In this document: one piece after another, positions 1-64,000 of the stretch | Layout: every line of letters begins with the position of its first letter | How positions within the stretch are numbered: the first letter of the stretch is position 1 | DNA from: a virus | IMG/VR virus record: IMGVR_UViG_3300036766_000686 | Location: 1-64,000 of that record | Strand: one strand, 5' to 3' | Length of the DNA stretch: 64,000 bases | Notes under the pieces: generated by a model | What the model was told of the DNA's origin: nothing | Database searches by the model: none | The model's input: the letters and a program-made list of their open reading frames with translations, nothing else | Program-made: the position numbers and the translations under genes

Positions 1-253
1 TATCTTGACGCTCATCACCGCCACGTAACGCTCGGGTAAGAAAGCGATGATCCACGGTGACTAAAGCATCAACGCTCCTGCTCTTAAGGTGAAGCATAGA
101 CCCACGGTAGCGTTTTATTAATCGACTTAAAGGACGCTGGAATTCCAACACCCATTTTTTTTGATTGAAGGTCGCTAAACGTTGTTTCGAGGTAATCTCC
201 GAGGCAATCTTCCAACCCGAATCAGTTAAAAATTCGGTGTCCTCCGAGTGACA
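1..253 (-). other. Intein in terL (N-terminal part only)
   Basis: Begins at the Cys codon 251-253 of the terminase frame. Block A (C, then DTEFLTDSGWKIA) and block B (ALVTVDHRFLTR, with the conserved His) are visible before the window ends. These are the standard N-terminal splicing motifs of Hint-type inteins. Whether it carries an endonuclease cannot be seen. The phage has at least one more intein, in dnaE. Confidence 0.85.
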
Positions 254-1144
254 GTTGAAAATAATCAACCCCATTGTCGAACGCTTCTCCTTGAAAAAAT
301 CCGGGGGAAAGCGCTCAGGGTCAGGCGATTGCTCGTCCTCGTTCAACGCGCGGATCACCAGCGTCCTGTCCTTCAACTCGTGTTCCATCAGGTGTCCGTA
401 TAGATCGTCGAAATGATACCTCACGCCCATCCTGTGATGCTCCCCAACGTGAGGACGCTTGGCATCGGGGGGGTGGAGCAACGGAGTATAAGTCTTGTAA
501 TACCACACCCGCGCTTTGTCCCGCATGTGGGTAGTTTCCGAGTTATCCTGCGTCACGAGGTCGTCGGTCAGCAGAATATCAAAGTGCCTAGACGTGATTG
601 CCGAATCCACACCCGTACAAGTAATGGTGGACTCTTTACAACGACGGGTCTTGCCTACCACGTCGATTTCGACCGTATCCCATTTCGCCACAAGTCGGGG
701 GTCGTAGAACTTGCCGAACACTTCAATTAATCGCTCGTTGTTTTCAAGGTGCGATTTAATCTCCCTCAAGATACCCGTCGAGGCAAGTTTGCTTTCCGAG
801 CCGATAAGTATTGTATAATTGCGATCTTTGCATAGGTAATGGATCGCCTTCGACGTTACTCCGATTGTAGATTTCCCGGCCCCTCGAAATGCCAAAATCA
901 AGCTGTCCTTGTGTTGAAATTGCCATTGCATGATGGCGAGATGGAACGGCTTGACGTCAAAACCCAGAATGGCGCCCGCGAGTATATCGATCCGATCGTT
1001 TTCCACGATCTGCTTCCGAAGCCACTCGTTGGACGCGTTGCGGTACTGCTCATAGACTTGCACAAGTTCATGCCGCTCCATGCGGTCAATCTTGTGCGCC
1101 GCTCCTTGTATGAGCGGGATGACATTCGAGGGGACGGGGGACAT
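1..1144 (-). CDS. terL: Terminase large subunit (N-terminal part), interrupted by an intein
   Basis: Packaging ATPase that pumps DNA into the prohead. The frame is open from ATG 1144 and runs off the left window edge. An in-frame TAA at 1154-1156 makes this the first possible ATG; no good SD is visible. Walker A AFRGAGKST is at about residues 85-93 and Walker B LLTDD at about 191-195. At residue 298 (codon 251-253), after IIFN, the extein switches into an intein: Cys1, then a block A typical of inteins (DTEFLTDSGWK) and a block B (VTVDHRF). The insertion point fits the conserved region after the ATPase centre where terminases usually read F-x-Q-Y. The C-extein and nuclease domain lie outside the window. 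Confidence 0.85.
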   Translation of the reverse strand, partial: MSPVPSNVIPLIQGAAHKIDRMERHELVQVYEQYRNASNEWLRKQIVENDRIDILAGAILGFDVKPFHLAIMQWQFQHKDSLILAFRGAGKSTIGVTSKAIHYLCKDRNYTILIGSESKLASTGILREIKSHLENNERLIEVFGKFYDPRLVAKWDTVEIDVVGKTRRCKESTITCTGVDSAITSRHFDILLTDDLVTQDNSETTHMRDKARVWYYKTYTPLLHPPDAKRPHVGEHHRMGVRYHFDDLYGHLMEHELKDRTLVIRALNEDEQSPDPERFPPDFFKEKRSTMGLIIFNCHSEDTEFLTDSGWKIASEITSKQRLATFNQKKWVLEFQRPLSRLIKRYRGSMLHLKSRSVDALVTVDHRFLTRALRGGDERQD

Positions 1145-1153
1145 AGGGAATCG

Positions 1154-2101
1154 TTAAGTGGTGACGTCGGCAACAACGTCGTCGGCAACGGATTCACTGT
1201 CCGAGACTTGAGGAGCGTACTCTGCTTCGGTAGCAACCTCGTCAACGATTGCACCATCATCCGAAACTTGCGGAGCGTATTCTGCTTCGGTAGCGACGCC
1301 ATCGACGACCACACCGGCATCCGATACGCTCGGCGCGTACTCTGCCTCGGTCACTACAGCGTCCGCCGCTGCCATGCTATCCACCGATACGTCACGCAGG
1401 AACGCAATCTCGCGGGCAACCGAATCTCCCACCGTTGCTGAATCGCTCCCCGCTCCTCGAACGTAATCGGCAGCGGATTTCATTTCGTCTCCCACCGTTG
1501 CCGAATCGCTCCCAATGCTTCGAATGTAGTCCGCGGCGGATCGCAATACATCGCCCACCGTCACCGTATCGCGTGCCGTTGCGAAGTGCTCTCCATGCGT
1601 AGCCGCGTCCGTCGTCCCGATTGAATCGGCAATCGTTGCGCCAATCAGGTGCTCCGATTCTGCGCTACGGGAGTCCTCAACGAACTGCCGCGATCCCGCG
1701 ATCAAGATTTCCACTTCGTCGCCCGCCTTGAGTCCTCCGATCACGGAAACCCAGATCGTCGCCTCTGCCACGTTGCACGCGAACACATACGACGCCCCCG
1801 AGCCCACTCCCGAGCGAATAAGGCGAGGGGCGAAGGGAGCGAAACGTAACGCGACCGGATCCCACGACAGGACCTCAATCATCGGGTCGGGGGTGCCTGC
1901 TTTCGGCACCACGAGGATCAAAGCGACATTGTACCCCACCATGTTCATCCCCGCCGTGCGCCTCCCCTCGGGAAGCGAATCCAAAGCGCTTACCGCACGA
2001 TGCCGCGCGAACTTGGGAGAAGGAGTAGCTTGCGAAGTTGGAACATCGGTTGGGTCCAACAGATTAATTTCACTCAAAGGAACGTAAGGATCAAAACCCA
2101 T
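1154..2101 (-). CDS. Structural protein with C-terminal 20-residue VSD repeats
   Basis: 315 aa. Start set at ATG 2101 because AGGAGG lies 5 nt upstream; an upstream in-frame ATG has no SD. The N-terminal about 150 residues look like a compact beta-rich domain. The C-terminal half is repetitive: DSATVGD-type units followed by 20-residue units beginning VSDxxxxxD and containing ATEAEYAP. The same VSDxxxxxD, 20-residue register occurs in the giant tail protein at 45.8-50.8 kb, so the repeats may be a shared adhesin or assembly module. Position next to terL suggests a virion or decoration protein. I do not recognise the family. Confidence 0.7.
   Translation of the reverse strand: MGFDPYVPLSEINLLDPTDVPTSQATPSPKFARHRAVSALDSLPEGRRTAGMNMVGYNVALILVVPKAGTPDPMIEVLSWDPVALRFAPFAPRLIRSGVGSGASYVFACNVAEATIWVSVIGGLKAGDEVEILIAGSRQFVEDSRSAESEHLIGATIADSIGTTDAATHGEHFATARDTVTVGDVLRSAADYIRSIGSDSATVGDEMKSAADYVRGAGSDSATVGDSVAREIAFLRDVSVDSMAAADAVVTEAEYAPSVSDAGVVVDGVATEAEYAPQVSDDGAIVDEVATEAEYAPQVSDSESVADDVVADVTT
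1189..1380 (-). repeat. 60 bp tandem coding repeats
   Basis: Three imperfect copies with an exact 60 bp period start near 1201, 1261 and 1321. Each encodes one 20-residue VSDxxxxxD...ATEAEYAP unit. Confidence 0.8.
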
Positions 2102-2123
2102 AGTGACCTCCTGTTGCAAAGAG

Positions 2124-2154
2124 GCGGGGTGGAGCGCCAGATACCCCACCCCGC
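2124..2154 (-). terminator. Hairpin between structural genes (attenuator-like)
   Basis: Perfect 9 bp arms GCGGGGTGG (2124-2132) and CCACCCCGC (2146-2154) lie between the stop at 2175 and the SD of the gene starting at 2101. Read on the minus strand the stem is followed by only a weak T run (CTCTTTG). It may partly terminate transcription or protect an mRNA end. Confidence 0.5.
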
Positions 2155-2174
2155 ATCCTCACAAGTTATTCGCC

Positions 2175-2483
2175 TTAGTCGCAGGCTTCCCAGTGAATGA
2201 CCTCGGTGGAGGCGTTCAGGTCGCCATCGGCACCAATGGTGAAACCGTTATTGAGCGGGGTAACGCCGTTTGACGTTACATAGCTTATATCGGTCGTGCC
2301 CGATCCGCTGTCCACGATTTTTTGCATGGCGGCATCAGGCATCGTGTGTTGCCAGTTGCCCACGCAATTGCCCGAGGTATTACGAAGGCAAACCGACCGA
2401 GGCCGGAAACCTACTGTCTTGACGTCGATAGCCGAGCCCGTGCCGACCACCGTTCCACATACCTTTCTTGTTCCTGCTGACAT
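2175..2483 (-). CDS. Small virion-associated protein, unknown
   Basis: 102 aa, ATG preceded by AAGGAG at 9 nt. Beta-rich, with a Ser/Gly/Thr-rich middle and four Cys. Sits in the packaging/structural block between the VSD-repeat protein and the putative small terminase. Size and position would fit a decoration or head-completion protein, but no family is recognised. Confidence 0.6.
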   Translation of the reverse strand: MSAGTRKVCGTVVGTGSAIDVKTVGFRPRSVCLRNTSGNCVGNWQHTMPDAAMQKIVDSGSGTTDISYVTSNGVTPLNNGFTIGADGDLNASTEVIHWEACD

Positions 2484-2552
2484 TTCCTTTATCTCCTTTT
2501 AGGGGCGCTCTTGACAGTTGACGAACCTTCAGCAACCCGCCAACCTGCCCTC

Positions 2553-3227
2553 TCAGGCTGGAGCGCCATCGTTATTTCCACTACTGTTTTCAGGCGGGAC
2601 CGTCCCGCCAGAAATTTCCCTGCCTCTCGTCCTCGATCTCCCCCCGTGAACGGGGGAGCGGGTGTGAGGCTTTACCTTGTCGTTGATTACTCGCTCGGCG
2701 GGGAGGGAGCGATAGATCGGGCCGGGAGTTAAGTCGAGTAACTTCTGGTCCCCGAACCGCATCAGGTGGTCGTTAAATATGTTTATCTCGTTGATAATGT
2801 ACTGGTGCAACTCCTGTCGCCCCATGCTGCGGAACGCCTCGCCGGGCACAAACCCGGTCCCCGTGTGCGAACGCTCGACAACACCCAACTCCACACCCGT
2901 TTTCAAGATATCACGAATAATCTCCGACCTCGCGCGTATCGCCGCAACGTAGGTCGGGGAGTTGGGGACTACGTTCTCCAGCACCTTATCGAGTTTATCA
3001 AGCCCTTGCCTTTGCTCGATAACGTAACGGACGTAAGTTTGCTCAACGGGACGGGTCTTGACGAGGTCGGCATCGTGTTGGATGAGCTTTTCTTTCAGTT
3101 GCTCCACGTCCTCGATCGGGAGCCCGTAGGTAGAACTCAATGCCTCGTCGTCCAAGCCTTTTATCAAGCCCGAACGGACCTTTGCCAGTAACTCCTTCGA
3201 CGCGTTCCCGTTGAGTTTCGTTCCCAT
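2553..3227 (-). CDS. Putative terminase small subunit
   Basis: 224 aa. Residues about 10-50 form a helix-turn-helix-like segment (GLDDEALSSTYGLPIEDVEQL). A long helical, coiled-coil-prone region follows, then a basic, Gly/Ser-rich, probably disordered tail. This layout (DNA-binding HTH, oligomerising helices, flexible tail) and the location two genes before terL suggest the small terminase subunit that recognises phage DNA. No direct motif proves it; another DNA-binding structural protein is possible. Confidence 0.4.
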   Translation of the reverse strand: MGTKLNGNASKELLAKVRSGLIKGLDDEALSSTYGLPIEDVEQLKEKLIQHDADLVKTRPVEQTYVRYVIEQRQGLDKLDKVLENVVPNSPTYVAAIRARSEIIRDILKTGVELGVVERSHTGTGFVPGEAFRSMGRQELHQYIINEINIFNDHLMRFGDQKLLDLTPGPIYRSLPAERVINDKVKPHTRSPVHGGRSRTRGREISGGTVPPENSSGNNDGAPA

Positions 3228-3272
3228 CGAAACCCATCATACCACGCCCAAGCGTTCGCTGTCCACGACAGA

Positions 3273-4085
3273 CTAGAACCGGGTCATGAAAGGGATACGC
3301 TGCCCGAATTTCCCGCCTTCCAGACCTGGGTTTTGTTTATACCCGCTCTTTTCCAGTGTCGCATGGATGTGGGGAAACACTTCGTCAAGCGGGCTTTCCA
3401 GCGCTCCCTCTCTATTCAACACCTCAAGCAACGAATAGGTGAACGCTCCATTGGGTCGATGATTGAATAGGGCGTCGGATGCGGTTTGGTTCGATTGACA
3501 AGCGGACAGCAGGGTCACGTTAAGTTGCCCGCCGGGGACGAGCTTGCGCACGTTGACCTTTTCTTTCACCGCCACACCATTACGCCATGCGATATCGAGC
3601 GGAGGGTGTAGGGCACGCGGACGACGTACGGAAGGAGGGTCGAAGCCTCTCGACAGATCGCCCGAGTGGCACGAGTCCGAAATCCAAAGCGCTTCCACGC
3701 AAGGAGGAACAGAGGAAAAAATATCGTTGAGGTGATTATCTCGAATAAACAACCCCTCTTTCCATTGAAAGTCCACGGGGCAAATAATCTCGTCCAGCCC
3801 ATCGACCTCAGCCGATACTGGGTCGCGGGAAGCGATCTGGGCTCCGTGTCCCGAGTAGTGAAAAAGTATCCTATCCCCTGCTTTGATTCCATCGACTAGC
3901 CAGAGCAAACGGTCAAGAATCGCGCGTGTCGTTGCGCGGGCGTCGGTCAGAAGGCGAATCTCGCGCAACTCGAACCCGCAACGTCCTACCAAAAAGTTTG
4001 CCATATCCTGTACGTCGTTCACGCAACCAGCGAGCGGAGCGCCGGGATATTCGTTGATGCCTACCAGCAAGGCTCGGCTTTTCAT
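3273..4085 (-). CDS. Caspase-fold peptidase (metacaspase/orthocaspase-like, peptidase C14)
   Basis: 270 aa. Start at ATG 4085, which overlaps the holin stop (TGATG) and has AGGAG 9 nt upstream. The fold order is typical: RALLVGINEYP, the small loop AGCVNDVQDM, the catalytic His in HYSGHG (His80) and the catalytic Cys in DSCHSGD (Cys139), then a p10-like half with LLSACQSNQTA and GAFTYSLLEVL. Both dyad residues are present, so it should be active, probably cleaving after basic residues like other prokaryotic metacaspases (family knowledge). No signal peptide, so cytoplasmic. Translational coupling to a holin suggests a role in lysis or host killing; processing of a virion protein is an alternative. 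Confidence 0.85.
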   Translation of the reverse strand: MKSRALLVGINEYPGAPLAGCVNDVQDMANFLVGRCGFELREIRLLTDARATTRAILDRLLWLVDGIKAGDRILFHYSGHGAQIASRDPVSAEVDGLDEIICPVDFQWKEGLFIRDNHLNDIFSSVPPCVEALWISDSCHSGDLSRGFDPPSVRRPRALHPPLDIAWRNGVAVKEKVNVRKLVPGGQLNVTLLSACQSNQTASDALFNHRPNGAFTYSLLEVLNREGALESPLDEVFPHIHATLEKSGYKQNPGLEGGKFGQRIPFMTRF

Positions 4086-4489
4086 CAAACTATTCTCCTC
4101 ATGCTAAATACCTGAGATTCAATACGTGATTCGATCACGCTCTTAGCCGCTCCCTCGCTCCCCGTGATTTTCACCAGTTGACGAAACTCGGGACCGAGTT
4201 GAGATACGACCTTATCGATCGCCTTCGTCTTGACCTCGTTGCTTTGTTCCTCAGTCAACTTTCCCGCCGCCCCCCGTTTCACTTTGAGATTCCACACAAG
4301 TGTCTGTTCCATCTCCTCGACAACGTTTGGAATCGTCTCGCATAGCAAGGTCAAGACGTGTTGAAGGCGGGAGTCCTTAACTTTTTCGTCGATCCACTGC
4401 GACGCCTTCCAGCACGCCCACGACACAAGCGCAAGCAAGACGGGGGTAAAAGCGTCAATCAACTTCGCCCACAGTTCGTAACGTTCCAT
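4085..4489 (-). CDS. Phage holin, LLH/superfamily 6 type
   Basis: 134 aa, with AGGAGG 5 nt before the ATG. One N-terminal membrane segment (about residues 9-28, FTPVLLALVSWACWKASQW) is followed by amphipathic helices. The pattern VVEEMEQT...LTEEQSNEVKTKAIDKV is close to what I know of Pfam Holin_LLH proteins. It would form the membrane hole that times lysis. It is the first gene after a terminator and is coupled to the caspase gene. The endolysin and spanin-like genes are far away at 41-44 kb. Confidence 0.7.
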   Translation of the reverse strand: MERYELWAKLIDAFTPVLLALVSWACWKASQWIDEKVKDSRLQHVLTLLCETIPNVVEEMEQTLVWNLKVKRGAAGKLTEEQSNEVKTKAIDKVVSQLGPEFRQLVKITGSEGAAKSVIESRIESQVFSMRRIV

Positions 4490-4549
4490 AGCCGCCTCCT
4501 AGAGCATCCAAAATGGAGCTTTGTTTGCACAGCTTACCACACGTCACCC

Positions 4550-4584
4550 CCATAAAGAAACCCTCCCCAAGCGGTGGAGAGGGT
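4550..4584 (-). terminator. Rho-independent terminator upstream of the holin operon
   Basis: On the minus strand a GC-rich stem (ACCCTC with GAGGGT, extended by GG/CC) closes a loop around ACCGCTT and is followed by TTTCTTTA. It would end transcripts from the right before the holin-caspase pair and leaves that pair needing its own promoter. I saw no clear promoter. Confidence 0.6.
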
Positions 4585-4627
4585 CGCTCTTGTAGGAGTC
4601 GTTGCACTTGTAAAGCGAGAAGGTGCG

Positions 4628-4720
4628 TATTTCCGCCCAGCCCTATCGCACTGAGCAACGCAAGCGCCTGAAAATCTAGGCTCCTGCGGAAGCTCTAGGG
4701 TAGGTTTATGGGCGGGAATA
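4628..4720. repeat. Inverted repeat in a gene-free segment (possible structured RNA or recombination site)
   Basis: Arms 4628-4639 (TATTTCCGCCCA) and 4709-4720 (TGGGCGGGAATA) match at 11 of 12 positions. Inside, CCCTA (4641-4645) faces TAGGG (4696-4700). The segment lies between the 4814 gene and the terminator at 4560, so it could be a minus-strand ncRNA ending at that terminator, or a site for the nearby serine recombinase. Confidence 0.4.
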
Positions 4721-4742
4721 CGTCTCGAAACTGCTACGCGGG

Positions 4743-4761
4743 CCTGCCGAAGAGACTGAGA
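4743..4761 (-). repeat. 19 bp repeat, copy A (inverted relative to 11622-11640)
   Basis: The minus strand reads CTCTCAGTCTCTTCGGCAG, identical to the plus strand at 11622-11640. In both copies GCCCGCGTA follows, directly here and after 12 extra bases in the other copy. The two copies bracket the serine recombinase gene and are in opposite orientation, as expected for inversion sites, but this is inference. Confidence 0.55.
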
Positions 4762-4813
4762 GCTTTTCTTATGTGTACGAACGGTGCGCAGTTAGGTTAA
4801 CTTACTCGCTGAG

Positions 4814-5305
4814 TTACAGTCCGATCACTGTCAAGAGTTGCAACAACTTGGGATCGAAGGACTCGGGCCGCGGGGGCGAGACGTACTCTCCGTCCTGCTC
4901 ACGCTTGACGATATTCAACGCCGCCACGCGCAACTCGCTTCCCTCACTGTCCACCAACTTTCCCGCGCCGATCGCCGCGCACTCAAACCCGAGCTTGCGC
5001 AACTGCACCGCGCGCCGCTTCGCCCCGTAGGACTTTGACGTGTAAAGTTCCTGCACCGAACGCGCGAACTCCGCACGTGAAATACACACGGGGGGGTGTG
5101 ACTTGCGAGCGAAGGAATCGAGGCGTTCGTTCTGGTTGAGAACCAACCCCTTGAGGTACGCGATTTCGCATTCCGACGAACAGAAATCCGAACCTCGCCC
5201 CCGAGGAACTTCCTCTTTGCACTGTTTACAAAGTTTAATCTCTTCCTTCTCCTTGCTGTTCGTTGTCGTTGTTTCGGTTTGTTGTTTGGGTTTTCGTGTG
5301 CTCAT
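4814..5305 (-). CDS. Small zinc-binding protein, unknown function
   Basis: 163 aa, ATG with AGGAGG 7 nt upstream. A Thr/Gln/Lys-rich head precedes a treble-clef-like CKQC...CSSEC motif (about residues 26-46). A helical basic region and an acidic C-terminus follow. Shares the A-rich leader common to many genes here and lies just downstream of the serine recombinase. No family recognised. Confidence 0.6.
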   Translation of the reverse strand: MSTRKPKQQTETTTTNSKEKEEIKLCKQCKEEVPRGRGSDFCSSECEIAYLKGLVLNQNERLDSFARKSHPPVCISRAEFARSVQELYTSKSYGAKRRAVQLRKLGFECAAIGAGKLVDSEGSELRVAALNIVKREQDGEYVSPPRPESFDPKLLQLLTVIGL

Positions 5306-5366
5306 TATTTGCCTCCTTGTTATTCGTTTTCTTGTTTCGATTGCTGTTAGGTTGTTGTTTGTCTTG

Positions 5367-6038
5367 TTATCGAAGGATCACGGCAACTTGAAAGGCGCCC
5401 CATAGTGAACCTTTTCGCGTCAAGAACCCGCGCCGCGCGAGTTCCCTTCCGATCTCCCTCAACGAACGTCCTTTATTCCTCAGTTCGATAGCGATCGCCT
5501 TAATGCGTTGCTCTCGTGTCTCGGGAACGAGCTTGCGGGACTTCGGGTCAATCGCGTACCCGTACCTCACATGCCCGCCCGTGTACTCTCCTTGCTCCCG
5601 CTTGTATCGAGCAACTCGCGCCGTGTTTTCGGAAATGTTCTCCCGTTGCCACTGCGCCACGCTGCCCAGAATGTTCAACACGAGCCTGCCTCCTGCTGTC
5701 CTCGTGTCGATCTGCTCCGCGACCGATAGCAGTTGCGCTCCTCCCTCTCCAAAGTATTCGTCTAGCAAGTCGCCCAAGTCCTTGACCGACCTCGTAAGAC
5801 GATCAAGCGCAGAAACTACGAGCGCCTGCGCTTCGCCTCGCTCCAGCACCATCAACGCCGCCTGCACCCCGTCCCGTTTCAACGTCTTAGCGCTCACGCC
5901 TTTGTCCTCAAGGATCATCACGAGTTCCAACCCGTACAGTTCCGCGTACCTCTTGATCCTATCGCGTTGAGCGTCAAGGCTCAGCCCCTTGTCGGCTTGA
6001 TCCTCGGTGCTTACCCTCACGTACCCTACCGCCTTCAT
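5367..6038 (-). CDS. Small serine recombinase (resolvase/invertase family)
   Basis: 223 aa. ATG 6038 chosen because the conserved N-terminus starts MKAVGYVRVSTEDQ and the ATG overlaps the previous stop (ATGA). The catalytic Ser is in YVRVST (about residue 10). VVSALDRLTRSVKDL carries the conserved Arg pair, and a helical dimer region and a C-terminal HTH (KGRSLREIGRELARRG) follow. The length fits the resolvase/invertase class, not the large serine integrases. It probably carries out resolution, inversion or integration. Two inverted 19 bp repeats at 4743 and 11622 bracket it. Confidence 0.9.
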   Translation of the reverse strand: MKAVGYVRVSTEDQADKGLSLDAQRDRIKRYAELYGLELVMILEDKGVSAKTLKRDGVQAALMVLERGEAQALVVSALDRLTRSVKDLGDLLDEYFGEGGAQLLSVAEQIDTRTAGGRLVLNILGSVAQWQRENISENTARVARYKREQGEYTGGHVRYGYAIDPKSRKLVPETREQRIKAIAIELRNKGRSLREIGRELARRGFLTRKGSLWGAFQVAVILR

Positions 6039-6256
6039 GTTCCTAACCTCTTTCCTTCTCGATTCAACACCGCGAGAATAAGTTGATGAAATACCGCGTC
6101 TCTGATTTCGTTGGTAGCGTCCGCTGGCCCGCAACAACCCACAGGCCATTGGATTTGGTATTGCAGGTTTTCTCGTATCGCGGAAAGACTCCAGTGACCC
6201 CAGAAGATACGAAAGCCCGCCTCAATCAATAGTTGTTCGATTCCTTGCCAGTTCAT
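6035..6256 (-). CDS. Small protein, unknown
   Basis: 73 aa starting MNWQGIEQLLIEAGF. Both ends are coupled by ATGA overlaps (6256 with the gene before, 6038 with the recombinase). Contains a VGCCGPAD loop and amphipathic helices. Possibly a recombinase accessory factor by position only. Confidence 0.55.
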   Translation of the reverse strand: MNWQGIEQLLIEAGFRIFWGHWSLSAIRENLQYQIQWPVGCCGPADATNEIRDAVFHQLILAVLNREGKRLGT

Positions 6257-6447
6257 CGTGTCGCCCAATCGTAGCGCTTGGGGAAAACGCGCAGGCACGT
6301 CTTACAAGTGACCTTCGCCTTCTCTCCCGTTGTCGTGTATCGTGTCTTGTCGAGGTCGAGCATTTTTACTTGGGCGCAACACGCGGGAAAGTTGATCCCC
6401 GCGTTATTTTTCAATCGTATGTCCGTCCAGTGTGTTTTCCTTTTCAT
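6253..6447 (-). CDS. Small zinc-ribbon-like protein, unknown
   Basis: 64 aa, basic. AGGAGG lies 5 nt before the ATG. Cys pairs PACCAQ and CKTC could bind one zinc. Its ATG overlaps the stop of the preceding zinc-ribbon frame (ATGA) and its stop overlaps the next ATG. Part of a run of tiny coupled genes ahead of the recombinase. Confidence 0.55.
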   Translation of the reverse strand: MKRKTHWTDIRLKNNAGINFPACCAQVKMLDLDKTRYTTTGEKAKVTCKTCLRVFPKRYDWATR

Positions 6448-6622
6448 TGGGCCTCCTTGTTTACTTCGTTTATCTCCTTAACGCTCAACCGCTTGTGAGC
6501 TTTGCGCGTTCGCGGAGTGGTGCGCCACGTGAAAGTCATCCCGCAAGCTCGGCAGCGAAGGACTTTCCGGTTGCCTAGTTTCCCGAGCAACACCAACTCC
6601 CCACTACATATTGAACACTCAC
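6444..6622 (-). pseudogene. Zinc-ribbon ORF with a broken frame near its start
   Basis: A clear zinc ribbon (CSICSGEL ... RCRACGMTF, then a basic tail ending NKEAQ) is encoded from about 6617 to the stop at 6444, which overlaps the next ATG. This frame has no ATG, GTG or TTG before the first Cys pair. A GTG at 6622 overlaps the previous stop (GTGA) exactly where a start is expected, but its frame is off by one base and soon hits TAG. One missing base just after that GTG would repair the gene. Options are a real frameshift, a sequence error, or a -1 shift. Confidence 0.45.
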
Positions 6623-7008
6623 GCCGGTACCGCCTTGGTCGAGTTCCCGAAACACTCGTCCTTGTGCGGGCAGGGGTTGCAGGTCATCGGACGAGGAAGA
6701 AGCCCCCGACAAGCATCCCCGCGCCCGAAGCGGAAAACGTACACCTCAAGGAAAGCGCTTGCCGCGATCGCTGCCGCGCCCGGCTCCCACGAATTGAGTA
6801 CATCAAAGAGAGCTTGAGGAACTGCCATGCCCCAGTGGACGTCCTTGTACTGCGGTTCCCATTGCTCCTTCATTCGATGAATTTCCTCCAACTCGACCGC
6901 GATCTTTTCCAGCACCTCGTCTCTTTTCTTTTCCAGCCTGTAAAGTCGTTCCGTAAGCTCACAACGCCCGACCATTGCGGACGTCGGTTTTTTGAACTGT
7001 CTTTCCAT
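6619..7008 (-). CDS. Coiled-coil protein with C-terminal Cys cluster, unknown
   Basis: 129 aa, AAGGAG 9 nt before the ATG. The first about 60 residues are charged and helical (LEKKRDEVLEKIAVELEEI). The C-terminus has CNPCPHKDEC, a compact four-Cys cluster that resembles similar clusters in the SSB and two other proteins of this phage. Function unknown. Confidence 0.6.
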   Translation of the reverse strand: MERQFKKPTSAMVGRCELTERLYRLEKKRDEVLEKIAVELEEIHRMKEQWEPQYKDVHWGMAVPQALFDVLNSWEPGAAAIAASAFLEVYVFRFGRGDACRGLLPRPMTCNPCPHKDECFGNSTKAVPA

Positions 7009-7186
7009 TGCTTGTCTCCTTTGCTTGTTGTTTACTCGCCTTATTCTTCTTGGGAAAAACCATCGCTTCGTAAATCGAGAAATTCTCGAAAGCCTGTTCC
7101 TCGTAAGTGTCGAGGGTCAGTTGTAGGTCGGCTCGCGCTTGCGTATCGCGAGGAAGGCAAAAGTAGTACCTCACGCGTCCACCCAT
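6959..7186 (-). CDS. Small basic protein, unknown
   Basis: 75 aa from ATG 7186, which overlaps the end of the 7171-7542 gene; AAAGG lies directly before the ATG. The N-terminal half (GGRVRYYFCLPRDTQ) is beta-like and the C-terminus is Lys/Gln-rich. Its 3' end overlaps the next gene by 50 nt, so the true boundaries are uncertain. Confidence 0.45.
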   Translation of the reverse strand: MGGRVRYYFCLPRDTQARADLQLTLDTYEEQAFENFSIYEAMVFPKKNKASKQQAKETSNGKTVQKTDVRNGRAL

Positions 7187-7542
7187 CCTTTCTTGAACTT
7201 TTGCCAGCGCCCCTCGAACCATCGCGTGGCTTCTCGACACTTGGGACGGGGGATTTCAATGAGCACTACCTTGTAGGCGACCGTCTCGCTTCCGTTTCCC
7301 AGACAAGCGTCCGTCCACCCTTGCCGTTTGCTATGCACGCAATATGTCCCCGCCGTCTTGTAAATCGCTCCCGAGTCTAAGTTGATGAACTCGGGAAGCA
7401 GAGGGAGTCCGTCGAACCCGTACAGCTTCCACCAGTGCTCAATACGCTGTGGTTGAGTTTTCGAAGTGTAGGACGAGATTGCAAACAACGTCCCGTCCTC
7501 TACCTCAAGCCGATCGCTCTTGGCGTTCATGTTGGTCAACAT
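7171..7542 (-). CDS. Conserved-looking protein, unknown
   Basis: 123 aa. ATG 7542 chosen for the GGGGAG 7 nt upstream. Globular composition with alternating beta strands (TLFAISSYTS, AYKVVLIEIP) and a Trp-rich C-terminus. Follows the MoxR gene and may belong to its transcript. Not recognised. Confidence 0.55.
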   Translation of the reverse strand: MLTNMNAKSDRLEVEDGTLFAISSYTSKTQPQRIEHWWKLYGFDGLPLLPEFINLDSGAIYKTAGTYCVHSKRQGWTDACLGNGSETVAYKVVLIEIPRPKCREATRWFEGRWQKFKKGWVDA

Positions 7543-7627
7543 TTTTTTCTCCCCGATAATCGAAGGTGAAAAAGCGCTTCCCCCGCGGCTCGCTACAAGC
7601 TCACGAGGGAAGCGCGATTTCATTTCC

Positions 7628-8827
7628 CTATTCGTTCACTAACCCCGCCTCTTTCAACCAATTGTCCCCGCCCAGCGCCTTCGTGACTTTGCGCGCCTCG
7701 GGGGTCGCCAGCCCATCAATCTTGCCCAGTAGTTTAGCAGGGCTCCAAACGATCCCAGGGCTGTTCGCGTTCGTCACGTTGTACAGCAGTTCCCACAGCT
7801 TCCGCGCCCACGCGCGTTTGACCTTCGCATCCTTCTCCGATGCGATACACGACACACAAGCGGCCAACACAGCCTGCGTCCGATCAAGTCGCGTGGAGTT
7901 GTGTTCGAACGTCACCTTCCCGTCCAACAGTTCGTAGGGGTTGGGCAAGTCTTGCGCCTCAAGCCACGCAAAGAATTCTCCCGCCATCCCGTCTCCCACG
8001 AACGAAGCAAAAAAAGCATATTGCTCCGTTTCGCTCAGTTCGTGAATGATAGACGATGCCAACGCCCGAGTCGCCATTTCAATCGAGCGCCGAGACGACC
8101 AAGCCCTTGACGCTTGCGGGTCATCGGCTTTGGGTTGCTTGTGCAGGAACTCGGGGCGGGCGCGAAGGAACCCAAGCACCTTCCCCTTGGCTTTCGTAAA
8201 CTCCTCATTCCAGAGCAACAGAACACGAGCTTCCTCAGCGTTCGCGTCCTTTACGGACACAACACGCTCCGCGAACGCGTCCACAGAGTTGAGATAGTCC
8301 GCGTATTCGTCAAGCCCGCCTGCATCGAACTCCAGATGCCCAAGTCTGTTCGCTTGCGCCATCGACAGTTCGTACCCCGCCGCCGCCTCAGCGGGGGGAT
8401 TATAGATCGCCATCACGCGAACGTTGGGTCCGAACTGGTGCGTACCAATGCGCTTGTCGAGCGAGATGCCCAACAACGCGGGCTGGAGGGCGGGGGAAGC
8501 AGTCGTAAGTTCCTCGAGCACCACGACGCCCCGCCGCCCCTTTGCGAACTTATCGACCCAGTCGGGAGCGGGGTAGGCAAGCCTGCACTTGTCTCCCTCG
8601 CCCACCGGAACGGGGACAACGCCGAACGCTCCCTCCCCACGTTCACCCGGCGATAAAACCTCACTCTCGAATCCCCACTCCTTCGCCGCTTGCACCACCT
8701 GTGCCGACTTGCTCACTCCCGGCGACCCTACCAGCGCCAGCGTCAATCCCCACCCGCGGGTTGTAGGGGTGAACCAAGATGCTTTAATGATATTTTTCAT
8801 TGACCCAGATTTTTCAGATTTACTCAT
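7628..8827 (-). CDS. MoxR-type AAA+ ATPase
   Basis: 399 aa. ATG 8827 chosen for AGGAG 7 nt upstream; the longer frame overlaps the VWA gene and is not protein-like. Walker A is GSPGVSKS (about residues 34-41) and Walker B is GVVVLEELTTA. A sensor-like segment (VRVMAIYNPP) and an Arg-rich helical lid (SSRRSIEMATRAL) follow. MoxR ATPases act as chaperones that remodel partner proteins together with VWA proteins. The next gene upstream encodes such a partner, so the two are probably one system, in the cytoplasm. Target unknown. Confidence 0.75.
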   Translation of the reverse strand: MSKSEKSGSMKNIIKASWFTPTTRGWGLTLALVGSPGVSKSAQVVQAAKEWGFESEVLSPGERGEGAFGVVPVPVGEGDKCRLAYPAPDWVDKFAKGRRGVVVLEELTTASPALQPALLGISLDKRIGTHQFGPNVRVMAIYNPPAEAAAGYELSMAQANRLGHLEFDAGGLDEYADYLNSVDAFAERVVSVKDANAEEARVLLLWNEEFTKAKGKVLGFLRARPEFLHKQPKADDPQASRAWSSRRSIEMATRALASSIIHELSETEQYAFFASFVGDGMAGEFFAWLEAQDLPNPYELLDGKVTFEHNSTRLDRTQAVLAACVSCIASEKDAKVKRAWARKLWELLYNVTNANSPGIVWSPAKLLGKIDGLATPEARKVTKALGGDNWLKEAGLVNE

Positions 8828-8867
8828 TTTATGCTCCTGCTTGTTTGCTTGTTTCGAACACTGACCT

Positions 8868-10187
8868 TTACTTATCGACCTCGATGAACTCACCCCACGG
8901 CGCGGGGTGTTGTCTATACGTGCCCACCAGAACCCATATCGTCTGAATCCCGGCAGGCGACTTGTAGGGAGCGCTCCCGCACCCGTCCGTGATGTAAACC
9001 ACGATGGACGGACGCGAGGAACGCGGCATCTTGTCGATTGCTTCGAAGGCGGGAATAAAGCTCGTCCCGCCTCCACCTTTGAGTAACGGCAACAACTCGC
9101 GGACGGACTTGACGCGTTGACACGTTTGTACCGCCGCGTCCGCTGCCATGAAGGTCACGTCGGCGCCCACAGCTTTGAGAATCCCCGAGCTTTCGGAAAC
9201 GACCTGCCCAATCTCGCGCTTGCCCATTGACATTGACGTGTCTGCCACTATCAACGTCTTGGGCACGGGCGCGAAGTAGGCAGGCATGACCCCTACTCCC
9301 AACCCATACCCGATTCCCGCTTGACGTCGTGAGGGACGATGGAACGACGTATCGACCGCGCCCGCTTTCCTCGCAACGTACAAGCGACAGAGGCGAGCCA
9401 ACCTGGATTGCCAGTTCACAGTCGGGGGAGCAAGTTGAACCTCAGCCCAACGTGCCCACCCGCCCGCAACGCTACCCGCGCCTTTGCTCGCCACTTCGTC
9501 TCGTATCGCTTGCGCGACCTGCTTGCGTACCGATTCAATCTGCGCCTTCGAAACGCCGCCGCCCGCCTGAGCCTCTGCCTCAGCTTCGCCCGGCAACTCA
9601 TTACCCGCCGCTGACCCACAGTGCCCCGCACAAGGGCGAGGGGCTGAGGAGTCTTGACCCTCCCCCTGTCCTTCGCTCCCTTGCGCGTTGCTCGATTGCG
9701 ATTGCCCGTCCTCGCTTTGCTTGTCGCTCGATTGCGAGCCCTCGCCTTTGCTTTGTTCGTCTTGCTGCTCCTGTTGCTTCGCCTTGCGCCTCGAATGATA
9801 CTCCTCAGCGGTGAGCCCCACGGGGAGCCCATACTGAGCGGGCATCAGGACGCCTTCGGGCAACTCTGCGCCCATCGCCAATATATCGGGGTTAATCTCT
9901 AGGTCGGCATCAATGTTGAAATCCTTACCCGCTCCAATCGCCTTCGCCCTATCGAAGTGCCCGCGCAACGGATGAGATACCTCGTGTAACAACACACCGA
10001 CCAACTTACCTGTTTCCCATTCGTCAACGACCTTCGGGTCTACCATCAGCACCCAGTTTTTTGTAACCCCAATCGTGCCGAGTCCGGGGGTCTCGACAGT
10101 GCGCAACGTTACGACCGCCGCCCGAAAGTATTTCCACCTTCGGAATATTCGCAACTGAGCGGCGCTCAGTTTAGCTTGCCAGTGCAT
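8868..10187 (-). CDS. VWA-like protein with metallopeptidase-like HExxH domain (DUF2201 type)
   Basis: 439 aa. The N-terminal domain has HEVSH followed by HFDRA and NIDADLEIN, the layout of the putative metallopeptidase domain found in DUF2201 proteins. A long low-complexity Gln/Ser/Glu/Gly linker spans about residues 130-215. The C-terminal VWA-like domain has a MIDAS-type DTSMSMG and a TDGCG loop. SD GAGGAGG lies before ATG 10187. Together with the MoxR ATPase downstream it forms the known MoxR-VWA pairing. It may bind or process a target that the ATPase remodels. Confidence 0.75.
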   Translation of the reverse strand: MHWQAKLSAAQLRIFRRWKYFRAAVVTLRTVETPGLGTIGVTKNWVLMVDPKVVDEWETGKLVGVLLHEVSHPLRGHFDRAKAIGAGKDFNIDADLEINPDILAMGAELPEGVLMPAQYGLPVGLTAEEYHSRRKAKQQEQQDEQSKGEGSQSSDKQSEDGQSQSSNAQGSEGQGEGQDSSAPRPCAGHCGSAAGNELPGEAEAEAQAGGGVSKAQIESVRKQVAQAIRDEVASKGAGSVAGGWARWAEVQLAPPTVNWQSRLARLCRLYVARKAGAVDTSFHRPSRRQAGIGYGLGVGVMPAYFAPVPKTLIVADTSMSMGKREIGQVVSESSGILKAVGADVTFMAADAAVQTCQRVKSVRELLPLLKGGGGTSFIPAFEAIDKMPRSSRPSIVVYITDGCGSAPYKSPAGIQTIWVLVGTYRQHPAPWGEFIEVDK

Positions 10188-10188
10188 C

Positions 10189-11070
10189 TTAGTCCTCCTC
10201 GGCGTTCTCCAGCAGAATTGCCGACGTGATATCCGCGTCCAGTTCGTTCAACGCTGTTTGGATTTTCGGAAGTTGTTGCTTGAACAGTTCCTCGTAATGT
10301 CGAACTTTAGAGCGGACACCCTTCGAACGCTTCCCCTGACCTCTCAGCCCGCGCTCCGTGATCTTGTCGTTGTTTTCAAGCTGACCTCGCATCAACTCGA
10401 TTTCCCGCTCCGCTTCGTAGATTACCGAGTCCATTACCGCCTCGACGATATCCGACGAGGACGCGGCGGGGACGTGGTAAATCTTGCAACACTTTACTTC
10501 CTTTATCGCCTCGCAGTATTGCCTCCACTGTGCCCGATGGGTACGCGGAACGAAGTAAAACCCACCCGTGTCGCGCCCCGATACCGCCGCGCACTTCTTA
10601 ACCGCCAAGTCGATCCAGAGCCACGAGCTAAGGCGCTCCGAAGGCAGCGTGTCCAAGTGGTTCTCGTACCCCTCGCGGATCCGTCTCTCGTAGTCCCACG
10701 AGTGGATTCCCTCGACCTGCAACGTGCCTCCCTCGATACGAGCCTGTACCAACTCTCGATACTTCAAGTTGCCCACAAGCTCAGTCTCCTCGACGATCGC
10801 ATACCCGTCCTTTTTCAGAGGTCGGACGAGGACATGTTTCTTTTGGAACTCCTCAAGCGCAAGTCGCAACGCGCGCAACTTGGTGGGCGGGGGGGGGAGC
10901 AACTTGTCGTCCAGCCCGTGCTTGCTCCACGCACCTATGATGGTGGGCAACTTCGCATCTTGCAAGTTGGACAGGTAGGTCATTTCCCCCGCCAGTTTCG
11001 ATTCCTCCACCGCGATCCACGATCCCGATTGAATCGCTACGGCTTCAACTAAAGTCTTTGGGGTATTCAT
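10189..11070 (-). CDS. Unknown protein of the MoxR-VWA operon
   Basis: 293 aa, AAGGAG before the ATG; its stop is 1 nt from the VWA start. Mixed alpha/beta with a Trp/Tyr-rich centre (HSWDYERRIREGY, GGFYFVPRTHRAQW) and a long helical, charged C-terminus. Position suggests it is the third component or substrate adaptor of the MoxR-VWA system. Not recognised. Confidence 0.6.
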   Translation of the reverse strand: MNTPKTLVEAVAIQSGSWIAVEESKLAGEMTYLSNLQDAKLPTIIGAWSKHGLDDKLLPPPPTKLRALRLALEEFQKKHVLVRPLKKDGYAIVEETELVGNLKYRELVQARIEGGTLQVEGIHSWDYERRIREGYENHLDTLPSERLSSWLWIDLAVKKCAAVSGRDTGGFYFVPRTHRAQWRQYCEAIKEVKCCKIYHVPAASSSDIVEAVMDSVIYEAEREIELMRGQLENNDKITERGLRGQGKRSKGVRSKVRHYEELFKQQLPKIQTALNELDADITSAILLENAEED

Positions 11071-11117
11071 TGATTTTTCTCCTTATTGTTTCGTTTATTC
11101 GTTCTATTCGTTTTGGG

Positions 11118-11423
11118 TTACTTGCTCAGTTTTTTGCACAGTTTGATTATTGCTACGTTCGCTCGTATCGCTTCGAGGAGTTGAGACGCCAACTCCGTCG
11201 CCTCCGTGTCGGTCCACCAATCCCCGTGCCTGCCCGCTACAGCAACGAGCGACAGATAGAGGAGTTCCACTGCCCCCTCGCACTGTCGCGCCGTGGCGTA
11301 ACAGAACCCGCCCCGTTGCGTTTGGCGCTGGGAACGGAGTTTGTCCATCTCTCTCCTTGCCTTGCTCAAAAGGTCGTCGGCTTCGGATAATGAGTCAAAA
11401 GGACTCGTTCCTACTTTTTCCAT
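11118..11423 (-). CDS. Small helical protein, unknown
   Basis: 101 aa, first gene left of the 1.5 kb non-coding region. AAGGAGG precedes the ATG, and an A-rich leader and a large inverted repeat (11489-11562) lie upstream, so it is probably the first gene of the MoxR operon. Helical, with charged N-terminus. No family recognised. Confidence 0.6.
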   Translation of the reverse strand: MEKVGTSPFDSLSEADDLLSKARREMDKLRSQRQTQRGGFCYATARQCEGAVELLYLSLVAVAGRHGDWWTDTEATELASQLLEAIRANVAIIKLCKKLSK

Positions 11424-11488
11424 TTACCTTACCTCCTTGTTTGTTGTTTACACGTTCTATTCGTTGCTTGTTGTGTGGAGCCCTACAC

Positions 11489-11562
11489 GCTCCCAACGAT
11501 AGACGAACGCCGTCCCGAACACCCTCAGGCGCTCTCGTGTTCGTTCGTCTATCTGTGGGAGC
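11489..11562. repeat. Large inverted repeat in the leader of the 11118-11423 gene
   Basis: Arms 11489-11509 and 11542-11562 are complementary at 19 of 21 positions (GCTCCCA, 3 nt with two mismatches, then ATAGACGAACG), with a 32 nt spacer. On the minus strand a further CGAACAC/GTGTTCG pairing is possible within. It lies in the 5' untranslated region of the 11423 gene. Confidence 0.75.
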
Positions 11563-11621
11563 GGGGGAAATACGTCGTTACTTCTTGAACGTATCTCCCA
11601 CCGCTCTACCTATATTTTCTA

Positions 11622-11640
11622 TCTCTCAGTCTCTTCGGCA
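11622..11640 (+). repeat. 19 bp repeat, copy B (inverted relative to 4743-4761)
   Basis: CTCTCAGTCTCTTCGGCAG on the plus strand. It is followed by 12 bases and then GCCCGCGTA, which directly follows copy A. The extra 12 bases create the hairpin at 11637-11656. Confidence 0.55.
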
Positions 11641-12674
11641 GTTCTATTCAACTGCCCGCGTATTCGCTCACCATCATTCATTCGCCTCCAGTCGTCACGT
11701 TTTCATGGCGTCTTCCTTGCCTTGTCCGCTACGTCGATTCAACTGCGCTTGTCGCTTTGTGCCTTGTTCAGACTCGCGTTGTGCGATTGATGCAATCTCA
11801 CGCACCGCCTTCCTCGACGTTTTCACGCGTGGGCAATGCCTTCGCTCGTTTCTTTCAGCGTTGACTTGAACGGGGAACGCTCAGCTGGCTATCTCAGGTC
11901 GCCACCCTCCTCGCTCTTAGTCACCTCACCCGCGATCCCTCAGAATCTTTGGTCCCTCGCAACGCCGTTTTCCCGTTGCCCCGAACTGGGCGCGTCCGAC
12001 TAAGTGCAACAACTCATTTCAAACAGCAATCACTATCTATTGATAAGAGTGAAGCCTTAGGAATCTAGCGTCAAGAAAATAACACAACTATTTTCACGCT
12101 TGTAAGTCCCCGCTTTCCCTCACTATTTCGCGCCTTTTTGCGAGCACCGTCACAGAATAACGATAATTACCCGAATCCCCACGAAATCCGCACCTTTTAT
12201 GCCCACTCTCCCCCCTCCTCACACCCACCCCCAGCTTCAATACGTCGTTTAGTCTCGCTCACTCACCCCACTACACCCATAAATCCCCCCTCTTTTCTCC
12301 TCTCTCATGCAAATTTTCAATTTTTTTATCGCTCTCCCCCCGCTCTCTCACCCCATCCCGCTCCCCTGCCCATCACTTTTTCCCTCGCCCACGTCACGTC
12401 GTAAATCGCGTGGAGGACAGTCAGTGCATAAAAACAAAGTGAAAAACTACAATATCCTACACTGCCCCCTATCGTCATTCCGTCAACGCGCGAACGCTCG
12501 TTGACGCGCAATTGGTCGGGATATTGCGAGAAAAATCGCTACTTTTCAATGTTCAAGTGATTATTTCGAAGCTCAGCAAGTCGAGACAAGTACAGCAATC
12601 AAGGGACTGGAGGGAAACCACGAGAATCCTTCCGTGGTCCTGCGGGAGGTGAGCGCCCTCCCCGCGTCGCCCTC

Positions 12675-12850
12675 CCTCGTGACGGTGTTTGTTGGTATTC
12701 GTTCGTTATTGATTACTGGGAACCCCTCCCTGTCGCCCGCTCTCGTGATAGCGCTTATTCTCTTTGTTCACGCTCTGCTTGATTCCAGTGCATACCCTTC
12801 TTGTGTCGCTCTCTCTCGTGAAGGTGTTTGTTTGTATTCGTTCGATTGAT
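12675..12850. repeat. Three degenerate direct repeats
   Basis: Copies near 12676, 12742 and 12819 share CTC-CTCGTGA at their start. The first and third are nearly identical over about 30 bp (CTCGTGA-GGTGTTTGTT-GTATTCGTTCG). Spacing is about 66-77 bp. They could be protein-binding sites of a regulator or replication initiator, or repeated promoter elements. Confidence 0.55.
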
Positions 12851-12896
12851 GTGGGTATACTTACGTTATCGCTATATTTGGATGGTGGGGGGGATA

Positions 12897-13394
12897 TTAT
12901 TCGTTTGGGGTACGTTTAATGCGTAGCAGATCGGGGAATCCTTGATGGGGTGATGGGTCATAATCGAGCGTAAGGTGTTCCTTCCACGCGGAGAGCGAGG
13001 TAGGTGAAGGTGGGAGATTATGTTCTTGGCTTGCCTTCTCCTTGAGTTTTGAAAAAACTGTTTCCTCCAGTTGCCGTATACGTTCGCGTGATACGGAGAG
13101 TAAATCTCCGACAAACTCCAGCGTTTTCCTACCTTCCTCTGCTACGTCCAGGGCACAGGAATGTCTGAGTTTATGGGGTGGAAGGAGTGGGGCATTGAAC
13201 TTAAGGGTACCGGTACGAGGATCGACGTCGAGATACAGGTGATAAATGCACCCGACCCACGGGCACGGGCGTTCGGCGCCGCACTCCGCTCTGGTACGGG
13301 GGCGTGTTACATCCACGCCTTGTTCCTGCAGAATCCTATAAGCTCGTTTATTCGAGCGTAGGAGGCCGAGGATACGTCTATTGCCTCCCTTCAT
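12897..13394 (-). CDS. Small sigma-70 region 4-like transcription factor
   Basis: 165 aa from ATG 13394; upstream in-frame sequence overlaps the next gene and contains a GQ repeat. The middle has ECGAERPCPW and YHLYLDVDPRTGTLKFN. The C-terminal part LEFVGDLLSVSRERIRQLE (about residues 92-110) is a typical sigma region 4 HTH. This domain layout matches a family of short sigma-like proteins I know from Deltaproteobacteria. It lacks region 2, so it probably modulates host RNA polymerase promoter choice. The SD is weak. Confidence 0.65.
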   Translation of the reverse strand: MKGGNRRILGLLRSNKRAYRILQEQGVDVTRPRTRAECGAERPCPWVGCIYHLYLDVDPRTGTLKFNAPLLPPHKLRHSCALDVAEEGRKTLEFVGDLLSVSRERIRQLEETVFSKLKEKASQEHNLPPSPTSLSAWKEHLTLDYDPSPHQGFPDLLRIKRTPNE

Positions 13395-13426
13395 CCTGCG
13401 GGTATTTTCCGTGCAGGTACGGCGAA

Positions 13427-13454
13427 CCCCCTGTCCCTGTCCCTGTCCCTGTCC
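13427..13454. repeat. Tandem hexamer CCCTGT, four copies
   Basis: Just upstream of the sigma-like gene start, between it and the stop of the phosphoribosyltransferase gene. Such a slippage-prone tract could vary leader length or frame. Confidence 0.7.
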
Positions 13455-13467
13455 GTTGCGCTTAGGC

Positions 13468-14097
13468 TTAGTTGTAGTCCTCACCGTATTCCAACTCCAC
13501 GAGGCATGGGATATTTCGCAAGCGTTCGTTAAAGTCGAGTCCATAGCCGACCAACCACCTTTCCGTATCGATCTGTCGTCCGACGTAAGTTTTGACGTGT
13601 GCGGGGAGTTGCGCGCGAATGTTCGTTGACGTCCGCTCCAGCAGAAAAGCAAAGGAGAGGGAGCGGTGTTGGAGTTCGTTGCGATAGTGCTCGAAAAAAC
13701 TGGTCAGCCCCAGAGCCGTCCTTCCCGAGTCCGCGAACGTATCCAACACGAGTAAGTCCGCTCCCCTGAGTTTGTCCTTGTCGAGGAGTTCCCTATTTAC
13801 CTCGACCCACAGCTTGTCGTTCCCCTGCTGATTGTGTCCGCGGCTCGTCCTGCATCGCAGATACTCCCAACGGTGCGGAGTATCCAGACACCTCGACACG
13901 TCCCCCGCGAAATACTGCGACGCCTTCAAGACGGGAATCAAGACGAGGTCGTCAAAGTGCGCCTCGTCCACTTGCTCGGCAATCTGCTTTACCCACTCCG
14001 CTATTCTGCGTAGGTTCGCCAACGTGCGGTGCGGAACGGAGAGCCCGGGAACAAAGTGCCCGAACGTTTCCTCTTGCTCACTTCTTCCTTCCATCAT
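13468..14097 (-). CDS. Hypoxanthine-guanine phosphoribosyltransferase-like protein
   Basis: 209 aa. The PRPP-binding loop appears as LLVLDTFADSGRTA, equivalent to the VEDIxDTG(x)T loop but with the first acidic pair changed to D-T. The C-terminal YVGRQIDTERWLVGYGLDFNERLRNIP matches the purine-binding end of HPRT enzymes. A canonical enzyme would salvage hypoxanthine or guanine with PRPP. The altered loop may mean a changed substrate or a modifying role. Two adjacent ATGs (14097, 14094) follow GGGAG; the upstream gene's stop overlaps them. Confidence 0.65.
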   Translation of the reverse strand: MMEGRSEQEETFGHFVPGLSVPHRTLANLRRIAEWVKQIAEQVDEAHFDDLVLIPVLKASQYFAGDVSRCLDTPHRWEYLRCRTSRGHNQQGNDKLWVEVNRELLDKDKLRGADLLVLDTFADSGRTALGLTSFFEHYRNELQHRSLSFAFLLERTSTNIRAQLPAHVKTYVGRQIDTERWLVGYGLDFNERLRNIPCLVELEYGEDYN

Positions 14098-14384
14098 TTC
14101 TTCTCCCTCTCACTCACAGCCTCAAGGTATTTTTCCGCAATCGCCCCAGCTTGCGCTAGAGGTTTTGCTTGACTTGCCTCCCCTCGCCCCCCTCCCGTGT
14201 GCGCCCCTCCATTGAGTATTGAGAAGGCGTTAGGATCGTGATGGTCGTTGCGGGGTTGAGTTGCGACACTTCGAATTCGACCGAGGATTCCGTCGAGCGC
14301 CCCCCGTGGATACCTCGCGGTCTCAAGGCACGCCTCGGGCTTTTCTCGGAAGCCTCGGGCTTTGCTCAGCGTGAGATAGTACAA
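14094..14384 (-). CDS. Small protein with TTG start, unknown
   Basis: 96 aa. TTG 14384 is preceded by GGGGAG at 5 nt, and no ATG is available. Gly-rich middle, helical C-terminus (AGAIAEKYLEAV). Coupled to the phosphoribosyltransferase by an overlapping ATGA. Not recognised. Confidence 0.45.
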   Translation of the reverse strand: MYYLTLSKARGFREKPEACLETARYPRGALDGILGRIRSVATQPRNDHHDPNAFSILNGGAHTGGGRGEASQAKPLAQAGAIAEKYLEAVSEREKK

Positions 14385-14420
14385 CGCCGCTCCCCAGAGA
14401 CTCCACAGGGAGTTTTCTTT

Positions 14421-14783
14421 TCAGGACGTCTTACGATACGTCGGAACCCAGGAAGCGTGAGAAATGGGGTCTCTGGCTTGCGCAATCCCTACGCGTTCGA
14501 CCCTTCCCAATCGCATCCAACGACGTAGAGCACCCCCGAACACCGCGCCCCACGCGTTCGAGTGGTGGGGAAGTCCTACGCTCGACACAATCGACACACG
14601 AGCGTCCTCCCCAGTAAACTCCCCATCTACGTTCAACCCCTCGAACCACCGCTCCAGCATTGGGCGGGCCCGCTCCTTCCATTCCTCGGGGGCGTTGTCG
14701 AGCACCTGCTCCACGCCTTGATCACGCAACGCGCGCCCTTGCTGCAGGTCGTCCAGCGTCAACTGCCTGCCTTCACTCCTCAT
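14421..14783 (-). CDS. Conserved phage protein, winged-helix-like
   Basis: 120 aa, GAGGAGG 6 nt before the ATG. The sequence pattern GVEQVLDNAPEEWKE ... HSNAWGAVFGGALRRWM resembles small phage replication-region proteins that I remember with a similar NAWG motif, but I cannot name the family. Possibly DNA-binding. Confidence 0.55.
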   Translation of the reverse strand: MRSEGRQLTLDDLQQGRALRDQGVEQVLDNAPEEWKERARPMLERWFEGLNVDGEFTGEDARVSIVSSVGLPHHSNAWGAVFGGALRRWMRLGRVERVGIAQARDPISHASWVPTYRKTS

Positions 14784-14928
14784 CCTTTGCCTCCTCTTGA
14801 ATCGTCAACCACTTCAATCGCCCCGCCTCAAGCATTTTCCCACACGTCTCGAATTTTATCGTTGCCGCAAGTTGTGCCTCGTGCGCCTCTTGAATTCGTT
14901 TCCTCAGTATTTCTACTCTTGCTCGAAT
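14773..14928 (-). CDS. Possible short coiled-coil ORF with non-canonical start
   Basis: About 51 aa, strongly helical (VEILRKRIQEAHEAQL ... EAGRLKWLTIQEEAKDEE), ending 10 nt inside the next gene. The only plausible start is ATT at 14928 with GAGG 6 nt upstream. The protein-like composition argues for a real gene, the missing start against. Confidence 0.3.
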   Translation of the reverse strand: MRARVEILRKRIQEAHEAQLAATIKFETCGKMLEAGRLKWLTIQEEAKDEE

Positions 14929-15365
14929 CGAACGGCCTCGGTAATCGGGTCCTCGTCGAGGACGTTCCCTGAAAAGTTCACCATGACCGCGGACAACGAA
15001 GTCTCGCCCGCCTTAGTCGAAAAGTCCGCGAATATAACCTTGTAGGTGGGAACGAAAAAATCAGGAGCAATCAACGCAAAGCAAGGCGCGATTGCGTAAA
15101 CCCACCCGGATTCCTTGCTGGGGTTTTTCCCCTCTCCCCTCCCCAACAACATAACCCCCTTATAACGATCAATGCCAAACTGACCATCAAAGAACCTCAA
15201 GCGTTCCGCGCTTGATATCTCGAACCTTCCCACCCTCAGCGGCTCTCCGACAGGTAGGAAGTCGCAAGAAGGTTTGAACAGTTCCTTTGCTCTTTTCACA
15301 ACTTGTTCCAGTCGCAACCGATGCCGGTCAACACCTTCAAGCATGGGGTTGGGAACGAAACTCAT
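14913..15365 (-). CDS. Unknown protein
   Basis: 150 aa from ATG 15365; a TTG at 15377 is an alternative, and neither has a strong SD. Mixed alpha/beta with motifs PVGEPLRVGRFEISSAERL and WVYAIAPCFALIAPDFF. Lies in the early small-gene block. No family recognised. Confidence 0.5.
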   Translation of the reverse strand: MSFVPNPMLEGVDRHRLRLEQVVKRAKELFKPSCDFLPVGEPLRVGRFEISSAERLRFFDGQFGIDRYKGVMLLGRGEGKNPSKESGWVYAIAPCFALIAPDFFVPTYKVIFADFSTKAGETSLSAVMVNFSGNVLDEDPITEAVRFEQE

Positions 15366-15392
15366 ACTTGGTTCCAATCCCGCGCGTCCATC

Positions 15393-15623
15393 TCAGTTGC
15401 TCTCCTTATCGAGCGTCACCCCGCACCAAAACACGCAAGACGTCTTCGACATCTGAAGCCACCAACAGTTGCTCGCCTTCGAAGTCTCACATAGCGTCAA
15501 CCCGTGAATCGAGCAACGAAACGCGGAAACCCCGGTCTGAAATCGAACCTTGTTCCCACACGTCCCACATACCTTCCCTGCGTCAATATATCGCTGGATT
15601 ATTTCGAACTCCGCGGGTGTCAT
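15393..15623 (-). CDS. Small Cys-rich zinc-ribbon protein
   Basis: 76 aa. CGTCGNKV plus later Cys (FRCSIHGLTLC) suggest one zinc site. The ATG overlaps the stop of the preceding frame (ATGA), with AAGGA upstream. Function unknown. Confidence 0.5.
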   Translation of the reverse strand: MTPAEFEIIQRYIDAGKVCGTCGNKVRFQTGVSAFRCSIHGLTLCETSKASNCWWLQMSKTSCVFWCGVTLDKESN

Positions 15624-15924
15624 TCCACGACGTCCTTTATATCAAAAGAAAACTTGGGCGCTCGTGGGCGACCGTCACATGGCATCGCCAACCCCTGCTC
15701 CATGTCCTCCGTGCGAATATCTCGGCCAACGTCTTGCCTCGCTTTAATCGTTCTATCTCCTTGGCTATCCGAGAGGTCGCCACGCTTTGTTCCAACAAGT
15801 ATTGATCCGACGATAACCCTCCGCGGGCAAGGCGCAACGCGACACACAAAGAATCGGTCAACAACGTCTTGAGGGATTCGGGTACATCGACCTTGACCGC
15901 TGGGGGTTTTCTAAACCTTTTCAT
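15620..15924 (-). pseudogene. Coding region split by a frameshift
   Basis: The N-terminal frame starts at ATG 15924 with GGAGG upstream and is protein-like through SRIAKEIERLKRGKTLAEIF (to about 15715). The C-terminal frame, offset by -1, is protein-like from about RTEDMEQGLAMPCDG to SFDIKDVVE and ends at 15620 in an ATGA overlap with the next gene. Each frame turns non-protein-like where the other takes over. One missing base near 15710 would join them. No canonical slippery heptamer is evident there, so a mutation or sequence error is more likely than programmed shifting. Confidence 0.5.
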
Positions 15925-15942
15925 CGTTCCTCCTTCCTTTCC

Positions 15943-16854
15943 TTACATCGTCCCGAGATTGGGTAACAGCGCGAAGTGTAGCAAGATCAAAGCGGGAGCG
16001 TATTCGGGGGACACGTTCGCACAGATCGGAATTACCGCGGGCCACGCCCACTGGTAAAGCCTCGAGTAGTCCCGCGCCCGCAACAACTGAGCATAGGAGA
16101 GCGTCAACGACAACAACGCCGCAAACACAAGACGCGGCGCCGCAGCAGGCAGGAGCAACGGGAACAACCCGCACACAACGCCCCACGGTCGGAGCAAAAA
16201 CTGAAAGTCCAGCCCCGTCTCGCGCTTGATCTTGCGCGCGTCTTGAAACGGGGACGATAGGTATTCGGCATCAGGCTCAGCGTATCGCCCCAACCACTTC
16301 GGCGTCACGAGCCCCACGAGCGCCCACGGGTTGAGCGTCCAGCACGCGATAAACACGGGAGCGGATTCTCGACATGCCCCCGCCAGCATAGATAGTATAA
16401 CCCCACCCGCCGTGTGTCCCCCTCTAAACATCAACGCCGCCCCGAGTGAGAGCGCGAAGGACACGGGCTCGGTAATGACGGGGAGCATCACCGAGGTACG
16501 AAATAGCCCCGTGGCTCCCGTGAACAAAACGGCAGCGAATAGCCCGCCCCACGTCCCTCCAGCCCACAACGCAACCTCAAACGCCGCAACACAAAGCGCG
16601 AGATACGAAAACCCAACCCACAGTCTCGTGTCCGTGCGAAACAACGCGGGGAGTAACCAGCGATAAGAATAGGGGCGAGGAACGGGCTTGCCGCGACCTA
16701 TCGCAAGGTAACGCTCGCCATCGGGCGACAGTCTCGGAACGTAAAACCAAAACTCGTACCCCACCACAATCGCCGCCCACGCGAACGCCACGAAGGGAGC
16801 GCCCTCGATACCCGTTGCCCATGCCCACACCCGCGTCAACGTCTCCTCGTTCAT
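15943..16854 (-). CDS. Polytopic membrane protein, possibly GT-C glycosyltransferase-like
   Basis: 303 aa with about 9-10 hydrophobic segments; AGGAGG just before the ATG. A conserved-looking loop PVPRPYSYRWLLPALFRTDTR follows the first segments, and a mid-protein RES (GACRESAPVF) recalls the K/R-E motif of some GT-C family transferases. If correct it would use a lipid-linked sugar to modify host surface polymers, for example to exclude other phages. That reading is speculative; a transporter-like role is possible. Confidence 0.55.
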   Translation of the reverse strand: MNEETLTRVWAWATGIEGAPFVAFAWAAIVVGYEFWFYVPRLSPDGERYLAIGRGKPVPRPYSYRWLLPALFRTDTRLWVGFSYLALCVAAFEVALWAGGTWGGLFAAVLFTGATGLFRTSVMLPVITEPVSFALSLGAALMFRGGHTAGGVILSMLAGACRESAPVFIACWTLNPWALVGLVTPKWLGRYAEPDAEYLSSPFQDARKIKRETGLDFQFLLRPWGVVCGLFPLLLPAAAPRLVFAALLSLTLSYAQLLRARDYSRLYQWAWPAVIPICANVSPEYAPALILLHFALLPNLGTM

Positions 16855-17060
16855 GCCTCCTCCTGTCGCTTCCCTTCGATTCTGCGCTTGATAACTTCAA
16901 GACGTTTCAGGATCGCTTCAAGTTCGACGTCGAAATCTTCCAACGACGTATCCCGCCGCGTTTCCCCGTTCTCCCCGATCGGGTTCTTGACAAGATCGTA
17001 CCTCGACCGATCGGGTTTGGGGTAACGGCGTTTGTTGCGCTTCCACACGCTCACGGTCAT
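16851..17060 (-). CDS. Small charged helical protein
   Basis: 69 aa. Basic N-terminus and a C-terminal amphipathic helix (VELEAILKRLEVIKRRIEG). ATGA overlaps at both ends tie it to the membrane protein and the winged-helix gene. Confidence 0.5.
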   Translation of the reverse strand: MTVSVWKRNKRRYPKPDRSRYDLVKNPIGENGETRRDTSLEDFDVELEAILKRLEVIKRRIEGKRQEEA

Positions 17061-17338
17061 GACCTCACCACTTTTTTGTAGTACCGCCTAGCCATGAAGC
17101 ACCTCGGCCCATCGTTAAAAGGAGGAGTCTCGATACAAGACGTAAGAACCCCATCGCCTTCGAGTTGCCTCAATATCTTTTGTATTCGAGCTATCGGTAT
17201 ATCCAGACCCAACTTATCGCGTAACTCTCGACTATAGGATTTATCGTGATCACGCAAAAACCAAACGATCGCCTCGCGTACCACACAGTCCCGGCGGGCA
17301 ATAAAATCTTGAATCTGCCGTACCTCGTTTTCTCCCAT
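17057..17338 (-). CDS. Winged-helix DNA-binding protein
   Basis: 93 aa. Helices REAIVWFLRDHDKSYSRELRDKL and IARIQKILRQLEGDGVL are followed by a wing-like SCIETPPF and a basic end. Typical of small ArsR/MarR-like or phage regulatory winged helices. Probably a regulator of early genes. Confidence 0.55.
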   Translation of the reverse strand: MGENEVRQIQDFIARRDCVVREAIVWFLRDHDKSYSRELRDKLGLDIPIARIQKILRQLEGDGVLTSCIETPPFNDGPRCFMARRYYKKVVRS

Positions 17339-17343
17339 TTACC

Positions 17344-17583
17344 TCACCTCTTTTTTTTCGATGATAGCCTCACGTTTAATACGAACCTACATACCAAGTC
17401 CTTACTCAACTCCAAAGCGTTGCAGATCGAGGCGATATTCGAACCTCGTTCCCGAGTTGAAGGGCCTTTCATTTCCTCGTCAATGGCTTGGATCGCTAAG
17501 GCAATCGCGTCAACGAGCGAGACAAGCGCCGCGCGATACCCGCGGGATTTTTTCTGGTGATCTTGAATAGAGGCGGGTTTCAT
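17344..17583 (-). CDS. Small helical protein, unknown
   Basis: 79 aa, AAGGAG 10 nt before the ATG. Two helices (YRAALVSLVDAIALAIQAID and SICNALELSKDLVCRFV) and a basic tail. Not recognised. Confidence 0.5.
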   Translation of the reverse strand: MKPASIQDHQKKSRGYRAALVSLVDAIALAIQAIDEEMKGPSTRERGSNIASICNALELSKDLVCRFVLNVRLSSKKKR

Positions 17584-17587
17584 CTAT

Positions 17588-18112
17588 CTATTCTCCTTCA
17601 CCTCGTCCGACCGTTTGAAATAGAGGACCATCATTGACCTGAGCGCTTGCCTTTCGCATCTCCACGAGCATTGAAGGCCAGAAGGACCCACACTTTTTCG
17701 CTTCACCGTTACGGGTAAACTTCACGCGTCCTCTTAAAAACTGTAAGGAGACGCCGGGACGCGGCTTTGCGTTCAACTCATCCCACACGTAATCATGGAA
17801 CCATTTGCAGTCAGAGCGGACAAACAACAAAAATACCACAACCTCACAGTGTCCCGCTTCCAACTCGTGTCTCGCCTTTTGCAACCACTTCCCTATGTCG
17901 CGCCCGTAAGGCGGGTTGAGCCACACGCGTCCAAACCACTCTTGCGCGAGGCTGTTGGTTTTGAAGTCGAAAAACTTTTTACATTTCGTATTCTCCGCGT
18001 CCGCTGCCGCATCAAGGTCAAAGTGGTATTGGGCATCGCAAAGGTCAAAGAGAGCTTGCGGCGTACACCAATCGTCGTAGGTCGAGGTCAGCAGTCCTTG
18101 GACTGGTTGCAT
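17588..18112 (-). CDS. DNA N6-adenine methyltransferase, phage Dam type
   Basis: 174 aa. DDWCTPQALFDL and FDLDAAAD near the N-terminus and the catalytic NPPYG (residues 66-70) fit the phage Dam family (PF05869 type). It transfers a methyl group from SAM to adenine N6, probably to protect phage DNA from host restriction. The length fits the family. TAATG overlap with the gene before it. Confidence 0.8.
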   Translation of the reverse strand: MQPVQGLLTSTYDDWCTPQALFDLCDAQYHFDLDAAADAENTKCKKFFDFKTNSLAQEWFGRVWLNPPYGRDIGKWLQKARHELEAGHCEVVVFLLFVRSDCKWFHDYVWDELNAKPRPGVSLQFLRGRVKFTRNGEAKKCGSFWPSMLVEMRKASAQVNDGPLFQTVGRGEGE

Positions 18113-18381
18113 TATACCCGCTCCAAAGCCTCGGGGTGGATCATCACAAAGGAGGGGACGACGCCGTCAATAACCACCTTCGCGTACCCGTGCGGAACAG
18201 TGTAACAAAGGAATGTTCCGTACAAACCAAGCACTGCCTTTTCTACAGCACCAATGGGCTTGACCACGCGCACCTTATCCCCGCGCTCAAACTTCTTCTC
18301 CCCCCTCTCCCCGCCTGTGCTACACGAGGGACGCGCTCGGTCGAGCATGGAGATTACGTTGTCCTCAACCTTATTGCTCAC
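18112..18381 (-). CDS. Small beta-barrel-like protein, unknown
   Basis: 89 aa. The segment FERGDKVRVVKPIG ... GLYGTFLCYTVPHGYAKVVIDG looks like a KOW/SH3-type barrel. Coupled to the methylase gene. Nucleic-acid binding is possible but unproven. Confidence 0.5.
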   Translation of the reverse strand: MSNKVEDNVISMLDRARPSCSTGGERGEKKFERGDKVRVVKPIGAVEKAVLGLYGTFLCYTVPHGYAKVVIDGVVPSFVMIHPEALERV

Positions 18382-18554
18382 TTGCCCTCCAAAGTATTAC
18401 GCAAGAGCCATGCTATTTGAATGAACACCACCGCTACCCACAGGAGAGGTTCGTTGCTGGATCGCTTTTCCTCCATAAACCATTCTCTGAAAACAGCTAT
18501 CGTAGATATCAAACACGAGATAGCAAAAGTAACATATACCGCTATTTCAAGCAT
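18378..18554 (-). CDS. Small membrane protein
   Basis: 58 aa from ATG 18554, with AGAGGGGGG upstream. Two hydrophobic segments (IAVYVTFAISCLISTIAVF and LLWVAVVFIQIAWLL) are separated by a charged loop. ATGA overlap with the next gene. Function unknown; such proteins are common in early regions. Confidence 0.55.
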   Translation of the reverse strand: MLEIAVYVTFAISCLISTIAVFREWFMEEKRSSNEPLLWVAVVFIQIAWLLRNTLEGK

Positions 18555-18783
18555 GCTGTCCCCCCTCTTTCGATGCCACGTCAATCGAAGCCATCGCCCA
18601 CCATTCACGCGCAACGCCTTTGGTGAGTGATGAAAGTGTCTTGACTTGAGCTTGGGTTGCCGAGGTCATCACCACTTGGGGCTTATCGTCCGGATACCAC
18701 ATCACACCATAACCTTCGGCCTGCAATGCCACCGCGATTTTCGCCGCTCGCCCTTTTTCGTGAAATAGCAACGCCGTTCCCAT
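18547..18783 (-). CDS. Small protein, unknown
   Basis: 78 aa from ATG 18783, chosen because GGAGG is 5 nt upstream. One compact alpha/beta unit (GTALLFHEKGRAAKIAVAL, GYGVMWYPD). Overlaps the membrane-protein gene by 8 nt. Confidence 0.45.
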   Translation of the reverse strand: MGTALLFHEKGRAAKIAVALQAEGYGVMWYPDDKPQVVMTSATQAQVKTLSSLTKGVAREWWAMASIDVASKEGGQHA

Positions 18784-18815
18784 CTCTACCTCCATCTCCG
18801 CCGCCACCTCCAGAA

Positions 18816-19325
18816 TCAGTGCTCGCCAGTGTTTTCGCCAACAAGCGCTTTTGCTTTCGCGGCCCAATCGAGCGCACGGTCAATCCACTCCACCCCCCGA
18901 ACGTTCGCGGGGTTCTCCAGCAACTCCCTTATGAGGTTCTTCAGCTCCTTGTTTTCCTGCCGCATGGCGCAGATGGCGGGGTCGGGTCGGCATACATCGT
19001 GTAAATACTGTTCTATTGCATCGCTTGAATAACCAAGTAACACCCCAATGACCATGTGCTCCTCCTCGCCGCCATATTGCCGCGCTCGGTCGAGCATCTC
19101 GAATACCCACTGGTGTTTTGCCACTTGTATTTCAACGCCCGCATCGTCGCCGACCGCTCGCACCAGCACCCCATGATGCAAAGCCATTTTCGCAGCTTCT
19201 ATCTGCATGTGCTCACGCCAGAAATCCGCGTCAACCTCGCTCGGCAAAGCGAGATACCTAACGCCACGGGCTACGCAGTAGCACGCATCGTCCAGCCAAA
19301 AGGCCCATGAATCTTGATATGTCAT
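18816..19325 (-). CDS. Unknown protein
   Basis: 169 aa, ATGA overlap with the gene before. Helical and acidic, with DRARQYGGEEEHMVIGVLLGYS in the middle and a coiled segment ENKELKNLIRELLENP. Not recognised. Confidence 0.5.
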   Translation of the reverse strand: MTYQDSWAFWLDDACYCVARGVRYLALPSEVDADFWREHMQIEAAKMALHHGVLVRAVGDDAGVEIQVAKHQWVFEMLDRARQYGGEEEHMVIGVLLGYSSDAIEQYLHDVCRPDPAICAMRQENKELKNLIRELLENPANVRGVEWIDRALDWAAKAKALVGENTGEH

Positions 19326-19717
19326 CTCCCTACCTCCTCAGCTTCTTCTTCTTTCCAAATCTCTTCGATCTGCTCGCAGATTTCAGCGCGAACGGTTGGA
19401 TTTACTTCCCCTAGCTTGGACCACGAAAAATAACCGCCGCTGATAGCATCGTCCAGATATCCCGAAAATCGTTCCCACACTTCGCCATATACCCAACCAT
19501 CGCAAAAGAACACGTCGCGCACCGATACACAATCAGGGCAAGTTATATGTCGATCAAATCTTCCATCGTACTTACCTACATTCACTTCGTACTTTTCGCC
19601 AGCGTGAATAGTGCCTTTACATTCTCCGCACTTATGTTCTTTACACGCGATGCGTGTAATAGATAAATGAAATTCTGGCGGATCGTAATCGCCTGAATAT
19701 ACGCAAGCACAGTCCAT
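19322..19717 (-). CDS. Zinc-finger-like small protein
   Basis: 131 aa. ATG 19717 chosen for GAGGAAG upstream; the previous stop is 2 nt away. CKEHKCGECKGTIHAGEKY and HITCPDC could form a treble clef. Acidic C-terminal tail. Function unknown. Confidence 0.55.
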   Translation of the reverse strand: MDCACVYSGDYDPPEFHLSITRIACKEHKCGECKGTIHAGEKYEVNVGKYDGRFDRHITCPDCVSVRDVFFCDGWVYGEVWERFSGYLDDAISGGYFSWSKLGEVNPTVRAEICEQIEEIWKEEEAEEVGR

Positions 19718-19718
19718 T

Positions 19719-20342
19719 CTACTTCCTCGCTTCATCGTTCATGTTGTCGCAGCAGTCCAAATCATCGCACCGATGACACTTTTGTATGTGGGTCTCGCGG
19801 CATATTTGAGATACAGGCTTATCTCCACCATTTGCGGGATCGGCAACCCAATCACGCTTGCTTACTGTATCCCATGTTGACCATATACAATCGTGAAGGG
19901 AATACCCATTGTCGGCGCAGTAGGCTGCAAGAAAAATCACAATGTCCCCGATCGCGTCAAACGCCTGAGCACGAAGATCAAAAGGGTTACCCCTAATGCC
20001 TTGTTCCAATTTCAAGTGGGCGTGGCAAAGTTCCCCAACCTCTTCTGAAACTCCTAGCAGCGACATATACAGTTTTCGCGCTGGAAAGTTTTTATCGTTC
20101 CACGCTTCGACTTCGTTTTGCAAATCGGTTAACGTTTTCATCTCCTTGCTACTATCGGCTCGGCTTTCCCCGGCAACGATCTTTAGATACTCGGCGTATC
20201 TTTGTTCGAGCGCTTGCCGTTCATCCTCGGTACAATGATCCGTCGGATCACACCTCATTCCCCGGTCCTTTGTCGGCGGCCCAAACTCAGGATACGCGAT
20301 AGCGCACCTTCCATGTTCTGTTCTATGCGGACAATCTGTCAT
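19719..20342 (-). CDS. MazG-like NTP pyrophosphohydrolase with Cys-rich N-terminus
   Basis: 207 aa. The all-alpha pyrophosphohydrolase core has EEVGELCHAHLK (metal-binding ExxE) and FDAIGDIVIFLAAYC (second acidic helix). It would hydrolyse dNTPs or (p)ppGpp-like nucleotides, common in phages that alter host nucleotide pools. The N-terminal 40 residues carry several Cys (CPHRTEHGRC, CDPTDHC) and the C-terminus has CHRCDDLDCC. These additions are unusual for MazG. Confidence 0.65.
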   Translation of the reverse strand: MTDCPHRTEHGRCAIAYPEFGPPTKDRGMRCDPTDHCTEDERQALEQRYAEYLKIVAGESRADSSKEMKTLTDLQNEVEAWNDKNFPARKLYMSLLGVSEEVGELCHAHLKLEQGIRGNPFDLRAQAFDAIGDIVIFLAAYCADNGYSLHDCIWSTWDTVSKRDWVADPANGGDKPVSQICRETHIQKCHRCDDLDCCDNMNDEARK

Positions 20343-20722
20343 CTCCCTACCTCCTTGTGTTCCGCTTCCATAATATCGCAGAGTTTATTCCATCTATCTC
20401 GACACGCCCTAAGCCCTTGCAAAGCCTGTTCCGTTGTGAAGTATAAATGCAACGAATCGCTAGACCGTTTCGCGCTCCAATGCGAACTTTTCGGATCACT
20501 ATACCAATAGATGAAATTGTCGCCGTCGTACGCCATCACTTGACGAATGATAGGCACGCTCAGGTCAAGCCACAGCAGCCAAGCATCACCACTATTCTCC
20601 GAATCGATCGGAGCCTTTTCAATAGGGACGAACTCTTGGCCGCAATCCGAACAGTGCCACGAGTCCTTGCTTGTTCCCGCCTTGTGATACCAACCGCACT
20701 TGTGATCGCAACCCGTTGTCAT
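20339..20722 (-). CDS. Zinc-ribbon-containing unknown protein
   Basis: 127 aa. The N-terminus has GCDHKCGWYHKAG and WHCSDCGQEF, a probable zinc ribbon. A Trp/Tyr-rich middle and a helical end follow. ATGA overlaps on both sides. Confidence 0.5.
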   Translation of the reverse strand: MTTGCDHKCGWYHKAGTSKDSWHCSDCGQEFVPIEKAPIDSENSGDAWLLWLDLSVPIIRQVMAYDGDNFIYWYSDPKSSHWSAKRSSDSLHLYFTTEQALQGLRACRDRWNKLCDIMEAEHKEVGR

Positions 20723-21045
20723 ATTACCCTCGCAAGTTCACCGCGCTTCTTGGAAAGCCGATTGTACTTTACTCGCTGTATCTTCGGGGATTTCGATTTA
20801 CGCAACGGCGGCCACTCGATAATGAGCTTCCTGTCCCGAGCCTTCGCCTTCAACGTATCGGGCAAAGGCTTTTTGAAAATAGCGCACCGGCGCAGGTCGC
20901 GCCGATCCCTCGCGCTTGCGTTGCGCCACCAGCGTTTAAGGAGCTTATACAATCCCGCCTGCATCTCAGGATATTTGCGATTGACCGTTAACGGGATTGT
21001 GCTTCCAGAGTATAGCCTCAATACATGAGCGGTTGATGGACTCAT
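20719..21045 (-). CDS. Small very basic protein
   Basis: 108 aa, GGGAGG 6 nt before the ATG. Rich in Arg/Lys (ASARDRRDLRRCAIFKK). Likely nucleic-acid binding; family unknown. Confidence 0.45.
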   Translation of the reverse strand: MSPSTAHVLRLYSGSTIPLTVNRKYPEMQAGLYKLLKRWWRNASARDRRDLRRCAIFKKPLPDTLKAKARDRKLIIEWPPLRKSKSPKIQRVKYNRLSKKRGELARVI

Positions 21046-21056
21046 TGTTCCTCCCT

Positions 21057-21350
21057 TTATACTTCCAGACGTTGCCTAATGTTGTTTACGCCCTCACCCA
21101 ATGCGTTGATCTTACTTTCGATGGAAATAAGTTCGGCAGCGATAGGGACCGTTTGTACGTCTTGTTTGCTTGGTGATTCAGGACCGGTAGGGTCGGGCAT
21201 TCGAAGTACTGGAGACAACCTTTCAACAAGGGCGGCAAGTTCATCCGTCAACGCAACGATTGATTCCTGAACCCTCGAAATCGCTGCCTGAACTTGCGGG
21301 CGCGCTGCCTGTACCTCGTTCGGTGTATTTCGTGCAACTTGTCCTAACAT
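21057..21350 (-). CDS. Small coiled-coil protein
   Basis: 97 aa from ATG 21350 (AAGGAGG upstream). Helical, heptad-like (ISRVQESIVALTDELAALVERL and ELISIESKINALGEGVNNI). Possibly an oligomeric accessory protein. Unknown. Confidence 0.55.
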   Translation of the reverse strand: MLGQVARNTPNEVQAARPQVQAAISRVQESIVALTDELAALVERLSPVLRMPDPTGPESPSKQDVQTVPIAAELISIESKINALGEGVNNIRQRLEV

Positions 21351-21414
21351 TATTTTTTCCTCCTTGGACGTTCGATACGAAACTGTTTTAATATAACTGC
21401 GCTTTCGGTCAGGC

Positions 21415-21960
21415 TTATTTGCTACTCTTCTTGGCCGGTTTACGTTTCGGTCTCTTTTCTCTCTGGTCACGAGCGGGATCGTTGTAGCGTTCGCAACGAG
21501 GAGCATCCGAGCACTCCGCGCAATAGTCGGGGAACTGCGAGCAACGCTCCCCCGTAACCGTACCCGCTTCCTCGTTGTTCGCTTTGTCGTTTTCCTGCGC
21601 CTCCTTCGTCTCCTCAAGCGGCAATTTCTCTTGAAGGTCGGACAAAGCCATCGTCTCGGACTGTACGACCTCTCCTGTGTCGAGCCTTATCAAGTGCCAC
21701 TGTTTATGTTTATCATCCCGCTTCCACTCGCACCTGATCGGCCTTCTCTCTTGCCCAGTCTTGACTACCTCGCTCAACTCGCGCCTGCGCGTGGTAAGTC
21801 CTTTCATGGTTTCCTTGTGGGTCTCTTTGTCGTTGTTGAACGTGTCCTCCTCGTCTCGTATCTCCCCGTCAATCATCGCCAACGATCGGGCACGCTCAGC
21901 GAACTCCGAATCCGTCAAAGGGGTCAATAGGTTCTGGTTTGTAATTCCTTCTTGTCTCAT
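21415..21960 (-). CDS. Coiled-coil protein with C-terminal Cys cluster
   Basis: 181 aa, AAGGAGG before the ATG. Residues about 20-70 are charged helices, and a beta segment follows (WKRDDKHKQWHLIRLDTGEVV). The C-terminus has CSQFPDYCAECSDAPRC, the same type of cluster as in the SSB of this phage, then a Lys-rich tail. Unknown function. Confidence 0.55.
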   Translation of the reverse strand: MRQEGITNQNLLTPLTDSEFAERARSLAMIDGEIRDEEDTFNNDKETHKETMKGLTTRRRELSEVVKTGQERRPIRCEWKRDDKHKQWHLIRLDTGEVVQSETMALSDLQEKLPLEETKEAQENDKANNEEAGTVTGERCSQFPDYCAECSDAPRCERYNDPARDQREKRPKRKPAKKSSK

Positions 21961-21963
21961 TTC

Positions 21964-22290
21964 TCATCCTCCTTGTTTATTGAGTTTATCTTCCCAATGC
22001 TTTATTTGGAAATCAAGTTCGCGTTCCGTCAACTGTCCAGCTTGTCGATATACCGTTCCCTTTACCATATCTTCGACACGGCAAGGAATAGTTGTCGAAA
22101 CGACAACTTCCAACATTGCGAATTTGCGTTCAAGCGGGACCTTGCGTCCTACTTGAATCGTGACCTCTGCGTTCGCGCCCGTGAACTCCTCGGAGTGGTG
22201 AACAACCTCGCCGTCGCGTTGTTCCATCACGCCTTCCGCGTTCGTATGCGCAACGTTAGCCCGTGTTACCGCCCGCCTTACTGTTCCCAT
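21964..22290 (-). CDS. Unknown small protein
   Basis: 108 aa. Beta-rich middle (EVTIQVGRKVPLERKFAMLEVVVS), helical end. Overlaps the 3' end of the next upstream gene by 35 nt. Not recognised. Confidence 0.45.
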   Translation of the reverse strand: MGTVRRAVTRANVAHTNAEGVMEQRDGEVVHHSEEFTGANAEVTIQVGRKVPLERKFAMLEVVVSTTIPCRVEDMVKGTVYRQAGQLTERELDFQIKHWEDKLNKQGG

Positions 22291-22867
22291 CGTTAGCCTC
22301 CTTCTTCTTTATTCGGTTTACTCTCAGTATTCTATAAAAGGTATTGAGTGTTTGCCCGCACTCCACCTTTTCCATGAGCTTGCCTGGGGCGTCCATCGTA
22401 CCCCCGAAATGTCGAGCGAGTCCGCGACACGGATCGGGTAACTCCCCCGCTGCCCACGCGTCAACACGCTCCAGCACCTTGACCCACCTCTGTCGAAACG
22501 GCTCCCACGGGATCTTGCTCGGCCAGTCCAGCGGGCGTTCCCCAGTCTCGTTTAACTGTCGTACCCAACGAAGGCGAGGACTGAGCTTCGAAGGATTAGC
22601 GGAGAGCTCGAGCCCCGAGCAATACGCCCGCACCACAGTGGAAAAAGCAACGGCGGGAAATCGCTCGTGTATATCGTTCCAACGTCGTAACAGGACGTAG
22701 GAAATAGCCAAGTGATCTGTGTCCGCATCCCAATCTGCCTCAGCAACCCACGCCTGCCCCAAGGCGATGCGAGCCTGAGGCGTCCATTGCTCAGGGGGCA
22801 ACAACGCGTGAGCGCTTGCCGCAGAGGCGACCAGCAACGTGAGGGCGACAACGAGCGTCCTCAGCAT
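22256..22867 (-). CDS. Secreted protein with signal peptide, unknown
   Basis: 203 aa from ATG 22867. The first 20 residues (MLRTLVVALTLLVASAASAH) are a clear signal peptide with an ASA-H cleavage site. The mature part (ALGQAWVAEADWDADTDHLAISYVL) resembles a group of phage exported proteins of unknown function that I remember with a similar E-A-x-W-D start. It may act on the cell wall, but no catalytic motif is evident. Confidence 0.55.
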   Translation of the reverse strand: MLRTLVVALTLLVASAASAHALLPPEQWTPQARIALGQAWVAEADWDADTDHLAISYVLLRRWNDIHERFPAVAFSTVVRAYCSGLELSANPSKLSPRLRWVRQLNETGERPLDWPSKIPWEPFRQRWVKVLERVDAWAAGELPDPCRGLARHFGGTMDAPGKLMEKVECGQTLNTFYRILRVNRIKKKEANDGNSKAGGNTG

Positions 22868-22872
22868 TTCTA

Positions 22873-23283
22873 TTACCCGCCCCACCCATCGGGCGGCGGC
22901 AATAGCGAATAACTCAGATCGGCAACCGCAGCCTTCTCCGGTTGATATACTTCCTCTATTACACGCAATACCTCTCCGTTTTCGAAGTCGGTACAAGAAT
23001 AAACGTCCACTACTGCGAACCCGCGGTGGGGCCAAGTGTGAATTGCGCAATGGCTCGTGGACAGCACCACTATTCCCGTCACCCCCTCGGGTTCGTCTTG
23101 ATCGGGTTGCACTCCGACCCTCAGCAGTTCCTCCTTTATGTCGTAGACGTGAGGCTCCCCGAGGGTGCGCATTTTTATTGAGGCAACAAGTTTTTTCAAA
23201 AACTTCCCTGCCAACGGCGCGTCTTTCAGCAGTTCGAACGCCGCTCCGTGAATCTGAATTTTTAAGTGCTTGCCATGTCCCAT
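22873..23283 (-). CDS. speD: S-adenosylmethionine decarboxylase-like pyruvoyl enzyme
   Basis: 136 aa, GAGGAGG before the ATG. LSTSHCAIHTWPHRGFAVVDVYSC matches the core of prokaryotic AdoMetDC: the self-cleavage region (residues 74-78), the His of HTWP and Cys97. The usual residue before the pyruvoyl Ser is Glu (SES); here it is Thr (STS). The canonical enzyme decarboxylates SAM for spermidine synthesis. Divergent homologues can use other amino acids such as arginine or ornithine (from memory), so the substrate is open. A structured leader lies upstream. Confidence 0.8.
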   Translation of the reverse strand: MGHGKHLKIQIHGAAFELLKDAPLAGKFLKKLVASIKMRTLGEPHVYDIKEELLRVGVQPDQDEPEGVTGIVVLSTSHCAIHTWPHRGFAVVDVYSCTDFENGEVLRVIEEVYQPEKAAVADLSYSLLPPPDGWGG

Positions 23284-23314
23284 CGTTACTAACCTCCTCT
23301 GTCAAAGTGCCCCC

Positions 23315-23364
23315 GCTCTCCTCGATGTTTCCGAGTGGCAAAACTCGGGGAGGCAAAGGAGAGC
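23315..23364 (-). promoter_or_regulatory. Structured RNA element in the speD leader
   Basis: Two nested perfect stems: outer GCTCTCCT (23315-23322) with AGGAGAGC (23357-23364), inner CCGAGT (23331-23336) with ACTCGG (23343-23348). The internal loop is symmetric, 8 + 8 nt. It ends about 30 nt before the speD start. The loop strand on the minus strand contains GCCTCC, which could also pair with the speD SD (GGAGG). No T run follows, so it is not a simple terminator. Confidence 0.55.
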
Positions 23365-23388
23365 GGAGACGAAATAAACCGTACCACA

Positions 23389-24141
23389 TCACATAACTCC
23401 TTCCAACAAAGTGTCAACGCTTTGCCCCGTCTCGTAAGGAATGAAGGCAGGCGCCCACGACTTCCAAGTCCTAAACAGAGGGTGCTGGAGCACGAAGGGG
23501 TGCACCAACTGCGCCACGTTCCCAATCTTGCGCAACACCTCCGCTTGTCGAAACTCTGAAAGTTCCTCGACAACCCGCTCCAGTTCATCGACCGATTCTT
23601 TGCTGCCTCTGCGACCCAAAACGATATGGCTGTTTCCTTTGTCGAAAACAGCATCAGGAATGCCGAGCCCGAACACGCGTCCTATTGGGATCCGCCCTCG
23701 TCCTGAGCATTGTCGGCAGTGCTTTACTTGTTCTATTCTGTGAGAGGTTTTCCAAAACTTGTTTTTGACCTGTCTCTTAACGCGAATATAACGGGTGTAT
23801 TCCCACTCCTCGCCATCGACGAACGCTTCCCCCCCCGTACCTCTCTCGACTTGCCCAAGCCCCTTGCAAACTGGGCAATGCTCATCCTCGTATCGTGAGC
23901 ACTTGGGGCACGGAACGAACTTAGAACACGCTAGGCACTCCGTGTATTGCCCCTTCCATCCCGCGAGCCACAACACAGGGCGAGGGCGAGCAAGGAACGC
24001 TCGTACAACGTAACGTGATGAACTGCGCTCCATGCCCGCTTCCACTGCCACTTCGAACCCCGTATCGTCCTCAGCATCCGAGAACGCCCCGCGATCCCAT
24101 GCGAGGTACGAGCGTCGCCCTTTTATGATCCGATACGTCAA
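23389..24141 (-). CDS. Protein with DnaJ-like CxxC zinc motifs
   Basis: 250 aa. CLACSKFVPCPKC, CPVCKGLGQVERG and CRQCSGRGRIPIG resemble the CxxCxGxG repeats of the DnaJ zinc domain, inserted in a beta-rich protein. No J domain. Could be a chaperone-like or RNA-binding factor. Function unknown. ATGA overlap with the gene before. Confidence 0.55.
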   Translation of the reverse strand: MTYRIIKGRRSYLAWDRGAFSDAEDDTGFEVAVEAGMERSSSRYVVRAFLARPRPVLWLAGWKGQYTECLACSKFVPCPKCSRYEDEHCPVCKGLGQVERGTGGEAFVDGEEWEYTRYIRVKRQVKNKFWKTSHRIEQVKHCRQCSGRGRIPIGRVFGLGIPDAVFDKGNSHIVLGRRGSKESVDELERVVEELSEFRQAEVLRKIGNVAQLVHPFVLQHPLFRTWKSWAPAFIPYETGQSVDTLLEGVM

Positions 24142-24365
24142 GCCATCACCTGAATCCCTGTTACCATGCTCAACTCGACACCATCAACCTCTCCTTCATC
24201 GTAAAAGAGGGAGTGAGGAATCGAGACCACAACCGGCCCGTTTATTTTCGGCCACCACAACGAAACCTTCCGCGTCCCAATGCGTGCAACGCGTTCGGTC
24301 CTCACGCTACCTTCCGCCGTCTCTATTCGGCATACCTTACCAATCAGTTTGTTTAGTTCATCCAT
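24138..24365 (-). CDS. Small protein, unknown
   Basis: 75 aa. Beta-rich (GKVCRIETAEGSVRTERVARI), possibly a small barrel. ATGA overlap with the following gene. Not recognised. Confidence 0.45.
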   Translation of the reverse strand: MDELNKLIGKVCRIETAEGSVRTERVARIGTRKVSLWWPKINGPVVVSIPHSLFYDEGEVDGVELSMVTGIQVMA

Positions 24366-24368
24366 GAC

Positions 24369-25052
24369 CTATTCCTCCTCTTTACTTTCGCTATTCTTCT
24401 TAACCCAGTCCCGAGCTAATACGTTAACTGGATTTCGTTTCGTTGTCCTGTTGAATATCTGGATTTCCTTGGGGTGGAGTTCGCTTAACTTCAACGTTCC
24501 TTCCCTCAACTTCAACTCGGTCAGCACCATCATTGCCAAGATGAACGCATCACACAAGTCCTCAGTGGTACGAGCGTCTTGCCCCACCGTGTACCGTTCC
24601 CACTGTTTTGTAGCGGGCCAACGGCGCATAACATCGGGGACAATATCGGACGCGGTGCCGTCGTGAGCGGCAAACATCTTGACGGATGGGGGATCGATAA
24701 ATCGAATACAAGCCCCGCTCTCCCAAACCGCATGACGAAACGCCCCACCCACTTCCCCAATCTGGTGCGCGAACTGGGGAGCGCGAAACGCATAGTCCTC
24801 GATGCCAACGAACCACGCCGCCGTCCTCCTTACTATCACGGGGGACAACTTATTCCAGAAGGACAATCTAAGCGCTCCGCGTTCGTTCATGTCCTTTACC
24901 CGTGTTCCCCCGAAATAAATCCCCACCTTGCTCAACGCCGCAACCTTCGCTTTATCCGTAACGAAATACTCCATGATAATTTCGCCAAGTTCATCCAACA
25001 AGACAAACCCCGCATGATTCAACGACACGTCCGCGCCCATGATGTATCTCAT
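24369..25052 (-). CDS. RuvC-like Holliday junction resolvase
   Basis: 227 aa. The RNase H-fold order of RuvC is visible: GADVSLNHAGFVLLDE (first Asp), VGIEDYAF (Glu) and TEDLCDAFILAMM (last acidic pair), followed by a basic tail. It would cut branched DNA before packaging, as needed for recombination-dependent replication. Its neighbours are SbcC/SbcD and RecA homologues, which supports this. Confidence 0.7.
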   Translation of the reverse strand: MRYIMGADVSLNHAGFVLLDELGEIIMEYFVTDKAKVAALSKVGIYFGGTRVKDMNERGALRLSFWNKLSPVIVRRTAAWFVGIEDYAFRAPQFAHQIGEVGGAFRHAVWESGACIRFIDPPSVKMFAAHDGTASDIVPDVMRRWPATKQWERYTVGQDARTTEDLCDAFILAMMVLTELKLREGTLKLSELHPKEIQIFNRTTKRNPVNVLARDWVKKNSESKEEE

Positions 25053-25053
25053 C

Positions 25054-25284
25054 CTACTTCCCTCTCGCTCGTTGTTTGCTCTTTGTTTGAATCAACACCT
25101 TTTGAGCAGCTTCCTCGAACGTGAACCTACGGTCTTGATCGGAGTGGGTCCAATACCCGCTTCCCACTTCATACCACCCCAATAGTTCCAACGATTTTCT
25201 CGCCGCTATGCGAGTTTTGAAACTCACAACCTTGGGAGTGGGAACCGTCTTGTTCGCCGCAATATTTTTTTTGCTCACGCTCAC
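25054..25284 (-). CDS. Small basic protein, unknown
   Basis: 76 aa. The core LGWYEVGSGYWTHSDQDRRFTFEEAAQKV looks like a small alpha/beta fold. Coupled to sbcC by ATGA and to the resolvase by a 1 nt gap. Confidence 0.45.
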   Translation of the reverse strand: MSVSKKNIAANKTVPTPKVVSFKTRIAARKSLELLGWYEVGSGYWTHSDQDRRFTFEEAAQKVLIQTKSKQRARGK

Positions 25285-27194
25285 CTTACTTCCTTCACGA
25301 TCGATGCCCCGCCTTGTTTCACCACGTGGAGATTTCTTTCGAACTGTTCCGTCAATTCGGGCTCGTGTGTTACAACGAATATGCTCCCGCGTCTTTCCCT
25401 CAACTCCTTGAGCAACAAGAATACCCGCGCTTTCCCTTCGCTGTCCAGCCCGTCCAGCACCTCGTCAAGAATTATCAAGTCTACAGTACCTTCGCGCTTT
25501 GATACCAAGTCCATCAAAGCGAGGTCCACTGCGATCTCCATCTTGCGCCGCTGCCCGTTACTGGGACGAACGTCGGGGACGCCTTCAATGACCCACGAAA
25601 TTGTAAGCTCGTCCTTAAGTTCGCCCTTCTTACTTTTTAACTCGCGTTGCGTGGAAATGCTCAGGGAGATATCCCCATCGGATAGCGTCCTCAAGTAGTG
25701 GTTCGCCCTGCTGGTGAGGAACGGCATCGTTGAGTCCAGCACTAATGAAGGCAATCCTTGAACGCCAAACCCCTTAACCCAAAAGTCCACAAGCGCTTTT
25801 TCCCCGCTTAGTTTTTCCAAGTCCCTTTTTACTTCGTCTATCTCGCGTAAAATCTCCGCACGGCGAAGCTCGACAGATTCCAACAAAGTCTGAAACCTAT
25901 TGGGCTCTACCATCAACTTCTTAACCTCAGCAAGTTTTCCCCTTGCTATCGCGCGATGGAACTCCTTATCTCCCTCGACCTCCTCCAACAAATTCGTCAA
26001 GGTCAAAGAGGTCTGTTGGACAGTCTGCTCGAATACCAACGCCTCGCGGTCGTGCTCTTTGGAACGTTGCTCAACTTCGTTACCCCAGATTTTCAACTCC
26101 TGATCCAACTGTGTGCGCTTCGCCTCAAGCGTTGCCTTGTTGGTCTTTTCCGATTCTAACGAGGACTGCAAGGTTTTCCTATGCTGTGCAGGCACGCCAG
26201 AGTTTAGAGGCGCGGTACACACGGGACAACGATCGCCGCGCAGTCTCCCCAGTTCTCCCTGTAGGTAGTTGATGCGTTGTTGTAACGCTTGATAGTTGCC
26301 CTCCAGTTCCACTCGGACGGCTCGTTTCTCTCGTAACGTTGCCAAGTCGTTGACAACTTGCGATTCCTTAGACTTCAAAACCTTCAACGACTTTTCCGCG
26401 TCCTGTTGTTGTTTGCGTAACTGATTGGAACGAACTTCATAGGCTGTGCCAATCTTCTTTACCGTCTCGGCACATGAGGAAATATCTTTGGTCAGTACCG
26501 ATACTCGTTCCTCTCTTTCCTGTTCAAACTCTGCGGACTCACTCTTGAGGCGTTCAACATCTACCCCGAGCATATTCGCCTCAAGTACCTTCGCGCGATT
26601 CGACAGTTCCTCACGTTGCGTTCCCATATCGTGGGCGCGTTCGCGGGCGATCTTTTCGGCGGCGCGATAAATGTCCGTCCTCAATATCCTGTGTAAAGTC
26701 TCCTTCCTCGCAATATCGGTACTGGAAAAGAAACGGTTGAGGTCGCCTTGCCCATAGAGGACGGTGTTGCAAAACCCCCGAAAGTCGAGCCCGACAAGTT
26801 CGACGATCTTCGCCTGTAACTCCTTCGCGTCCCCGCGCCATTCTTCCCACAGTCTCTTAGCGTCTTGACGGTGATGCAATTTCAGATCGGGCTTGCCCTT
26901 GCTACGCGACCTCACCACTTCCCACTCGCCTGATTGAGCACTCAAAAGGACAAAGACCTCTGTTACTTTCTCGCCCCACCTGATCACCTCGTCGTGTTTA
27001 TCGCCGTCGAGTGTGTCGCCGTACAGTCCCCACGTAAGCGCTTTAGGAACGCTCGATTTTCCCGCTCCATTATTTGTCGCAGCCTTCGTGTCTCGATTCT
27101 CTCCAGATATTAACACCATGCCTTGATGGCGCAGGTTGACGTCCAACAACTTGAGGCAGCAAAAGTCCTTTGCTTGTATTCGTTCTATGCTCAT
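25281..27194 (-). CDS. SbcC/Rad50-like ATPase (T4 gp46 type)
   Basis: 637 aa. The N-terminal P-loop NNGAGKSS (about residues 41-48) is preceded by an insert, GENRDTKAAT, as in other phage homologues. Long coiled coils flank a zinc hook (RCPVCTAPL). The C-terminal signature region is followed by Walker B LIILDEVLDGLD. Together with the SbcD-like nuclease it resects DNA ends to feed recombination. It functions with RecA/UvsX, UvsY and SSB, all encoded nearby. Confidence 0.9.
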   Translation of the reverse strand: MSIERIQAKDFCCLKLLDVNLRHQGMVLISGENRDTKAATNNGAGKSSVPKALTWGLYGDTLDGDKHDEVIRWGEKVTEVFVLLSAQSGEWEVVRSRSKGKPDLKLHHRQDAKRLWEEWRGDAKELQAKIVELVGLDFRGFCNTVLYGQGDLNRFFSSTDIARKETLHRILRTDIYRAAEKIARERAHDMGTQREELSNRAKVLEANMLGVDVERLKSESAEFEQEREERVSVLTKDISSCAETVKKIGTAYEVRSNQLRKQQQDAEKSLKVLKSKESQVVNDLATLREKRAVRVELEGNYQALQQRINYLQGELGRLRGDRCPVCTAPLNSGVPAQHRKTLQSSLESEKTNKATLEAKRTQLDQELKIWGNEVEQRSKEHDREALVFEQTVQQTSLTLTNLLEEVEGDKEFHRAIARGKLAEVKKLMVEPNRFQTLLESVELRRAEILREIDEVKRDLEKLSGEKALVDFWVKGFGVQGLPSLVLDSTMPFLTSRANHYLRTLSDGDISLSISTQRELKSKKGELKDELTISWVIEGVPDVRPSNGQRRKMEIAVDLALMDLVSKREGTVDLIILDEVLDGLDSEGKARVFLLLKELRERRGSIFVVTHEPELTEQFERNLHVVKQGGASIVKEVR

Positions 27195-27457
27195 TATCCC
27201 TCCTTGATTTTCGTTATTGTGGGATACTGTTTGAACACGTCAATAGTGAACTCGGCACCTTCGTTAGTGTTCCTGATGAAACGCCACAGCTCCTCGACCA
27301 GATCGAAAGCATCTTGACGATTAAGGGAAAGGGTTCCTATGTACTCCCACCCTTCGGATTCTAACCTCGTCACAAACCCCGAGCGACGGACGTCCTCTTT
27401 GTCGCCAGCGATCGCTTTGAGTTCCACTAGACTAACGGGTGTTGTTGTTGCGCTCAT
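27194..27457 (-). CDS. Small protein between sbcD and sbcC homologues, unknown
   Basis: 87 aa. VTRLESEGWEYIGTLSLNRQDAFDLVEELW suggests a small alpha/beta fold. TAATG overlap with sbcC. Not recognised. Confidence 0.45.
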   Translation of the reverse strand: MSATTTPVSLVELKAIAGDKEDVRRSGFVTRLESEGWEYIGTLSLNRQDAFDLVEELWRFIRNTNEGAEFTIDVFKQYPTITKIKEG

Positions 27458-27687
27458 TCCTTAACCTCAGGCAATCCGAAACATCGAATGTTATTCCTCA
27501 CGCATATTCTGAGTACATCCTCCAAAGACATTGCCCTTAATTCTTCGATAGGAATAGATCGACCTCCGCGAAGGATAATGCACGCCTTCAAAACCTCAAG
27601 CTCACGCCTTAATTGATTAATCATGGAATCGTCTTTGTCGTTCGTGTTTTCGTTTGTTGCTTCTTCTTTCCGTCCTTTATCGTTCAT
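27454..27687 (-). CDS. Small charged protein, unknown
   Basis: 77 aa. An Asn/Lys/Glu-rich head precedes a helical body (MINQLRRELEVLKACIILRG). ATGA overlaps on both sides within the sbcD-sbcC operon. Confidence 0.45.
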   Translation of the reverse strand: MNDKGRKEEATNENTNDKDDSMINQLRRELEVLKACIILRGGRSIPIEELRAMSLEDVLRICVRNNIRCFGLPEVKE

Positions 27688-28823
27688 TTTCTTGCCTCCT
27701 CTAGTAGTCCAAGTCCTACTTCTCTTAACTTTACTTTGTCTAGCTCCTCGACGATTGAAGCGTCCAAATACTTTCCCAACGCCTCCTCGTGTTGTGATGG
27801 CTCTTGAATCTCCAGCCGTTGCTCGTGTTGAAACACAGGAACGTGGCGGGTAAACACGTTGACCCCGCGTTCCTTCAACGCATCGACCTCGCGTTGTAAG
27901 TTCGCAAGCGTCACCTTCGCCTCGGCATGGGTCGCAGGGTAATCAATGCGAACATAGTCTCCTTCTCCCACTACCAGTTGCGATTGAAAGCCCCCGCGCT
28001 CCCATACCGCAGAAAAGAATCGAGGGGCGACAATGGCAACGCGTTTATGCTCGATACTCGTTCCAGTGAACGTATAAACCGATACCGCTGTTCCGTTGTT
28101 ACATTCGCCAAAGTCGAGTTGCATTGGAGCGCCAACGTATTCGAAAGTCCGAACCCCCGATACTTCACTATAATTCCTGCGTTGATAAGTATGGAAATGC
28201 CCGCTCAGCACCAGGTCGAAACCTTCGATCAATTCCGAAAGTTCCATCCCTTCATCGCACTCCCACGCCCCATCTCGCATCCCCTTGACGCTTGCGTGAG
28301 TTAATAGAACGTTGCGCGCCGTGACAAAGGAGTTAGATTTTTTGATACCGTCAAGCTCGGCACGCATTTCCGAGAGCGGTGCCCACGATAGCGCATGGAA
28401 AGCAACGCCGTCCGCTTTAGAAAACGTGTATCCCTCTCCGCTCTCCATGACGGTTACGGAAGCGCCGTTGACGTGAGGAGCGATCGCGGAGAATACGTCC
28501 ACGAGCGATCGCCCCCCGTACTTAGTGTGGGCATCGTGATTGCCCGGCAACAGGTAGACCTCGTGTTGTGCCGATAGTTCAAGTATGGCGCTAACCCCCG
28601 CGCGTAACGTCACGGCATCAAGGAGACGTTTATCGAATATATCTCCCAAGACCATGATGGCATCGGCATCGAAATCGCGCGCCACTTTCCCGATCTGCTT
28701 TACGACCTCTATCTGGTCCTTGAGTCTGTCCGTAAGCCCTCGTCCGTCGTCAAGCGGGCGAGCGTAGGGTAGAGCGTTCGAAAAATGAAGGTCAGCGGTG
28801 ACAACGAGCGTTAGGTTTTTCAT
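27684..28823 (-). CDS. SbcD/Mre11-like nuclease (T4 gp47 type)
   Basis: 379 aa. All metallophosphoesterase motifs are present: TADLHF, LGDIFDK, LPGNHDAH, the His in LLTHASV, and SGHFHTY. Binds two metal ions and cuts DNA ends with the SbcC-like partner encoded two small genes downstream. ATGA overlap with recA indicates one transcript. Confidence 0.9.
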   Translation of the reverse strand: MKNLTLVVTADLHFSNALPYARPLDDGRGLTDRLKDQIEVVKQIGKVARDFDADAIMVLGDIFDKRLLDAVTLRAGVSAILELSAQHEVYLLPGNHDAHTKYGGRSLVDVFSAIAPHVNGASVTVMESGEGYTFSKADGVAFHALSWAPLSEMRAELDGIKKSNSFVTARNVLLTHASVKGMRDGAWECDEGMELSELIEGFDLVLSGHFHTYQRRNYSEVSGVRTFEYVGAPMQLDFGECNNGTAVSVYTFTGTSIEHKRVAIVAPRFFSAVWERGGFQSQLVVGEGDYVRIDYPATHAEAKVTLANLQREVDALKERGVNVFTRHVPVFQHEQRLEIQEPSQHEEALGKYLDASIVEELDKVKLREVGLGLLEEARK

Positions 28824-29878
28824 CCCACCACCCCCGTCTCCAGTGCGCTCAGCAGTTTCGCCTTTAGCTCGGGGTTGTCTTTCAGCACCCGCACCATTCC
28901 CTCTTCCCCGTGATAGCTCTCTCCAGCGAACGCGAGCCAGCCTCCGTGGGCGCGTTCGACGATCCCGACCTTCAACGCTTCCTTGAGAATTGAATCCACG
29001 TAATCAATGCCCTTCCCATAAATCACGGTGAACTCCGCACGACGAAACGGAGGGGCGATCTGGTTCTTTGCGATATAAACCTCAACGCGGTTCCCTATCG
29101 CTTCCTCGCCCTCCCCCTTGATCGTGTCCTTGCGGGATACCTGCATCAATAGCGAGGCGTAAAAGCGCGGGGCGTTCCCGCCCGCCGTACGCTCCTTCGA
29201 CCCGTACATCACCCCGATCTTGTCCCGCACCTGAGACACGAGCAACAACGCGATATCCTCGCGGCTCAACATGGGAACGAGTTTCGGCAAGCAACGGCTC
29301 CAAACGATCTGCTCCGGTGTTACCAGTTGTTGATCCCATTCTCCCTCTACCGTTGCCTTCGCTTTGGTGGCGTCGATGGAATCAAGGACAACAAGAATCG
29401 GAACCCGCTGTCCCGAGCTTCGAAACTCCTGAGCAACGTTTACCATGACCTCGATTTTTTCGAACGCTGCCTCAAGGTATCGGGGCTGTAGTATGACCAA
29501 GTGATCTGTGTCCACGCCCAACACCTTCGCATAGTCGGGGTCCAACTTGTGTTCGCTGTCAATGTAGATCGCCATGCCCCCGCGCGCTTGCGCTTCCGCT
29601 ACACAGTGTAAAGCCAGTGTCGATTTACCCGCGCCCTCCTTGCCCCACAACATAGTCACCCGACCGAGCGGGATGCCTCCGCGCCCAATCGCTTTGTCGA
29701 GCGTTGCGCACTGAGTAGAAATTACCCCGCGAATTTTGATCGCCATTCCATCGCTACCGAGGAGCTGCGCGGGGGAGAATTCTTCTCCTCGATTCAACTC
29801 CTCGAGTAGCCGCTCCGCGAAGCCCCCCGGCTTGTGCGCCGGGGAGACCTCGCGTTGTTCCTTCTTGCGGCTTGCCAT
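28820..29878 (-). CDS. RecA/UvsX recombinase
   Basis: 352 aa. P-loop GKEGAGKST (residues 79-87), Walker B ILVVLDSID, and the DNA-binding loop region around LLLVSQVRDKIGVMYG. Shorter at both ends than E. coli RecA, as is usual for phage forms. Drives strand invasion for replication and repair. Sits between SSB and SbcD homologues. Confidence 0.9.
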   Translation of the reverse strand: MASRKKEQREVSPAHKPGGFAERLLEELNRGEEFSPAQLLGSDGMAIKIRGVISTQCATLDKAIGRGGIPLGRVTMLWGKEGAGKSTLALHCVAEAQARGGMAIYIDSEHKLDPDYAKVLGVDTDHLVILQPRYLEAAFEKIEVMVNVAQEFRSSGQRVPILVVLDSIDATKAKATVEGEWDQQLVTPEQIVWSRCLPKLVPMLSREDIALLLVSQVRDKIGVMYGSKERTAGGNAPRFYASLLMQVSRKDTIKGEGEEAIGNRVEVYIAKNQIAPPFRRAEFTVIYGKGIDYVDSILKEALKVGIVERAHGGWLAFAGESYHGEEGMVRVLKDNPELKAKLLSALETGVVG

Positions 29879-29886
29879 TGTCTTTC

Positions 29887-31212
29887 CTACTTCCTCTTTT
29901 GTTTGGCGATACGGTCAACCTCGGCCTGTATCGCATCAAGTTCGGTGTCCTCGCTGCCGACAGGTTCCGCGGGCGCGTCCTCAACCGCTTCGGGTTCTGC
30001 TACAATGTCCTCAGCCTTCGCTCCTCTTGTCTCGACACGACAGACCTTGGCAAGGTCGCATTTCCCGCAAGCATCGTCGTCCTCAAGGAAATCGCCATAA
30101 CATTCAGGTCGCGCCTCGTCTCCCTGTGACTTGCTCGCGGACGTTGTTGCGCGTTCCTTCTCGGCGGACTTAGATCGCAGATCGATCTCCTCGAAACAAG
30201 AATCCCCGTCCTTGCAAGTGCGGCAGATTTTATTTCGAGGCGCTTCCAATCCCACGCCCCAACACTTGCGCCGCTCTTGTGTCGGCGCCTGAGCGAGCGC
30301 GGGTGCGGGACGTTCGCGTTCGCTCGTGTTGTTTCGCCGCGTCTCGCGCGGCTCTTGTTGTGTCTGCCTGCGACGGTCACGAGGAGGGAACTCGGTAGCT
30401 TCCTCTTCCTCGGCATCAATGCCCAATAGAGCGGCTTCCATCTGATCGGGCGTCTTGATCCAGTTCGCAATCACTCGGAACAAGTCACAGTGGCCGCCCA
30501 CTCGAACCGCGTCCTCGATCGCGGCGCGTTGCGCCTCGTCGAACTTCGTCGGCTTCCTAAGCGTGTCCTTGTCGATTGACACTTTATAGTCCGTATTGCT
30601 GAAATCCTTTCCCGTCCTCGACACTTGCAACAACACAACAGGGTCAAGAGCGGTCAAGTCAATGTCGCCCGAATCGTCCATCTCCGAACACACCCCATCA
30701 AACACTGTGGTTCCCGAGAGGTAGACCTTCGGTTCGAAAGGCAAGCGCTTCCAGTCCCGCAATCGCGGAGCCCTGTGGTACATCGGGGTCATGCCTAGTA
30801 ACCAACGCTTTGTTCGTCTATGCTTCTCCCCGATACCCGCTACCGCCTCGACCATTTCCTCGCTCAACTTCTCCTTCGACGTTGCGAAGGCTTCACAGAT
30901 CGGGCAACGCGTCCTGGGAGTAATGTCGAGGTTCTTGCGCCCCTTGACGTGATCCCGAATCAACGGGTGCAGAATCACGGGATTCCGCTCGGGGTCGAGA
31001 CACACAACTCCGCCCTTGCCAACGCCGTAGTGCATCACCACCTGAAGGAAGTTAAGCCCCGCTGTAAAAGCAAAGTCGTCCTCAGAGTGAACTAACCCGT
31101 GGAGATAGACTTTATAATCCCCTTCATCGAGCTTCCAAAGTTTTCCTCCTCGGTCGCTATCGCTCCGCGCCTCGTCTCGCCGTTGTCGTACTTTGTCTAA
31201 ATCAATTCCCAT
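29887..31212 (-). CDS. Single-stranded DNA-binding protein, T4 gp32-like
   Basis: 441 aa. The N-terminal core FLQVVMHYGVGKGGVVCLDPE ... CPICEAF fits phage gp32-type ssDNA-binding domains. The second half is linker-like and holds two copies of a Cys cluster (CWGVG...ICRTCKDGDSC and CYGDF...ACGKCDLAKVC), then an acidic tail typical of SSBs that recruit partners. AAGGAG before the ATG. Gene order SSB-RecA-SbcD-SbcC supports the call. Confidence 0.65.
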   Translation of the reverse strand: MGIDLDKVRQRRDEARSDSDRGGKLWKLDEGDYKVYLHGLVHSEDDFAFTAGLNFLQVVMHYGVGKGGVVCLDPERNPVILHPLIRDHVKGRKNLDITPRTRCPICEAFATSKEKLSEEMVEAVAGIGEKHRRTKRWLLGMTPMYHRAPRLRDWKRLPFEPKVYLSGTTVFDGVCSEMDDSGDIDLTALDPVVLLQVSRTGKDFSNTDYKVSIDKDTLRKPTKFDEAQRAAIEDAVRVGGHCDLFRVIANWIKTPDQMEAALLGIDAEEEEATEFPPRDRRRQTQQEPRETRRNNTSERERPAPALAQAPTQERRKCWGVGLEAPRNKICRTCKDGDSCFEEIDLRSKSAEKERATTSASKSQGDEARPECYGDFLEDDDACGKCDLAKVCRVETRGAKAEDIVAEPEAVEDAPAEPVGSEDTELDAIQAEVDRIAKQKRK

Positions 31213-31266
31213 TTTTTGATCTCCTTATTCTGCTTTGTTCGTTATTCATCTTATTCGCCTATTGAG

Positions 31267-31707
31267 CTACCTCCGCGCGGGGGTGCCCATGTTAATCGCG
31301 GCCATTTCCTCGCGCATCCTCGCGCCCTTGGAGCGCAGGTTCTGCGACTTCTCTTTGAGCGCTACAACGAAATTTTCCAATACCGTTTCATTATATCGGC
31401 AATGTGCCTCGGCTTGTTTGTAGGTCATGAACTTGTCGTCCGATTCGATCGCGGACTTGGTTTTCCACTCGCTCAACTTCGAGTCCTCAACCAACGACTT
31501 ATGCGCAACCCCCGCCCGCCACTTCCTATAGAGAGAGTCAAGGATCACCGTCTCGCATCGAGCCGTTGCCAGCAGCGTTCCATAGAAGGCAATCTGGGCC
31601 GAGACACGATCCATCTCCTCGTCTATGTTCTCCCCGATACCCGCAACCTCCTCCACGTTGATTTCGAACTCCTCTTTGCCCAACTTTACTTTAACTATCG
31701 CGTCCAT
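31267..31707 (-). CDS. Putative recombination mediator, UvsY-like
   Basis: 146 aa, helical. A short beta start (IVKVKLGKEEFEINVEEV) leads into long helices ending KEKSQNLRSKGARMREEM. Length, helical layout and position between polymerase and SSB resemble UvsY-like mediators that load RecA/UvsX on SSB-coated DNA. No decisive motif. Confidence 0.45.
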   Translation of the reverse strand: MDAIVKVKLGKEEFEINVEEVAGIGENIDEEMDRVSAQIAFYGTLLATARCETVILDSLYRKWRAGVAHKSLVEDSKLSEWKTKSAIESDDKFMTYKQAEAHCRYNETVLENFVVALKEKSQNLRSKGARMREEMAAINMGTPARR

Positions 31708-31957
31708 ATTCCTTCTCTTTCCTCAGTTGATTGCTTATCCTGAAATATAGCGTCCTCGATTTCTTCTTCCCCTTTGAATCCGAAAACGAAAACACCCCAT
31801 TTTTGCGGGACTTCACAGCATTCCCCGCGTAAACTTCATCAATAACCCTTCGCAACAACTCGTCCCCAATGTCTTTAGAACTCAGCCGCGCGCCACAGCA
31901 ATTGCAATACATCCTAACGCTCGCGGAAATACGGGTGAGAGGTTTAACCTTACTCAT
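31691..31957 (-). CDS. Small zinc-binding protein, unknown
   Basis: 88 aa from ATG 31957, which overlaps the dnaE stop by 8 nt (GAGG just upstream). MYCNCCGARLSS offers a Cys cluster; the rest is basic. Unknown. Confidence 0.45.
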   Translation of the reverse strand: MSKVKPLTRISASVRMYCNCCGARLSSKDIGDELLRRVIDEVYAGNAVKSRKNGVFSFSDSKGKKKSRTLYFRISNQLRKEKEYGRDS

Positions 31958-34900
31958 ACGCCTCAACCTTTTCGTGCTTATCGAGTGACCACGCCCCTCC
32001 GTCTATCCCGTGTAAAATCGTCTTGATCAATGCTCCGTTTTTGATGCTAGGTTTCAACTCTCTCCACGAGGACGCGAAACACAAGACGCGCAAAAACTCG
32101 CCATTGCAAGCGAGCCCAAACCTGCCCATCGCACGCCCTTCTTTGTCAAAAAGTTCCGACACCCTCGCCACAACTCCTATCACCTTTGCCCTCTTGTCGC
32201 TCAGTCTTACAACCCCCGCTCTCCCCAGTTTCTTATCCGCTCGATTATTCCACTCCCTCAAAGTCGCAGGGTGTTCGAGGAACAACTGCTCCGCATAGGA
32301 CTTAATAGACTTGTCGTCCATCAACTTTCGAATGTCCGCTAGATAGTTGATGTAAACATTATGCCACTCCGCAGACACGTCTCCGCAGACAAGCAACGGG
32401 ACTCCATAATCTATGACTGGGCGAAACTCCTCGTATAAGTTCCAATCGAGCTTCGCCCACAACGTCGTTCCGCTTGCGCCCTCCAGCAAGACCTTCAACC
32501 ACTTTCGGTCCCACCCCTTGTGCTCTCTCTCCTTCTCAGTCCCGGGAATGTTTTCTGCCAACGTCGTGTCCCCGACAAGTCTTTCCTGAAAATCTTTCAC
32601 AGCCCCAGCAAGGTAAACCGTTCCCGTCTCCGCAAACAACTCCTCCGATACATCGAATAAAGCTACCTTGACCTTTTCGTTGATGAATCCTTCAAGGTCC
32701 ACGAGCGGGTGGGGCAACATGGCAATAGGATTTATTTCAGCGGCAACCGTCAAGCGTTCCCTCTCGGAATACTGAGGCGCGGAGTGAAGGCGCGCACCAA
32801 AAGCTTTAACAAACTCCTCCTCTTTCCCTTTTGCCACGTAGGTCCAGAAGGCTTCGAAGTTCTCCACGACCCACTTGGGATTCACGAGCAGCGAATCCAG
32901 GGCTCCCGACTTCGCCAACACGAGCACCGTTCTCTTTGTAACAGCCCTTCCCCTCCGTCGCAAAAAATCAACAAGGTCAGCGTAAGCGCCCCCCTTACCG
33001 CGCTCCTCAACGATTGATTGCGCTCCAGCTTCTCCAACCCCTTTGATATGCAACAACGACCCGACAATGCACTCCCCATCTTTGTCGAGGGCAAAGCGGG
33101 CGCTGGACTTGTTGATATCGGGAAAGCGAACTGTGACTCCGTGCCTCTCCGCGTCCTTAGCGTATCGTCTAACCTGATCAAGGTCGGGTTCGTTCGCCAA
33201 CAACGCCCAATAGAACTCCAGCGCCCAATGACATTTCAAATACATGGTCCAATACGAGTGCAACGAATAGGAGACGGCATGGGAGTTATGAGAAACAAGC
33301 CCGTTAGCTAAGGTGAATAAATGATCTCCCCCAACTTCGATATCAACCACCGGTCGCACACCCGCGTCCTCCCAGCGTACAAGTCTCCGATAAGAGTAAG
33401 TCCGAAAGGCGGGTCCTTCAGTATTCGAAGCACAGGAAGTTCCCAAACTTTGCGCAAATTTCCGGATGTGGAAAAGCAGTCTATCGACAAACGAACCAAA
33501 GATTTTTTTTGTTTTATTTTGATCCAACGGTCTAAAGCATCGTCCCTCTCTGCTGTTATCTGAAAACGATCTTCTCCCCATAAAGGTTGGAAATGGTGAA
33601 GCCCATCTACCTCGATTAAAAAAGGGCCAACGAAATCTACTTGCCGAACCATTGTTCCTATCCGTATTTGGACATTTCTCTTGAAGGTTGATTGATCCAA
33701 CAAGCTCCAAATTTTTTCTTCCATATGAGAAACCGTCTTCCGTCTTATTTCTCCCGTCGCCATTCGTGCCGACAGCCGTCTCCCTATCTCTTGAATTTTT
33801 TCCGGGTTTCTCGTCCGCCACTCTTTTAGGCGCCGCGACCGAGCTTCCAAAATGTCTTGTCGAGAAGAGGTTTTTTTCGCCGTTAGTCTCGCCCACTCGA
33901 TTATCTTGGCCCTCTCGGCAGGATCGGCCCACCTCTTGCGACAGTTCTCCGCTCGAATATTCAACTTCACTTGTTGGCATACCGTACAGTGTTTTAAGTG
34001 CTCGGTCTTTTGCGACCTCACTTGAAAACTCTGGCCGCAAAGTGTCTTCCATCCTCCGAACTTTCGTTTCATCGACAAGCAATCCGGACACGTCCGCTGA
34101 TGGTCGATAACTTTTTTCATTCCTCGAAGTTCCTGCCCACACCTCGTCTTGTAGAACACACAAGCCTTCCTCAATAATTTCTCTGGTGCTGCATATCCCT
34201 CGTTCGGTTTGCCATCTGTGCCCGAGAGTGCATACCGTTGTTGAACCATCATCAAACTCCAACCTAACCGTTGGCCTGTATTCAATCGGCCAAATATGAA
34301 TTACTTTTTGAGTTGTAGGTTTGCCGTTTAAGAACCCAAATATCTTGTCGCCAGCACGTAACTGCCCGATCTCCTTCTCTCCTTCAACCGTAGCGACTTT
34401 TTCGGATATGTCAATACACTTGTTGAAACCGTATCGTCCGAATTTCACAATGGCATCCCACAACTCGTTTCCCACATGCGCGCTCATATCGGGGGTTCGC
34501 TTCGCGCAACCATCAAGAAACATCTTGCGAAAATCCTCGATTGCGGCGGCGCCTTCGGACTTGCCGATCTTCTTCCTCAATCTATCAGCTTCCTCAGCAG
34601 AGAACCCCGCTACGTCCGTTGCAATCTTGATCACCTGCTCTTGGAATATCAGCAGCCCGAAAGTTTCCTTCGTAATTGCTCCAACTTTGGGGTGGAATAG
34701 TTGCTCCTCTGTGCGCTCAGGCCTCTCTTGTCGAAGTTTGTACTCCGTAGCGAAATCTTTGGCGCCGGGGCGATTTACTGCGTTTAAGTTCACCACATCG
34801 TTAAAGCCCTTGAACGTAAGCCCCAAGGAACAACGGTGAGCGGACGAACTATCAAACTGAAATACTCCTACGAAATCGTGTCCCGTGAACGCTTCTAGCG

Positions 34901-36821
34901 TCTTGGGATCGTCAAGAGGAATACCGTATAACGCGAACGCGGGGGAGACTTGTTTGATGGCTTGCTCGGCTTCGCTCAGTACCGTCACCGTACGGGAGGA
35001 TAAGACGTCTATCTTAATGAGCCCCAACCCTTCAATGCCTTCCATGTCAAACGCCGTTACCACTCCCTTGTTACGGACCTCGATCGGACAGGTATTAACG
35101 ATAGGCTCTGGCGCAACAACAACCCCCGCCGCATGAACGCCAAAGGATTTCGTAAGTCCCTCCAGCGCCACAGCGTGTGCAACCACAGAAGGATTTTCCG
35201 CGGCGAACTTCTTAAAAATGTCCTTGTCTTTTAGCGCCTTCTCGATTGCTCCTCGATCGTCTTGCGGCTCGATAGCGGAGGCGGCAATCGAGACGGACTG
35301 GTAAGGAACGTCAAAAACGCGCGCAACGTCTCGCAATACCGCCTTGCCGTTCATCCTGCCGAGGGTCCCGATCAACGCAACTTTTTCCTCTCCGTACTTC
35401 TCCTTCAAATATTCAACGATCTCTCCGCGCCTGTCCGCACTAAAATCAATGTCACAGTCAGGCATGTTGATACGCCCCGGGGAGATAAATCGTTCAAACA
35501 TCAAGTCAAATACGATCGGGTCAACGTCGGTTATCCCGAGTAAATACGAAATGAGGGACCCCGCCGCGCTTCCTCGTCCCGGACCTTTTGCTATCCCATG
35601 CTCCCGCGCCCACCTACATACGTCGTATAAGATCAAGAAGTAATCCACGAATCCGTATTTACCCAGCACCTTCAACTCCCGCGCCACTCGCGCGGTATAA
35701 CTATCGAACTGAGCAGAGGGCAGCTTGTCGAGCCCGCGCGCCCTTATCCCCTCCCCCGCTAAGTTTATCAAATACTCAGCAGAGGATAAGAAGGGAGGAG
35801 GCAAGGATACATGAGGTAATCGAGCTTTCAAAGGATCAATAACTATTCGCGCGCTACACCTTTCGGCAAGTTCCACAGTATTGCGCAACGATTGTTCCAC
35901 TAAGTGCTCAGGAATGTGATGGTGATACTCTGAAAACCCATGCCGCATTTCCTCAGCGGACTTGAGGAAATACTGTGTGCCATCGAATGTAAAGCGATCG
36001 TCCGTTGCCATCGTCGCCTTCGTGCCTATCGCCAACATGACCTCGTGGTGCGCCGCGTCTTGCTCCCGCAAGTAATGAGCGTCTTGAGTTGCTAACAGTT
36101 TGCACTTCCCGCCCGTCAGTGCCAGACAATCCAACGCGAACTGATTTACCCGTTGTTGCCTTGCCTCGCGTAAATCGTGAGGCATGATTTCAAGGTAAAG
36201 GTTCTCCCCGAAGGTATCGTAAAGCATGGAAAACGCTAAGTCCAAATCTTGTGATCTTTTCTCAATCAACGCTCCATTGATCACCGATCCCGCGCACCCC
36301 GTTCCCACAGCAAGCCCTTTGCTCATAGAGCATAGGAACTGTAAATCTATTCTAGGTTTATAATAGAATCCTTCAAGCCACGCCTTGCTCGATAGTGCAT
36401 ACAAGTTCCTAAGCCCTTCGTCGTCCAGAGCCCACACCGTCAAGTGTTCAACGCGCCTGATGCCCTTCTCCTTTTCTATCTTCTTAATCTCCTCGCGTGT
36501 TCTCTTGCGCTTACCGGAGAAATCAGGATTTACAACGAATAGCTCCCCGCTCGTTTCTTCTTCGTATTTTTCAGCGTCCTCAAGTCCCCGCTGTTTCATG
36601 TCCTTGCCAACGTAGAACTCGACGCCATAGACAGGCTTGACCCCATGCTTATTGCACTGAGCGGTCAACAGGTACGCCCCACGGATCGTTCCGTGATCAG
36701 TCAACGCAATCGCGCCATCTCCTCGCTTCGCCGCAGCTTGAACATAGTCCTCGACACGGGCGCACCCGTCCAGCGCACTCATATCCGAATGAACGTGAAG
36801 GTGGACGAACTCACCGCCCAT
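31950..36821 (-). CDS. dnaE: DNA polymerase III alpha subunit (DnaE), intein-containing
   Basis: 1623 aa precursor from ATG 36821 (GGAGG 7 nt upstream); about 1245 aa after splicing. The N-terminal PHP domain (FVHLHVHSDMS, LTDHGTI) is followed by the C-family palm with PDCDIDFSADRRGEIVEYL and VFQFDSSSAHR, then fingers and an OB-type C-terminus. The intein interrupts YGFNK/SHAVSYS, a highly conserved loop used by other DnaE inteins. Replicates the phage genome. T4-like recombination genes surround it, but the polymerase is bacterial-type family C, not family B. Confidence 0.92.
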   Translation of the reverse strand: MGGEFVHLHVHSDMSALDGCARVEDYVQAAAKRGDGAIALTDHGTIRGAYLLTAQCNKHGVKPVYGVEFYVGKDMKQRGLEDAEKYEEETSGELFVVNPDFSGKRKRTREEIKKIEKEKGIRRVEHLTVWALDDEGLRNLYALSSKAWLEGFYYKPRIDLQFLCSMSKGLAVGTGCAGSVINGALIEKRSQDLDLAFSMLYDTFGENLYLEIMPHDLREARQQRVNQFALDCLALTGGKCKLLATQDAHYLREQDAAHHEVMLAIGTKATMATDDRFTFDGTQYFLKSAEEMRHGFSEYHHHIPEHLVEQSLRNTVELAERCSARIVIDPLKARLPHVSLPPPFLSSAEYLINLAGEGIRARGLDKLPSAQFDSYTARVARELKVLGKYGFVDYFLILYDVCRWAREHGIAKGPGRGSAAGSLISYLLGITDVDPIVFDLMFERFISPGRINMPDCDIDFSADRRGEIVEYLKEKYGEEKVALIGTLGRMNGKAVLRDVARVFDVPYQSVSIAASAIEPQDDRGAIEKALKDKDIFKKFAAENPSVVAHAVALEGLTKSFGVHAAGVVVAPEPIVNTCPIEVRNKGVVTAFDMEGIEGLGLIKIDVLSSRTVTVLSEAEQAIKQVSPAFALYGIPLDDPKTLEAFTGHDFVGVFQFDSSSAHRCSLGLTFKGFNDVVNLNAVNRPGAKDFATEYKLRQERPERTEEQLFHPKVGAITKETFGLLIFQEQVIKIATDVAGFSAEEADRLRKKIGKSEGAAAIEDFRKMFLDGCAKRTPDMSAHVGNELWDAIVKFGRYGFNKCIDISEKVATVEGEKEIGQLRAGDKIFGFLNGKPTTQKVIHIWPIEYRPTVRLEFDDGSTTVCTLGHRWQTERGICSTREIIEEGLCVLQDEVWAGTSRNEKSYRPSADVSGLLVDETKVRRMEDTLRPEFSSEVAKDRALKTLYGMPTSEVEYSSGELSQEVGRSCREGQDNRVGETNGEKNLFSTRHFGSSVAAPKRVADEKPGKNSRDRETAVGTNGDGRNKTEDGFSYGRKNLELVGSINLQEKCPNTDRNNGSASRFRWPFFNRGRWASPFPTFMGRRSFSDNSREGRCFRPLDQNKTKKIFGSFVDRLLFHIRKFAQSLGTSCASNTEGPAFRTYSYRRLVRWEDAGVRPVVDIEVGGDHLFTLANGLVSHNSHAVSYSLHSYWTMYLKCHWALEFYWALLANEPDLDQVRRYAKDAERHGVTVRFPDINKSSARFALDKDGECIVGSLLHIKGVGEAGAQSIVEERGKGGAYADLVDFLRRRGRAVTKRTVLVLAKSGALDSLLVNPKWVVENFEAFWTYVAKGKEEEFVKAFGARLHSAPQYSERERLTVAAEINPIAMLPHPLVDLEGFINEKVKVALFDVSEELFAETGTVYLAGAVKDFQERLVGDTTLAENIPGTEKEREHKGWDRKWLKVLLEGASGTTLWAKLDWNLYEEFRPVIDYGVPLLVCGDVSAEWHNVYINYLADIRKLMDDKSIKSYAEQLFLEHPATLREWNNRADKKLGRAGVVRLSDKRAKVIGVVARVSELFDKEGRAMGRFGLACNGEFLRVLCFASSWRELKPSIKNGALIKTILHGIDGGAWSLDKHEKVEAYE
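33285..34418 (-). other. DnaE intein, 378 aa, open over its full length
   Basis: Starts at Cys1 (codon 34416-34418) after FNK and ends at Asn (codon 33285-33287) before Ser+1. Block A CIDISEKVATVEG and block B TVCTLGHRWQT are N-terminal; block F VVDIEVGGDHLFTLANG and block G LVSHN are C-terminal. Roughly 95 + 45 residues form the splicing domain. The remaining about 235 residues show no LAGLIDADG or HNH motif and look unstructured. In the +1 frame this stretch encodes a separate nuclease (33308-34252). Confidence 0.88.
33308..34252 (-). CDS. Homing endonuclease nested in the +1 frame inside the dnaE intein
   Basis: 314 aa. ATG 34252 (or 34249) is preceded by GGAG at 4-7 nt. The first about 30 residues overlap intein block B and may be poorly constrained. 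Two similar zinc fingers follow (Cys38/His51/Cys55/Cys58 and Cys72/His85 or 88/Cys89/Cys92), then basic helices. The nuclease domain has EEKIWSLLDQSTFKRN, RQVDFV and FLIEVDGLHHF (Glu178-179, Asp206, Glu214, Asp216), the pattern of Vsr/DUF559 or EDxHD homing nucleases. Entirely contained in the intein coding region and ends 8 codons before the splice site. Confidence 0.8.
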   Translation of the reverse strand: MMVQQRYALSGTDGKPNEGYAAPEKLLRKACVFYKTRCGQELRGMKKVIDHQRTCPDCLSMKRKFGGWKTLCGQSFQVRSQKTEHLKHCTVCQQVKLNIRAENCRKRWADPAERAKIIEWARLTAKKTSSRQDILEARSRRLKEWRTRNPEKIQEIGRRLSARMATGEIRRKTVSHMEEKIWSLLDQSTFKRNVQIRIGTMVRQVDFVGPFLIEVDGLHHFQPLWGEDRFQITAERDDALDRWIKIKQKKSLVRLSIDCFSTSGNLRKVWELPVLRILKDPPFGLTLIGDLYAGRTRVCDRWLISKLGEIIYSP

Positions 36822-37626
36822 AATAACCCTCCGCAATCACGGCAAACGCCTTCCCGCACCTACGCGCCTCGTAAGCTGTAGACATATAAAGTCTAAGCGT
36901 TGTAAACCTCGCCTCCGCAATACGACAACGAAACGGGGGAACACAGTTGTTTAAGCGCTCAGCAATCTCGACACGCCAACGTCTTACCCCGATTATTCTT
37001 GTCATCGCCCCACCCTTCCAATCCTCGAACGTGCAAACAACGCGCGGGGTATGTTCAAGTCTTAGGACTTCACGAGGACGGGTGTCTATGCGATACAGCG
37101 ACCCTTCGATCGCCGCAACATATCTCTCCTCGCCCTTCTCCCCCAACACGTATGCCGCGGGGTGCGCAAGTTCAAGGCCGCTTAGGAAATGCTGGAATAG
37201 CTTTTCACCACGCCTCTCCATGCGCTCTCGGGCAAAGCGCTCCATCATTTTCGAGCGTCCTCTATCCAATGTCGCCCTCGTCCGCTCCGCGTTTATTCTA
37301 TCCACCCGCTCCTCATTCAACGGTCCGACAACGCCTTGCTTCCTCAAGCGCTCGACCCTACGCATCCAACTTTTTATCTGCCCTATCTCCCGCCTTCTGC
37401 TTACGAACCTCTCCGTTTCTATCTCGTTTAGTTTGCAATAAGTTCGGAAGCGTTCACATGCTGTCCGAAACTCACACCTTCCGACGTTGTTTCCTCGCGA
37501 AGGCAACCCGTGTATCGTGTTACGCTTGATGCCTTCGCACCTTTCCGCTCCGATGGCGAACGCGCCGAAGCATCGAGGAACCACGCGTGCGGATATTAAC
37601 TTGTGTTTACTTTTCTTATACTTCAC
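36811..37626 (-). CDS. Unknown protein with Cys cluster
   Basis: 271 aa, GTG start 37626 overlapping the previous gene by 11 nt. The N-terminal part has CFGAFAIGAERC and RCEFRTACERFRTYC, Cys patterns like those in the SSB. The middle is very basic and helical (RVERLRKQGVVG, RFARERMERRGEKL). DNA binding is likely. Directly upstream of dnaE and overlapping its start. Confidence 0.55.
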   Translation of the reverse strand: MKYKKSKHKLISARVVPRCFGAFAIGAERCEGIKRNTIHGLPSRGNNVGRCEFRTACERFRTYCKLNEIETERFVSRRREIGQIKSWMRRVERLRKQGVVGPLNEERVDRINAERTRATLDRGRSKMMERFARERMERRGEKLFQHFLSGLELAHPAAYVLGEKGEERYVAAIEGSLYRIDTRPREVLRLEHTPRVVCTFEDWKGGAMTRIIGVRRWRVEIAERLNNCVPPFRCRIAEARFTTLRLYMSTAYEARRCGKAFAVIAEGYYGR

Positions 37627-38194
37627 GTTTCCCGTACCCGAGGGGGTCGCGCCACCCGGGCGCCATCACGTCGGACTTGGTTCGCTCTCGAACCCACTCC
37701 TCTGTGTTTCTCTGTAATACTCCAATCAATTCTCGTTTAGTCACTCCCCATTCCTTCTCCAAATAATCGACAAGTCTTTTAATAAATCTATTCTCCTGCT
37801 CTCCTACCCCACCGCATACTTCAACCGACTTCACAAGCGTCCTTAAGTTCAAAGCGTTTTCCCCCTCTACCCTAAACACTTCCTTCCACCACTCCCTCCA
37901 CTTAGCTATCAGCGCCATGTCCGCATTCGTCCGCTTTTTATCTCGCAACATTTTCGCCATCGAATACGGTGTTTCCCCTTCCAACTCTTGAGGGAATAGG
38001 GGAGCTTGTTGAGACCTGAGCCCGCCCCGTTCTATGTCGTCCTCGACGACCCTAAGCCACTTCGTCCTTCCTTCTTCCGTCTGCAAAGTTATCTTCCATA
38101 GTTCGCTCAAGGTCTTTGGCGGTACGCCTACACTCGATAAGGCGCCCTCGCAGTTTGTTGACCCGTTCGCTGCCCTTCCTTCGCTCTCCATCAT
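37616..38194 (-). CDS. Unknown protein of the replication block
   Basis: 192 aa. ATG 38194 is preceded by GGAGG at 6 nt, which supports the unusually long 143 nt overlap with the preceding gene. Helical, Trp-rich (LSELWKITLQTEEGRTKWL, IAKWREWWKEVF). It could be a helicase loader or accessory factor by position only. Confidence 0.5.
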   Translation of the reverse strand: MMESEGRAANGSTNCEGALSSVGVPPKTLSELWKITLQTEEGRTKWLRVVEDDIERGGLRSQQAPLFPQELEGETPYSMAKMLRDKKRTNADMALIAKWREWWKEVFRVEGENALNLRTLVKSVEVCGGVGEQENRFIKRLVDYLEKEWGVTKRELIGVLQRNTEEWVRERTKSDVMAPGWRDPLGYGKREV

Positions 38195-39581
38195 CTATTG
38201 CCTCCAGTTCCTTTAGGATTGCTTGTTGCTCTAGGTTTATCTCGCCTATTCTACCTTGAGCCTTCGAACGTTCCTGCATCCGCTTCCCCCTGAGCCACCA
38301 GCGGTTCAGGTTCTTTTCAAACATCTGGATAGGGTGCCCTGCTTTCCTAAGCCATTCATCGTCCCGCGTTGACCAATACCCGAACGCTGCCCACGTTACA
38401 ACGTCGTAGGCGCTTATCCCTTCGTCCTTCGCTACCATCGACGCCCACTTGGGAATCGAGGACAAAGTTCGCTCGTGAGAAGGAACCAACGAGTAGCGTC
38501 CCGCCTCTGCTTTTTTCATGCCTTCATCAATCGCGCCTACAACCTCATCAATCGAAATCGTGCCGTTCCTGCGCTTGAAGGCACAAGCAGGCTCAAGGAT
38601 TCGCGCAGAAGCTACGGCGTGTATAGACGGGAAAGGTTGGGGGGTGTTGTTGTGGGACTCAGCATACGCAAACACGACCTCGGGGGTAATGCCCGCTTCC
38701 AAGCAACTCACTCCGATCTTGAAACAAGCATCCCTCCAAGTCCCCGTGCCCTTGAGGAACTTCTCCCCAGTGCGCTTCCCGCGTATCGCAACGTAAAGCC
38801 GGAACACTTCGTCCTCGAGGACTTTCCTCACCCGAGACGTTTCCTCGGCCTCGCTCACCCCGCTCGCCTGCAGTTGCGCAAGCAACGAGGCGCGCCCTGC
38901 TGTGTCGAGTCCGAAAAGTTCGGAGCAGGCGGGAGCGAAGTTTTCGACGACCCTGACCAGCTTGCCTTCCCTGCTGGCGTTGCGCTTTGCTGTGCCCGTT
39001 CCTTGGGTTCGCTTGGTAGCTCGCGGTTGAGGTTTGTCAAACTCGCTTACGCTCGTTTGTATGTTCGCTTTTGAATTTAGATTCTTAACTCTTAAATTCT
39101 TAACTCTTAAATTCTTAACTCTTAAATTCTCTTTACTTGCTAACGCAAGTAAGGGGGGCGCGTGACGGTCTGTGACGGCATCGTCACACTTCGTCACATG
39201 ACCCTCCTCGCCTTGCTCTTTGTGACGGCCTGTGACGGCATCGTCACACTTCGTCACACCGTTCACCACTGGGGTTCGTTTTGTGCGCCATCGTTGCGTT
39301 CGTTCCGCTCCAGACAGGGGCGGCGGTTCAACTTTCAAAGCTCGTGTCCTCGAGGTTAACAATTCGCCCAGTTCGATGCACTCCTTCAACCCTATCTCCA
39401 CAATTTCTTTCGGTAAGCTCGTGAAATATTCCACCACTTCGTTCAGGCTTTTATTCTCAATATTCGCGTGATTTTTTGCTGTTTTGATTAACGTGGCTAT
39501 CAATGCTTGGGCTTCCCAACTCAGTAAAATATTCCCCGCCGCCTCGTCTTTGAGGCGAACGTGTTGAGGAGCGTCACTCAT
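38052..39581 (-). CDS. Putative replication-associated protein, unknown family
   Basis: 509 aa. An acidic helical N-terminus leads into a basic low-complexity section with repeats (three LRVKN units; VTKCDDAVT twice). A folded middle (about residues 200-300, with RVRKVLEDEVFRLYVAIRG) and a C-terminal coiled coil (LEQQAILKELEAIDDGERR) follow. The DNA repeats inside could be binding sites. Position between UvsW and dnaE suggests replication initiation or primosome function, but no motif confirms it. Confidence 0.5.
   Translation of the reverse strand: MSDAPQHVRLKDEAAGNILLSWEAQALIATLIKTAKNHANIENKSLNEVVEYFTSLPKEIVEIGLKECIELGELLTSRTRALKVEPPPLSGAERTQRWRTKRTPVVNGVTKCDDAVTGRHKEQGEEGHVTKCDDAVTDRHAPPLLALASKENLRVKNLRVKNLRVKNLNSKANIQTSVSEFDKPQPRATKRTQGTGTAKRNASREGKLVRVVENFAPACSELFGLDTAGRASLLAQLQASGVSEAEETSRVRKVLEDEVFRLYVAIRGKRTGEKFLKGTGTWRDACFKIGVSCLEAGITPEVVFAYAESHNNTPQPFPSIHAVASARILEPACAFKRRNGTISIDEVVGAIDEGMKKAEAGRYSLVPSHERTLSSIPKWASMVAKDEGISAYDVVTWAAFGYWSTRDDEWLRKAGHPIQMFEKNLNRWWLRGKRMQERSKAQGRIGEINLEQQAILKELEAIDDGERRKGSERVNKLRGRLIECRRTAKDLERTMEDNFADGRRKDEVA
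39081..39129. repeat. 15 bp tandem repeat, three copies
   Basis: ATTCTTAACTCTTAA repeated in frame; encodes the LRVKN units of the 38052-39581 protein. AT-rich compared with its surroundings. Confidence 0.85.
39166..39260. repeat. Two direct copies of a palindromic TGTGACG element
   Basis: TGTGACGGCATCGTCACA followed by CTTCGTCACA occurs near 39169 and again near 39229, inside the 38052-39581 gene. TGTGACG/CGTCACA arms make each copy palindromic, like a repressor or initiator binding site. Confidence 0.65.
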
Positions 39582-39807
39582 GGAGCGACCTCACAGAAAA
39601 GGGTGGCCTCCCTCTCCGATAGGGTATTTAGTTGCGCGATTAGGGGGGGGCGAAACCACGCAACATGGACGGGGACAAGCAATAAACCCCGACTATATGC
39701 GCCCGATCTTGGGGAGAGGGAGGCATAAAAACTTTCGCAAAGTTTCGTCATAGGTGCTTGTGAACGCTAAGAATAAATCGAATAAATCAAAAAGTAAATA
39801 AAAATCG
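39582..39807. other. Intergenic region with a 12 bp inverted repeat
   Basis: Separates the helicase gene from the next operon. Perfect arms GCCTCCCTCTCC (39606-39617) and GGAGAGGGAGGC (39713-39724) enclose 95 nt. A small AAACTTT/AAAGTTT hairpin near 39730-39747 is followed by T residues on the minus strand and may terminate the helicase transcript. The right end is very AT-rich and could hold a promoter. No gene seen. Confidence 0.6.
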
Positions 39808-41229
39808 TTACCCGTCCACCACGCTCACCTTGAACGCTCGTTCTTTTCGATACACGCCCATCCTACTCCTCGAGTGCTCCGCGAAATAGGGATGGGTTAA
39901 ATCAACGAAATCCACAATAAAAGCACGCTGCTTCCCTGCGTGAGGAGTCAAGCATCGTAACCTTTGGTAAGTCCTCTTGATATCTGACCCGCCTTCTGCA
40001 ATCACCACCGCGTCAATCTCGGGAATGTCCACTCCCTCGTCGAAAATCGTCCCAACTAACACGAGTATATCCCCATTCTTGAATCGTGATACCTCACGTT
40101 CCCGGTCCTCGGTCTTGGTTTCGCCGGTCAAACAAGCGTACCGAACTCCTAACTTGTCGAGACGATCGCACAACTCCACAACTTGTTCCAGCCTGCTCGA
40201 TATCACAACAACGCGCAGCCCTTCCTTTGACATACGGAAAGCCTCTGCGGCTATCTTGTCGTTTCGGTAATCGTTGAGGATGATTGCGTCCTTGTGAAGT
40301 TTCTGGGACCAACGACGGCGCCCAAGGTCGGGCTTCCGAATGACGTGCAAAGATACCTCGGGGCGGACCAAATAGTTTTGATCGATCAAGTCGCTCATAG
40401 GAACATCGATCAAGATGTCCCCGGTACAAGCGTGAAGCCAGATCACGCCAAGTTCCGTTTCGCGTTCGTTGTCGAAAAACACAGTTGCCGAAAGCCCGAG
40501 TTTGTAAGGAGCGTCGGAATCGAGTAGAGCCTGCCTCCACGTTTCACTTTTCAAGTGGTGAATCTCGTCCGCTATCACGAGGTCGGTTCGTTGCAGGAGT
40601 TCAAAGTACTTTTCAAACGTTCGCCCACGGGCCGAGGACAGGGTTTGAAACGACGCCACGTTAATGTCCCGCTCGTTCCATTCCCCATCTCCCATTACGC
40701 CAACGTCAACCTTCAACGCTTTTTCCAGCGCTTGTCGAGTTTGATGGAGCAGGAAAGTTGCGGGGACGAGAAATAGAGTCCTCACGCCCAGCCGGGCAAT
40801 GATTGCGGCAGCGGTGCGGGTCTTGCCCGCCCGAGGAGGCATCTTGACGATGCCCCTCCCGATCGTTCCCAAAGCCCCCTGCGGTGTCGTGGCGCACGTA
40901 AGCGCCTCGCACTGATAGGGTCGGAGCCCGTCAACGGGCGCGAGACGAAGGAAGGACGCGGGAAAGCGCCGACAGTCCTCGAAATCAAACTCCGTGCCTT
41001 GCTCTCTCAGCGTTGCCATGACGTCGTTAGCCATGCCAGCGGGGAACCTGAGACTGCCATCAGGTAACGCCTTTGCAAGTCTCACCCTACCGTCCCACGT
41101 GTGCGCAACAAAGCGAGGAGAGAAACGCCGCCCCGCCATCAAGTAGGAAGTCCTTTGGGAGATTGCCTTGAGGACTGCCGTGGGGGCTCCGTACAACCTC
41201 CCGTGTCGATTATCTAAGGTCAGCCTCAC
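39808..41229 (-). CDS. SF2 DNA helicase, UvsW-like
   Basis: About 473 aa from GTG 41229, chosen because the protein then begins RLTLDNRHGRLYG as UvsW-type proteins do; a TTG at 41247 is an alternative. Helicase motifs: MPPRAGKTRTA (I), VIADEIHHL (II), LGLSATVF (III), VGTIFDEGVDIPEIDAVV (V) and YQRLRCL (VI). It would unwind branched DNA and R-loops during recombination-dependent replication. SD is weak. Confidence 0.8.
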   Translation of the reverse strand: MRLTLDNRHGRLYGAPTAVLKAISQRTSYLMAGRRFSPRFVAHTWDGRVRLAKALPDGSLRFPAGMANDVMATLREQGTEFDFEDCRRFPASFLRLAPVDGLRPYQCEALTCATTPQGALGTIGRGIVKMPPRAGKTRTAAAIIARLGVRTLFLVPATFLLHQTRQALEKALKVDVGVMGDGEWNERDINVASFQTLSSARGRTFEKYFELLQRTDLVIADEIHHLKSETWRQALLDSDAPYKLGLSATVFFDNERETELGVIWLHACTGDILIDVPMSDLIDQNYLVRPEVSLHVIRKPDLGRRRWSQKLHKDAIILNDYRNDKIAAEAFRMSKEGLRVVVISSRLEQVVELCDRLDKLGVRYACLTGETKTEDREREVSRFKNGDILVLVGTIFDEGVDIPEIDAVVIAEGGSDIKRTYQRLRCLTPHAGKQRAFIVDFVDLTHPYFAEHSRSRMGVYRKERAFKVSVVDG

Positions 41230-41248
41230 TCCTACATTATCGCACAAG

Positions 41249-41291
41249 GCGGGGGCGGGGTAAATGAGAAAAGCGCCTCACCCCCCCCCCG
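41249..41291. repeat. G/C-tract inverted repeat upstream of the helicase gene
   Basis: GGCGGGGGCGGGGT on the left pairs with a run of 11 C ending CCGCC on the right. The homopolymer run is unusual and could be slippage-prone or a sequencing weak spot. Confidence 0.5.
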
Positions 41292-41376
41292 CCTCCCCAG
41301 AGTTTCCAGAAGGCGTTTTGTTGTCGGGGGCACAGAATCGTAGCTCCCCGGAGGTGAAAGTCGGAAATAGAGGGTG

Positions 41377-41853
41377 CTATGGCGGGGCGTTTAGGGTGCG
41401 CGAGCCCAACCAAGTCACCGTTACGACCTCGTCCAACTGCTTTGCCGTTTTTCTCAATTCTTCGAGCGCTCGGTCAATACGTTTCGGGTCTGCGGACTCG
41501 ACCGCGTCTTGAGCATCCAGCCGGGCCTTGTCGAGTGCCAGCCACGCATCATTGAGCGTTGCACAGTCTGCCCGCAGTTTGCGCAACGTCACGTCCGCGT
41601 CCGCGTCCTTGTCCACTACCCCCCTCGCCTGCAGCTCCCGCTCCCTCACGTCACACGCCGCCCGCGTTGCCTCAATCGACGGGACGAGGACTGTCTGGAT
41701 TACGTGCAAGAGGGAATGGATTGTGGAGATAGAGGATGCAAACTGAGAGGGCGAGCAAGCCGCCAAAAGCCCCACGGCAAGGAAAGGTATGGCAAGCCGG
41801 GCGATCAAGCACTCGAACAGACTGGTCAGGATTTTTCTTGCTTTGTTTTGCAT
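41377..41853 (-). CDS. Lipoprotein, possible outer-membrane spanin
   Basis: 158 aa, AGGAGG before the ATG. The signal peptide has a lipobox LLAAC (Cys about 33), followed by a helical periplasmic domain. Located in the lysis cassette with an endolysin and a single-span membrane protein, so an o-spanin role is plausible. It is longer than Rz1-type spanins and not Pro-rich. Confidence 0.55.
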   Translation of the reverse strand: MQNKARKILTSLFECLIARLAIPFLAVGLLAACSPSQFASSISTIHSLLHVIQTVLVPSIEATRAACDVRERELQARGVVDKDADADVTLRKLRADCATLNDAWLALDKARLDAQDAVESADPKRIDRALEELRKTAKQLDEVVTVTWLGSRTLNAPP

Positions 41854-41883
41854 CCTCGTCCTCCTCGGTTTTCTTACACGCGG

Positions 41884-41910
41884 TAGCGGGTGCAGGAATC
41901 GAACCTGCCA
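41884..41910 (-). pseudogene. 3' fragment of a tRNA (T-arm and acceptor strand)
   Basis: Minus strand: perfect T-arm GCAGG-TTCGATT-CCTGC followed by ACCCGCT and A, a complete tRNA 3' end. A matching 5' half (AGCGGGT) is absent from the adjacent sequence. Lies 12 nt after tRNA-Met. Could be a decayed tRNA or a phage attachment core. Confidence 0.6.
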
Positions 41911-41913
41911 TCC

Positions 41914-42594
41914 TCATGAAGTTGCAGGGAGAGAAATCGAATCTCTAACCTCGTGGGTATGAGCCACGCGCGCTGCCTTTGCGCCACCCTGCACAAGTTT
42001 TTCCAACTCAATTAATCCATGATCTAGTTCCCAATGATGATTAGGACACAAAGTAACCAGATTTTCAATGGCATTCACAGCCTCAATTTTTGTTGCCCCG
42101 GAAAATTTGGCGATAGCGCGAACATGACAAATTTCTACGTGCCGATCGTACCCACAGACGAAGCACACACGCTGCCGTTTCGATCCTAAATAAATATGTC
42201 TTGCGTGGTTTTGAATGGAGGAACGCGAGGACTGATAACCTTTGCAACGATCACGATGCTCTTCCAACTTATACCCCTTTATTTTTTCACGTTGATGGCA
42301 ATCTTTGCAGGCTCGCAGCCTCAACCCTTCTGGAATAATTTTCCCGCAGCGTTTGCATTTACGAGGAGATTTATCGCGCTTGCGTTCTTTATTGGTCGTT
42401 ATCGCCGCGCAGGATCTTGAACAGTATTTCCGCTTACGCGTGTCAGCTATTTTACTTTTACCTTTTACCGAAATAGTTTTGCCGCAATTTTGGCATATCC
42501 GGGGAGAAGAATAATAGCGACTTAAAGCGGCTTGCCGACTTATTATCGCTGTCGCCCGTCCACCAAAACTTTGAGGACTAATTGGATCGTTCAT
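41914..42594 (-). CDS. HNH endonuclease with zinc ribbons (homing-type)
   Basis: 226 aa. Two zinc ribbons (CQNCGKT...YCSRSC and KCKRCGKI...ACKDC) precede a classic HNH core (CFVCGYDRHVEICHVRAI ... LVTLCPNHHWELDHG). The core ends near residue 197; the last about 25 residues are encoded by the tRNA-Met gene, so the original stop may have been lost or the gene may have inserted against the tRNA. Likely a mobile homing endonuclease within the lysis cassette. Confidence 0.8.
   Translation of the reverse strand: MNDPISPQSFGGRATAIISRQAALSRYYSSPRICQNCGKTISVKGKSKIADTRKRKYCSRSCAAITTNKERKRDKSPRKCKRCGKIIPEGLRLRACKDCHQREKIKGYKLEEHRDRCKGYQSSRSSIQNHARHIYLGSKRQRVCFVCGYDRHVEICHVRAIAKFSGATKIEAVNAIENLVTLCPNHHWELDHGLIELEKLVQGGAKAARVAHTHEVRDSISLPATS
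41922..41993 (-). tRNA. tRNA-Met (anticodon CAT)
   Basis: 72 nt cloverleaf. Acceptor TGCAGGG/CCCTGCA, D-stem GCGC/GCGC, anticodon arm CGTGG-CTCATAC-CCACG, T-arm AGAGA-TTCGATT-TCTCT, discriminator A, no encoded CCA. CAT could also be read as Ile after lysidine modification. It lies fully inside the 3' end of the HNH reading frame. Confidence 0.9.
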
Positions 42595-42604
42595 CCTCTC
42601 AGTT

Positions 42605-42663
42605 TAGCGGGTAAGCGTTACGAAATCAACAAACCTATGCGTGCCTCCAGTACACCTACCCGC
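42605..42663. repeat. tRNA-acceptor-like inverted repeat upstream of the HNH gene
   Basis: GCGGGTA (42607-42613) and TACCCGC (42657-42663) are perfect 7 bp arms. On the minus strand the first arm is followed by a D-arm-like GTGT...ACGC and a TTGTTGA loop, as in a decayed tRNA. The 8 bp TAGCGGGT at 42605-42612 also occurs at 41884-41891, so the two copies flank the HNH-tRNA segment. Confidence 0.45.
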
Positions 42664-42668
42664 AACAA

Positions 42669-43127
42669 CTACCCTCCACACGTTCGAGTGAAGCAAGGCT
42701 CCATGTTCTGCCTCAACCTCCACTCGTTTATTCTCAATATGCGATCGTATTCGGATGAGCGAGTCACGGCGTCCCGAATCGGATCCGTCACCCGGTGAGC
42801 CTCGCGGCTCGCTCGATCCTGAATTATGTCCATTCGAATTTGCTGTACCGAATCCTTAATTTCGGTAACGGCTTTTTCGTGAACGTCGAGGCGCTTCTTA
42901 ATTTCGACGTGTTCCTGAGTATTCGTGTCCTTCAACGTCTTGACCTCTTGTGGTTCGGCACCTTCGGGGAACTGAAACGCCCCGCCCGCCGCCTGCAGTA
43001 ACGCCGCTCCCCACCCGCCACCGCCCACCAATACGATAATCCCCGCAACGACGATCCACTTGATCCTTACGGTCAGCGTTGACGGGCCTATGGAGATTGG
43101 CGGATCAGTATTTCCCATGTATACCAT
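42669..43127 (-). CDS. Single-span membrane protein, possible inner-membrane spanin
   Basis: 152 aa from ATG 43127 (a GTG at 43154 is possible). One transmembrane segment (IKWIVVAGIIVLVGGGG) is followed by a coiled-coil region (EHVEIKKRLDVHEKAVTEIK). Topology and place next to the endolysin fit an i-spanin or holin-like protein. Confidence 0.5.
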   Translation of the reverse strand: MVYMGNTDPPISIGPSTLTVRIKWIVVAGIIVLVGGGGWGAALLQAAGGAFQFPEGAEPQEVKTLKDTNTQEHVEIKKRLDVHEKAVTEIKDSVQQIRMDIIQDRASREAHRVTDPIRDAVTRSSEYDRILRINEWRLRQNMEPCFTRTCGG

Positions 43128-43156
43128 CTTACCAAGTTTGTAGGTTTCTGTCACCT

Positions 43157-43840
43157 TCAAACCCCCGTCGCCCACTGAAAGTGCATGGGGTCGGGGTTGC
43201 TGTGAAACTTCGCGCCCCACGTAAATCCAGCCGCCTCGAAAATCTGCACCACACCCGGGTGAATCCTGCTCGGGTGCCCCGGAGGATTTTCGCTCCAGTT
43301 TACATCACACGCGATTGCCCACGAGTGCAGGGAAAGAGGTTTGCTCGGGTCGTTCATCTTGTGCCGCGGCGCCCACACCGCGAACTGTCGGACCTCGCTC
43401 GACAGCCCTTGCCTTTGCACCTGTTCGAACACTTCGAAAAATACGTCCGCGAGTTTCTTGTGGACGATTTCCTTGCCGACAACAGGGAGGAAAATAGCGA
43501 CCGTGTTGTCCTCACTCCACCCGTTTGTGATCTTGATCCTCCCACCCTCCGCGTTCACGTATTGAATTTGCCCAAACACGCGCGCCACGTTGTCGAGCCC
43601 ATGAGGAATCTCGACCACAGAGGCGATTGGATGCGGGACGGCAACATCTCGCGCAATCGCGCCCAACGTCACCTCGTCCACTGTCCCTGTAACAAACCTT
43701 TGCCGCTGGTACTCTCGTACCGCGCTCTCCGTGATGCGTCCATACTCTCGATCCATGCGCCCGTGATAGTACCCGAGCTTGCCCAAGTCCTCTTGTAACT
43801 TGCCGACCTCCGGCCCTTTGTCTCCAATGTGAAGTTCCAT
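43157..43840 (-). CDS. Endolysin: peptidoglycan-binding domain plus M15 peptidase
   Basis: 227 aa. Residues 1-70 match a PG_binding_1 domain (GDKGPEVGKLQEDLGKLGYY). The C-terminal half has the M15/VanY zinc motifs SLHSWAIACDVNW and PDPMHFQW. It cleaves peptide bonds in peptidoglycan, most likely as an L-Ala-D-Glu or D-Ala-D-Ala type peptidase. No signal peptide, so it needs a holin. Confidence 0.85.
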   Translation of the reverse strand: MELHIGDKGPEVGKLQEDLGKLGYYHGRMDREYGRITESAVREYQRQRFVTGTVDEVTLGAIARDVAVPHPIASVVEIPHGLDNVARVFGQIQYVNAEGGRIKITNGWSEDNTVAIFLPVVGKEIVHKKLADVFFEVFEQVQRQGLSSEVRQFAVWAPRHKMNDPSKPLSLHSWAIACDVNWSENPPGHPSRIHPGVVQIFEAAGFTWGAKFHSNPDPMHFQWATGV

Positions 43841-43849
43841 TTTGCTCTC

Positions 43850-45766
43850 CTATAGTGGGATGGGAGCCAGGTCGATTCCCGTGAGCCCGTGACGGAGTGT
43901 GGTGAACAGCCCCCCGTGAGGATTGCCAGCGTCCACTTTGACCACACCCCCAAATACCCACGCTCCTTGCGCAAATCCCAACCCGTAGACGGTAAAGGCG
44001 GGAAGATAAGTCGAATCAATTGATGCTAAGGACGCGAGAGGATTCCACGAGGAACCATTGTCGATAGAGACCCACAAACTGTTTAACGATCCCCCGCATA
44101 TCATCAACCCCGTATCGTCCGAACAAATTGAGAATCCTTGGATCAGGCCGTCAAATACCGCTCCAACATCGTTCCACGTCGTACCGTCCGCAGAAGTGGC
44201 GACCTCGCCTCCCTCCGTGATAAGACTAAACACGGTTCCGTTCCACGTGATATCGTTGACCGCGTGGGTGATCGAAGCAGGGAGCGTCCGGGCCGTCCAA
44301 GTTTCGCCGTCTGGACTGGTGAGAATTTTCGGCACCCCACCGCCCGATCCACCCGCGACAAATAAGCGCGAACCGTTTGGCGTTCCACAGCATACACAAT
44401 TTAAATCACAGTTTGGAACGCCTGTTGTTTTCTGAACCCACGTTTCCGCGTCCACGCTACAAAGGATCACCGCATTGCTCCCATCGTTTTTCCCAACCGC
44501 GATAAATAACATAGCTCCATCCGAAATCACGTCATTTAAGATTGCAATTGTTGGAGTTATTTGTTCCACCCACGAACTAAAGTCCGGCCCTTCCCCCTTC
44601 GCCACAAAAGAGTCTCCCCCTGCCTCTCGGGAGCCAACTACCACAAACACCCCGTCTTTGCTAAAGTTAAAAGGATCAAAACATACGCTGGTTAAATAGA
44701 GATTTTTGGCAACCGTATCGTACTTCCAATCCTTGCCCCCGTAACTCCAATAAATATAACAGGGCGCTGGGCCAGGCAGTTGAAAGGCTACGGCGCAATA
44801 AACAGGAACAAGACCAATACCGCTCCCGTTATTTACCGATCCTCCCGCCACTTTCGAAAATACTCGGTAGTCCGTTCCGTTGTTGAACCAGTTGAGTATA
44901 GTAGATGCAAACGATTTCCTAAGTTCCATCTTGCTCGTATGCGCCTCTGACCAGTCAGAAAGCGAGTAAGGCAAAAACCGTTGCCCCGTCACATCGAACA
45001 CTGTCGGACTAGTTCCGATCCCGCTTCCCTTTACTTTGCCAACCCACCAGTACCCCGATACGTCGAATAAATCCCCGCTCTCTAACGTCTTGATAGTCGG
45101 CCCGATAAGTCGAACCTTGTAATGGGAAGCGTCCGTATCTACGCTCCCCACCTGCTGTCCGAGCAAAGCCGCCGTCTCGATATAGTTTTCCGTTTCCCCG
45201 CCATCCCACTGTACCGTGCAAGTCTCGATGGCGACGGACTCGCTCGTTCCGTTTTGCGCTGGGGTAATCAACCAAACCTGCACCTCTCTCCCCGCGTTCG
45301 AAACGCCTGCCTCGGTAATGGTATCGACGACCAAGCGCAACGTGGTCCCTTGATCCGTAACTTCATCGGGGTAATCACATTCCCCAATTGCCTCTTCCCA
45401 GTTTATGTATTCGGGATATCCGGTGCGAGGATTGACCTGTACTCCGCTCGGTATCTCGCATTTTTTGAGCGCCACTTGGTAATACGTTGCGGAGGTGTTC
45501 TCAAAGTAATAGTCCTCATCACAGGTGTTAAGCAGGATATTTCCAATCGCATCCGTGCCGTAGAAGGCTCCGGTCAACTTAACTCGATCCGTCTCGCTAC
45601 TCGACAGGGTTATCCTTGTGCTGCCGAACGTGCCTTGAAGGGTATAAACCCTTGCGGTCAGAGCCTTTACAGAGTTTATCAAGTAATCAAGGAAATAGTC
45701 CTTGAAGGGGCTAACACCCATCAAACGTTTAAGGGTAATGTTTACGAACTTATCCTGAGTTGTCAT
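43850..45766 (-). CDS. Tail protein with beta-propeller-like repeats
   Basis: 638 aa from ATG 45766 (GAGG 8 nt upstream; GTG 45775 is an alternative). The N-terminal about 250 residues are beta-rich. The C-terminal half contains repeated SPDGETWTART, SADGTTWNDV and SIDNGSSWNP motifs, which are Asp-box/BNR-like blades of a propeller. Such domains bind glycans, so it may be a receptor-binding or fibre-associated protein. It is the last gene of the tail module. Confidence 0.65.
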   Translation of the reverse strand: MTTQDKFVNITLKRLMGVSPFKDYFLDYLINSVKALTARVYTLQGTFGSTRITLSSSETDRVKLTGAFYGTDAIGNILLNTCDEDYYFENTSATYYQVALKKCEIPSGVQVNPRTGYPEYINWEEAIGECDYPDEVTDQGTTLRLVVDTITEAGVSNAGREVQVWLITPAQNGTSESVAIETCTVQWDGGETENYIETAALLGQQVGSVDTDASHYKVRLIGPTIKTLESGDLFDVSGYWWVGKVKGSGIGTSPTVFDVTGQRFLPYSLSDWSEAHTSKMELRKSFASTILNWFNNGTDYRVFSKVAGGSVNNGSGIGLVPVYCAVAFQLPGPAPCYIYWSYGGKDWKYDTVAKNLYLTSVCFDPFNFSKDGVFVVVGSREAGGDSFVAKGEGPDFSSWVEQITPTIAILNDVISDGAMLFIAVGKNDGSNAVILCSVDAETWVQKTTGVPNCDLNCVCCGTPNGSRLFVAGGSGGGVPKILTSPDGETWTARTLPASITHAVNDITWNGTVFSLITEGGEVATSADGTTWNDVGAVFDGLIQGFSICSDDTGLMICGGSLNSLWVSIDNGSSWNPLASLASIDSTYLPAFTVYGLGFAQGAWVFGGVVKVDAGNPHGGLFTTLRHGLTGIDLAPIPL

Positions 45767-45778
45767 GGTACTCACCTC

Positions 45779-48700
45779 TTACGAGTTAATTTCGATCGTA
45801 TCAGATTCGAGAGGCAAAGGCATAACCTCAACCTCGTCTATCGTTACCACACTTTTCTCCGCGCCTAACCCCACGTTCCCGGAAACGAACGCGGTAAGAT
45901 AGTCGGCGTCATCATGCACCAATACATTATCAACATAAAACCTAAGCCAGTTCGAGTAAACTGGATGGTCTGAAATCTCGAACCGATACGCGTACCAAGC
46001 TCCCAAGTAAATCGGTATTCCTATCTCGTTCCGAGTATAGGTTACAGAGGAAACAACGCTCCCACCAACAACTTTAGAAATCGTGATCGAACTATTCCCG
46101 TCCACACCAAACACAATCCGAGCCGAATAATAATCGAGCCCGTCCGAGCTCACCATCTGGCGCATTTCAAACACCGGGGAGGATTGCGAGGACTCGACCT
46201 TTGCTTTTACCGTGTATAGACCATGCCCGAAATCTGCCCAATTGACTGAGGACAGCAACGTTCCCACCCCACTCGCGCTATCCGCGTCAATCTCCATCGT
46301 TCCCCCGCTCACGCTCACAGTGGCATCGGTCAGCGTAGGATTCCATTGTGTGAAGTCCGCATCCTTTTCGAATAAATCGAGTAAGCCCAAATAAAATACC
46401 TCGAAGTTTTCGCCCGAAGGGCGCATCAACCGCAGCAGGGACAACACGAGGTCGCGGTTAAGCGCTCCGTTGTCCACAATTCTAATCGTGCTCCAGTACT
46501 CATCCCCAAGCCCTTCGCCCGGGTGCGCTATAACCCATGGATCCGAGTGAGCGTGTTCCTCCCAAATGCCCGTCTCCTCCATGATCCAGCGATAGTCGAA
46601 CCAGTTCAGGATTCTATTTCTCGCTCCCGTTGCGAAATACAAGATTTCCCGCGTTGCGCTTTCCGGCCCGCGCCTGCGCCACATGGGAACAGATACGGAA
46701 ATCAAACGCCTCAATTCATCATAAGAGAGCCCATCCGTAATGCTCGACAAGTCGGGGGTCCATCCGACTATTCTCTTGAGGTACTGTAAGAGTTCATCAG
46801 GACATTTTTCGACGTCCCACAACTCGGGGACGGTCTTATACAACTCCACAAGACGCTCCCATACGAGTTGCGGGCCAAGGAGCCAACGCCACAATAACTT
46901 ATTCCCTACACGCTGGTCTTCCATGCGCACAGGTTCAATTAAAAACTCGTATAGGGAACGCGGGGTCAGCAGGACGGTGGGAACTGCCTGCCCGTAGACC
47001 TCGGACTTGTCAATGCTCAACGTGTCCGAAAAATCCCTTAGGAAAAAATTTCCGCGATAAATAAAGTCCGAGATTGCGAGACCATCGACAAAGGTTCGGT
47101 CGTATTCCGCAAAGTGGTCACAATCTTCGATAAGGGTCATAGTGTCCGCGATACGGACCTCAAACGTCACCCCGACCGCCAACGTTTCGCTCAAGGATAG
47201 AGAGGAAGAAAAATCTCTCAGGTACCGCGCTTCGAAATTAGTCCGCTCCGTTAGCGTCAACGAATCGAAGGAACCGACAAACCGCTCCGCTTCAATCTCG
47301 ATCCACTCCCCCTCCATCCCCACTGTGTCGTTTTCCTTACGCTCGAAAGTTTCTTCCTTCGCAACTTCGTCCAACACCTCCAACGTTTCAGTTTCGGTTT
47401 TTTCCGCTTGCAGTTCCGTACCAATTGTTTCGACCAACGTAGCCGAATCCTGTGTTTTCCTCTCGCCTTCGTACTCCTGCTCCAGCCTATCCTCCGCCCC
47501 GATTTCATCCGCAAGAGCTTGTGCCTGATCAACCTCGCTCCTTACCTCGTCATTCAATACCAACGAATCCGCTCCGGCTGATAACCCCATCTCTTGCCCT
47601 AATCGCAACTCATCCGAAAATTCAAATTCATCGGAGGCGGATCTTCCAAACTCGAACCGTTGAGAAATCTCCTCAGCAACGTCCATGGAATCGCTCGAAA
47701 GGCGCTCCATCGACAATTCAAAATCCAGATCACCTCCGAATCTATAAATCTTTCGTTGGTTACTGATCCCAACGTAGACGGAGGAGCGATAAGCAACAAG
47801 CCCGGAAACAGGAGTGGAAGCGCCAAAGTTGTAAAGGGTTTCCCCCACGTTTATCCCAGGTATCAAGTATCTTTTGATAGCTCCGTTATGCTCGAAATAG
47901 ACCCAATCACCAGCCACAGACAAATCGAGCGGCCAATAGGAAGGGCTTGGCAAAAAAGCGAATGTTGCTCCATTGTTTTCGACCGCTGTCTTGAGTACCT
48001 TTTTGACATGGACCACAGTTGTGCCGTTAGTGAAAATCACCCAGTCCCCATACAACGTCAAGGTCATCGGTCCATTAGAGGCTTGAGCATTGGTTACATT
48101 CGTTACGCTACCACCGTCCTTAGCAACTCGGCGCACTCGTAAAGACGGGGTATTGGTGATCCAGTACAAAAACCCATCATCCTTTTCAAGCCCTTGAATC
48201 GTTCCTTGTCCGGTAACGATATCCTCAACGCTACCGCTTCCATCACAATGTATTCGTTGTATCTTCCCGCCGCCAGTAGTCCACCAAACGTATTCGCCAT
48301 CCGTTACCACTTCGCCGGGATTATTCAAACCGGTAGCAAGATCGGTCACAGATCCACCGCCGATAGGAACCTTGCGGATTGCTCCTCCCCACTTATCAGC
48401 AAGGTAAACGTTGATCCCATCAACGGCAATCCCCGCTACCATAGACTGTCCAGACGCCAAAAGCGAAGGAACTCCGCCGCTTATCGGTAAGGAGTATGCC
48501 CTCTGTAAAGTATCATCTGTCCAATACAGATATGGCCCCCACTTGACCATCCGAAAAACATATGAATAGCCATCTTGTAAGAGGTGTGACGGAGTTACGT
48601 CAATAGAATCCGAAACGGACTTAGTTGATTCCCCCGCGATCGATAATAAATCCGAAATCTCAGCAGAGTCCGAAATCGGCTTGTGAAATTCCCTTCCACT

Positions 48701-50824
48701 TGAGAGTAAATCCGAAGCACCAATAGCATCCGAAACCAACTTGTGAAATTCCCATCCACTTGAGAGTAAATCCAAGACTCCAACAGCGTCCGAAACTGGC
48801 TTGTGAAATTCCCATCCTCTTGAAAGTAAATCCGAGACTCCAACAGCGTCGGTAACGAGCTTCTCAATCCCAAGCGATCGATTGAGGAGGTCGGTCGCAT
48901 TAATCGTTTCCGAAATCGCACGGAGAGAATTTACCGAACGCGCAAGCGCATCGGTACTCGACACAGAATCGGAAATAGATTGTTCAAACAGTTGCCCAAC
49001 CTGTGCGAACGTGATCCGAAAATATATCTGCCTCGTAGTATTGTTAACGACCCATTTAATCGTGTCTTTGTCCTGATAAACTCCACGCCGCTCGAAAGTG
49101 GGCGACCCTCCCGGCGTTCCAATATCACCGTTGCTGTCAGCCAATACGGATGCGCCGGTATCTCGGGCTCTCTCGCTCGTGTTTCCTGTGCGGGTAAATA
49201 GCCCGCTATACTGATTAAGTCCCCCAGAAACTTGAACCGAACCGACGAAAGAAGATCCAAGCGTATCGTTCACTTGGTCAGAGTTGCTGTCAGCTCCAAA
49301 TAGGAGCATGGCGGCAATGCTCTCCCCGTTGGCAAAAATCACGTCGTCCTGATTTGTGTCGGCTACCCCGGAAGCGTCACCGTTAGCGACCTCACCTTCC
49401 AAATAGTATCGCTTGCCGTTAAAGTTCAACGCGAGCACCTGAACATCATCGGCATTAGTGAATCCCGTCCACGAAAATCCGTTCGACAGCCACTCCGAAA
49501 TCCAGTTCCGCCAAGTCAAAGTGCTTGAATCGGTTTGTTGTGAGAAGGCTCCCGGTGACACCACGTGATTGAAATTAGATGCGGCAGGTCCTGCCGATAA
49601 ACTCCAACAACCACTCGCTCCGCCCTTGCCCGCAAACCCGAGCATCATCGCGGCAGTGGTTCTTATCTGGTCAGTCCATCCGTCGATACACTGAGAAATA
49701 CCAAATAGAAAATCCGGTGCCCACGGGTAACCCGTATGGCTCGCCGTGTCGGCTGAACAGGTTATCATGGTCGCGCGCAGATCCGCTCCTCCTAGCGCGA
49801 TGTATCGCAACTCCTTCCCACTTGAAACCGCCGTCCAGTTGAGCCTAAAGCCGTTCGTAATTTTACTGTAGGTAGCCAGCATGTCCGGGGAACCAAGCGT
49901 GCTATTTCCCGCCGTGTAATAGCCGACGATCTCTCCATTGCGAGAGTAGCCGCTATGCGAAGTCCCCCCGCTATCATGCCACATTCCGACGCATCCTTGA
50001 GTTACGCCTGTCACCCCGTCGTCCGCTCCGGCGCCAAACATCAACTCGGCGTCCTCGGTGACGTTACCATCCGATACGCCAATAGAAAAAATCAACAACG
50101 CCTTCACGTCAAAACCGACCGTTGTATCCTGATTCCCTGTACTGCCGGGACAAGTGATCGTCCCGGTCTTAACTTTGATATCCGCTTTGGTAGTACTATC
50201 CGAAGGTTGAATAATCAGAGTAAAGGAACAAAACTCGTTATTAGTAGAACGATTGATGGTTGGTGCACCAGTGCTTCCAGCCGAAGCAAACGCCTTGGTA
50301 TACATCCCGTAAGAGAGGGCGGAACCGACATCCTCTTCGCTACGCTCGGTCCACGTTGCATCCGAGATATAAATATCAACGGTCGCATTATTGTACCAAG
50401 TGTAGGCGATGACAGCCATCGTACCATCGACCTCGGTGCTCTGTGCCTTCGTGGGAATAAGGTCGTCGTTCCCAATAACCCCTGAATAGCGCCGAATCGG
50501 TTTGGCTTGATCTACTCCGCGATACACCGTTAAAATCGAGCCGACATACATCGAGGAACCGAAGTTAAAAGTCGGATTCGACTCTGATCCCGAAGTGGCG
50601 ATTTTCCAAAAAGAGATAAGTCGAATAGGTGTATAATCAACGCACGGTCCCCAATGCCATCCTGCAGGCGGATAGCAATGCATATTGGTAGTGTCGCCGC
50701 CTCCGTATACGTGCAAGGTTACGAGCAACAAATCACCCGCCTGATGTGACGGCATCGTGATCGTCAGGCTCGTGCCCGGATTGGCAATAGAGGCCGCGCT
50801 TTTGCTGATATAACTGACCGCCAC
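45779..50824 (-). CDS. Giant baseplate/tail protein: adhesin-like N-terminus, propeller and gpI-like domain
   Basis: 1681 aa, GTG start with AGGA 8 nt upstream. Parts in order: beta-rich N-terminal region (1-620) with TLTITMPSHQAGDLLLV; 20-residue repeats (VSDAVGVLDLLSSGWEFHK type, about 620-740); a propeller (about 745-1045, YLYWTDD, YVWWTTGG, LYWITN); a Glu/Asp/Ser-rich stretch; a gpI/TIGR02242-like baseplate domain (about 1290-1480, WDVEKCPDELLQYLKRIVGW); and a C-terminal lectin-like domain. The gpI part anchors it in the baseplate. The rest may bind the host. Fusion of these parts in one chain is unusual. Confidence 0.7.
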   Translation of the reverse strand: MAVSYISKSAASIANPGTSLTITMPSHQAGDLLLVTLHVYGGGDTTNMHCYPPAGWHWGPCVDYTPIRLISFWKIATSGSESNPTFNFGSSMYVGSILTVYRGVDQAKPIRRYSGVIGNDDLIPTKAQSTEVDGTMAVIAYTWYNNATVDIYISDATWTERSEEDVGSALSYGMYTKAFASAGSTGAPTINRSTNNEFCSFTLIIQPSDSTTKADIKVKTGTITCPGSTGNQDTTVGFDVKALLIFSIGVSDGNVTEDAELMFGAGADDGVTGVTQGCVGMWHDSGGTSHSGYSRNGEIVGYYTAGNSTLGSPDMLATYSKITNGFRLNWTAVSSGKELRYIALGGADLRATMITCSADTASHTGYPWAPDFLFGISQCIDGWTDQIRTTAAMMLGFAGKGGASGCWSLSAGPAASNFNHVVSPGAFSQQTDSSTLTWRNWISEWLSNGFSWTGFTNADDVQVLALNFNGKRYYLEGEVANGDASGVADTNQDDVIFANGESIAAMLLFGADSNSDQVNDTLGSSFVGSVQVSGGLNQYSGLFTRTGNTSERARDTGASVLADSNGDIGTPGGSPTFERRGVYQDKDTIKWVVNNTTRQIYFRITFAQVGQLFEQSISDSVSSTDALARSVNSLRAISETINATDLLNRSLGIEKLVTDAVGVSDLLSRGWEFHKPVSDAVGVLDLLSSGWEFHKLVSDAIGASDLLSSGREFHKPISDSAEISDLLSIAGESTKSVSDSIDVTPSHLLQDGYSYVFRMVKWGPYLYWTDDTLQRAYSLPISGGVPSLLASGQSMVAGIAVDGINVYLADKWGGAIRKVPIGGGSVTDLATGLNNPGEVVTDGEYVWWTTGGGKIQRIHCDGSGSVEDIVTGQGTIQGLEKDDGFLYWITNTPSLRVRRVAKDGGSVTNVTNAQASNGPMTLTLYGDWVIFTNGTTVVHVKKVLKTAVENNGATFAFLPSPSYWPLDLSVAGDWVYFEHNGAIKRYLIPGINVGETLYNFGASTPVSGLVAYRSSVYVGISNQRKIYRFGGDLDFELSMERLSSDSMDVAEEISQRFEFGRSASDEFEFSDELRLGQEMGLSAGADSLVLNDEVRSEVDQAQALADEIGAEDRLEQEYEGERKTQDSATLVETIGTELQAEKTETETLEVLDEVAKEETFERKENDTVGMEGEWIEIEAERFVGSFDSLTLTERTNFEARYLRDFSSSLSLSETLAVGVTFEVRIADTMTLIEDCDHFAEYDRTFVDGLAISDFIYRGNFFLRDFSDTLSIDKSEVYGQAVPTVLLTPRSLYEFLIEPVRMEDQRVGNKLLWRWLLGPQLVWERLVELYKTVPELWDVEKCPDELLQYLKRIVGWTPDLSSITDGLSYDELRRLISVSVPMWRRRGPESATREILYFATGARNRILNWFDYRWIMEETGIWEEHAHSDPWVIAHPGEGLGDEYWSTIRIVDNGALNRDLVLSLLRLMRPSGENFEVFYLGLLDLFEKDADFTQWNPTLTDATVSVSGGTMEIDADSASGVGTLLSSVNWADFGHGLYTVKAKVESSQSSPVFEMRQMVSSDGLDYYSARIVFGVDGNSSITISKVVGGSVVSSVTYTRNEIGIPIYLGAWYAYRFEISDHPVYSNWLRFYVDNVLVHDDADYLTAFVSGNVGLGAEKSVVTIDEVEVMPLPLESDTIEINS
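48601..48870 (-). repeat. 60 bp tandem coding repeats in the giant tail protein
   Basis: Four to five copies with a 60 bp period (clear near 48661, 48721, 48781, partial at 48601 and 48841). Neighbouring copies are about 85-90% alike, a sign of recent expansion. Confidence 0.85.
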
Positions 50825-50825
50825 T

Positions 50826-50903
50826 TCAAGTTCCTATCGTGATAGTAATGGTTCCCGCAATCGGAAGTTCCGTTGAGCCAAGCGATAAATCCGCCGCCGC
50901 CAT
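50826..50903 (-). pseudogene. Remnant resembling the 3' end of the gpJ gene
   Basis: A 25 aa frame ends ADLSLGSTELPIAGTITITIG, closely matching the C-terminus of the gpJ-like protein just upstream (SDLTLSAYELPVAGSIAIVEG). It lies between that gene and the giant tail gene and looks like a decayed tandem duplication. It could also be a tiny coupled leader ORF, since its stop is 1 nt before the GTG start. Confidence 0.5.
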
Positions 50904-50959
50904 CGTTCATATAAGGCGAAGGAATCAGAAATTTTACGGGTTATCAGGGTCACGGCTTA

Positions 50960-53122
50960 TTAACCTTCAACGATAGCGATTGACCCCGCCACAGGCAACT
51001 CGTAAGCGCTCAAAGTTAAGTCGGAAGCGCTACCGTTAATTTTTAGCCCTGTTACTCGGTATATACTGGGGTCGGCGGCAAAAATCTCGTGGTAAATGCG
51101 TGATAAATAAACGTCACCACCAAAACTCCATTCAAAGTTAATGCCATCTGCTTTTTTTGCATCGGGTTGAAGAAGAGCCGCGATAACCGCCTCGATTGCC
51201 GAGATACTGACCGCTCCATAGACCGTTGCTTCAATGTCCACGATCTTTCGTTGATAGTTCAACGCGAGAACCTCTTGGTTCGCTACGAGGCGTTTTCGCA
51301 CAGGTGGGAGCGCGGTATCGTCTCCGTTAAAATAAGTCTGTATCTCCTCGAGTTGTTCCGCACTCGCAACCCCAGCTCCCGACACAGCAAGAATAAGAAT
51401 AATGGTCTTGGGTAACGCCAGCCCTCCCTCGATTGCACAAGCGCGAATAAACGGACGCGCTCCTGCTTCATTTTCATACTCCAGCGTCAATAACTCCACA
51501 TCGTCCGGACCTAACGCAACCTCACTGATACGCAACGAGGCCGGGCCCCTGACCTTCGCTATTTCTAAGCTCTCCTCGCTCGCCACGTCCGATTCCTGCC
51601 AACCTATTGCGGGTCGAGGGTTCCAGAGAGTATTTACCACGGCCAACCCCGACTTATCCGCAACGATTGTCCCCGCGCCTACGTTCCCGTTATCGTTCGC
51701 GCCTTTACGATACGTTACCGAAACTACCCCGCTGGGAATCGCTCCCGTTACCCCGTCTCCGAATTTTATACTCGCCTTATCATTCTCCCCGAGCACCACG
51801 CGATAATGACGATCGGTGGAAACGCTCTGGAGGAAGTTCGTCACGCGTGCCCATGTCGTGCCCGCTACCGTTACCGTATCGCTCCCGTCAATGAATCCCT
51901 CCTGAGACGTTGCGAAGGTAAGCCCCGCGGTCACTCCATCTCCAGTGCCGATATTCGAATCAATCTGGCGCTGTCCTTGCACCGCGACCGCCTTCACGTA
52001 TTGCCCCCCTTGATCAATCCTTAGCCGATAGATTTCGGGAGAGGCAGGGCCGGAGACGGAAATCAAGCGATAGCGCAACCAGTACGCCTCGATTCCATTG
52101 ACCTCGCACTTGTTCCACTGTTGCGTCAAGGACTCGGGGAGAGTGTAAGAGACCGAGCCTCCCGCGTTCCAGTTCGAAGTGCTATCGGTCGTGGTCAACT
52201 CTTTCCACTCCGTTCCTACCGTGTAATCGTTGACGTCACTTGCGTTCGCCTCGCTTACCGTCTGCCCAAGGAGCGTTGTCGTGTGAATCTTATTTTCCCC
52301 CGACTCCCAAACCGAAACGCACTCCTCGTAGGCTCCGGAACTGTCGAGTTGAACCCGAACGATTGTGCCTACACGTTTCGCTGTGCCGAGGATGCTATTG
52401 ACGCCGAATACCAACGTTCCACCGTCAACAACCTTCGTGCCCGGCTTCCCCGTCAAGACGTCGCCATCATAGTATTCCCAGATACCTGTGAGCCCGCTCC
52501 CACCCGTTTTCAATGTTACCCCGAGCTTGTCCCACATGACTCCAGAATGGCCGACGTAAAGCATGTCCCCAGCGGCAGGCGTAGCCCACGGAACAAAAGA
52601 AGCGGACGGACCCGTGTTCGCCTCAAGCGTATAGTCCGTATAAACACTACTTTCCAAAGCGAACACCGCGGTCAAAAACCCGTTGGCGCTCGCGGCGACA
52701 CCCAACGCCTCAAGGAACTCGAAAGGTACGGACTTCTCGGTAAGGGTAGCGCGGGTAGCGACTTGGGCAAACGCCGATAAGACCTGTGTGCTTGCGGCTA
52801 GAGCGGCAGTCAGTTTACATACAATATCAGCAGAGGCGGGATTGGCGGGAGATAACTCGTACCCGATAAGACGAAGCATGTTCCGCACGACCTCAGGGAG
52901 CTTAGCGGTGGGGAGCGTGGATTCGTTTGCCACCATGTCTATATCACACGAGTTAAGATGCCCCACCAGCGCCATCGCGCGAAGCGTTTGGATCAAGGGG
53001 TCTTGCGGGGATTCGTCCGTGTGCTCGGGGCAATTAATGCGTTTATCTGCAATCAACGCCTCAAGAATTTGAGGGTAATAAAATGCCGTCCACTTGAAAT
53101 TCGGAACGCTTATTGTTGTCAT
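50960..53122 (-). CDS. Baseplate J-like assembly protein
   Basis: 720 aa. The C-terminal part (YENEAGARPFIRACAIEGG, ...RKRLVANQEVLALNYQRKIVDIEATVYG) matches gpJ/T4 gp6-like baseplate wedge proteins. The middle is a beta-rich insertion. Forms the wedge ring with the gp25-like protein encoded just upstream (TAATG overlap). Confidence 0.75.
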   Translation of the reverse strand: MTTISVPNFKWTAFYYPQILEALIADKRINCPEHTDESPQDPLIQTLRAMALVGHLNSCDIDMVANESTLPTAKLPEVVRNMLRLIGYELSPANPASADIVCKLTAALAASTQVLSAFAQVATRATLTEKSVPFEFLEALGVAASANGFLTAVFALESSVYTDYTLEANTGPSASFVPWATPAAGDMLYVGHSGVMWDKLGVTLKTGGSGLTGIWEYYDGDVLTGKPGTKVVDGGTLVFGVNSILGTAKRVGTIVRVQLDSSGAYEECVSVWESGENKIHTTTLLGQTVSEANASDVNDYTVGTEWKELTTTDSTSNWNAGGSVSYTLPESLTQQWNKCEVNGIEAYWLRYRLISVSGPASPEIYRLRIDQGGQYVKAVAVQGQRQIDSNIGTGDGVTAGLTFATSQEGFIDGSDTVTVAGTTWARVTNFLQSVSTDRHYRVVLGENDKASIKFGDGVTGAIPSGVVSVTYRKGANDNGNVGAGTIVADKSGLAVVNTLWNPRPAIGWQESDVASEESLEIAKVRGPASLRISEVALGPDDVELLTLEYENEAGARPFIRACAIEGGLALPKTIILILAVSGAGVASAEQLEEIQTYFNGDDTALPPVRKRLVANQEVLALNYQRKIVDIEATVYGAVSISAIEAVIAALLQPDAKKADGINFEWSFGGDVYLSRIYHEIFAADPSIYRVTGLKINGSASDLTLSAYELPVAGSIAIVEG

Positions 53123-53502
53123 TATTCGGGCCTCGTTGAATAACTCTTGGCGAACTCCTCGACCTTGTCACTCTCAAGGTTAACATATTTGAAGGTAACT
53201 TTTAATTCTCCTTCCGCCTCAATCGTGAATTCTACCGTTTCTCGCATCAATCTAAAAAGCTTCCTTTGCTCGAAATCAACAAAGATCGCGGACAGGCGGC
53301 TCAGTATGTCCGACCTTAGTTCCGTCGTGTCTCCTTTGAATATCGGGGCGTCCCCAAGGTTTATGTCCTGTTGGAAAGCGTGGGCGCTCTCCCCGCTCGA
53401 CAACGCGATGGAGATTAATTGAAAGGCTTGCTCGTCCCCTTCGACCATTTGGGTTCGACCTGCCTTGTCTACGCTTACAGGTATTTTAATTCCTCGTGAC
53501 AT
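53122..53502 (-). CDS. Baseplate wedge protein, gpW/gp25-like
   Basis: 126 aa. The helical core DEQAFQLISIALSSGESAHAF and the later RETVEFTIEAEGELKVTFKYV fit gp25-like lysozyme-related wedge proteins. Position just before gpJ is the standard order in contractile tails. Confidence 0.6.
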   Translation of the reverse strand: MSRGIKIPVSVDKAGRTQMVEGDEQAFQLISIALSSGESAHAFQQDINLGDAPIFKGDTTELRSDILSRLSAIFVDFEQRKLFRLMRETVEFTIEAEGELKVTFKYVNLESDKVEEFAKSYSTRPE

Positions 53503-53508
53503 AACACC

Positions 53509-53757
53509 TCAAGATAACCCGCCGGTGCTTTTATCGGGGTCTCCCGTAAGACTAACTGGCGCGGCGTTGGGAACCCCAGCTTGTGCAGCTACAAGAAAAG
53601 TTCCTGTTGGAACAGTGACTTCCGCTACCGCTGTTTTAACGTAAGTGTCTATCGCGTTCGCTAAGGCCTGCGCCGCTTGCGCCGCGGTCTTTGACGTTCC
53701 AAGGTCTTCGAATACGGATTGTATAGCCGTTTTCAACGTGGTCTTGTTAAGGGACAT
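53509..53757 (-). CDS. Small baseplate-region protein, unknown
   Basis: 82 aa. A helical N-terminus (LKTAIQSVFEDLGTSKTAAQAAQAL...AIDTYV) and a short Gly/Pro-rich tail. Similar small proteins sit near the spike in other myophages. Exact role unknown. Confidence 0.5.
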   Translation of the reverse strand: MSLNKTTLKTAIQSVFEDLGTSKTAAQAAQALANAIDTYVKTAVAEVTVPTGTFLVAAQAGVPNAAPVSLTGDPDKSTGGLS

Positions 53758-53773
53758 TTTTTTCTACCTTTAG

Positions 53774-54103
53774 CTAATCGAGCGGACAAGGTGGGAGTTG
53801 TGGAAGGGAAGGTAAAGCAGGGAAAGGGGGGATAAGAGGGGGGACAGGCGGGAAGGGGATACCTGGAATCGGAGGTAGGGGGATAGCAACTTCAAACGAA
53901 GGCAATTGTGGAAGGGAAGGTAAAGCAGGGAACGCAGGAAGGGGGATAGGCGGGAAGGGGATATCTGGAATCGGCGGTAGGGGGATAGCAACTTCAAACG
54001 AAGGCAATTGTGGAAGGGAAGGTAAAGCAGGGAAAGGGGGGATAAGAGGGGGGACAGGCGGGAAAGGGATACCTGGAATCGGCGGTAGGATACATTTCGA
54101 CAC
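53774..54103 (-). CDS. Proline-repeat protein next to the spike
   Basis: 109 aa, GTG start with GAGG 6 nt upstream. Three 34-residue units of a PxPPxP-type pattern (IPFPPVPPLIPPFPALPSLP, FEVAIPLPPIP). An alternative frame starting at ATG 54105 is also open but Arg/Leu/Ser-rich and unlike a protein. The Pro-rich chain probably forms an extended rod. Its place after the gpV spike suggests a spike-tip or linker role; function unproven. Confidence 0.6.
   Translation of the reverse strand: MSKCILPPIPGIPFPPVPPLIPPFPALPSLPQLPSFEVAIPLPPIPDIPFPPIPLPAFPALPSLPQLPSFEVAIPLPPIPGIPFPPVPPLIPPFPALPSLPQLPPCPLD
53795..54080 (-). repeat. 102 bp tandem repeats, about three copies
   Basis: AACTTCAAACGAAGGCAATT and flanking sequence repeat at about 53888 and 53990 (102 bp apart), with a third related unit near 53792. 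They encode the 34-residue Pro-rich units. Repeats are nearly identical at DNA level. Confidence 0.8.
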
Positions 54104-54106
54104 ATA

Positions 54107-54931
54107 CTACCTCACCATAAGCACTTTTGCCTTTACGACGTCAAAGGCCAGAGGCGGTACTTCAAGAGGAGGACCACTTGGGCCGGTGCCGGTCGGGTGC
54201 GTGTGCGCTCGGAAGATTGTCAAAAACTGATTGGCAAGGACGGCGGGTTCGAGCAACGCCAGCGGGCTCCCGTCGCCTCCTACGTTCACCGTGGGCGCCT
54301 GTATCTGAATGTACCCACCCTTTGCGCTAAGTTCGATAAACCCACCTTTCTTGTCCACGAGCTTGATCCCATCCGTGTTTGTCGCAAGCAGGTTCCCAAA
54401 TTCGTCAATCACCGCAAGTTCCCCGCTTGCCGCGTTGAGATAAATCAACGATCCGTTTTTGTTGGCGACAACGACCGACCCGTCCTCGTCAATTGAAAAT
54501 ATCGCATAGTGCCCCGCTCCATCGTGCCACGCGAGATTGATCTTTCGCGCTCCCTCCGTATCGTCAAAGCACAACACATGCCCGCCCGGAGTGCAAAACC
54601 CACGCCTCTTGCCGTAGTTCGTCTGGAACATTTCATTGGGCGTGACGGTGGGAGAAAAGAACCTGTCCCCGCACCAGCGAACGTTGGGAGTGGAGAGAAA
54701 CGATTGTCCCCGAACCTCGTCCGTCGAGCTTCCCGCATCCACTTCGATTTCTACTTGCTCTCCTACGTCCGGCACCAACACAAAACCCCACGTCAACTTG
54801 GGCTCGACCCACTGATTATAAACGACCTTCTCGCTTCCCAACAAAGCCCCACACTTGACCTTAATGCGGAATCGGTTTTCGGGGTCGCTCGTATCTGCGA
54901 CAACGGCAATATGGCGCTCGGTTCTTATCAT
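54107..54931 (-). CDS. Baseplate spike protein, gpV/gp5 OB-fold type
   Basis: 274 aa. The N-terminal OB-like region (RFRIKVKCGALLG ... QWVEPKLTWGFVLVPDVGEQVEIEV) is typical of gpV/VgrG-related spikes. A beta-helix-like segment (GSLIYLNAASGELAVIDEFG) and a C-terminal HTHPTG motif follow. Punctures the outer membrane during contraction. ATGA overlap with the hub gene. Confidence 0.75.
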   Translation of the reverse strand: MIRTERHIAVVADTSDPENRFRIKVKCGALLGSEKVVYNQWVEPKLTWGFVLVPDVGEQVEIEVDAGSSTDEVRGQSFLSTPNVRWCGDRFFSPTVTPNEMFQTNYGKRRGFCTPGGHVLCFDDTEGARKINLAWHDGAGHYAIFSIDEDGSVVVANKNGSLIYLNAASGELAVIDEFGNLLATNTDGIKLVDKKGGFIELSAKGGYIQIQAPTVNVGGDGSPLALLEPAVLANQFLTIFRAHTHPTGTGPSGPPLEVPPLAFDVVKAKVLMVR

Positions 54932-56076
54932 GCGAGAATCTTCCTTGCTGTAAAATCACAAGTGTACCCGCTATCCCTGTCGAACTTGTGAGCCACACGA
55001 GAGAAATAATAGTCCCCAGTTAAAGACATACTCGGCAAGGTGAGAGAGTGGGTTTGCCTTGCGCGTAAGTCCTCGATTCCGATCACCGACCCACGCCCCA
55101 TCACAAAATTTTCCCGCTTGCGCTTGAACCATTCCTGCGCCCACACCTTCATGTCCACGGCGCTCGAAAACTTTTTATCCGTGATAACGTCCACAGCGTA
55201 ATCCCCAAACATCAACCTTACCACCGCCCCTGCCGTCGTGTGTGTTTCGTCAACGACTTTGGAAGGGTCGCCTTGGTACTTGACGTCTGGAGCGTTCGCT
55301 AGATCGTCGAACTCCTCCACGTAAAGTTCATCGGTTAGAGGGTTGCGGGACTGGACTTGCAACCGAGTGACCGCGCCGGTTAGCGCAAGCTCGGGCCGGA
55401 ACTCTAACAACGAACACGATCCCACCGCGTGTTCGAAAGTATATTTTTTGTCCTGTATCATCCCGCTTCGGTTGTCGGGATTTACAAAGTATAGACACCA
55501 TCCAAGCACCTCGTTGTAATCGACCCAGAATAAATACCCCACCAAGTTCGCCAACCCTTTTACGAATTCGAAATCGGACATGTCCGACTTTTGAGGAGAG
55601 GTATTGCGGTTGGGCGTTGGGTCCACAAACGCCTTGAAGTTATAAGGAGCGCAAGCCGCAATCCGTTCAATGGCTTGGTCGATCTGGAATACCTCGAACT
55701 GAGTTATTGATTCCTCTTGAGGACGAGCGTCCTTCGGCTTGTTTTGGGTCATTAGAATATCCTTTGTATACCCCTTGATGGTGATTGTCGGCATCCCATC
55801 TTGGACAAAGGATAGTTCGGGTTTGCAGATTATTACCCGCCCGATAAAAGACAACTGTGTGCCGTAACCGCACCAAATATCTAGTTCGTTTCCCGGCTGC
55901 CATAGCGGGGAATCGCATAGGATATAATCTGGGTTGGCAAGCGTCACGCGAGCCTCGTCCACTACCCCGTCCGCACTCTCGTACTCGACGGACTGAACCA
56001 AGTCGGAAATCCCCGTTCCGAGTTTGTTGCCCGCAACTGCTACTTCGAAATTCGGGGCGAGGTCATCGTTGCTCAT
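54928..56076 (-). CDS. Baseplate hub protein, gpD/gp27-like
   Basis: 382 aa. LVQSVEYESADGVVDEARVTLANP and the barrel-type repeats fit phage late control protein D. Forms the trimeric hub under the spike. The gene order sheath-tube-chaperones-tape-LysM-gpD-gpV matches contractile tails. Confidence 0.7.
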   Translation of the reverse strand: MSNDDLAPNFEVAVAGNKLGTGISDLVQSVEYESADGVVDEARVTLANPDYILCDSPLWQPGNELDIWCGYGTQLSFIGRVIICKPELSFVQDGMPTITIKGYTKDILMTQNKPKDARPQEESITQFEVFQIDQAIERIAACAPYNFKAFVDPTPNRNTSPQKSDMSDFEFVKGLANLVGYLFWVDYNEVLGWCLYFVNPDNRSGMIQDKKYTFEHAVGSCSLLEFRPELALTGAVTRLQVQSRNPLTDELYVEEFDDLANAPDVKYQGDPSKVVDETHTTAGAVVRLMFGDYAVDVITDKKFSSAVDMKVWAQEWFKRKRENFVMGRGSVIGIEDLRARQTHSLTLPSMSLTGDYYFSRVAHKFDRDSGYTCDFTARKILA

Positions 56077-56918
56077 CCGTACCTCACGATCGAGGACGAA
56101 TAGGACAAGCTGTTACGGTCAACGACGTCTTGCCTCAAAGTTTTTTGGTCAGAGGTTTTCGTTGAGGTGACTCCCTGAAAAATCAACGAACGAGGCTTGA
56201 CCGCAGTAGTGCGCAAGGATTCCACGGAGTGTAACGTCACCACCTCTCCCTCGCTCAATAGCAACTTGTCGGGGTGTTGCTTGCGAACGAGGTCGCCAAG
56301 CATCGGGTTCCCATATTCGAAATAGGCTAAATACTCGAAATAGTCTCCTTGCTTTGCGCGATGGTAACGAGTCTGAGGCAAGGGCTCGGATTTCAGTTCG
56401 AACTTGGTATAAGCGCGAAGGGTGATCGTAGAGTTCCACCCGCGGATCCCACCCGCTCTTTCCTTCGGCGGATCGTAATACTGAACATCCCCGAGGGACA
56501 TTACCGCCGATCGCATTGACACCTCTCCGTCACCGAGCGTAAAAGCGACAAGAGGCGGGCGTAAAAGTTTAGGATCGCGCTTCGACCAGTTTTTCAAAAC
56601 CTTTAGAATTTTAGCAGGCGTTTCGTCCTTGTCGTCCGTAGCGAAAAAATAGGCATTGAAAGTAAGTTGGTCCCCGCTCCCGTGAACGTATTGCAGAATA
56701 GGCTCCCCGCGATTAAGCGAAGTATGCTCCGCGTAGACCGACACGCCGGGCTGTTCCTTGAGGTCCGAAGGACCAAACTGCCCCTTGACCTTTTCTTTCG
56801 TGTCGAGATTAGATAGTTCCCAGCGGTGAATACGCTTTGTAAAAAGCGAGGAGAGCAAAGGACCGAAAGCGCCAGCCGCAACCCTTGCAACGTTTCCCGC
56901 TATACCTTCGCCTGCCAT
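56073..56918 (-). CDS. LysM-domain baseplate protein (gp53-like)
   Basis: 281 aa. A beta-rich N-terminal domain and a LysM-like segment YFEYLAYFEYGNPMLGDLVRKQHPD near residues 190-225. Such LysM proteins connect tube and hub in contractile injection systems. Upstream of the gpD-like hub with ATGA overlap. Confidence 0.65.
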   Translation of the reverse strand: MAGEGIAGNVARVAAGAFGPLLSSLFTKRIHRWELSNLDTKEKVKGQFGPSDLKEQPGVSVYAEHTSLNRGEPILQYVHGSGDQLTFNAYFFATDDKDETPAKILKVLKNWSKRDPKLLRPPLVAFTLGDGEVSMRSAVMSLGDVQYYDPPKERAGGIRGWNSTITLRAYTKFELKSEPLPQTRYHRAKQGDYFEYLAYFEYGNPMLGDLVRKQHPDKLLLSEGEVVTLHSVESLRTTAVKPRSLIFQGVTSTKTSDQKTLRQDVVDRNSLSYSSSIVRYG

Positions 56919-56926
56919 CGTGTCAC

Positions 56927-59245
56927 CTATGAGAAATTAACCCACGCCGTTACCCCATGCTCGACCGCGAGCCGACGTTGCCACGGGGTCGTCTCAAATC
57001 CGGATCTGACCTTGATTTCTTCCTGATGCTTGGCATTGGCTCGCGCTACTTCACGCCCGTCCACGTTGACGTTGGTGGGTTTACCTGCGGCTTTATTCGC
57101 CGCATTTGCCGCCGCTTCCGCTGATTTCGCCGCAGCCGCAGAGGACCGAGAGCTATCCGCTGTAAGCGCGCCTAACTCTTTCAACGTTTCCAAGAAATTT
57201 TCCCCGGCCTTGGTCTCCTTTTCTGAAACAACCGCTCCGCGTGCCGCAACCTGCTCTGCGAGCCCGCGAGCCCCCGGAGCCTTGGCTATCGGCGCTTTGT
57301 TTTCAAGCATCCCCGGGAGAAACCCCTTGGACATTGAACGGACAAGAGCGGGAACCATTGCTCCTTTGCCCGCCATATCGAATAGCGCGATTACCCCTGC
57401 CATGAATAATCGAATAGGGGCTGTAATAACGTCCGAGATCGTTGCGAATATCCACTTCAAACCAGTAGCGAGCATACCGAACGCGTCAAGGATAGACTTT
57501 GCTGCCATGATCCCATAGGTGCCTAACTCAATAACCCCAGTGACCAAAGTTGAAATCATCGCCCCAATGAACATTCCAACATTTTTCCAAGTCTCTGTGG
57601 ACTCTTCCGCCGATCCCCCGAACGCGGCAGACAACGCGGCTCCGCAAGCGACAATGGTATTAAGGATATCATCGAACACGTACCCCACAACCGCCCCGAG
57701 CCCTTCGAATACCGCCCACAGTTGATCCTTGAAAATGAGCACCACAGCAACCAGCGCCCACATAGGCCAGGTCATTCCCGCAATCACTGCGCCTATCCCT
57801 GAGATTATTGTCCAGAGCCCGGTGAATAGACCGAATAAACCCGATACCAAAAATCCCACCACTCCGAGTGACACGATCACAGGAAGAAGTGCGGCAGCGG
57901 CAAGCCCGATTACCACCCCGAACTTCACTATATTTCCAATCGCGTCGGAGCCGAAAGTTTCCACAATCCAAGACTTCGCGCGGGACATAGATTCTATAAA
58001 CCCGAGAACCATGCCACGCACCGTTTCGAAAGCCCCAGAAATTCCTATCGCCACAGCCTGTGAGGTCTCGTTTAGCTCACCGAAATCCCCCGACTTGACG
58101 GCCATCATTATCTTTACCATTTCCGCGGCTACGCCCCCCAGCGGTTCGGCAATTTTCATTAAGTTTTCCCCCAACACCTGTCCAAATAAAATTTCAATGC
58201 CCTCCTTCTGCGCCACAAGCTGTCTCATCTTAAAAGCCATCGTCCCCGCCATTTTCATAAACGCTTCCTCAGCCGCTCCAGACCGTTCCTTCATCCCCTC
58301 CAACATGTAATTGAACATCTCACCACTATTTGTAGTAATTGCCATGATTGCTCGCAAGGCGCGAGTGGAGCCGAATAATGCCGCAGAGGCCGCCTCGTTC
58401 CCGTACACCTTCGGGATTATCTCGCCCAAAAAACCCGCGAGCCCTTTCGACTTCAAAGCGGTCACAGAAAAATCCACCCCTAGTTTCTTCGCCGTATCGC
58501 TGGCTTCCTTTGTCGGGTTAAGCACGTTGGACAAGGCGGCGTTAAGTCCCGTTGTTGCCATCGTGGTGTCAACGCCTTGCATAGTGCAAGTGGCCAAACC
58601 CGCCGCCAGTTGCTCGAACGGGACCCTTAGTTGCGAAGCTACCGGGATGACCTTGCCCAGATTCGAGGCCAATTCGGGCATCGTGGTCTTGCCTAGTTTA
58701 ACCGCTGTAAACATTACGTCATTGGCGTCGGCAGCGGTAAGGTTCATCCCTTTATAGGCGTTGAGCGCAGTGGTCAACACGTCAACCGCCGAAAAGGTAT
58801 CCGTGAGCCCTGCGACCGCCAGTTTATTCGCGTTAATCAAAAGCCCAACCGCCGAGCTTGCCGTAATGTTTCCCGCCGATATCGCTTGGTATAACCCCTT
58901 GGCCTGCTCAGCGGCAGTGGTTCCGAAAGCCTCTGAGAGCTTTAACGCGGACGTCTCTATGGTCTTAATTGAAAACGCGGTGGGATCTGCGATGGTGCGT
59001 ACCTCCGTTACTGCGGTCTCGAACCCTCGCGCCGCTTCCATCGAGCGATACATGCCGTAAGTGAGCGGAGCGGCAGCTACGGACAATTTCATCAATGATC
59101 CGCCCACCGTGCCGATCCCTCGCGAAATCCTTTCTGCCCCGCCCCGCATTGACTCCATAGCCGCTTGCGTCCGAGCCATTGATTCCAACGCTTGTCGAGA
59201 ATCGAATTGGAAAATAGCTTTAAGAAAAAATGATTCCGTCGCCAT
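56927..59245 (-). CDS. Tail tape measure protein
   Basis: 772 aa. The N-terminal region (FETAVTEVRTIAD ... ELASNLGKVIPVASQ ... TMATTGLNAALSNVLNPTKEA) is typical of TIGR01760 tape measure proteins. The middle has several long hydrophobic segments and the C-terminus is helical and Ala-rich. Its length sets tail length. TGATG overlap with the chaperone extension frame. Confidence 0.85.
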   Translation of the reverse strand: MATESFFLKAIFQFDSRQALESMARTQAAMESMRGGAERISRGIGTVGGSLMKLSVAAAPLTYGMYRSMEAARGFETAVTEVRTIADPTAFSIKTIETSALKLSEAFGTTAAEQAKGLYQAISAGNITASSAVGLLINANKLAVAGLTDTFSAVDVLTTALNAYKGMNLTAADANDVMFTAVKLGKTTMPELASNLGKVIPVASQLRVPFEQLAAGLATCTMQGVDTTMATTGLNAALSNVLNPTKEASDTAKKLGVDFSVTALKSKGLAGFLGEIIPKVYGNEAASAALFGSTRALRAIMAITTNSGEMFNYMLEGMKERSGAAEEAFMKMAGTMAFKMRQLVAQKEGIEILFGQVLGENLMKIAEPLGGVAAEMVKIMMAVKSGDFGELNETSQAVAIGISGAFETVRGMVLGFIESMSRAKSWIVETFGSDAIGNIVKFGVVIGLAAAALLPVIVSLGVVGFLVSGLFGLFTGLWTIISGIGAVIAGMTWPMWALVAVVLIFKDQLWAVFEGLGAVVGYVFDDILNTIVACGAALSAAFGGSAEESTETWKNVGMFIGAMISTLVTGVIELGTYGIMAAKSILDAFGMLATGLKWIFATISDVITAPIRLFMAGVIALFDMAGKGAMVPALVRSMSKGFLPGMLENKAPIAKAPGARGLAEQVAARGAVVSEKETKAGENFLETLKELGALTADSSRSSAAAAKSAEAAANAANKAAGKPTNVNVDGREVARANAKHQEEIKVRSGFETTPWQRRLAVEHGVTAWVNFS

Positions 59246-59478
59246 CAGCGGAGCCTTCCTCGATTAGATTTTTTAAGAAGCGGCGCCCACTTACCTTCTT
59301 CCTTTTGCAAAGTTTGGTTGAGTCTCGACAAATACTCCTGACGCTCCTCTCGTGTCATTTCCAAAGCGTCTCCCCATGTCACTCCGTTCCCGTAATAGGT
59401 GATTGAAAATAATTCATCATAAATTGCCTTTACGTCCGAGACGGGGAAGAAACTGCGAAAAAACTTTGATAGTTCCAA
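59245..59478 (-). CDS. Tail assembly chaperone extension, likely made by -1 frameshift
   Basis: 77 aa frame in the -1 phase of the preceding gene, overlapping it by 49 nt. Its only start is a TTG (59478) without SD, directly after an in-frame stop, so independent translation is unlikely. The sequence LFSITYYGNGVTWGDALEMTREERQEYL is like small proteins found just before tape measure genes. A ribosome shifting at 59457-59463 would fuse it to the 59430-60293 product. Confidence 0.65.
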   Translation of the reverse strand: MELSKFFRSFFPVSDVKAIYDELFSITYYGNGVTWGDALEMTREERQEYLSRLNQTLQKEEGKWAPLLKKSNRGRLR

Positions 59479-60293
59479 TCAACTGTTCGCAGTACCAACG
59501 CCCTACACTGAGGTGTAGGACACTTGGCTTCAATGCGCATATCGGGACCGATCAAGTGTTGATCAAATTGTCCTACTATGCCCTCAAGGTCCCGCTTGGA
59601 AAGTTCGTCAATTTCGTTATCCGCAAGAGGTATCTCCCCGAGTTCCGCCGCGCCCCGTATCGCTCCGCATATCACCGCAAGCTTCCCCGATTCGAAATCC
59701 CAACGGCTCTCAGGGCGAGAAGTCTCCGCACGATGCCACGCCGGTTGACACAGCCACAACGTTTCCACCCGCTTTCCTCGAATCTCCATAGGGTTGATCA
59801 ACTTATACTCCCAGTAGGAGTCCTCAAGTTTGTCCACTACTGAAATCGTGAGCGACCCCAAGTCCCCAACCCAATCAAAACTTCTTCCGCAGACTGGGCA
59901 ATCCAAGGTCATCGGAAGTTCCGCTCCGATAGCCGAATAGCGAAGCCAGCAGTAGGCATGGAACACGTCACCCGCCGCCATTTGACTTACCACGAGCCTC
60001 CGCTCCTTGTCGGACATGCGGGTAAAGTCATGCGGGCCGATACGGGTACACATTGTAGCGAGGACATGGCCCACATATTCTGCCATGTTCGCCGTTTTCA
60101 AGTTCTCCCTCAGCCTGCCCAACTCCCGCTCTTGTTTCGCTTTCCACTCTCGAACCTCAAGCGACTTGTTGAGCGCTCCCCCCGGCTCCACGATTCCTAA
60201 CGCAAGCAACGGTCCCCGCTCAGCAAGGGAGACAACTGTTTTATTTCTGAGCCCTTCCGAAGGCTCTTTTTTCTTAGCTACGAACTCCTTCAC
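59430..60293 (-). CDS. Tail assembly chaperone / gp26-like protein
   Basis: 287 aa, GTG start with GGAGG 6 nt upstream. A helical N-terminus and a zinc-binding pair LDCPVCGRSFDW and CPTPQC near the end are as in T4 gp26-like or chaperone proteins preceding the tape measure. Its last codons carry a slippery heptamer, so a longer fusion product is expected. Confidence 0.6.
   Translation of the reverse strand: MKEFVAKKKEPSEGLRNKTVVSLAERGPLLALGIVEPGGALNKSLEVREWKAKQERELGRLRENLKTANMAEYVGHVLATMCTRIGPHDFTRMSDKERRLVVSQMAAGDVFHAYCWLRYSAIGAELPMTLDCPVCGRSFDWVGDLGSLTISVVDKLEDSYWEYKLINPMEIRGKRVETLWLCQPAWHRAETSRPESRWDFESGKLAVICGAIRGAAELGEIPLADNEIDELSKRDLEGIVGQFDQHLIGPDMRIEAKCPTPQCRALVLRTVDWNYQSFFAVSSPSRT
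59457..59463 (-). promoter_or_regulatory. Programmed -1 frameshift site T_TTT_TTC
   Basis: In the frame of the 60293 gene the codons read AGT TTT TTC, giving the canonical X_XXY_YYZ heptamer U_UUU_UUC. It lies inside the 49 nt overlap, and the -1 frame leads into the 59245-59478 ORF. A perfect hairpin CCTACAC/GTGTAGG (59502-59519) lies upstream. No strong downstream structure was found by eye. Confidence 0.7.
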
Positions 60294-60332
60294 AGCGCAC
60301 CTCCAATCGGCTCACACGTCGAGCCTTGAGAA

Positions 60333-60349
60333 GCCCCGCTGGTTGGGGC
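60333..60349 (-). terminator. Hairpin downstream of the tail tube gene
   Basis: GCCCC (60333-60337) pairs with GGGGC (60345-60349). On the minus strand TTCTC follows. It lies between the tube stop and the chaperone start and could reduce transcription of downstream genes relative to the abundant tube and sheath. Confidence 0.45.
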
Positions 60350-60364
60350 AATTAGTTACTCGGT

Positions 60365-60805
60365 TTAGACGGGAGTGACCTCGTCCGCTTGAAACTTGTA
60401 GGTCAACTCGGCCATTTCGCCTTCGTTTTTCATGTCCCCTCCGGGGATAGTGCGACCCGAAATCCAGAGATTGAGCAACGAAAATGTCCTGACCCCGCCG
60501 TCCCCTCGGTAGAAAATCATCGTTGCCGCTTTTTTGTACCCCGGTTGCACAGGGTCCTGACCTTGCTTGTACCAGAGTTCCATTGCGGCAATTTCAACGT
60601 CGTGGTGCATCGGGAGTTTTCCCGAGAAGTTGACCGGCTTGGTCTGTCCCCCGCTCCTCACGGTGCGGTCGGGAAGGGTAACGGCTTCTAGTTCTTCTTC
60701 GATATCGTCGAAGGAGATCAGGGTGATCTTGGGCATTCCCAAAACCAAGAGGTCGAACTTGTTAAGCGGAATGTGATTTTCTTTTATGAGCCCTTTAATG
60801 GTCAT
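60365..60805 (-). CDS. Tail tube protein
   Basis: 146 aa, AAGGAGG before the ATG. IEEELEAVTLPDRTVRSGGQT and the central VEIAAMELWYKQGQDPV fit contractile tail tube proteins (gp19-like). Gene order sheath, small gene, tube supports it. Confidence 0.75.
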   Translation of the reverse strand: MTIKGLIKENHIPLNKFDLLVLGMPKITLISFDDIEEELEAVTLPDRTVRSGGQTKPVNFSGKLPMHHDVEIAAMELWYKQGQDPVQPGYKKAATMIFYRGDGGVRTFSLLNLWISGRTIPGGDMKNEGEMAELTYKFQADEVTPV

Positions 60806-60858
60806 TGAGATTCCTCCTTACGGCCAGTGCTTCCTAAAAGCCTGTTGCCTTACTCGAT

Positions 60859-61311
60859 TTATCGCACCGCAAGCGTGGCGGTCTGCCTGGTCCGCGCCGA
60901 CACTGTAACGTTGGCCGCACCTGTCGCCACCGCCGAAAGCGCAATAGTCACCACATCGTTTTCGGCCAGTGCGTCCGTCAATGCCGTTTCCGCCACCGTG
61001 CCGTCGGCATCGTCGTGGGCAACGCTGACCGAGCCCTTTTCCACGCCATTGACGTAAACCTTCGCCGTCGTTGTACCAGCCGTTCCGCAGATGCCGACGG
61101 CCATGCGCAGGTCGGTCAACACGCCCGCCTGCTCAACAACGGCGCCCACGAGCGTTACTGCAGTAGGCGAAGCCACGAAAGCGGTAATCAACTCGCGTAC
61201 CGCGTTGATTGCATTTACGATCGCCACGAGGACGTCGTAAAGCGTGTCCTTGCCCGCCATCTTGTCGAGCCCGCCGCCCGCCTCGCCCATATACTGTTCC
61301 AAATATTTCAT
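60859..61311 (-). CDS. Small structural protein, unknown
   Basis: 150 aa, GGAGG before the ATG. A helical N-terminus (DVLVAIVNAINAVRELITAF) and an Ala/Thr/Val-rich beta domain (AKVYVNGVEKGSVSV). Between sheath and tube; may be a decoration or fibre-attachment protein. Not recognised. Confidence 0.5.
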   Translation of the reverse strand: MKYLEQYMGEAGGGLDKMAGKDTLYDVLVAIVNAINAVRELITAFVASPTAVTLVGAVVEQAGVLTDLRMAVGICGTAGTTTAKVYVNGVEKGSVSVAHDDADGTVAETALTDALAENDVVTIALSAVATGAANVTVSARTRQTATLAVR

Positions 61312-61344
61312 TTCCTTTTCCTCCTATACGAGTGACCCGCGCGA

Positions 61345-63669
61345 TTACGGTGCCACGGATTCGAAAATTCCTGCCTTTGAGATATTGAATACCATTCGCT
61401 CCACGACTCCCACGAGCCGCAAAGTTATTTTCATTATCATGTCCCCCGCGTCTTTCGTTTCTGGGGTGTTGATTTCAAGGTCACACTTCAAGACGCAAGC
61501 GTCCTCGAATTTATAGTCCCTATCTAGCGCACCCTTGCGGTACTCGGCTTTGAAAAACTGCCGCACGGCTTGAAGCGTCATTTCCCGCGCCGAGGCGTCG
61601 TTGAGCGAGAAAATGATCCAATCAAAACTCTCCGCGAGGACCTGTTCGTAGTAGCTCATGGTTTCGCGTTGGTGCTTCCACTTCCACGTCGTGTCGGCGG
61701 CGGGGATGCGATCCCCCCAGATAACAAAGTTGCCTTGTTTGACCCGAATCACGGGGATGCCGCGCGGGTTCAAAAGCTCCTCGTTGAGTATTCGATTGCC
61801 CGTGGTCAACTTGATCACGGAGGGCAGAATCGCATCAATGCCCGCTTCCGCTCGATGGTATCCTTCGTTGTCCTCGGCCATCCGCGCCTCGCGCCCATGA
61901 ATTTCACCCGTTCGCGTGGTCAGCTTTAACTTGTTTTCTCCCACGCTCTCGGGGTCGGTCACGTAAGCGTAGGAAGGAAAGGTCACGGCCATATAGTTCG
62001 ACCGCCCGATCGTGTCGTTGACGTATGCGTCCGCGCCTTCATCCGAAGTTGTCCCCGAAGGAATCTCGATTCGGTACTGGTGGTTTTTCGCGTAGGAGTA
62101 AGCCACGCCCGCCTTCTGTACCGCGGTCGAAGTAACCCCGGGGGTTGCAAACTTTACGAGCCCCAAATTCTTGCCCGCTATGCGATTAAACAACGAGGTG
62201 CTGGGCTCCCACGCCTTGAGGTAATCTGCGTCCGCAACGTCCGCGTTCCCGTCTCGTCCCCCCTCAAACTCCTGAGCCACAGTCACCATGAACTGGTCCC
62301 CGTCCCCGCCGCTTGTCGTGAGGTCGGAGCCGTCTGCCACGGTGATCGTCTTGTGGTCGTTGTCGGTAATGCGGTAGCACTCGCGCTTGGCGTTAACTTT
62401 GTCGGGGTACAAGTACCCGCCGATCAACGCATCCGCAACAAACGGCTTAAAGTTAATCACAAGGGTATCCGCTGCGGAAAGCGCCGATACCCCCGCTGTA
62501 ATGGTGAACGTCGGAGCCCACTTGTTTTTCAACGCGCCGCCCGTTGCTGCCGTGGGGTTGAAGGCTGACCCAAGTGTAACCGTGCCTAAAGCTCCATACC
62601 TGTCCGAGACCACCGCGCCAGAGGTCGGGCTGGACATCGTGATCGTGATTTTCTGCGCCAACATTGTATCACTCGTTGACCCGAGGGCGCAGGTCGGATT
62701 GCCTCCTCCCGCCGAATTAATCGTGAAGTCGTGAATCAGGGAGGTCAGGACAGTTTTCGTCGGCGCTTCACTCGTGATCCCGTAAATGTTCGCGGGGCGA
62801 ACGTTCGCAACGATCTCCCCCGCGAACGACATGGTGGCGGTCACTTCATAATTCGATTCGTCGTTGTTAATGAGATTGACCCAGTAACGGGATGACGTGG
62901 AATCAAGCGACAGGTTCGGATAAGGGTTCACCAATGCGCCATCCACGTAAATGAACAGCCCGAATTCGGTATCAGGGTTTTCCTCGCCATCGCGTATCTC
63001 GACACTTAGCGCCTTCCCACTATTTTCGCGTACCAGATAGTAGCGAAGGTCAGCAGGAGTGCCCGCTTGCAAGTCGGCTTTCAACGTGGCGTCCGATGAC
63101 ACGGTGATCACCCCCGCTGCCGTGTTGCCTACGATCAGGTATTGCTTGGTGGGAGTAGCGGTGCCCGAGAGTTGAACGTACCCACCCGCCCACTCGTCCT
63201 TTTTGAAAGAGGTCGTGTCCTCGGTGTCGAGTGTGGTCGCCGTGAGCTTGCCAATAGCCGACAGGTCTTTGGAATACCTTTTGAGCTTACCGCCCCACCT
63301 TCCGCCGTTTTTCGCGGACAGCGTGCCCACGAGCGTCAACAACGATCCCCTCCGCGCGTACAAGTTGAAACTTGCCTTGACCTCGTTGCCATCGGTCAAG
63401 CGCAACGCAACGACCCCTCCTGCGCCTCCCGCGACCTTCAAGGAGTCGTAGATAGCGTCCGGGCACAGGGAATCCGAAATGTAACTGCCGATCCTTCTGA
63501 GCGCTTGATCTTTCGAAGCGATAAAAATTAATTCGTCGGTGGGTCCCTTTTCCAAGAGCCCCGCATAACCGCGCCATCCGAGAGCCCCCGGAACGATAGG
63601 ATTTCCTCCTGTCTGTTCAACGATTCGAGTGCCTGCCGCACGGGTGGGTCCGAAAACTCGTTGTGCCAT
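61345..63669 (-). CDS. Tail sheath protein
   Basis: 774 aa, AAGGAG before the ATG. The conserved C-terminal part is visible: ESFDWIIFSLNDASAREMTLQAVRQFF followed by ILKCDLEIN-like (CVLKCDLEINTPETKDAGD) and a final beta strand. The large middle is a beta-rich insertion. Contracts to drive the tube through the host envelope. Confidence 0.8.
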   Translation of the reverse strand: MAQRVFGPTRAAGTRIVEQTGGNPIVPGALGWRGYAGLLEKGPTDELIFIASKDQALRRIGSYISDSLCPDAIYDSLKVAGGAGGVVALRLTDGNEVKASFNLYARRGSLLTLVGTLSAKNGGRWGGKLKRYSKDLSAIGKLTATTLDTEDTTSFKKDEWAGGYVQLSGTATPTKQYLIVGNTAAGVITVSSDATLKADLQAGTPADLRYYLVRENSGKALSVEIRDGEENPDTEFGLFIYVDGALVNPYPNLSLDSTSSRYWVNLINNDESNYEVTATMSFAGEIVANVRPANIYGITSEAPTKTVLTSLIHDFTINSAGGGNPTCALGSTSDTMLAQKITITMSSPTSGAVVSDRYGALGTVTLGSAFNPTAATGGALKNKWAPTFTITAGVSALSAADTLVINFKPFVADALIGGYLYPDKVNAKRECYRITDNDHKTITVADGSDLTTSGGDGDQFMVTVAQEFEGGRDGNADVADADYLKAWEPSTSLFNRIAGKNLGLVKFATPGVTSTAVQKAGVAYSYAKNHQYRIEIPSGTTSDEGADAYVNDTIGRSNYMAVTFPSYAYVTDPESVGENKLKLTTRTGEIHGREARMAEDNEGYHRAEAGIDAILPSVIKLTTGNRILNEELLNPRGIPVIRVKQGNFVIWGDRIPAADTTWKWKHQRETMSYYEQVLAESFDWIIFSLNDASAREMTLQAVRQFFKAEYRKGALDRDYKFEDACVLKCDLEINTPETKDAGDMIMKITLRLVGVVERMVFNISKAGIFESVAP

Positions 63670-63695
63670 GTTTGATCTCCTTATCAGTGCCCGGG

Positions 63696-64000
63696 TCAGG
63701 TTGCCAAGGCGTATGTTACCGCGACCCGTTTAACCAACTTATCGTTCGATACATCACCGCCCCAAACCCTGAAATGTTCGACACGGACGGTCCTTGTCCA
63801 GTTGTGCAGGTCTTCGGCGTTCGGAGTGGGCCTGTAATCATAATCCGCTACCAGCCTCAGTGTATACCGTTCATCCAGTCCTGTCGATATTAGCTCAGGA
63901 TTGCGGGCGAGAAAACGGTTGAACGCGTCGGATAAACGGAAGTGATCTGTGAGCTTATCCGCTATCCCGCGAAGTGACAAATCCAGCGGGCCTTGCTGGG
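63696..64000 (-). CDS. Partial tail-module gene, unknown
   Basis: The frame is open to the right window edge (…QGPLDLSLRGIADKL), so the start is outside. Visible 3' part about 100 aa, mixed alpha/beta with LVADYDYRPTPNAEDLHNW. Just upstream of the sheath gene, where tail terminator or completion proteins usually lie. Confidence 0.5.
   Translation of the reverse strand, partial: QQGPLDLSLRGIADKLTDHFRLSDAFNRFLARNPELISTGLDERYTLRLVADYDYRPTPNAEDLHNWTRTVRVEHFRVWGGDVSNDKLVKRVAVTYALAT

Follow-up and report, generated by a model that had tools for sequence, protein, structure and literature searches.

A metacaspase gene overlapping a holin-like gene in a tailed phage, and its possible role in lysis

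Why would a phage encode a caspase-fold peptidase, and why directly behind a gene that resembles a holin? The question is raised by a locus in the first 64,000 nucleotides (hereafter the window) of an IMG/VR record of 91,710 bp. The record carries terminase, portal, capsid-type and endolysin genes and is that of a tailed phage, which is possibly temperate. A preliminary description proposed a caspase with an intact catalytic dyad that starts on the stop codon of an LLH-type holin, both genes forming a unit behind a terminator. The elements concerned are:

3273..4085, minus strand: metacaspase (Peptidase C14), 270 amino acids from its ATG (PF00656, PDB sequence and fold matches, dyad)
4085..4489, minus strand: holin-like membrane protein, 134 amino acids (PHROG 13712 and 36209, tblastn)
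4559..4585, minus strand: terminator-like hairpin upstream of the pair (z = -3.7 for a 71-nt stretch)
3236..3265, minus strand: promoter-like motif in the gap that follows the caspase gene (10/12, with TG ahead of the second hexamer; by consensus match only)

The 3273-4085 product is a true metacaspase, in a true phage. Its match to PF00656 reaches 111.6 bits (cut-off 21.4; E = 6e-32) over residues 3-256, and this family is found once in the 91.7-kb record. One domain covers the whole protein, and Pfam detects no sensor domain. H80 (in YSGHG) and C139 (in DSCHSG) are both where the preliminary description had placed the dyad and are invariant in all 16 aligned phage caspases, as are G79, G81, D137, S141, G142, D24 and D95. 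Three of these, the acidic D24, D95 and D137, presumably map to a basic P1 pocket, which would be compatible with cleavage after Arg or Lys. A phmmer search against the PDB aligns the His and Cys motifs with those of solved metacaspases (best E = 1.6e-24), the matches being Metacaspase-1, -4 and -9, MCA2 and GSU0716. The p10-like C-terminal part (residues 184-256) aligns with Metacaspase-1 and -4, weakly when taken alone, and holds a SNQTxxDA...NGA block that is conserved in the 16 phage sequences. The comparison of a predicted structure with solved caspases agrees: the AlphaFold model (pLDDT 81.5, pTM 0.83) has caspase-fold proteins from plants, yeast, Candida, trypanosomes and Geobacter as its top PDB fold matches (best E = 7e-21). 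Residues 141-152 and 178-186 are modelled poorly; they belong to a basic stretch that links the Cys motif to the C-terminal part. The phage caspase thus has the fold, the His/Cys dyad motifs and the order of p20 followed by a p10-like part in common with AtMCA4, AtMCA9, Yca1, TbMCA2 and GSU0716. Identity to the solved metacaspases in the fold matches is about 25% and a prodomain is absent; unlike them, this caspase is phage-borne and overlaps a holin-like gene.

The 134-amino-acid protein is a probable holin, judged from its profile matches. PHROG 13712, annotated as holin, matches residues 9-127 (E = 1e-6), a second holin profile (PHROG 36209) matches at 8.5e-4, and tblastn aligns the protein with a gene product of phage record PV036447.1 that is annotated as a holin (29%, E = 1e-4). 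The designation as holin is thereby supported, but the LLH type is not, as none of the Pfam holin families, LLH included, matches at E 0.1. The protein contains a single, marginal hydrophobic stretch (Kyte-Doolittle 1.54 over 19 residues), its single-sequence model is all-helical with low confidence, and its C-terminus carries the basic residues R122, R131 and R132. The junction of both genes reads TGATG, in which the holin-like TGA and the caspase ATG have one base in common, as had been described. AGGAG-type ribosome sites precede both genes. The gene downstream of the caspase begins after 45 bp; the promoter-like motif in this gap comes from a search that returned 3 sites versus 1.2 in shuffles.

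The surroundings of the pair were compared with those of terL relatives from IMG/VR. The nearest relative, L191, matches this phage at 57% for terL, 51% for the recombinase and 55% for the portal. The genes that flank the pair in the window are:

1154..2149, minus strand: another conserved gene, which separates the pair from terL (homologues in 35 loci of the terL-relative set)
2553..3227, minus strand: conserved gene that lies upstream of terL and borders the insertion on its downstream side (44 loci of the same set have a homologue)
4814..5305, minus strand: HNH-like gene that borders the insertion on its upstream side (weak matches to HNH profiles of PHROG, E = 0.0024; 35% to L191)
5367..6149, minus strand: serine recombinase/integrase (PF00239, E = 1.7e-35; phrog_95 integrase, E = 3e-58)

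In L191, the order is recombinase, HNH-like gene, terminator, homologue of 2553-3227, homologue of 1154-2149, terL and portal. Both flanks are kept, while the caspase and the holin-like gene are missing. The distance from the HNH-like gene to the 2553-3227 homologue is 234 bp in L191 versus about 1.6 kb here, with the pair inside, and a strong terminator lies within the 234-bp gap at a place matching the 4559-4585 hairpin. Since L191 keeps the flanks and the terminator but has neither gene, the two were gained or lost together, and the description of a two-gene unit behind a terminator holds. Only one of the 40 terL-relative contigs searched has a caspase (L239/L080), where the gene overlaps an amidase_3-type endolysin gene by 4 nt and also lies upstream of terL; a role as conserved core gene is rejected on this count. 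That the pair is a host-derived fragment is equally rejected, given the phage genes in the record and the synteny: it is flanked by genes that are conserved upstream of terL in related phages. The 2553-3227 gene has no Pfam or PHROG family match, and its product may, by position only, be the small terminase subunit.

The terminase gene itself appears, from its sequence matches, to cross the contig ends. Its N-terminal match lies at 533-898 and its C-terminal part at record positions 90103-91686, and a similar, though not identical, coding stretch is present at both ends (window 1-1150 and record 90103-91710). Because the gene is split over both ends with similar coding sequence, these ends adjoin, and therefore the holin-caspase pair is located just upstream of terL. 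Although classed as linear, the record comes close to being a closed genome. The segment that interrupts terL looks like an intein; the match to the 971-amino-acid terL of L192 spans the intein-like insert too. Elsewhere in the record (81786-83503), three consecutive genes resemble, by eye, those for GTP cyclohydrolase I, QueE and QueD, which may point to modification of the DNA with 7-deazaguanine.

The endolysin of this phage is found far from the pair:

43157..43840, minus strand: endolysin with a peptidoglycan-binding part and Peptidase_M15_4 (about 39 kb from the pair)

Because of this distance, the pair is not a classic holin-endolysin cassette. Holins do not strictly require an endolysin in the same cassette. 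The region 41377-43840, which includes the endolysin, is likely a second lysis region. It contains a one-TM coiled protein beside the endolysin (42669-43220) and a lipoprotein-like ORF near it (41377-41853), each of which could be a spanin or a holin; neither product has a PHROG match.

Caspases are rare in phages. A search of 50,697 phage records with four diverse caspase queries returned one relative, the unannotated caspase of LR745208.1, a 485-kb uncultured phage, which is 47% identical over its full length. In BFVD, 23 good fold matches were found, all from viruses of eukaryotes and none from a phage. These matches, caspases of giant viruses and ascovirus, are viral caspase-fold proteins like the one described here. 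As neither the phage records nor BFVD contained an annotated phage caspase, and the papers searched did not describe one, such caspases appear to be undescribed so far, and no phage caspase tied to lysis was found in the open literature, a scope that leaves subscription papers and most preprints aside. dN/dS values of 0.06-0.23 (five measurable pairs) indicate that the caspases are selected for function. The sequence closest to the window caspase is on a Sandaracinaceae contig (55-56%), with which, together with two viral sequences, it groups weakly (SH-aLRT 87). The tree mixes phage and bacterial caspases (14 label changes versus 27 in shuffles), so repeated exchange between phages and bacteria is probable. 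No holin or prophage was seen beside the caspase of the closest bacterial relatives in the loci checked by eye.

To which genes caspases are adjacent in phages was surveyed in IMG/VR by pattern scans with two alignments (A1 and A2). This resulted in 82 viral contigs with a closed caspase ORF (65 after dereplication at 60% identity), the dyads being intact in nearly all. The viral nature of several contigs is supported by terminase or portal matches; genes were called by a simple script that is unreliable in GC-rich contigs (e.g., L034, L066). The preliminary description considered a phage caspase paired with a holin unusual. The caspase is indeed rare, but a recurrent pairing is not supported: the holin family of the 134-amino-acid protein occurs in 0 of 50 other caspase-bearing contigs. 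No relative of this protein was found in viral_contigs either, and next to caspases the enrichment of small TM proteins is no more than mild; a general holin-caspase pairing is therefore not supported. The neighbours are diverse, and most caspases lie among replication, structural or unknown genes, outside lysis regions. What does recur, in a minority of phages, is a caspase beside lysis genes, mostly endolysins. An endolysin is located one or two genes from the caspase at ten loci, of which nine remain after dereplication; PHROG profiles confirm every one of the ten. Five enzyme types are represented, with subtypes partly assigned by inspection:

Amidase_2-type endolysin: L042, L083
Amidase_3 endolysin: L080
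Lysozyme: L054
GH25 endolysin: L090
M15 or related endolysin: L023, L047, L074, L089, L098

The caspases of L042 and L047 are 90% identical and both keep lipoprotein and small TM genes beside them, while the adjacent endolysin differs (amidase versus M15). More broadly, related caspases in L042, L047, L054 and L063 keep a lipoprotein and a small TM protein, whereas the endolysin changes or is not seen. With L058 included, these loci carry a lysis cassette in which the gene order is permuted and the endolysin exchanged, the caspase, lipoprotein and small TM protein being stable.

The proximity was also tested on 16 whole contigs, with uniform placement of hydrolases on the contig as null. An initial version of the test, based on six Pfam hydrolase families, yielded P = 0.019 for distances up to 1.5 kb. 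After addition of PHROG 1493, a hydrolase lies within 1 kb of the caspase in 4/16 contigs versus 0.46 expected (P = 0.0008) and within 2 kb in 5/16 versus 0.89 expected (P = 0.0012), P values that are somewhat generous since the hydrolase families were picked partly after seeing the neighbours. The holin-caspase phage itself is one of the 11 contigs that do not fit. Counts of Pfam and PHROG neighbours at ±1 versus ±4,5 point in the same direction (top 25 families only). The preliminary description had suggested that the caspase might trigger or time host death, act on a host regulator or mature a virion protein; the survey leans towards a lysis role, and the association with lysis genes concerns a minority of phages. 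Two other neighbourhoods may be mentioned. In L030 (811-2200), the caspase directly precedes a TIR-like gene, with a ThsB_TIR match among the scanned neighbours, and a defence-type pair is possible. In L085 (5106-6335), a 385-kb contig, it is followed by a ClpS-like adaptor gene, as seen by inspection, PF02617 being among the neighbours.

We propose, with a probability of about 0.4, that the two genes form an accessory late module in which the target of the protease is lysis, the simplest case being cleavage of the holin. The module would comprise a holin-like membrane protein and a predicted catalytically competent metacaspase, translationally coupled and just upstream of the terminase genes. 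Late in infection, the caspase would act on the lysis machinery; in the simplest form, its target would be a basic site within the C-terminal portion of the adjacent holin, and cleavage there would switch the holin between an inactive and a hole-forming state, thereby setting the time of lysis. The one-base overlap, the joint absence from L191, the endolysins near caspases at ten loci and the three arginines in the holin C-terminus support this reading. Against it stand the endolysin 39 kb away, the position of most phage caspases outside lysis regions, the association of this holin family with a caspase only here and the marginal TM segment.

The logic would resemble that of bacterial gasdermins, proteins that caspase-like proteases from adjacent genes cut near the C-terminus (PMC9612521); here, an unrelated membrane protein would take the place of the gasdermin. 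Both have a small membrane-acting protein (here predicted) beside a caspase-fold protease, and lysis-type enzymes are sometimes near bacterial gasdermin systems and phage caspases alike. Unlike in those systems, neither Pfam nor PADLOC matches the 134-amino-acid protein to a gasdermin, and the pair is a phage module rather than a shown defence system. A second parallel is the orthocaspase MaOC1, whose gene adjoins a toxin-antitoxin pair and which cuts the antitoxin, the probable site being in the basic C-terminus of the latter (PMC7935541). Here too, a prokaryotic caspase homologue would be adjacent to a presumed substrate with a basic C-terminal target, but the MaOC1 gene is cellular and its substrate an antitoxin instead of a holin.

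The main rival, which we consider unlikely, is that the pair is a superinfection-exclusion or abortive-infection moron, in which another phage triggers the caspase and the small membrane protein kills. As morons usually are, the pair is inserted after a terminator, close to a recombinase, and missing from close relatives; in addition, the caspase is recognized by a PADLOC model (E = 3e-23), caspases activate pore proteins in bacterial defence (PMC9612521), and a ThsB-type TIR-like gene adjoins the L030 caspase. However, PADLOC reveals no recurrent defence genes beside phage caspases, the recurring neighbours being endolysins, and the single domain of this caspase leaves no sensor. It is rather improbable that the target of the caspase is a regulator, of the host or of the phage, with no relation to lysis, and that the neighbouring gene has a separate task. 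The many caspases among replication, structural or unknown genes and the huge-phage relative LR745208.1, which has no holin beside its caspase, are in line with this, but the start/stop overlap and the joint absence from L191 tie both genes together here. A host gene acquired recently by chance and functionless in the phage would explain the Sandaracinaceae affinity, yet it is very improbable for a full-length caspase with an intact dyad, coupled to a phage-type holin gene and with related phage caspases under purifying selection. Least probable of all is maturation of a virion protein: the caspase lies just upstream of packaging genes, but relatives with homologous portal and capsid genes lack it (one of 40 contigs has one).

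Lysis control by the caspase remains the preferred reading, and the analysis suggests that some phages control the time of host burst with a caspase. It is a tentative and, on balance, doubtful generalization that metacaspases were recruited on repeated occasions into the lysis programme of tailed phages, where they switch holins or other lysis proteins by proteolysis, with this pair as the most compact form and as a viral counterpart, assembled from separate parts, of the caspase-gasdermin logic. If phage caspases do determine when lysis occurs, holins would be subject to a new, proteolytic layer of control, and a phage branch would be added to the history of caspase-controlled membrane rupture.
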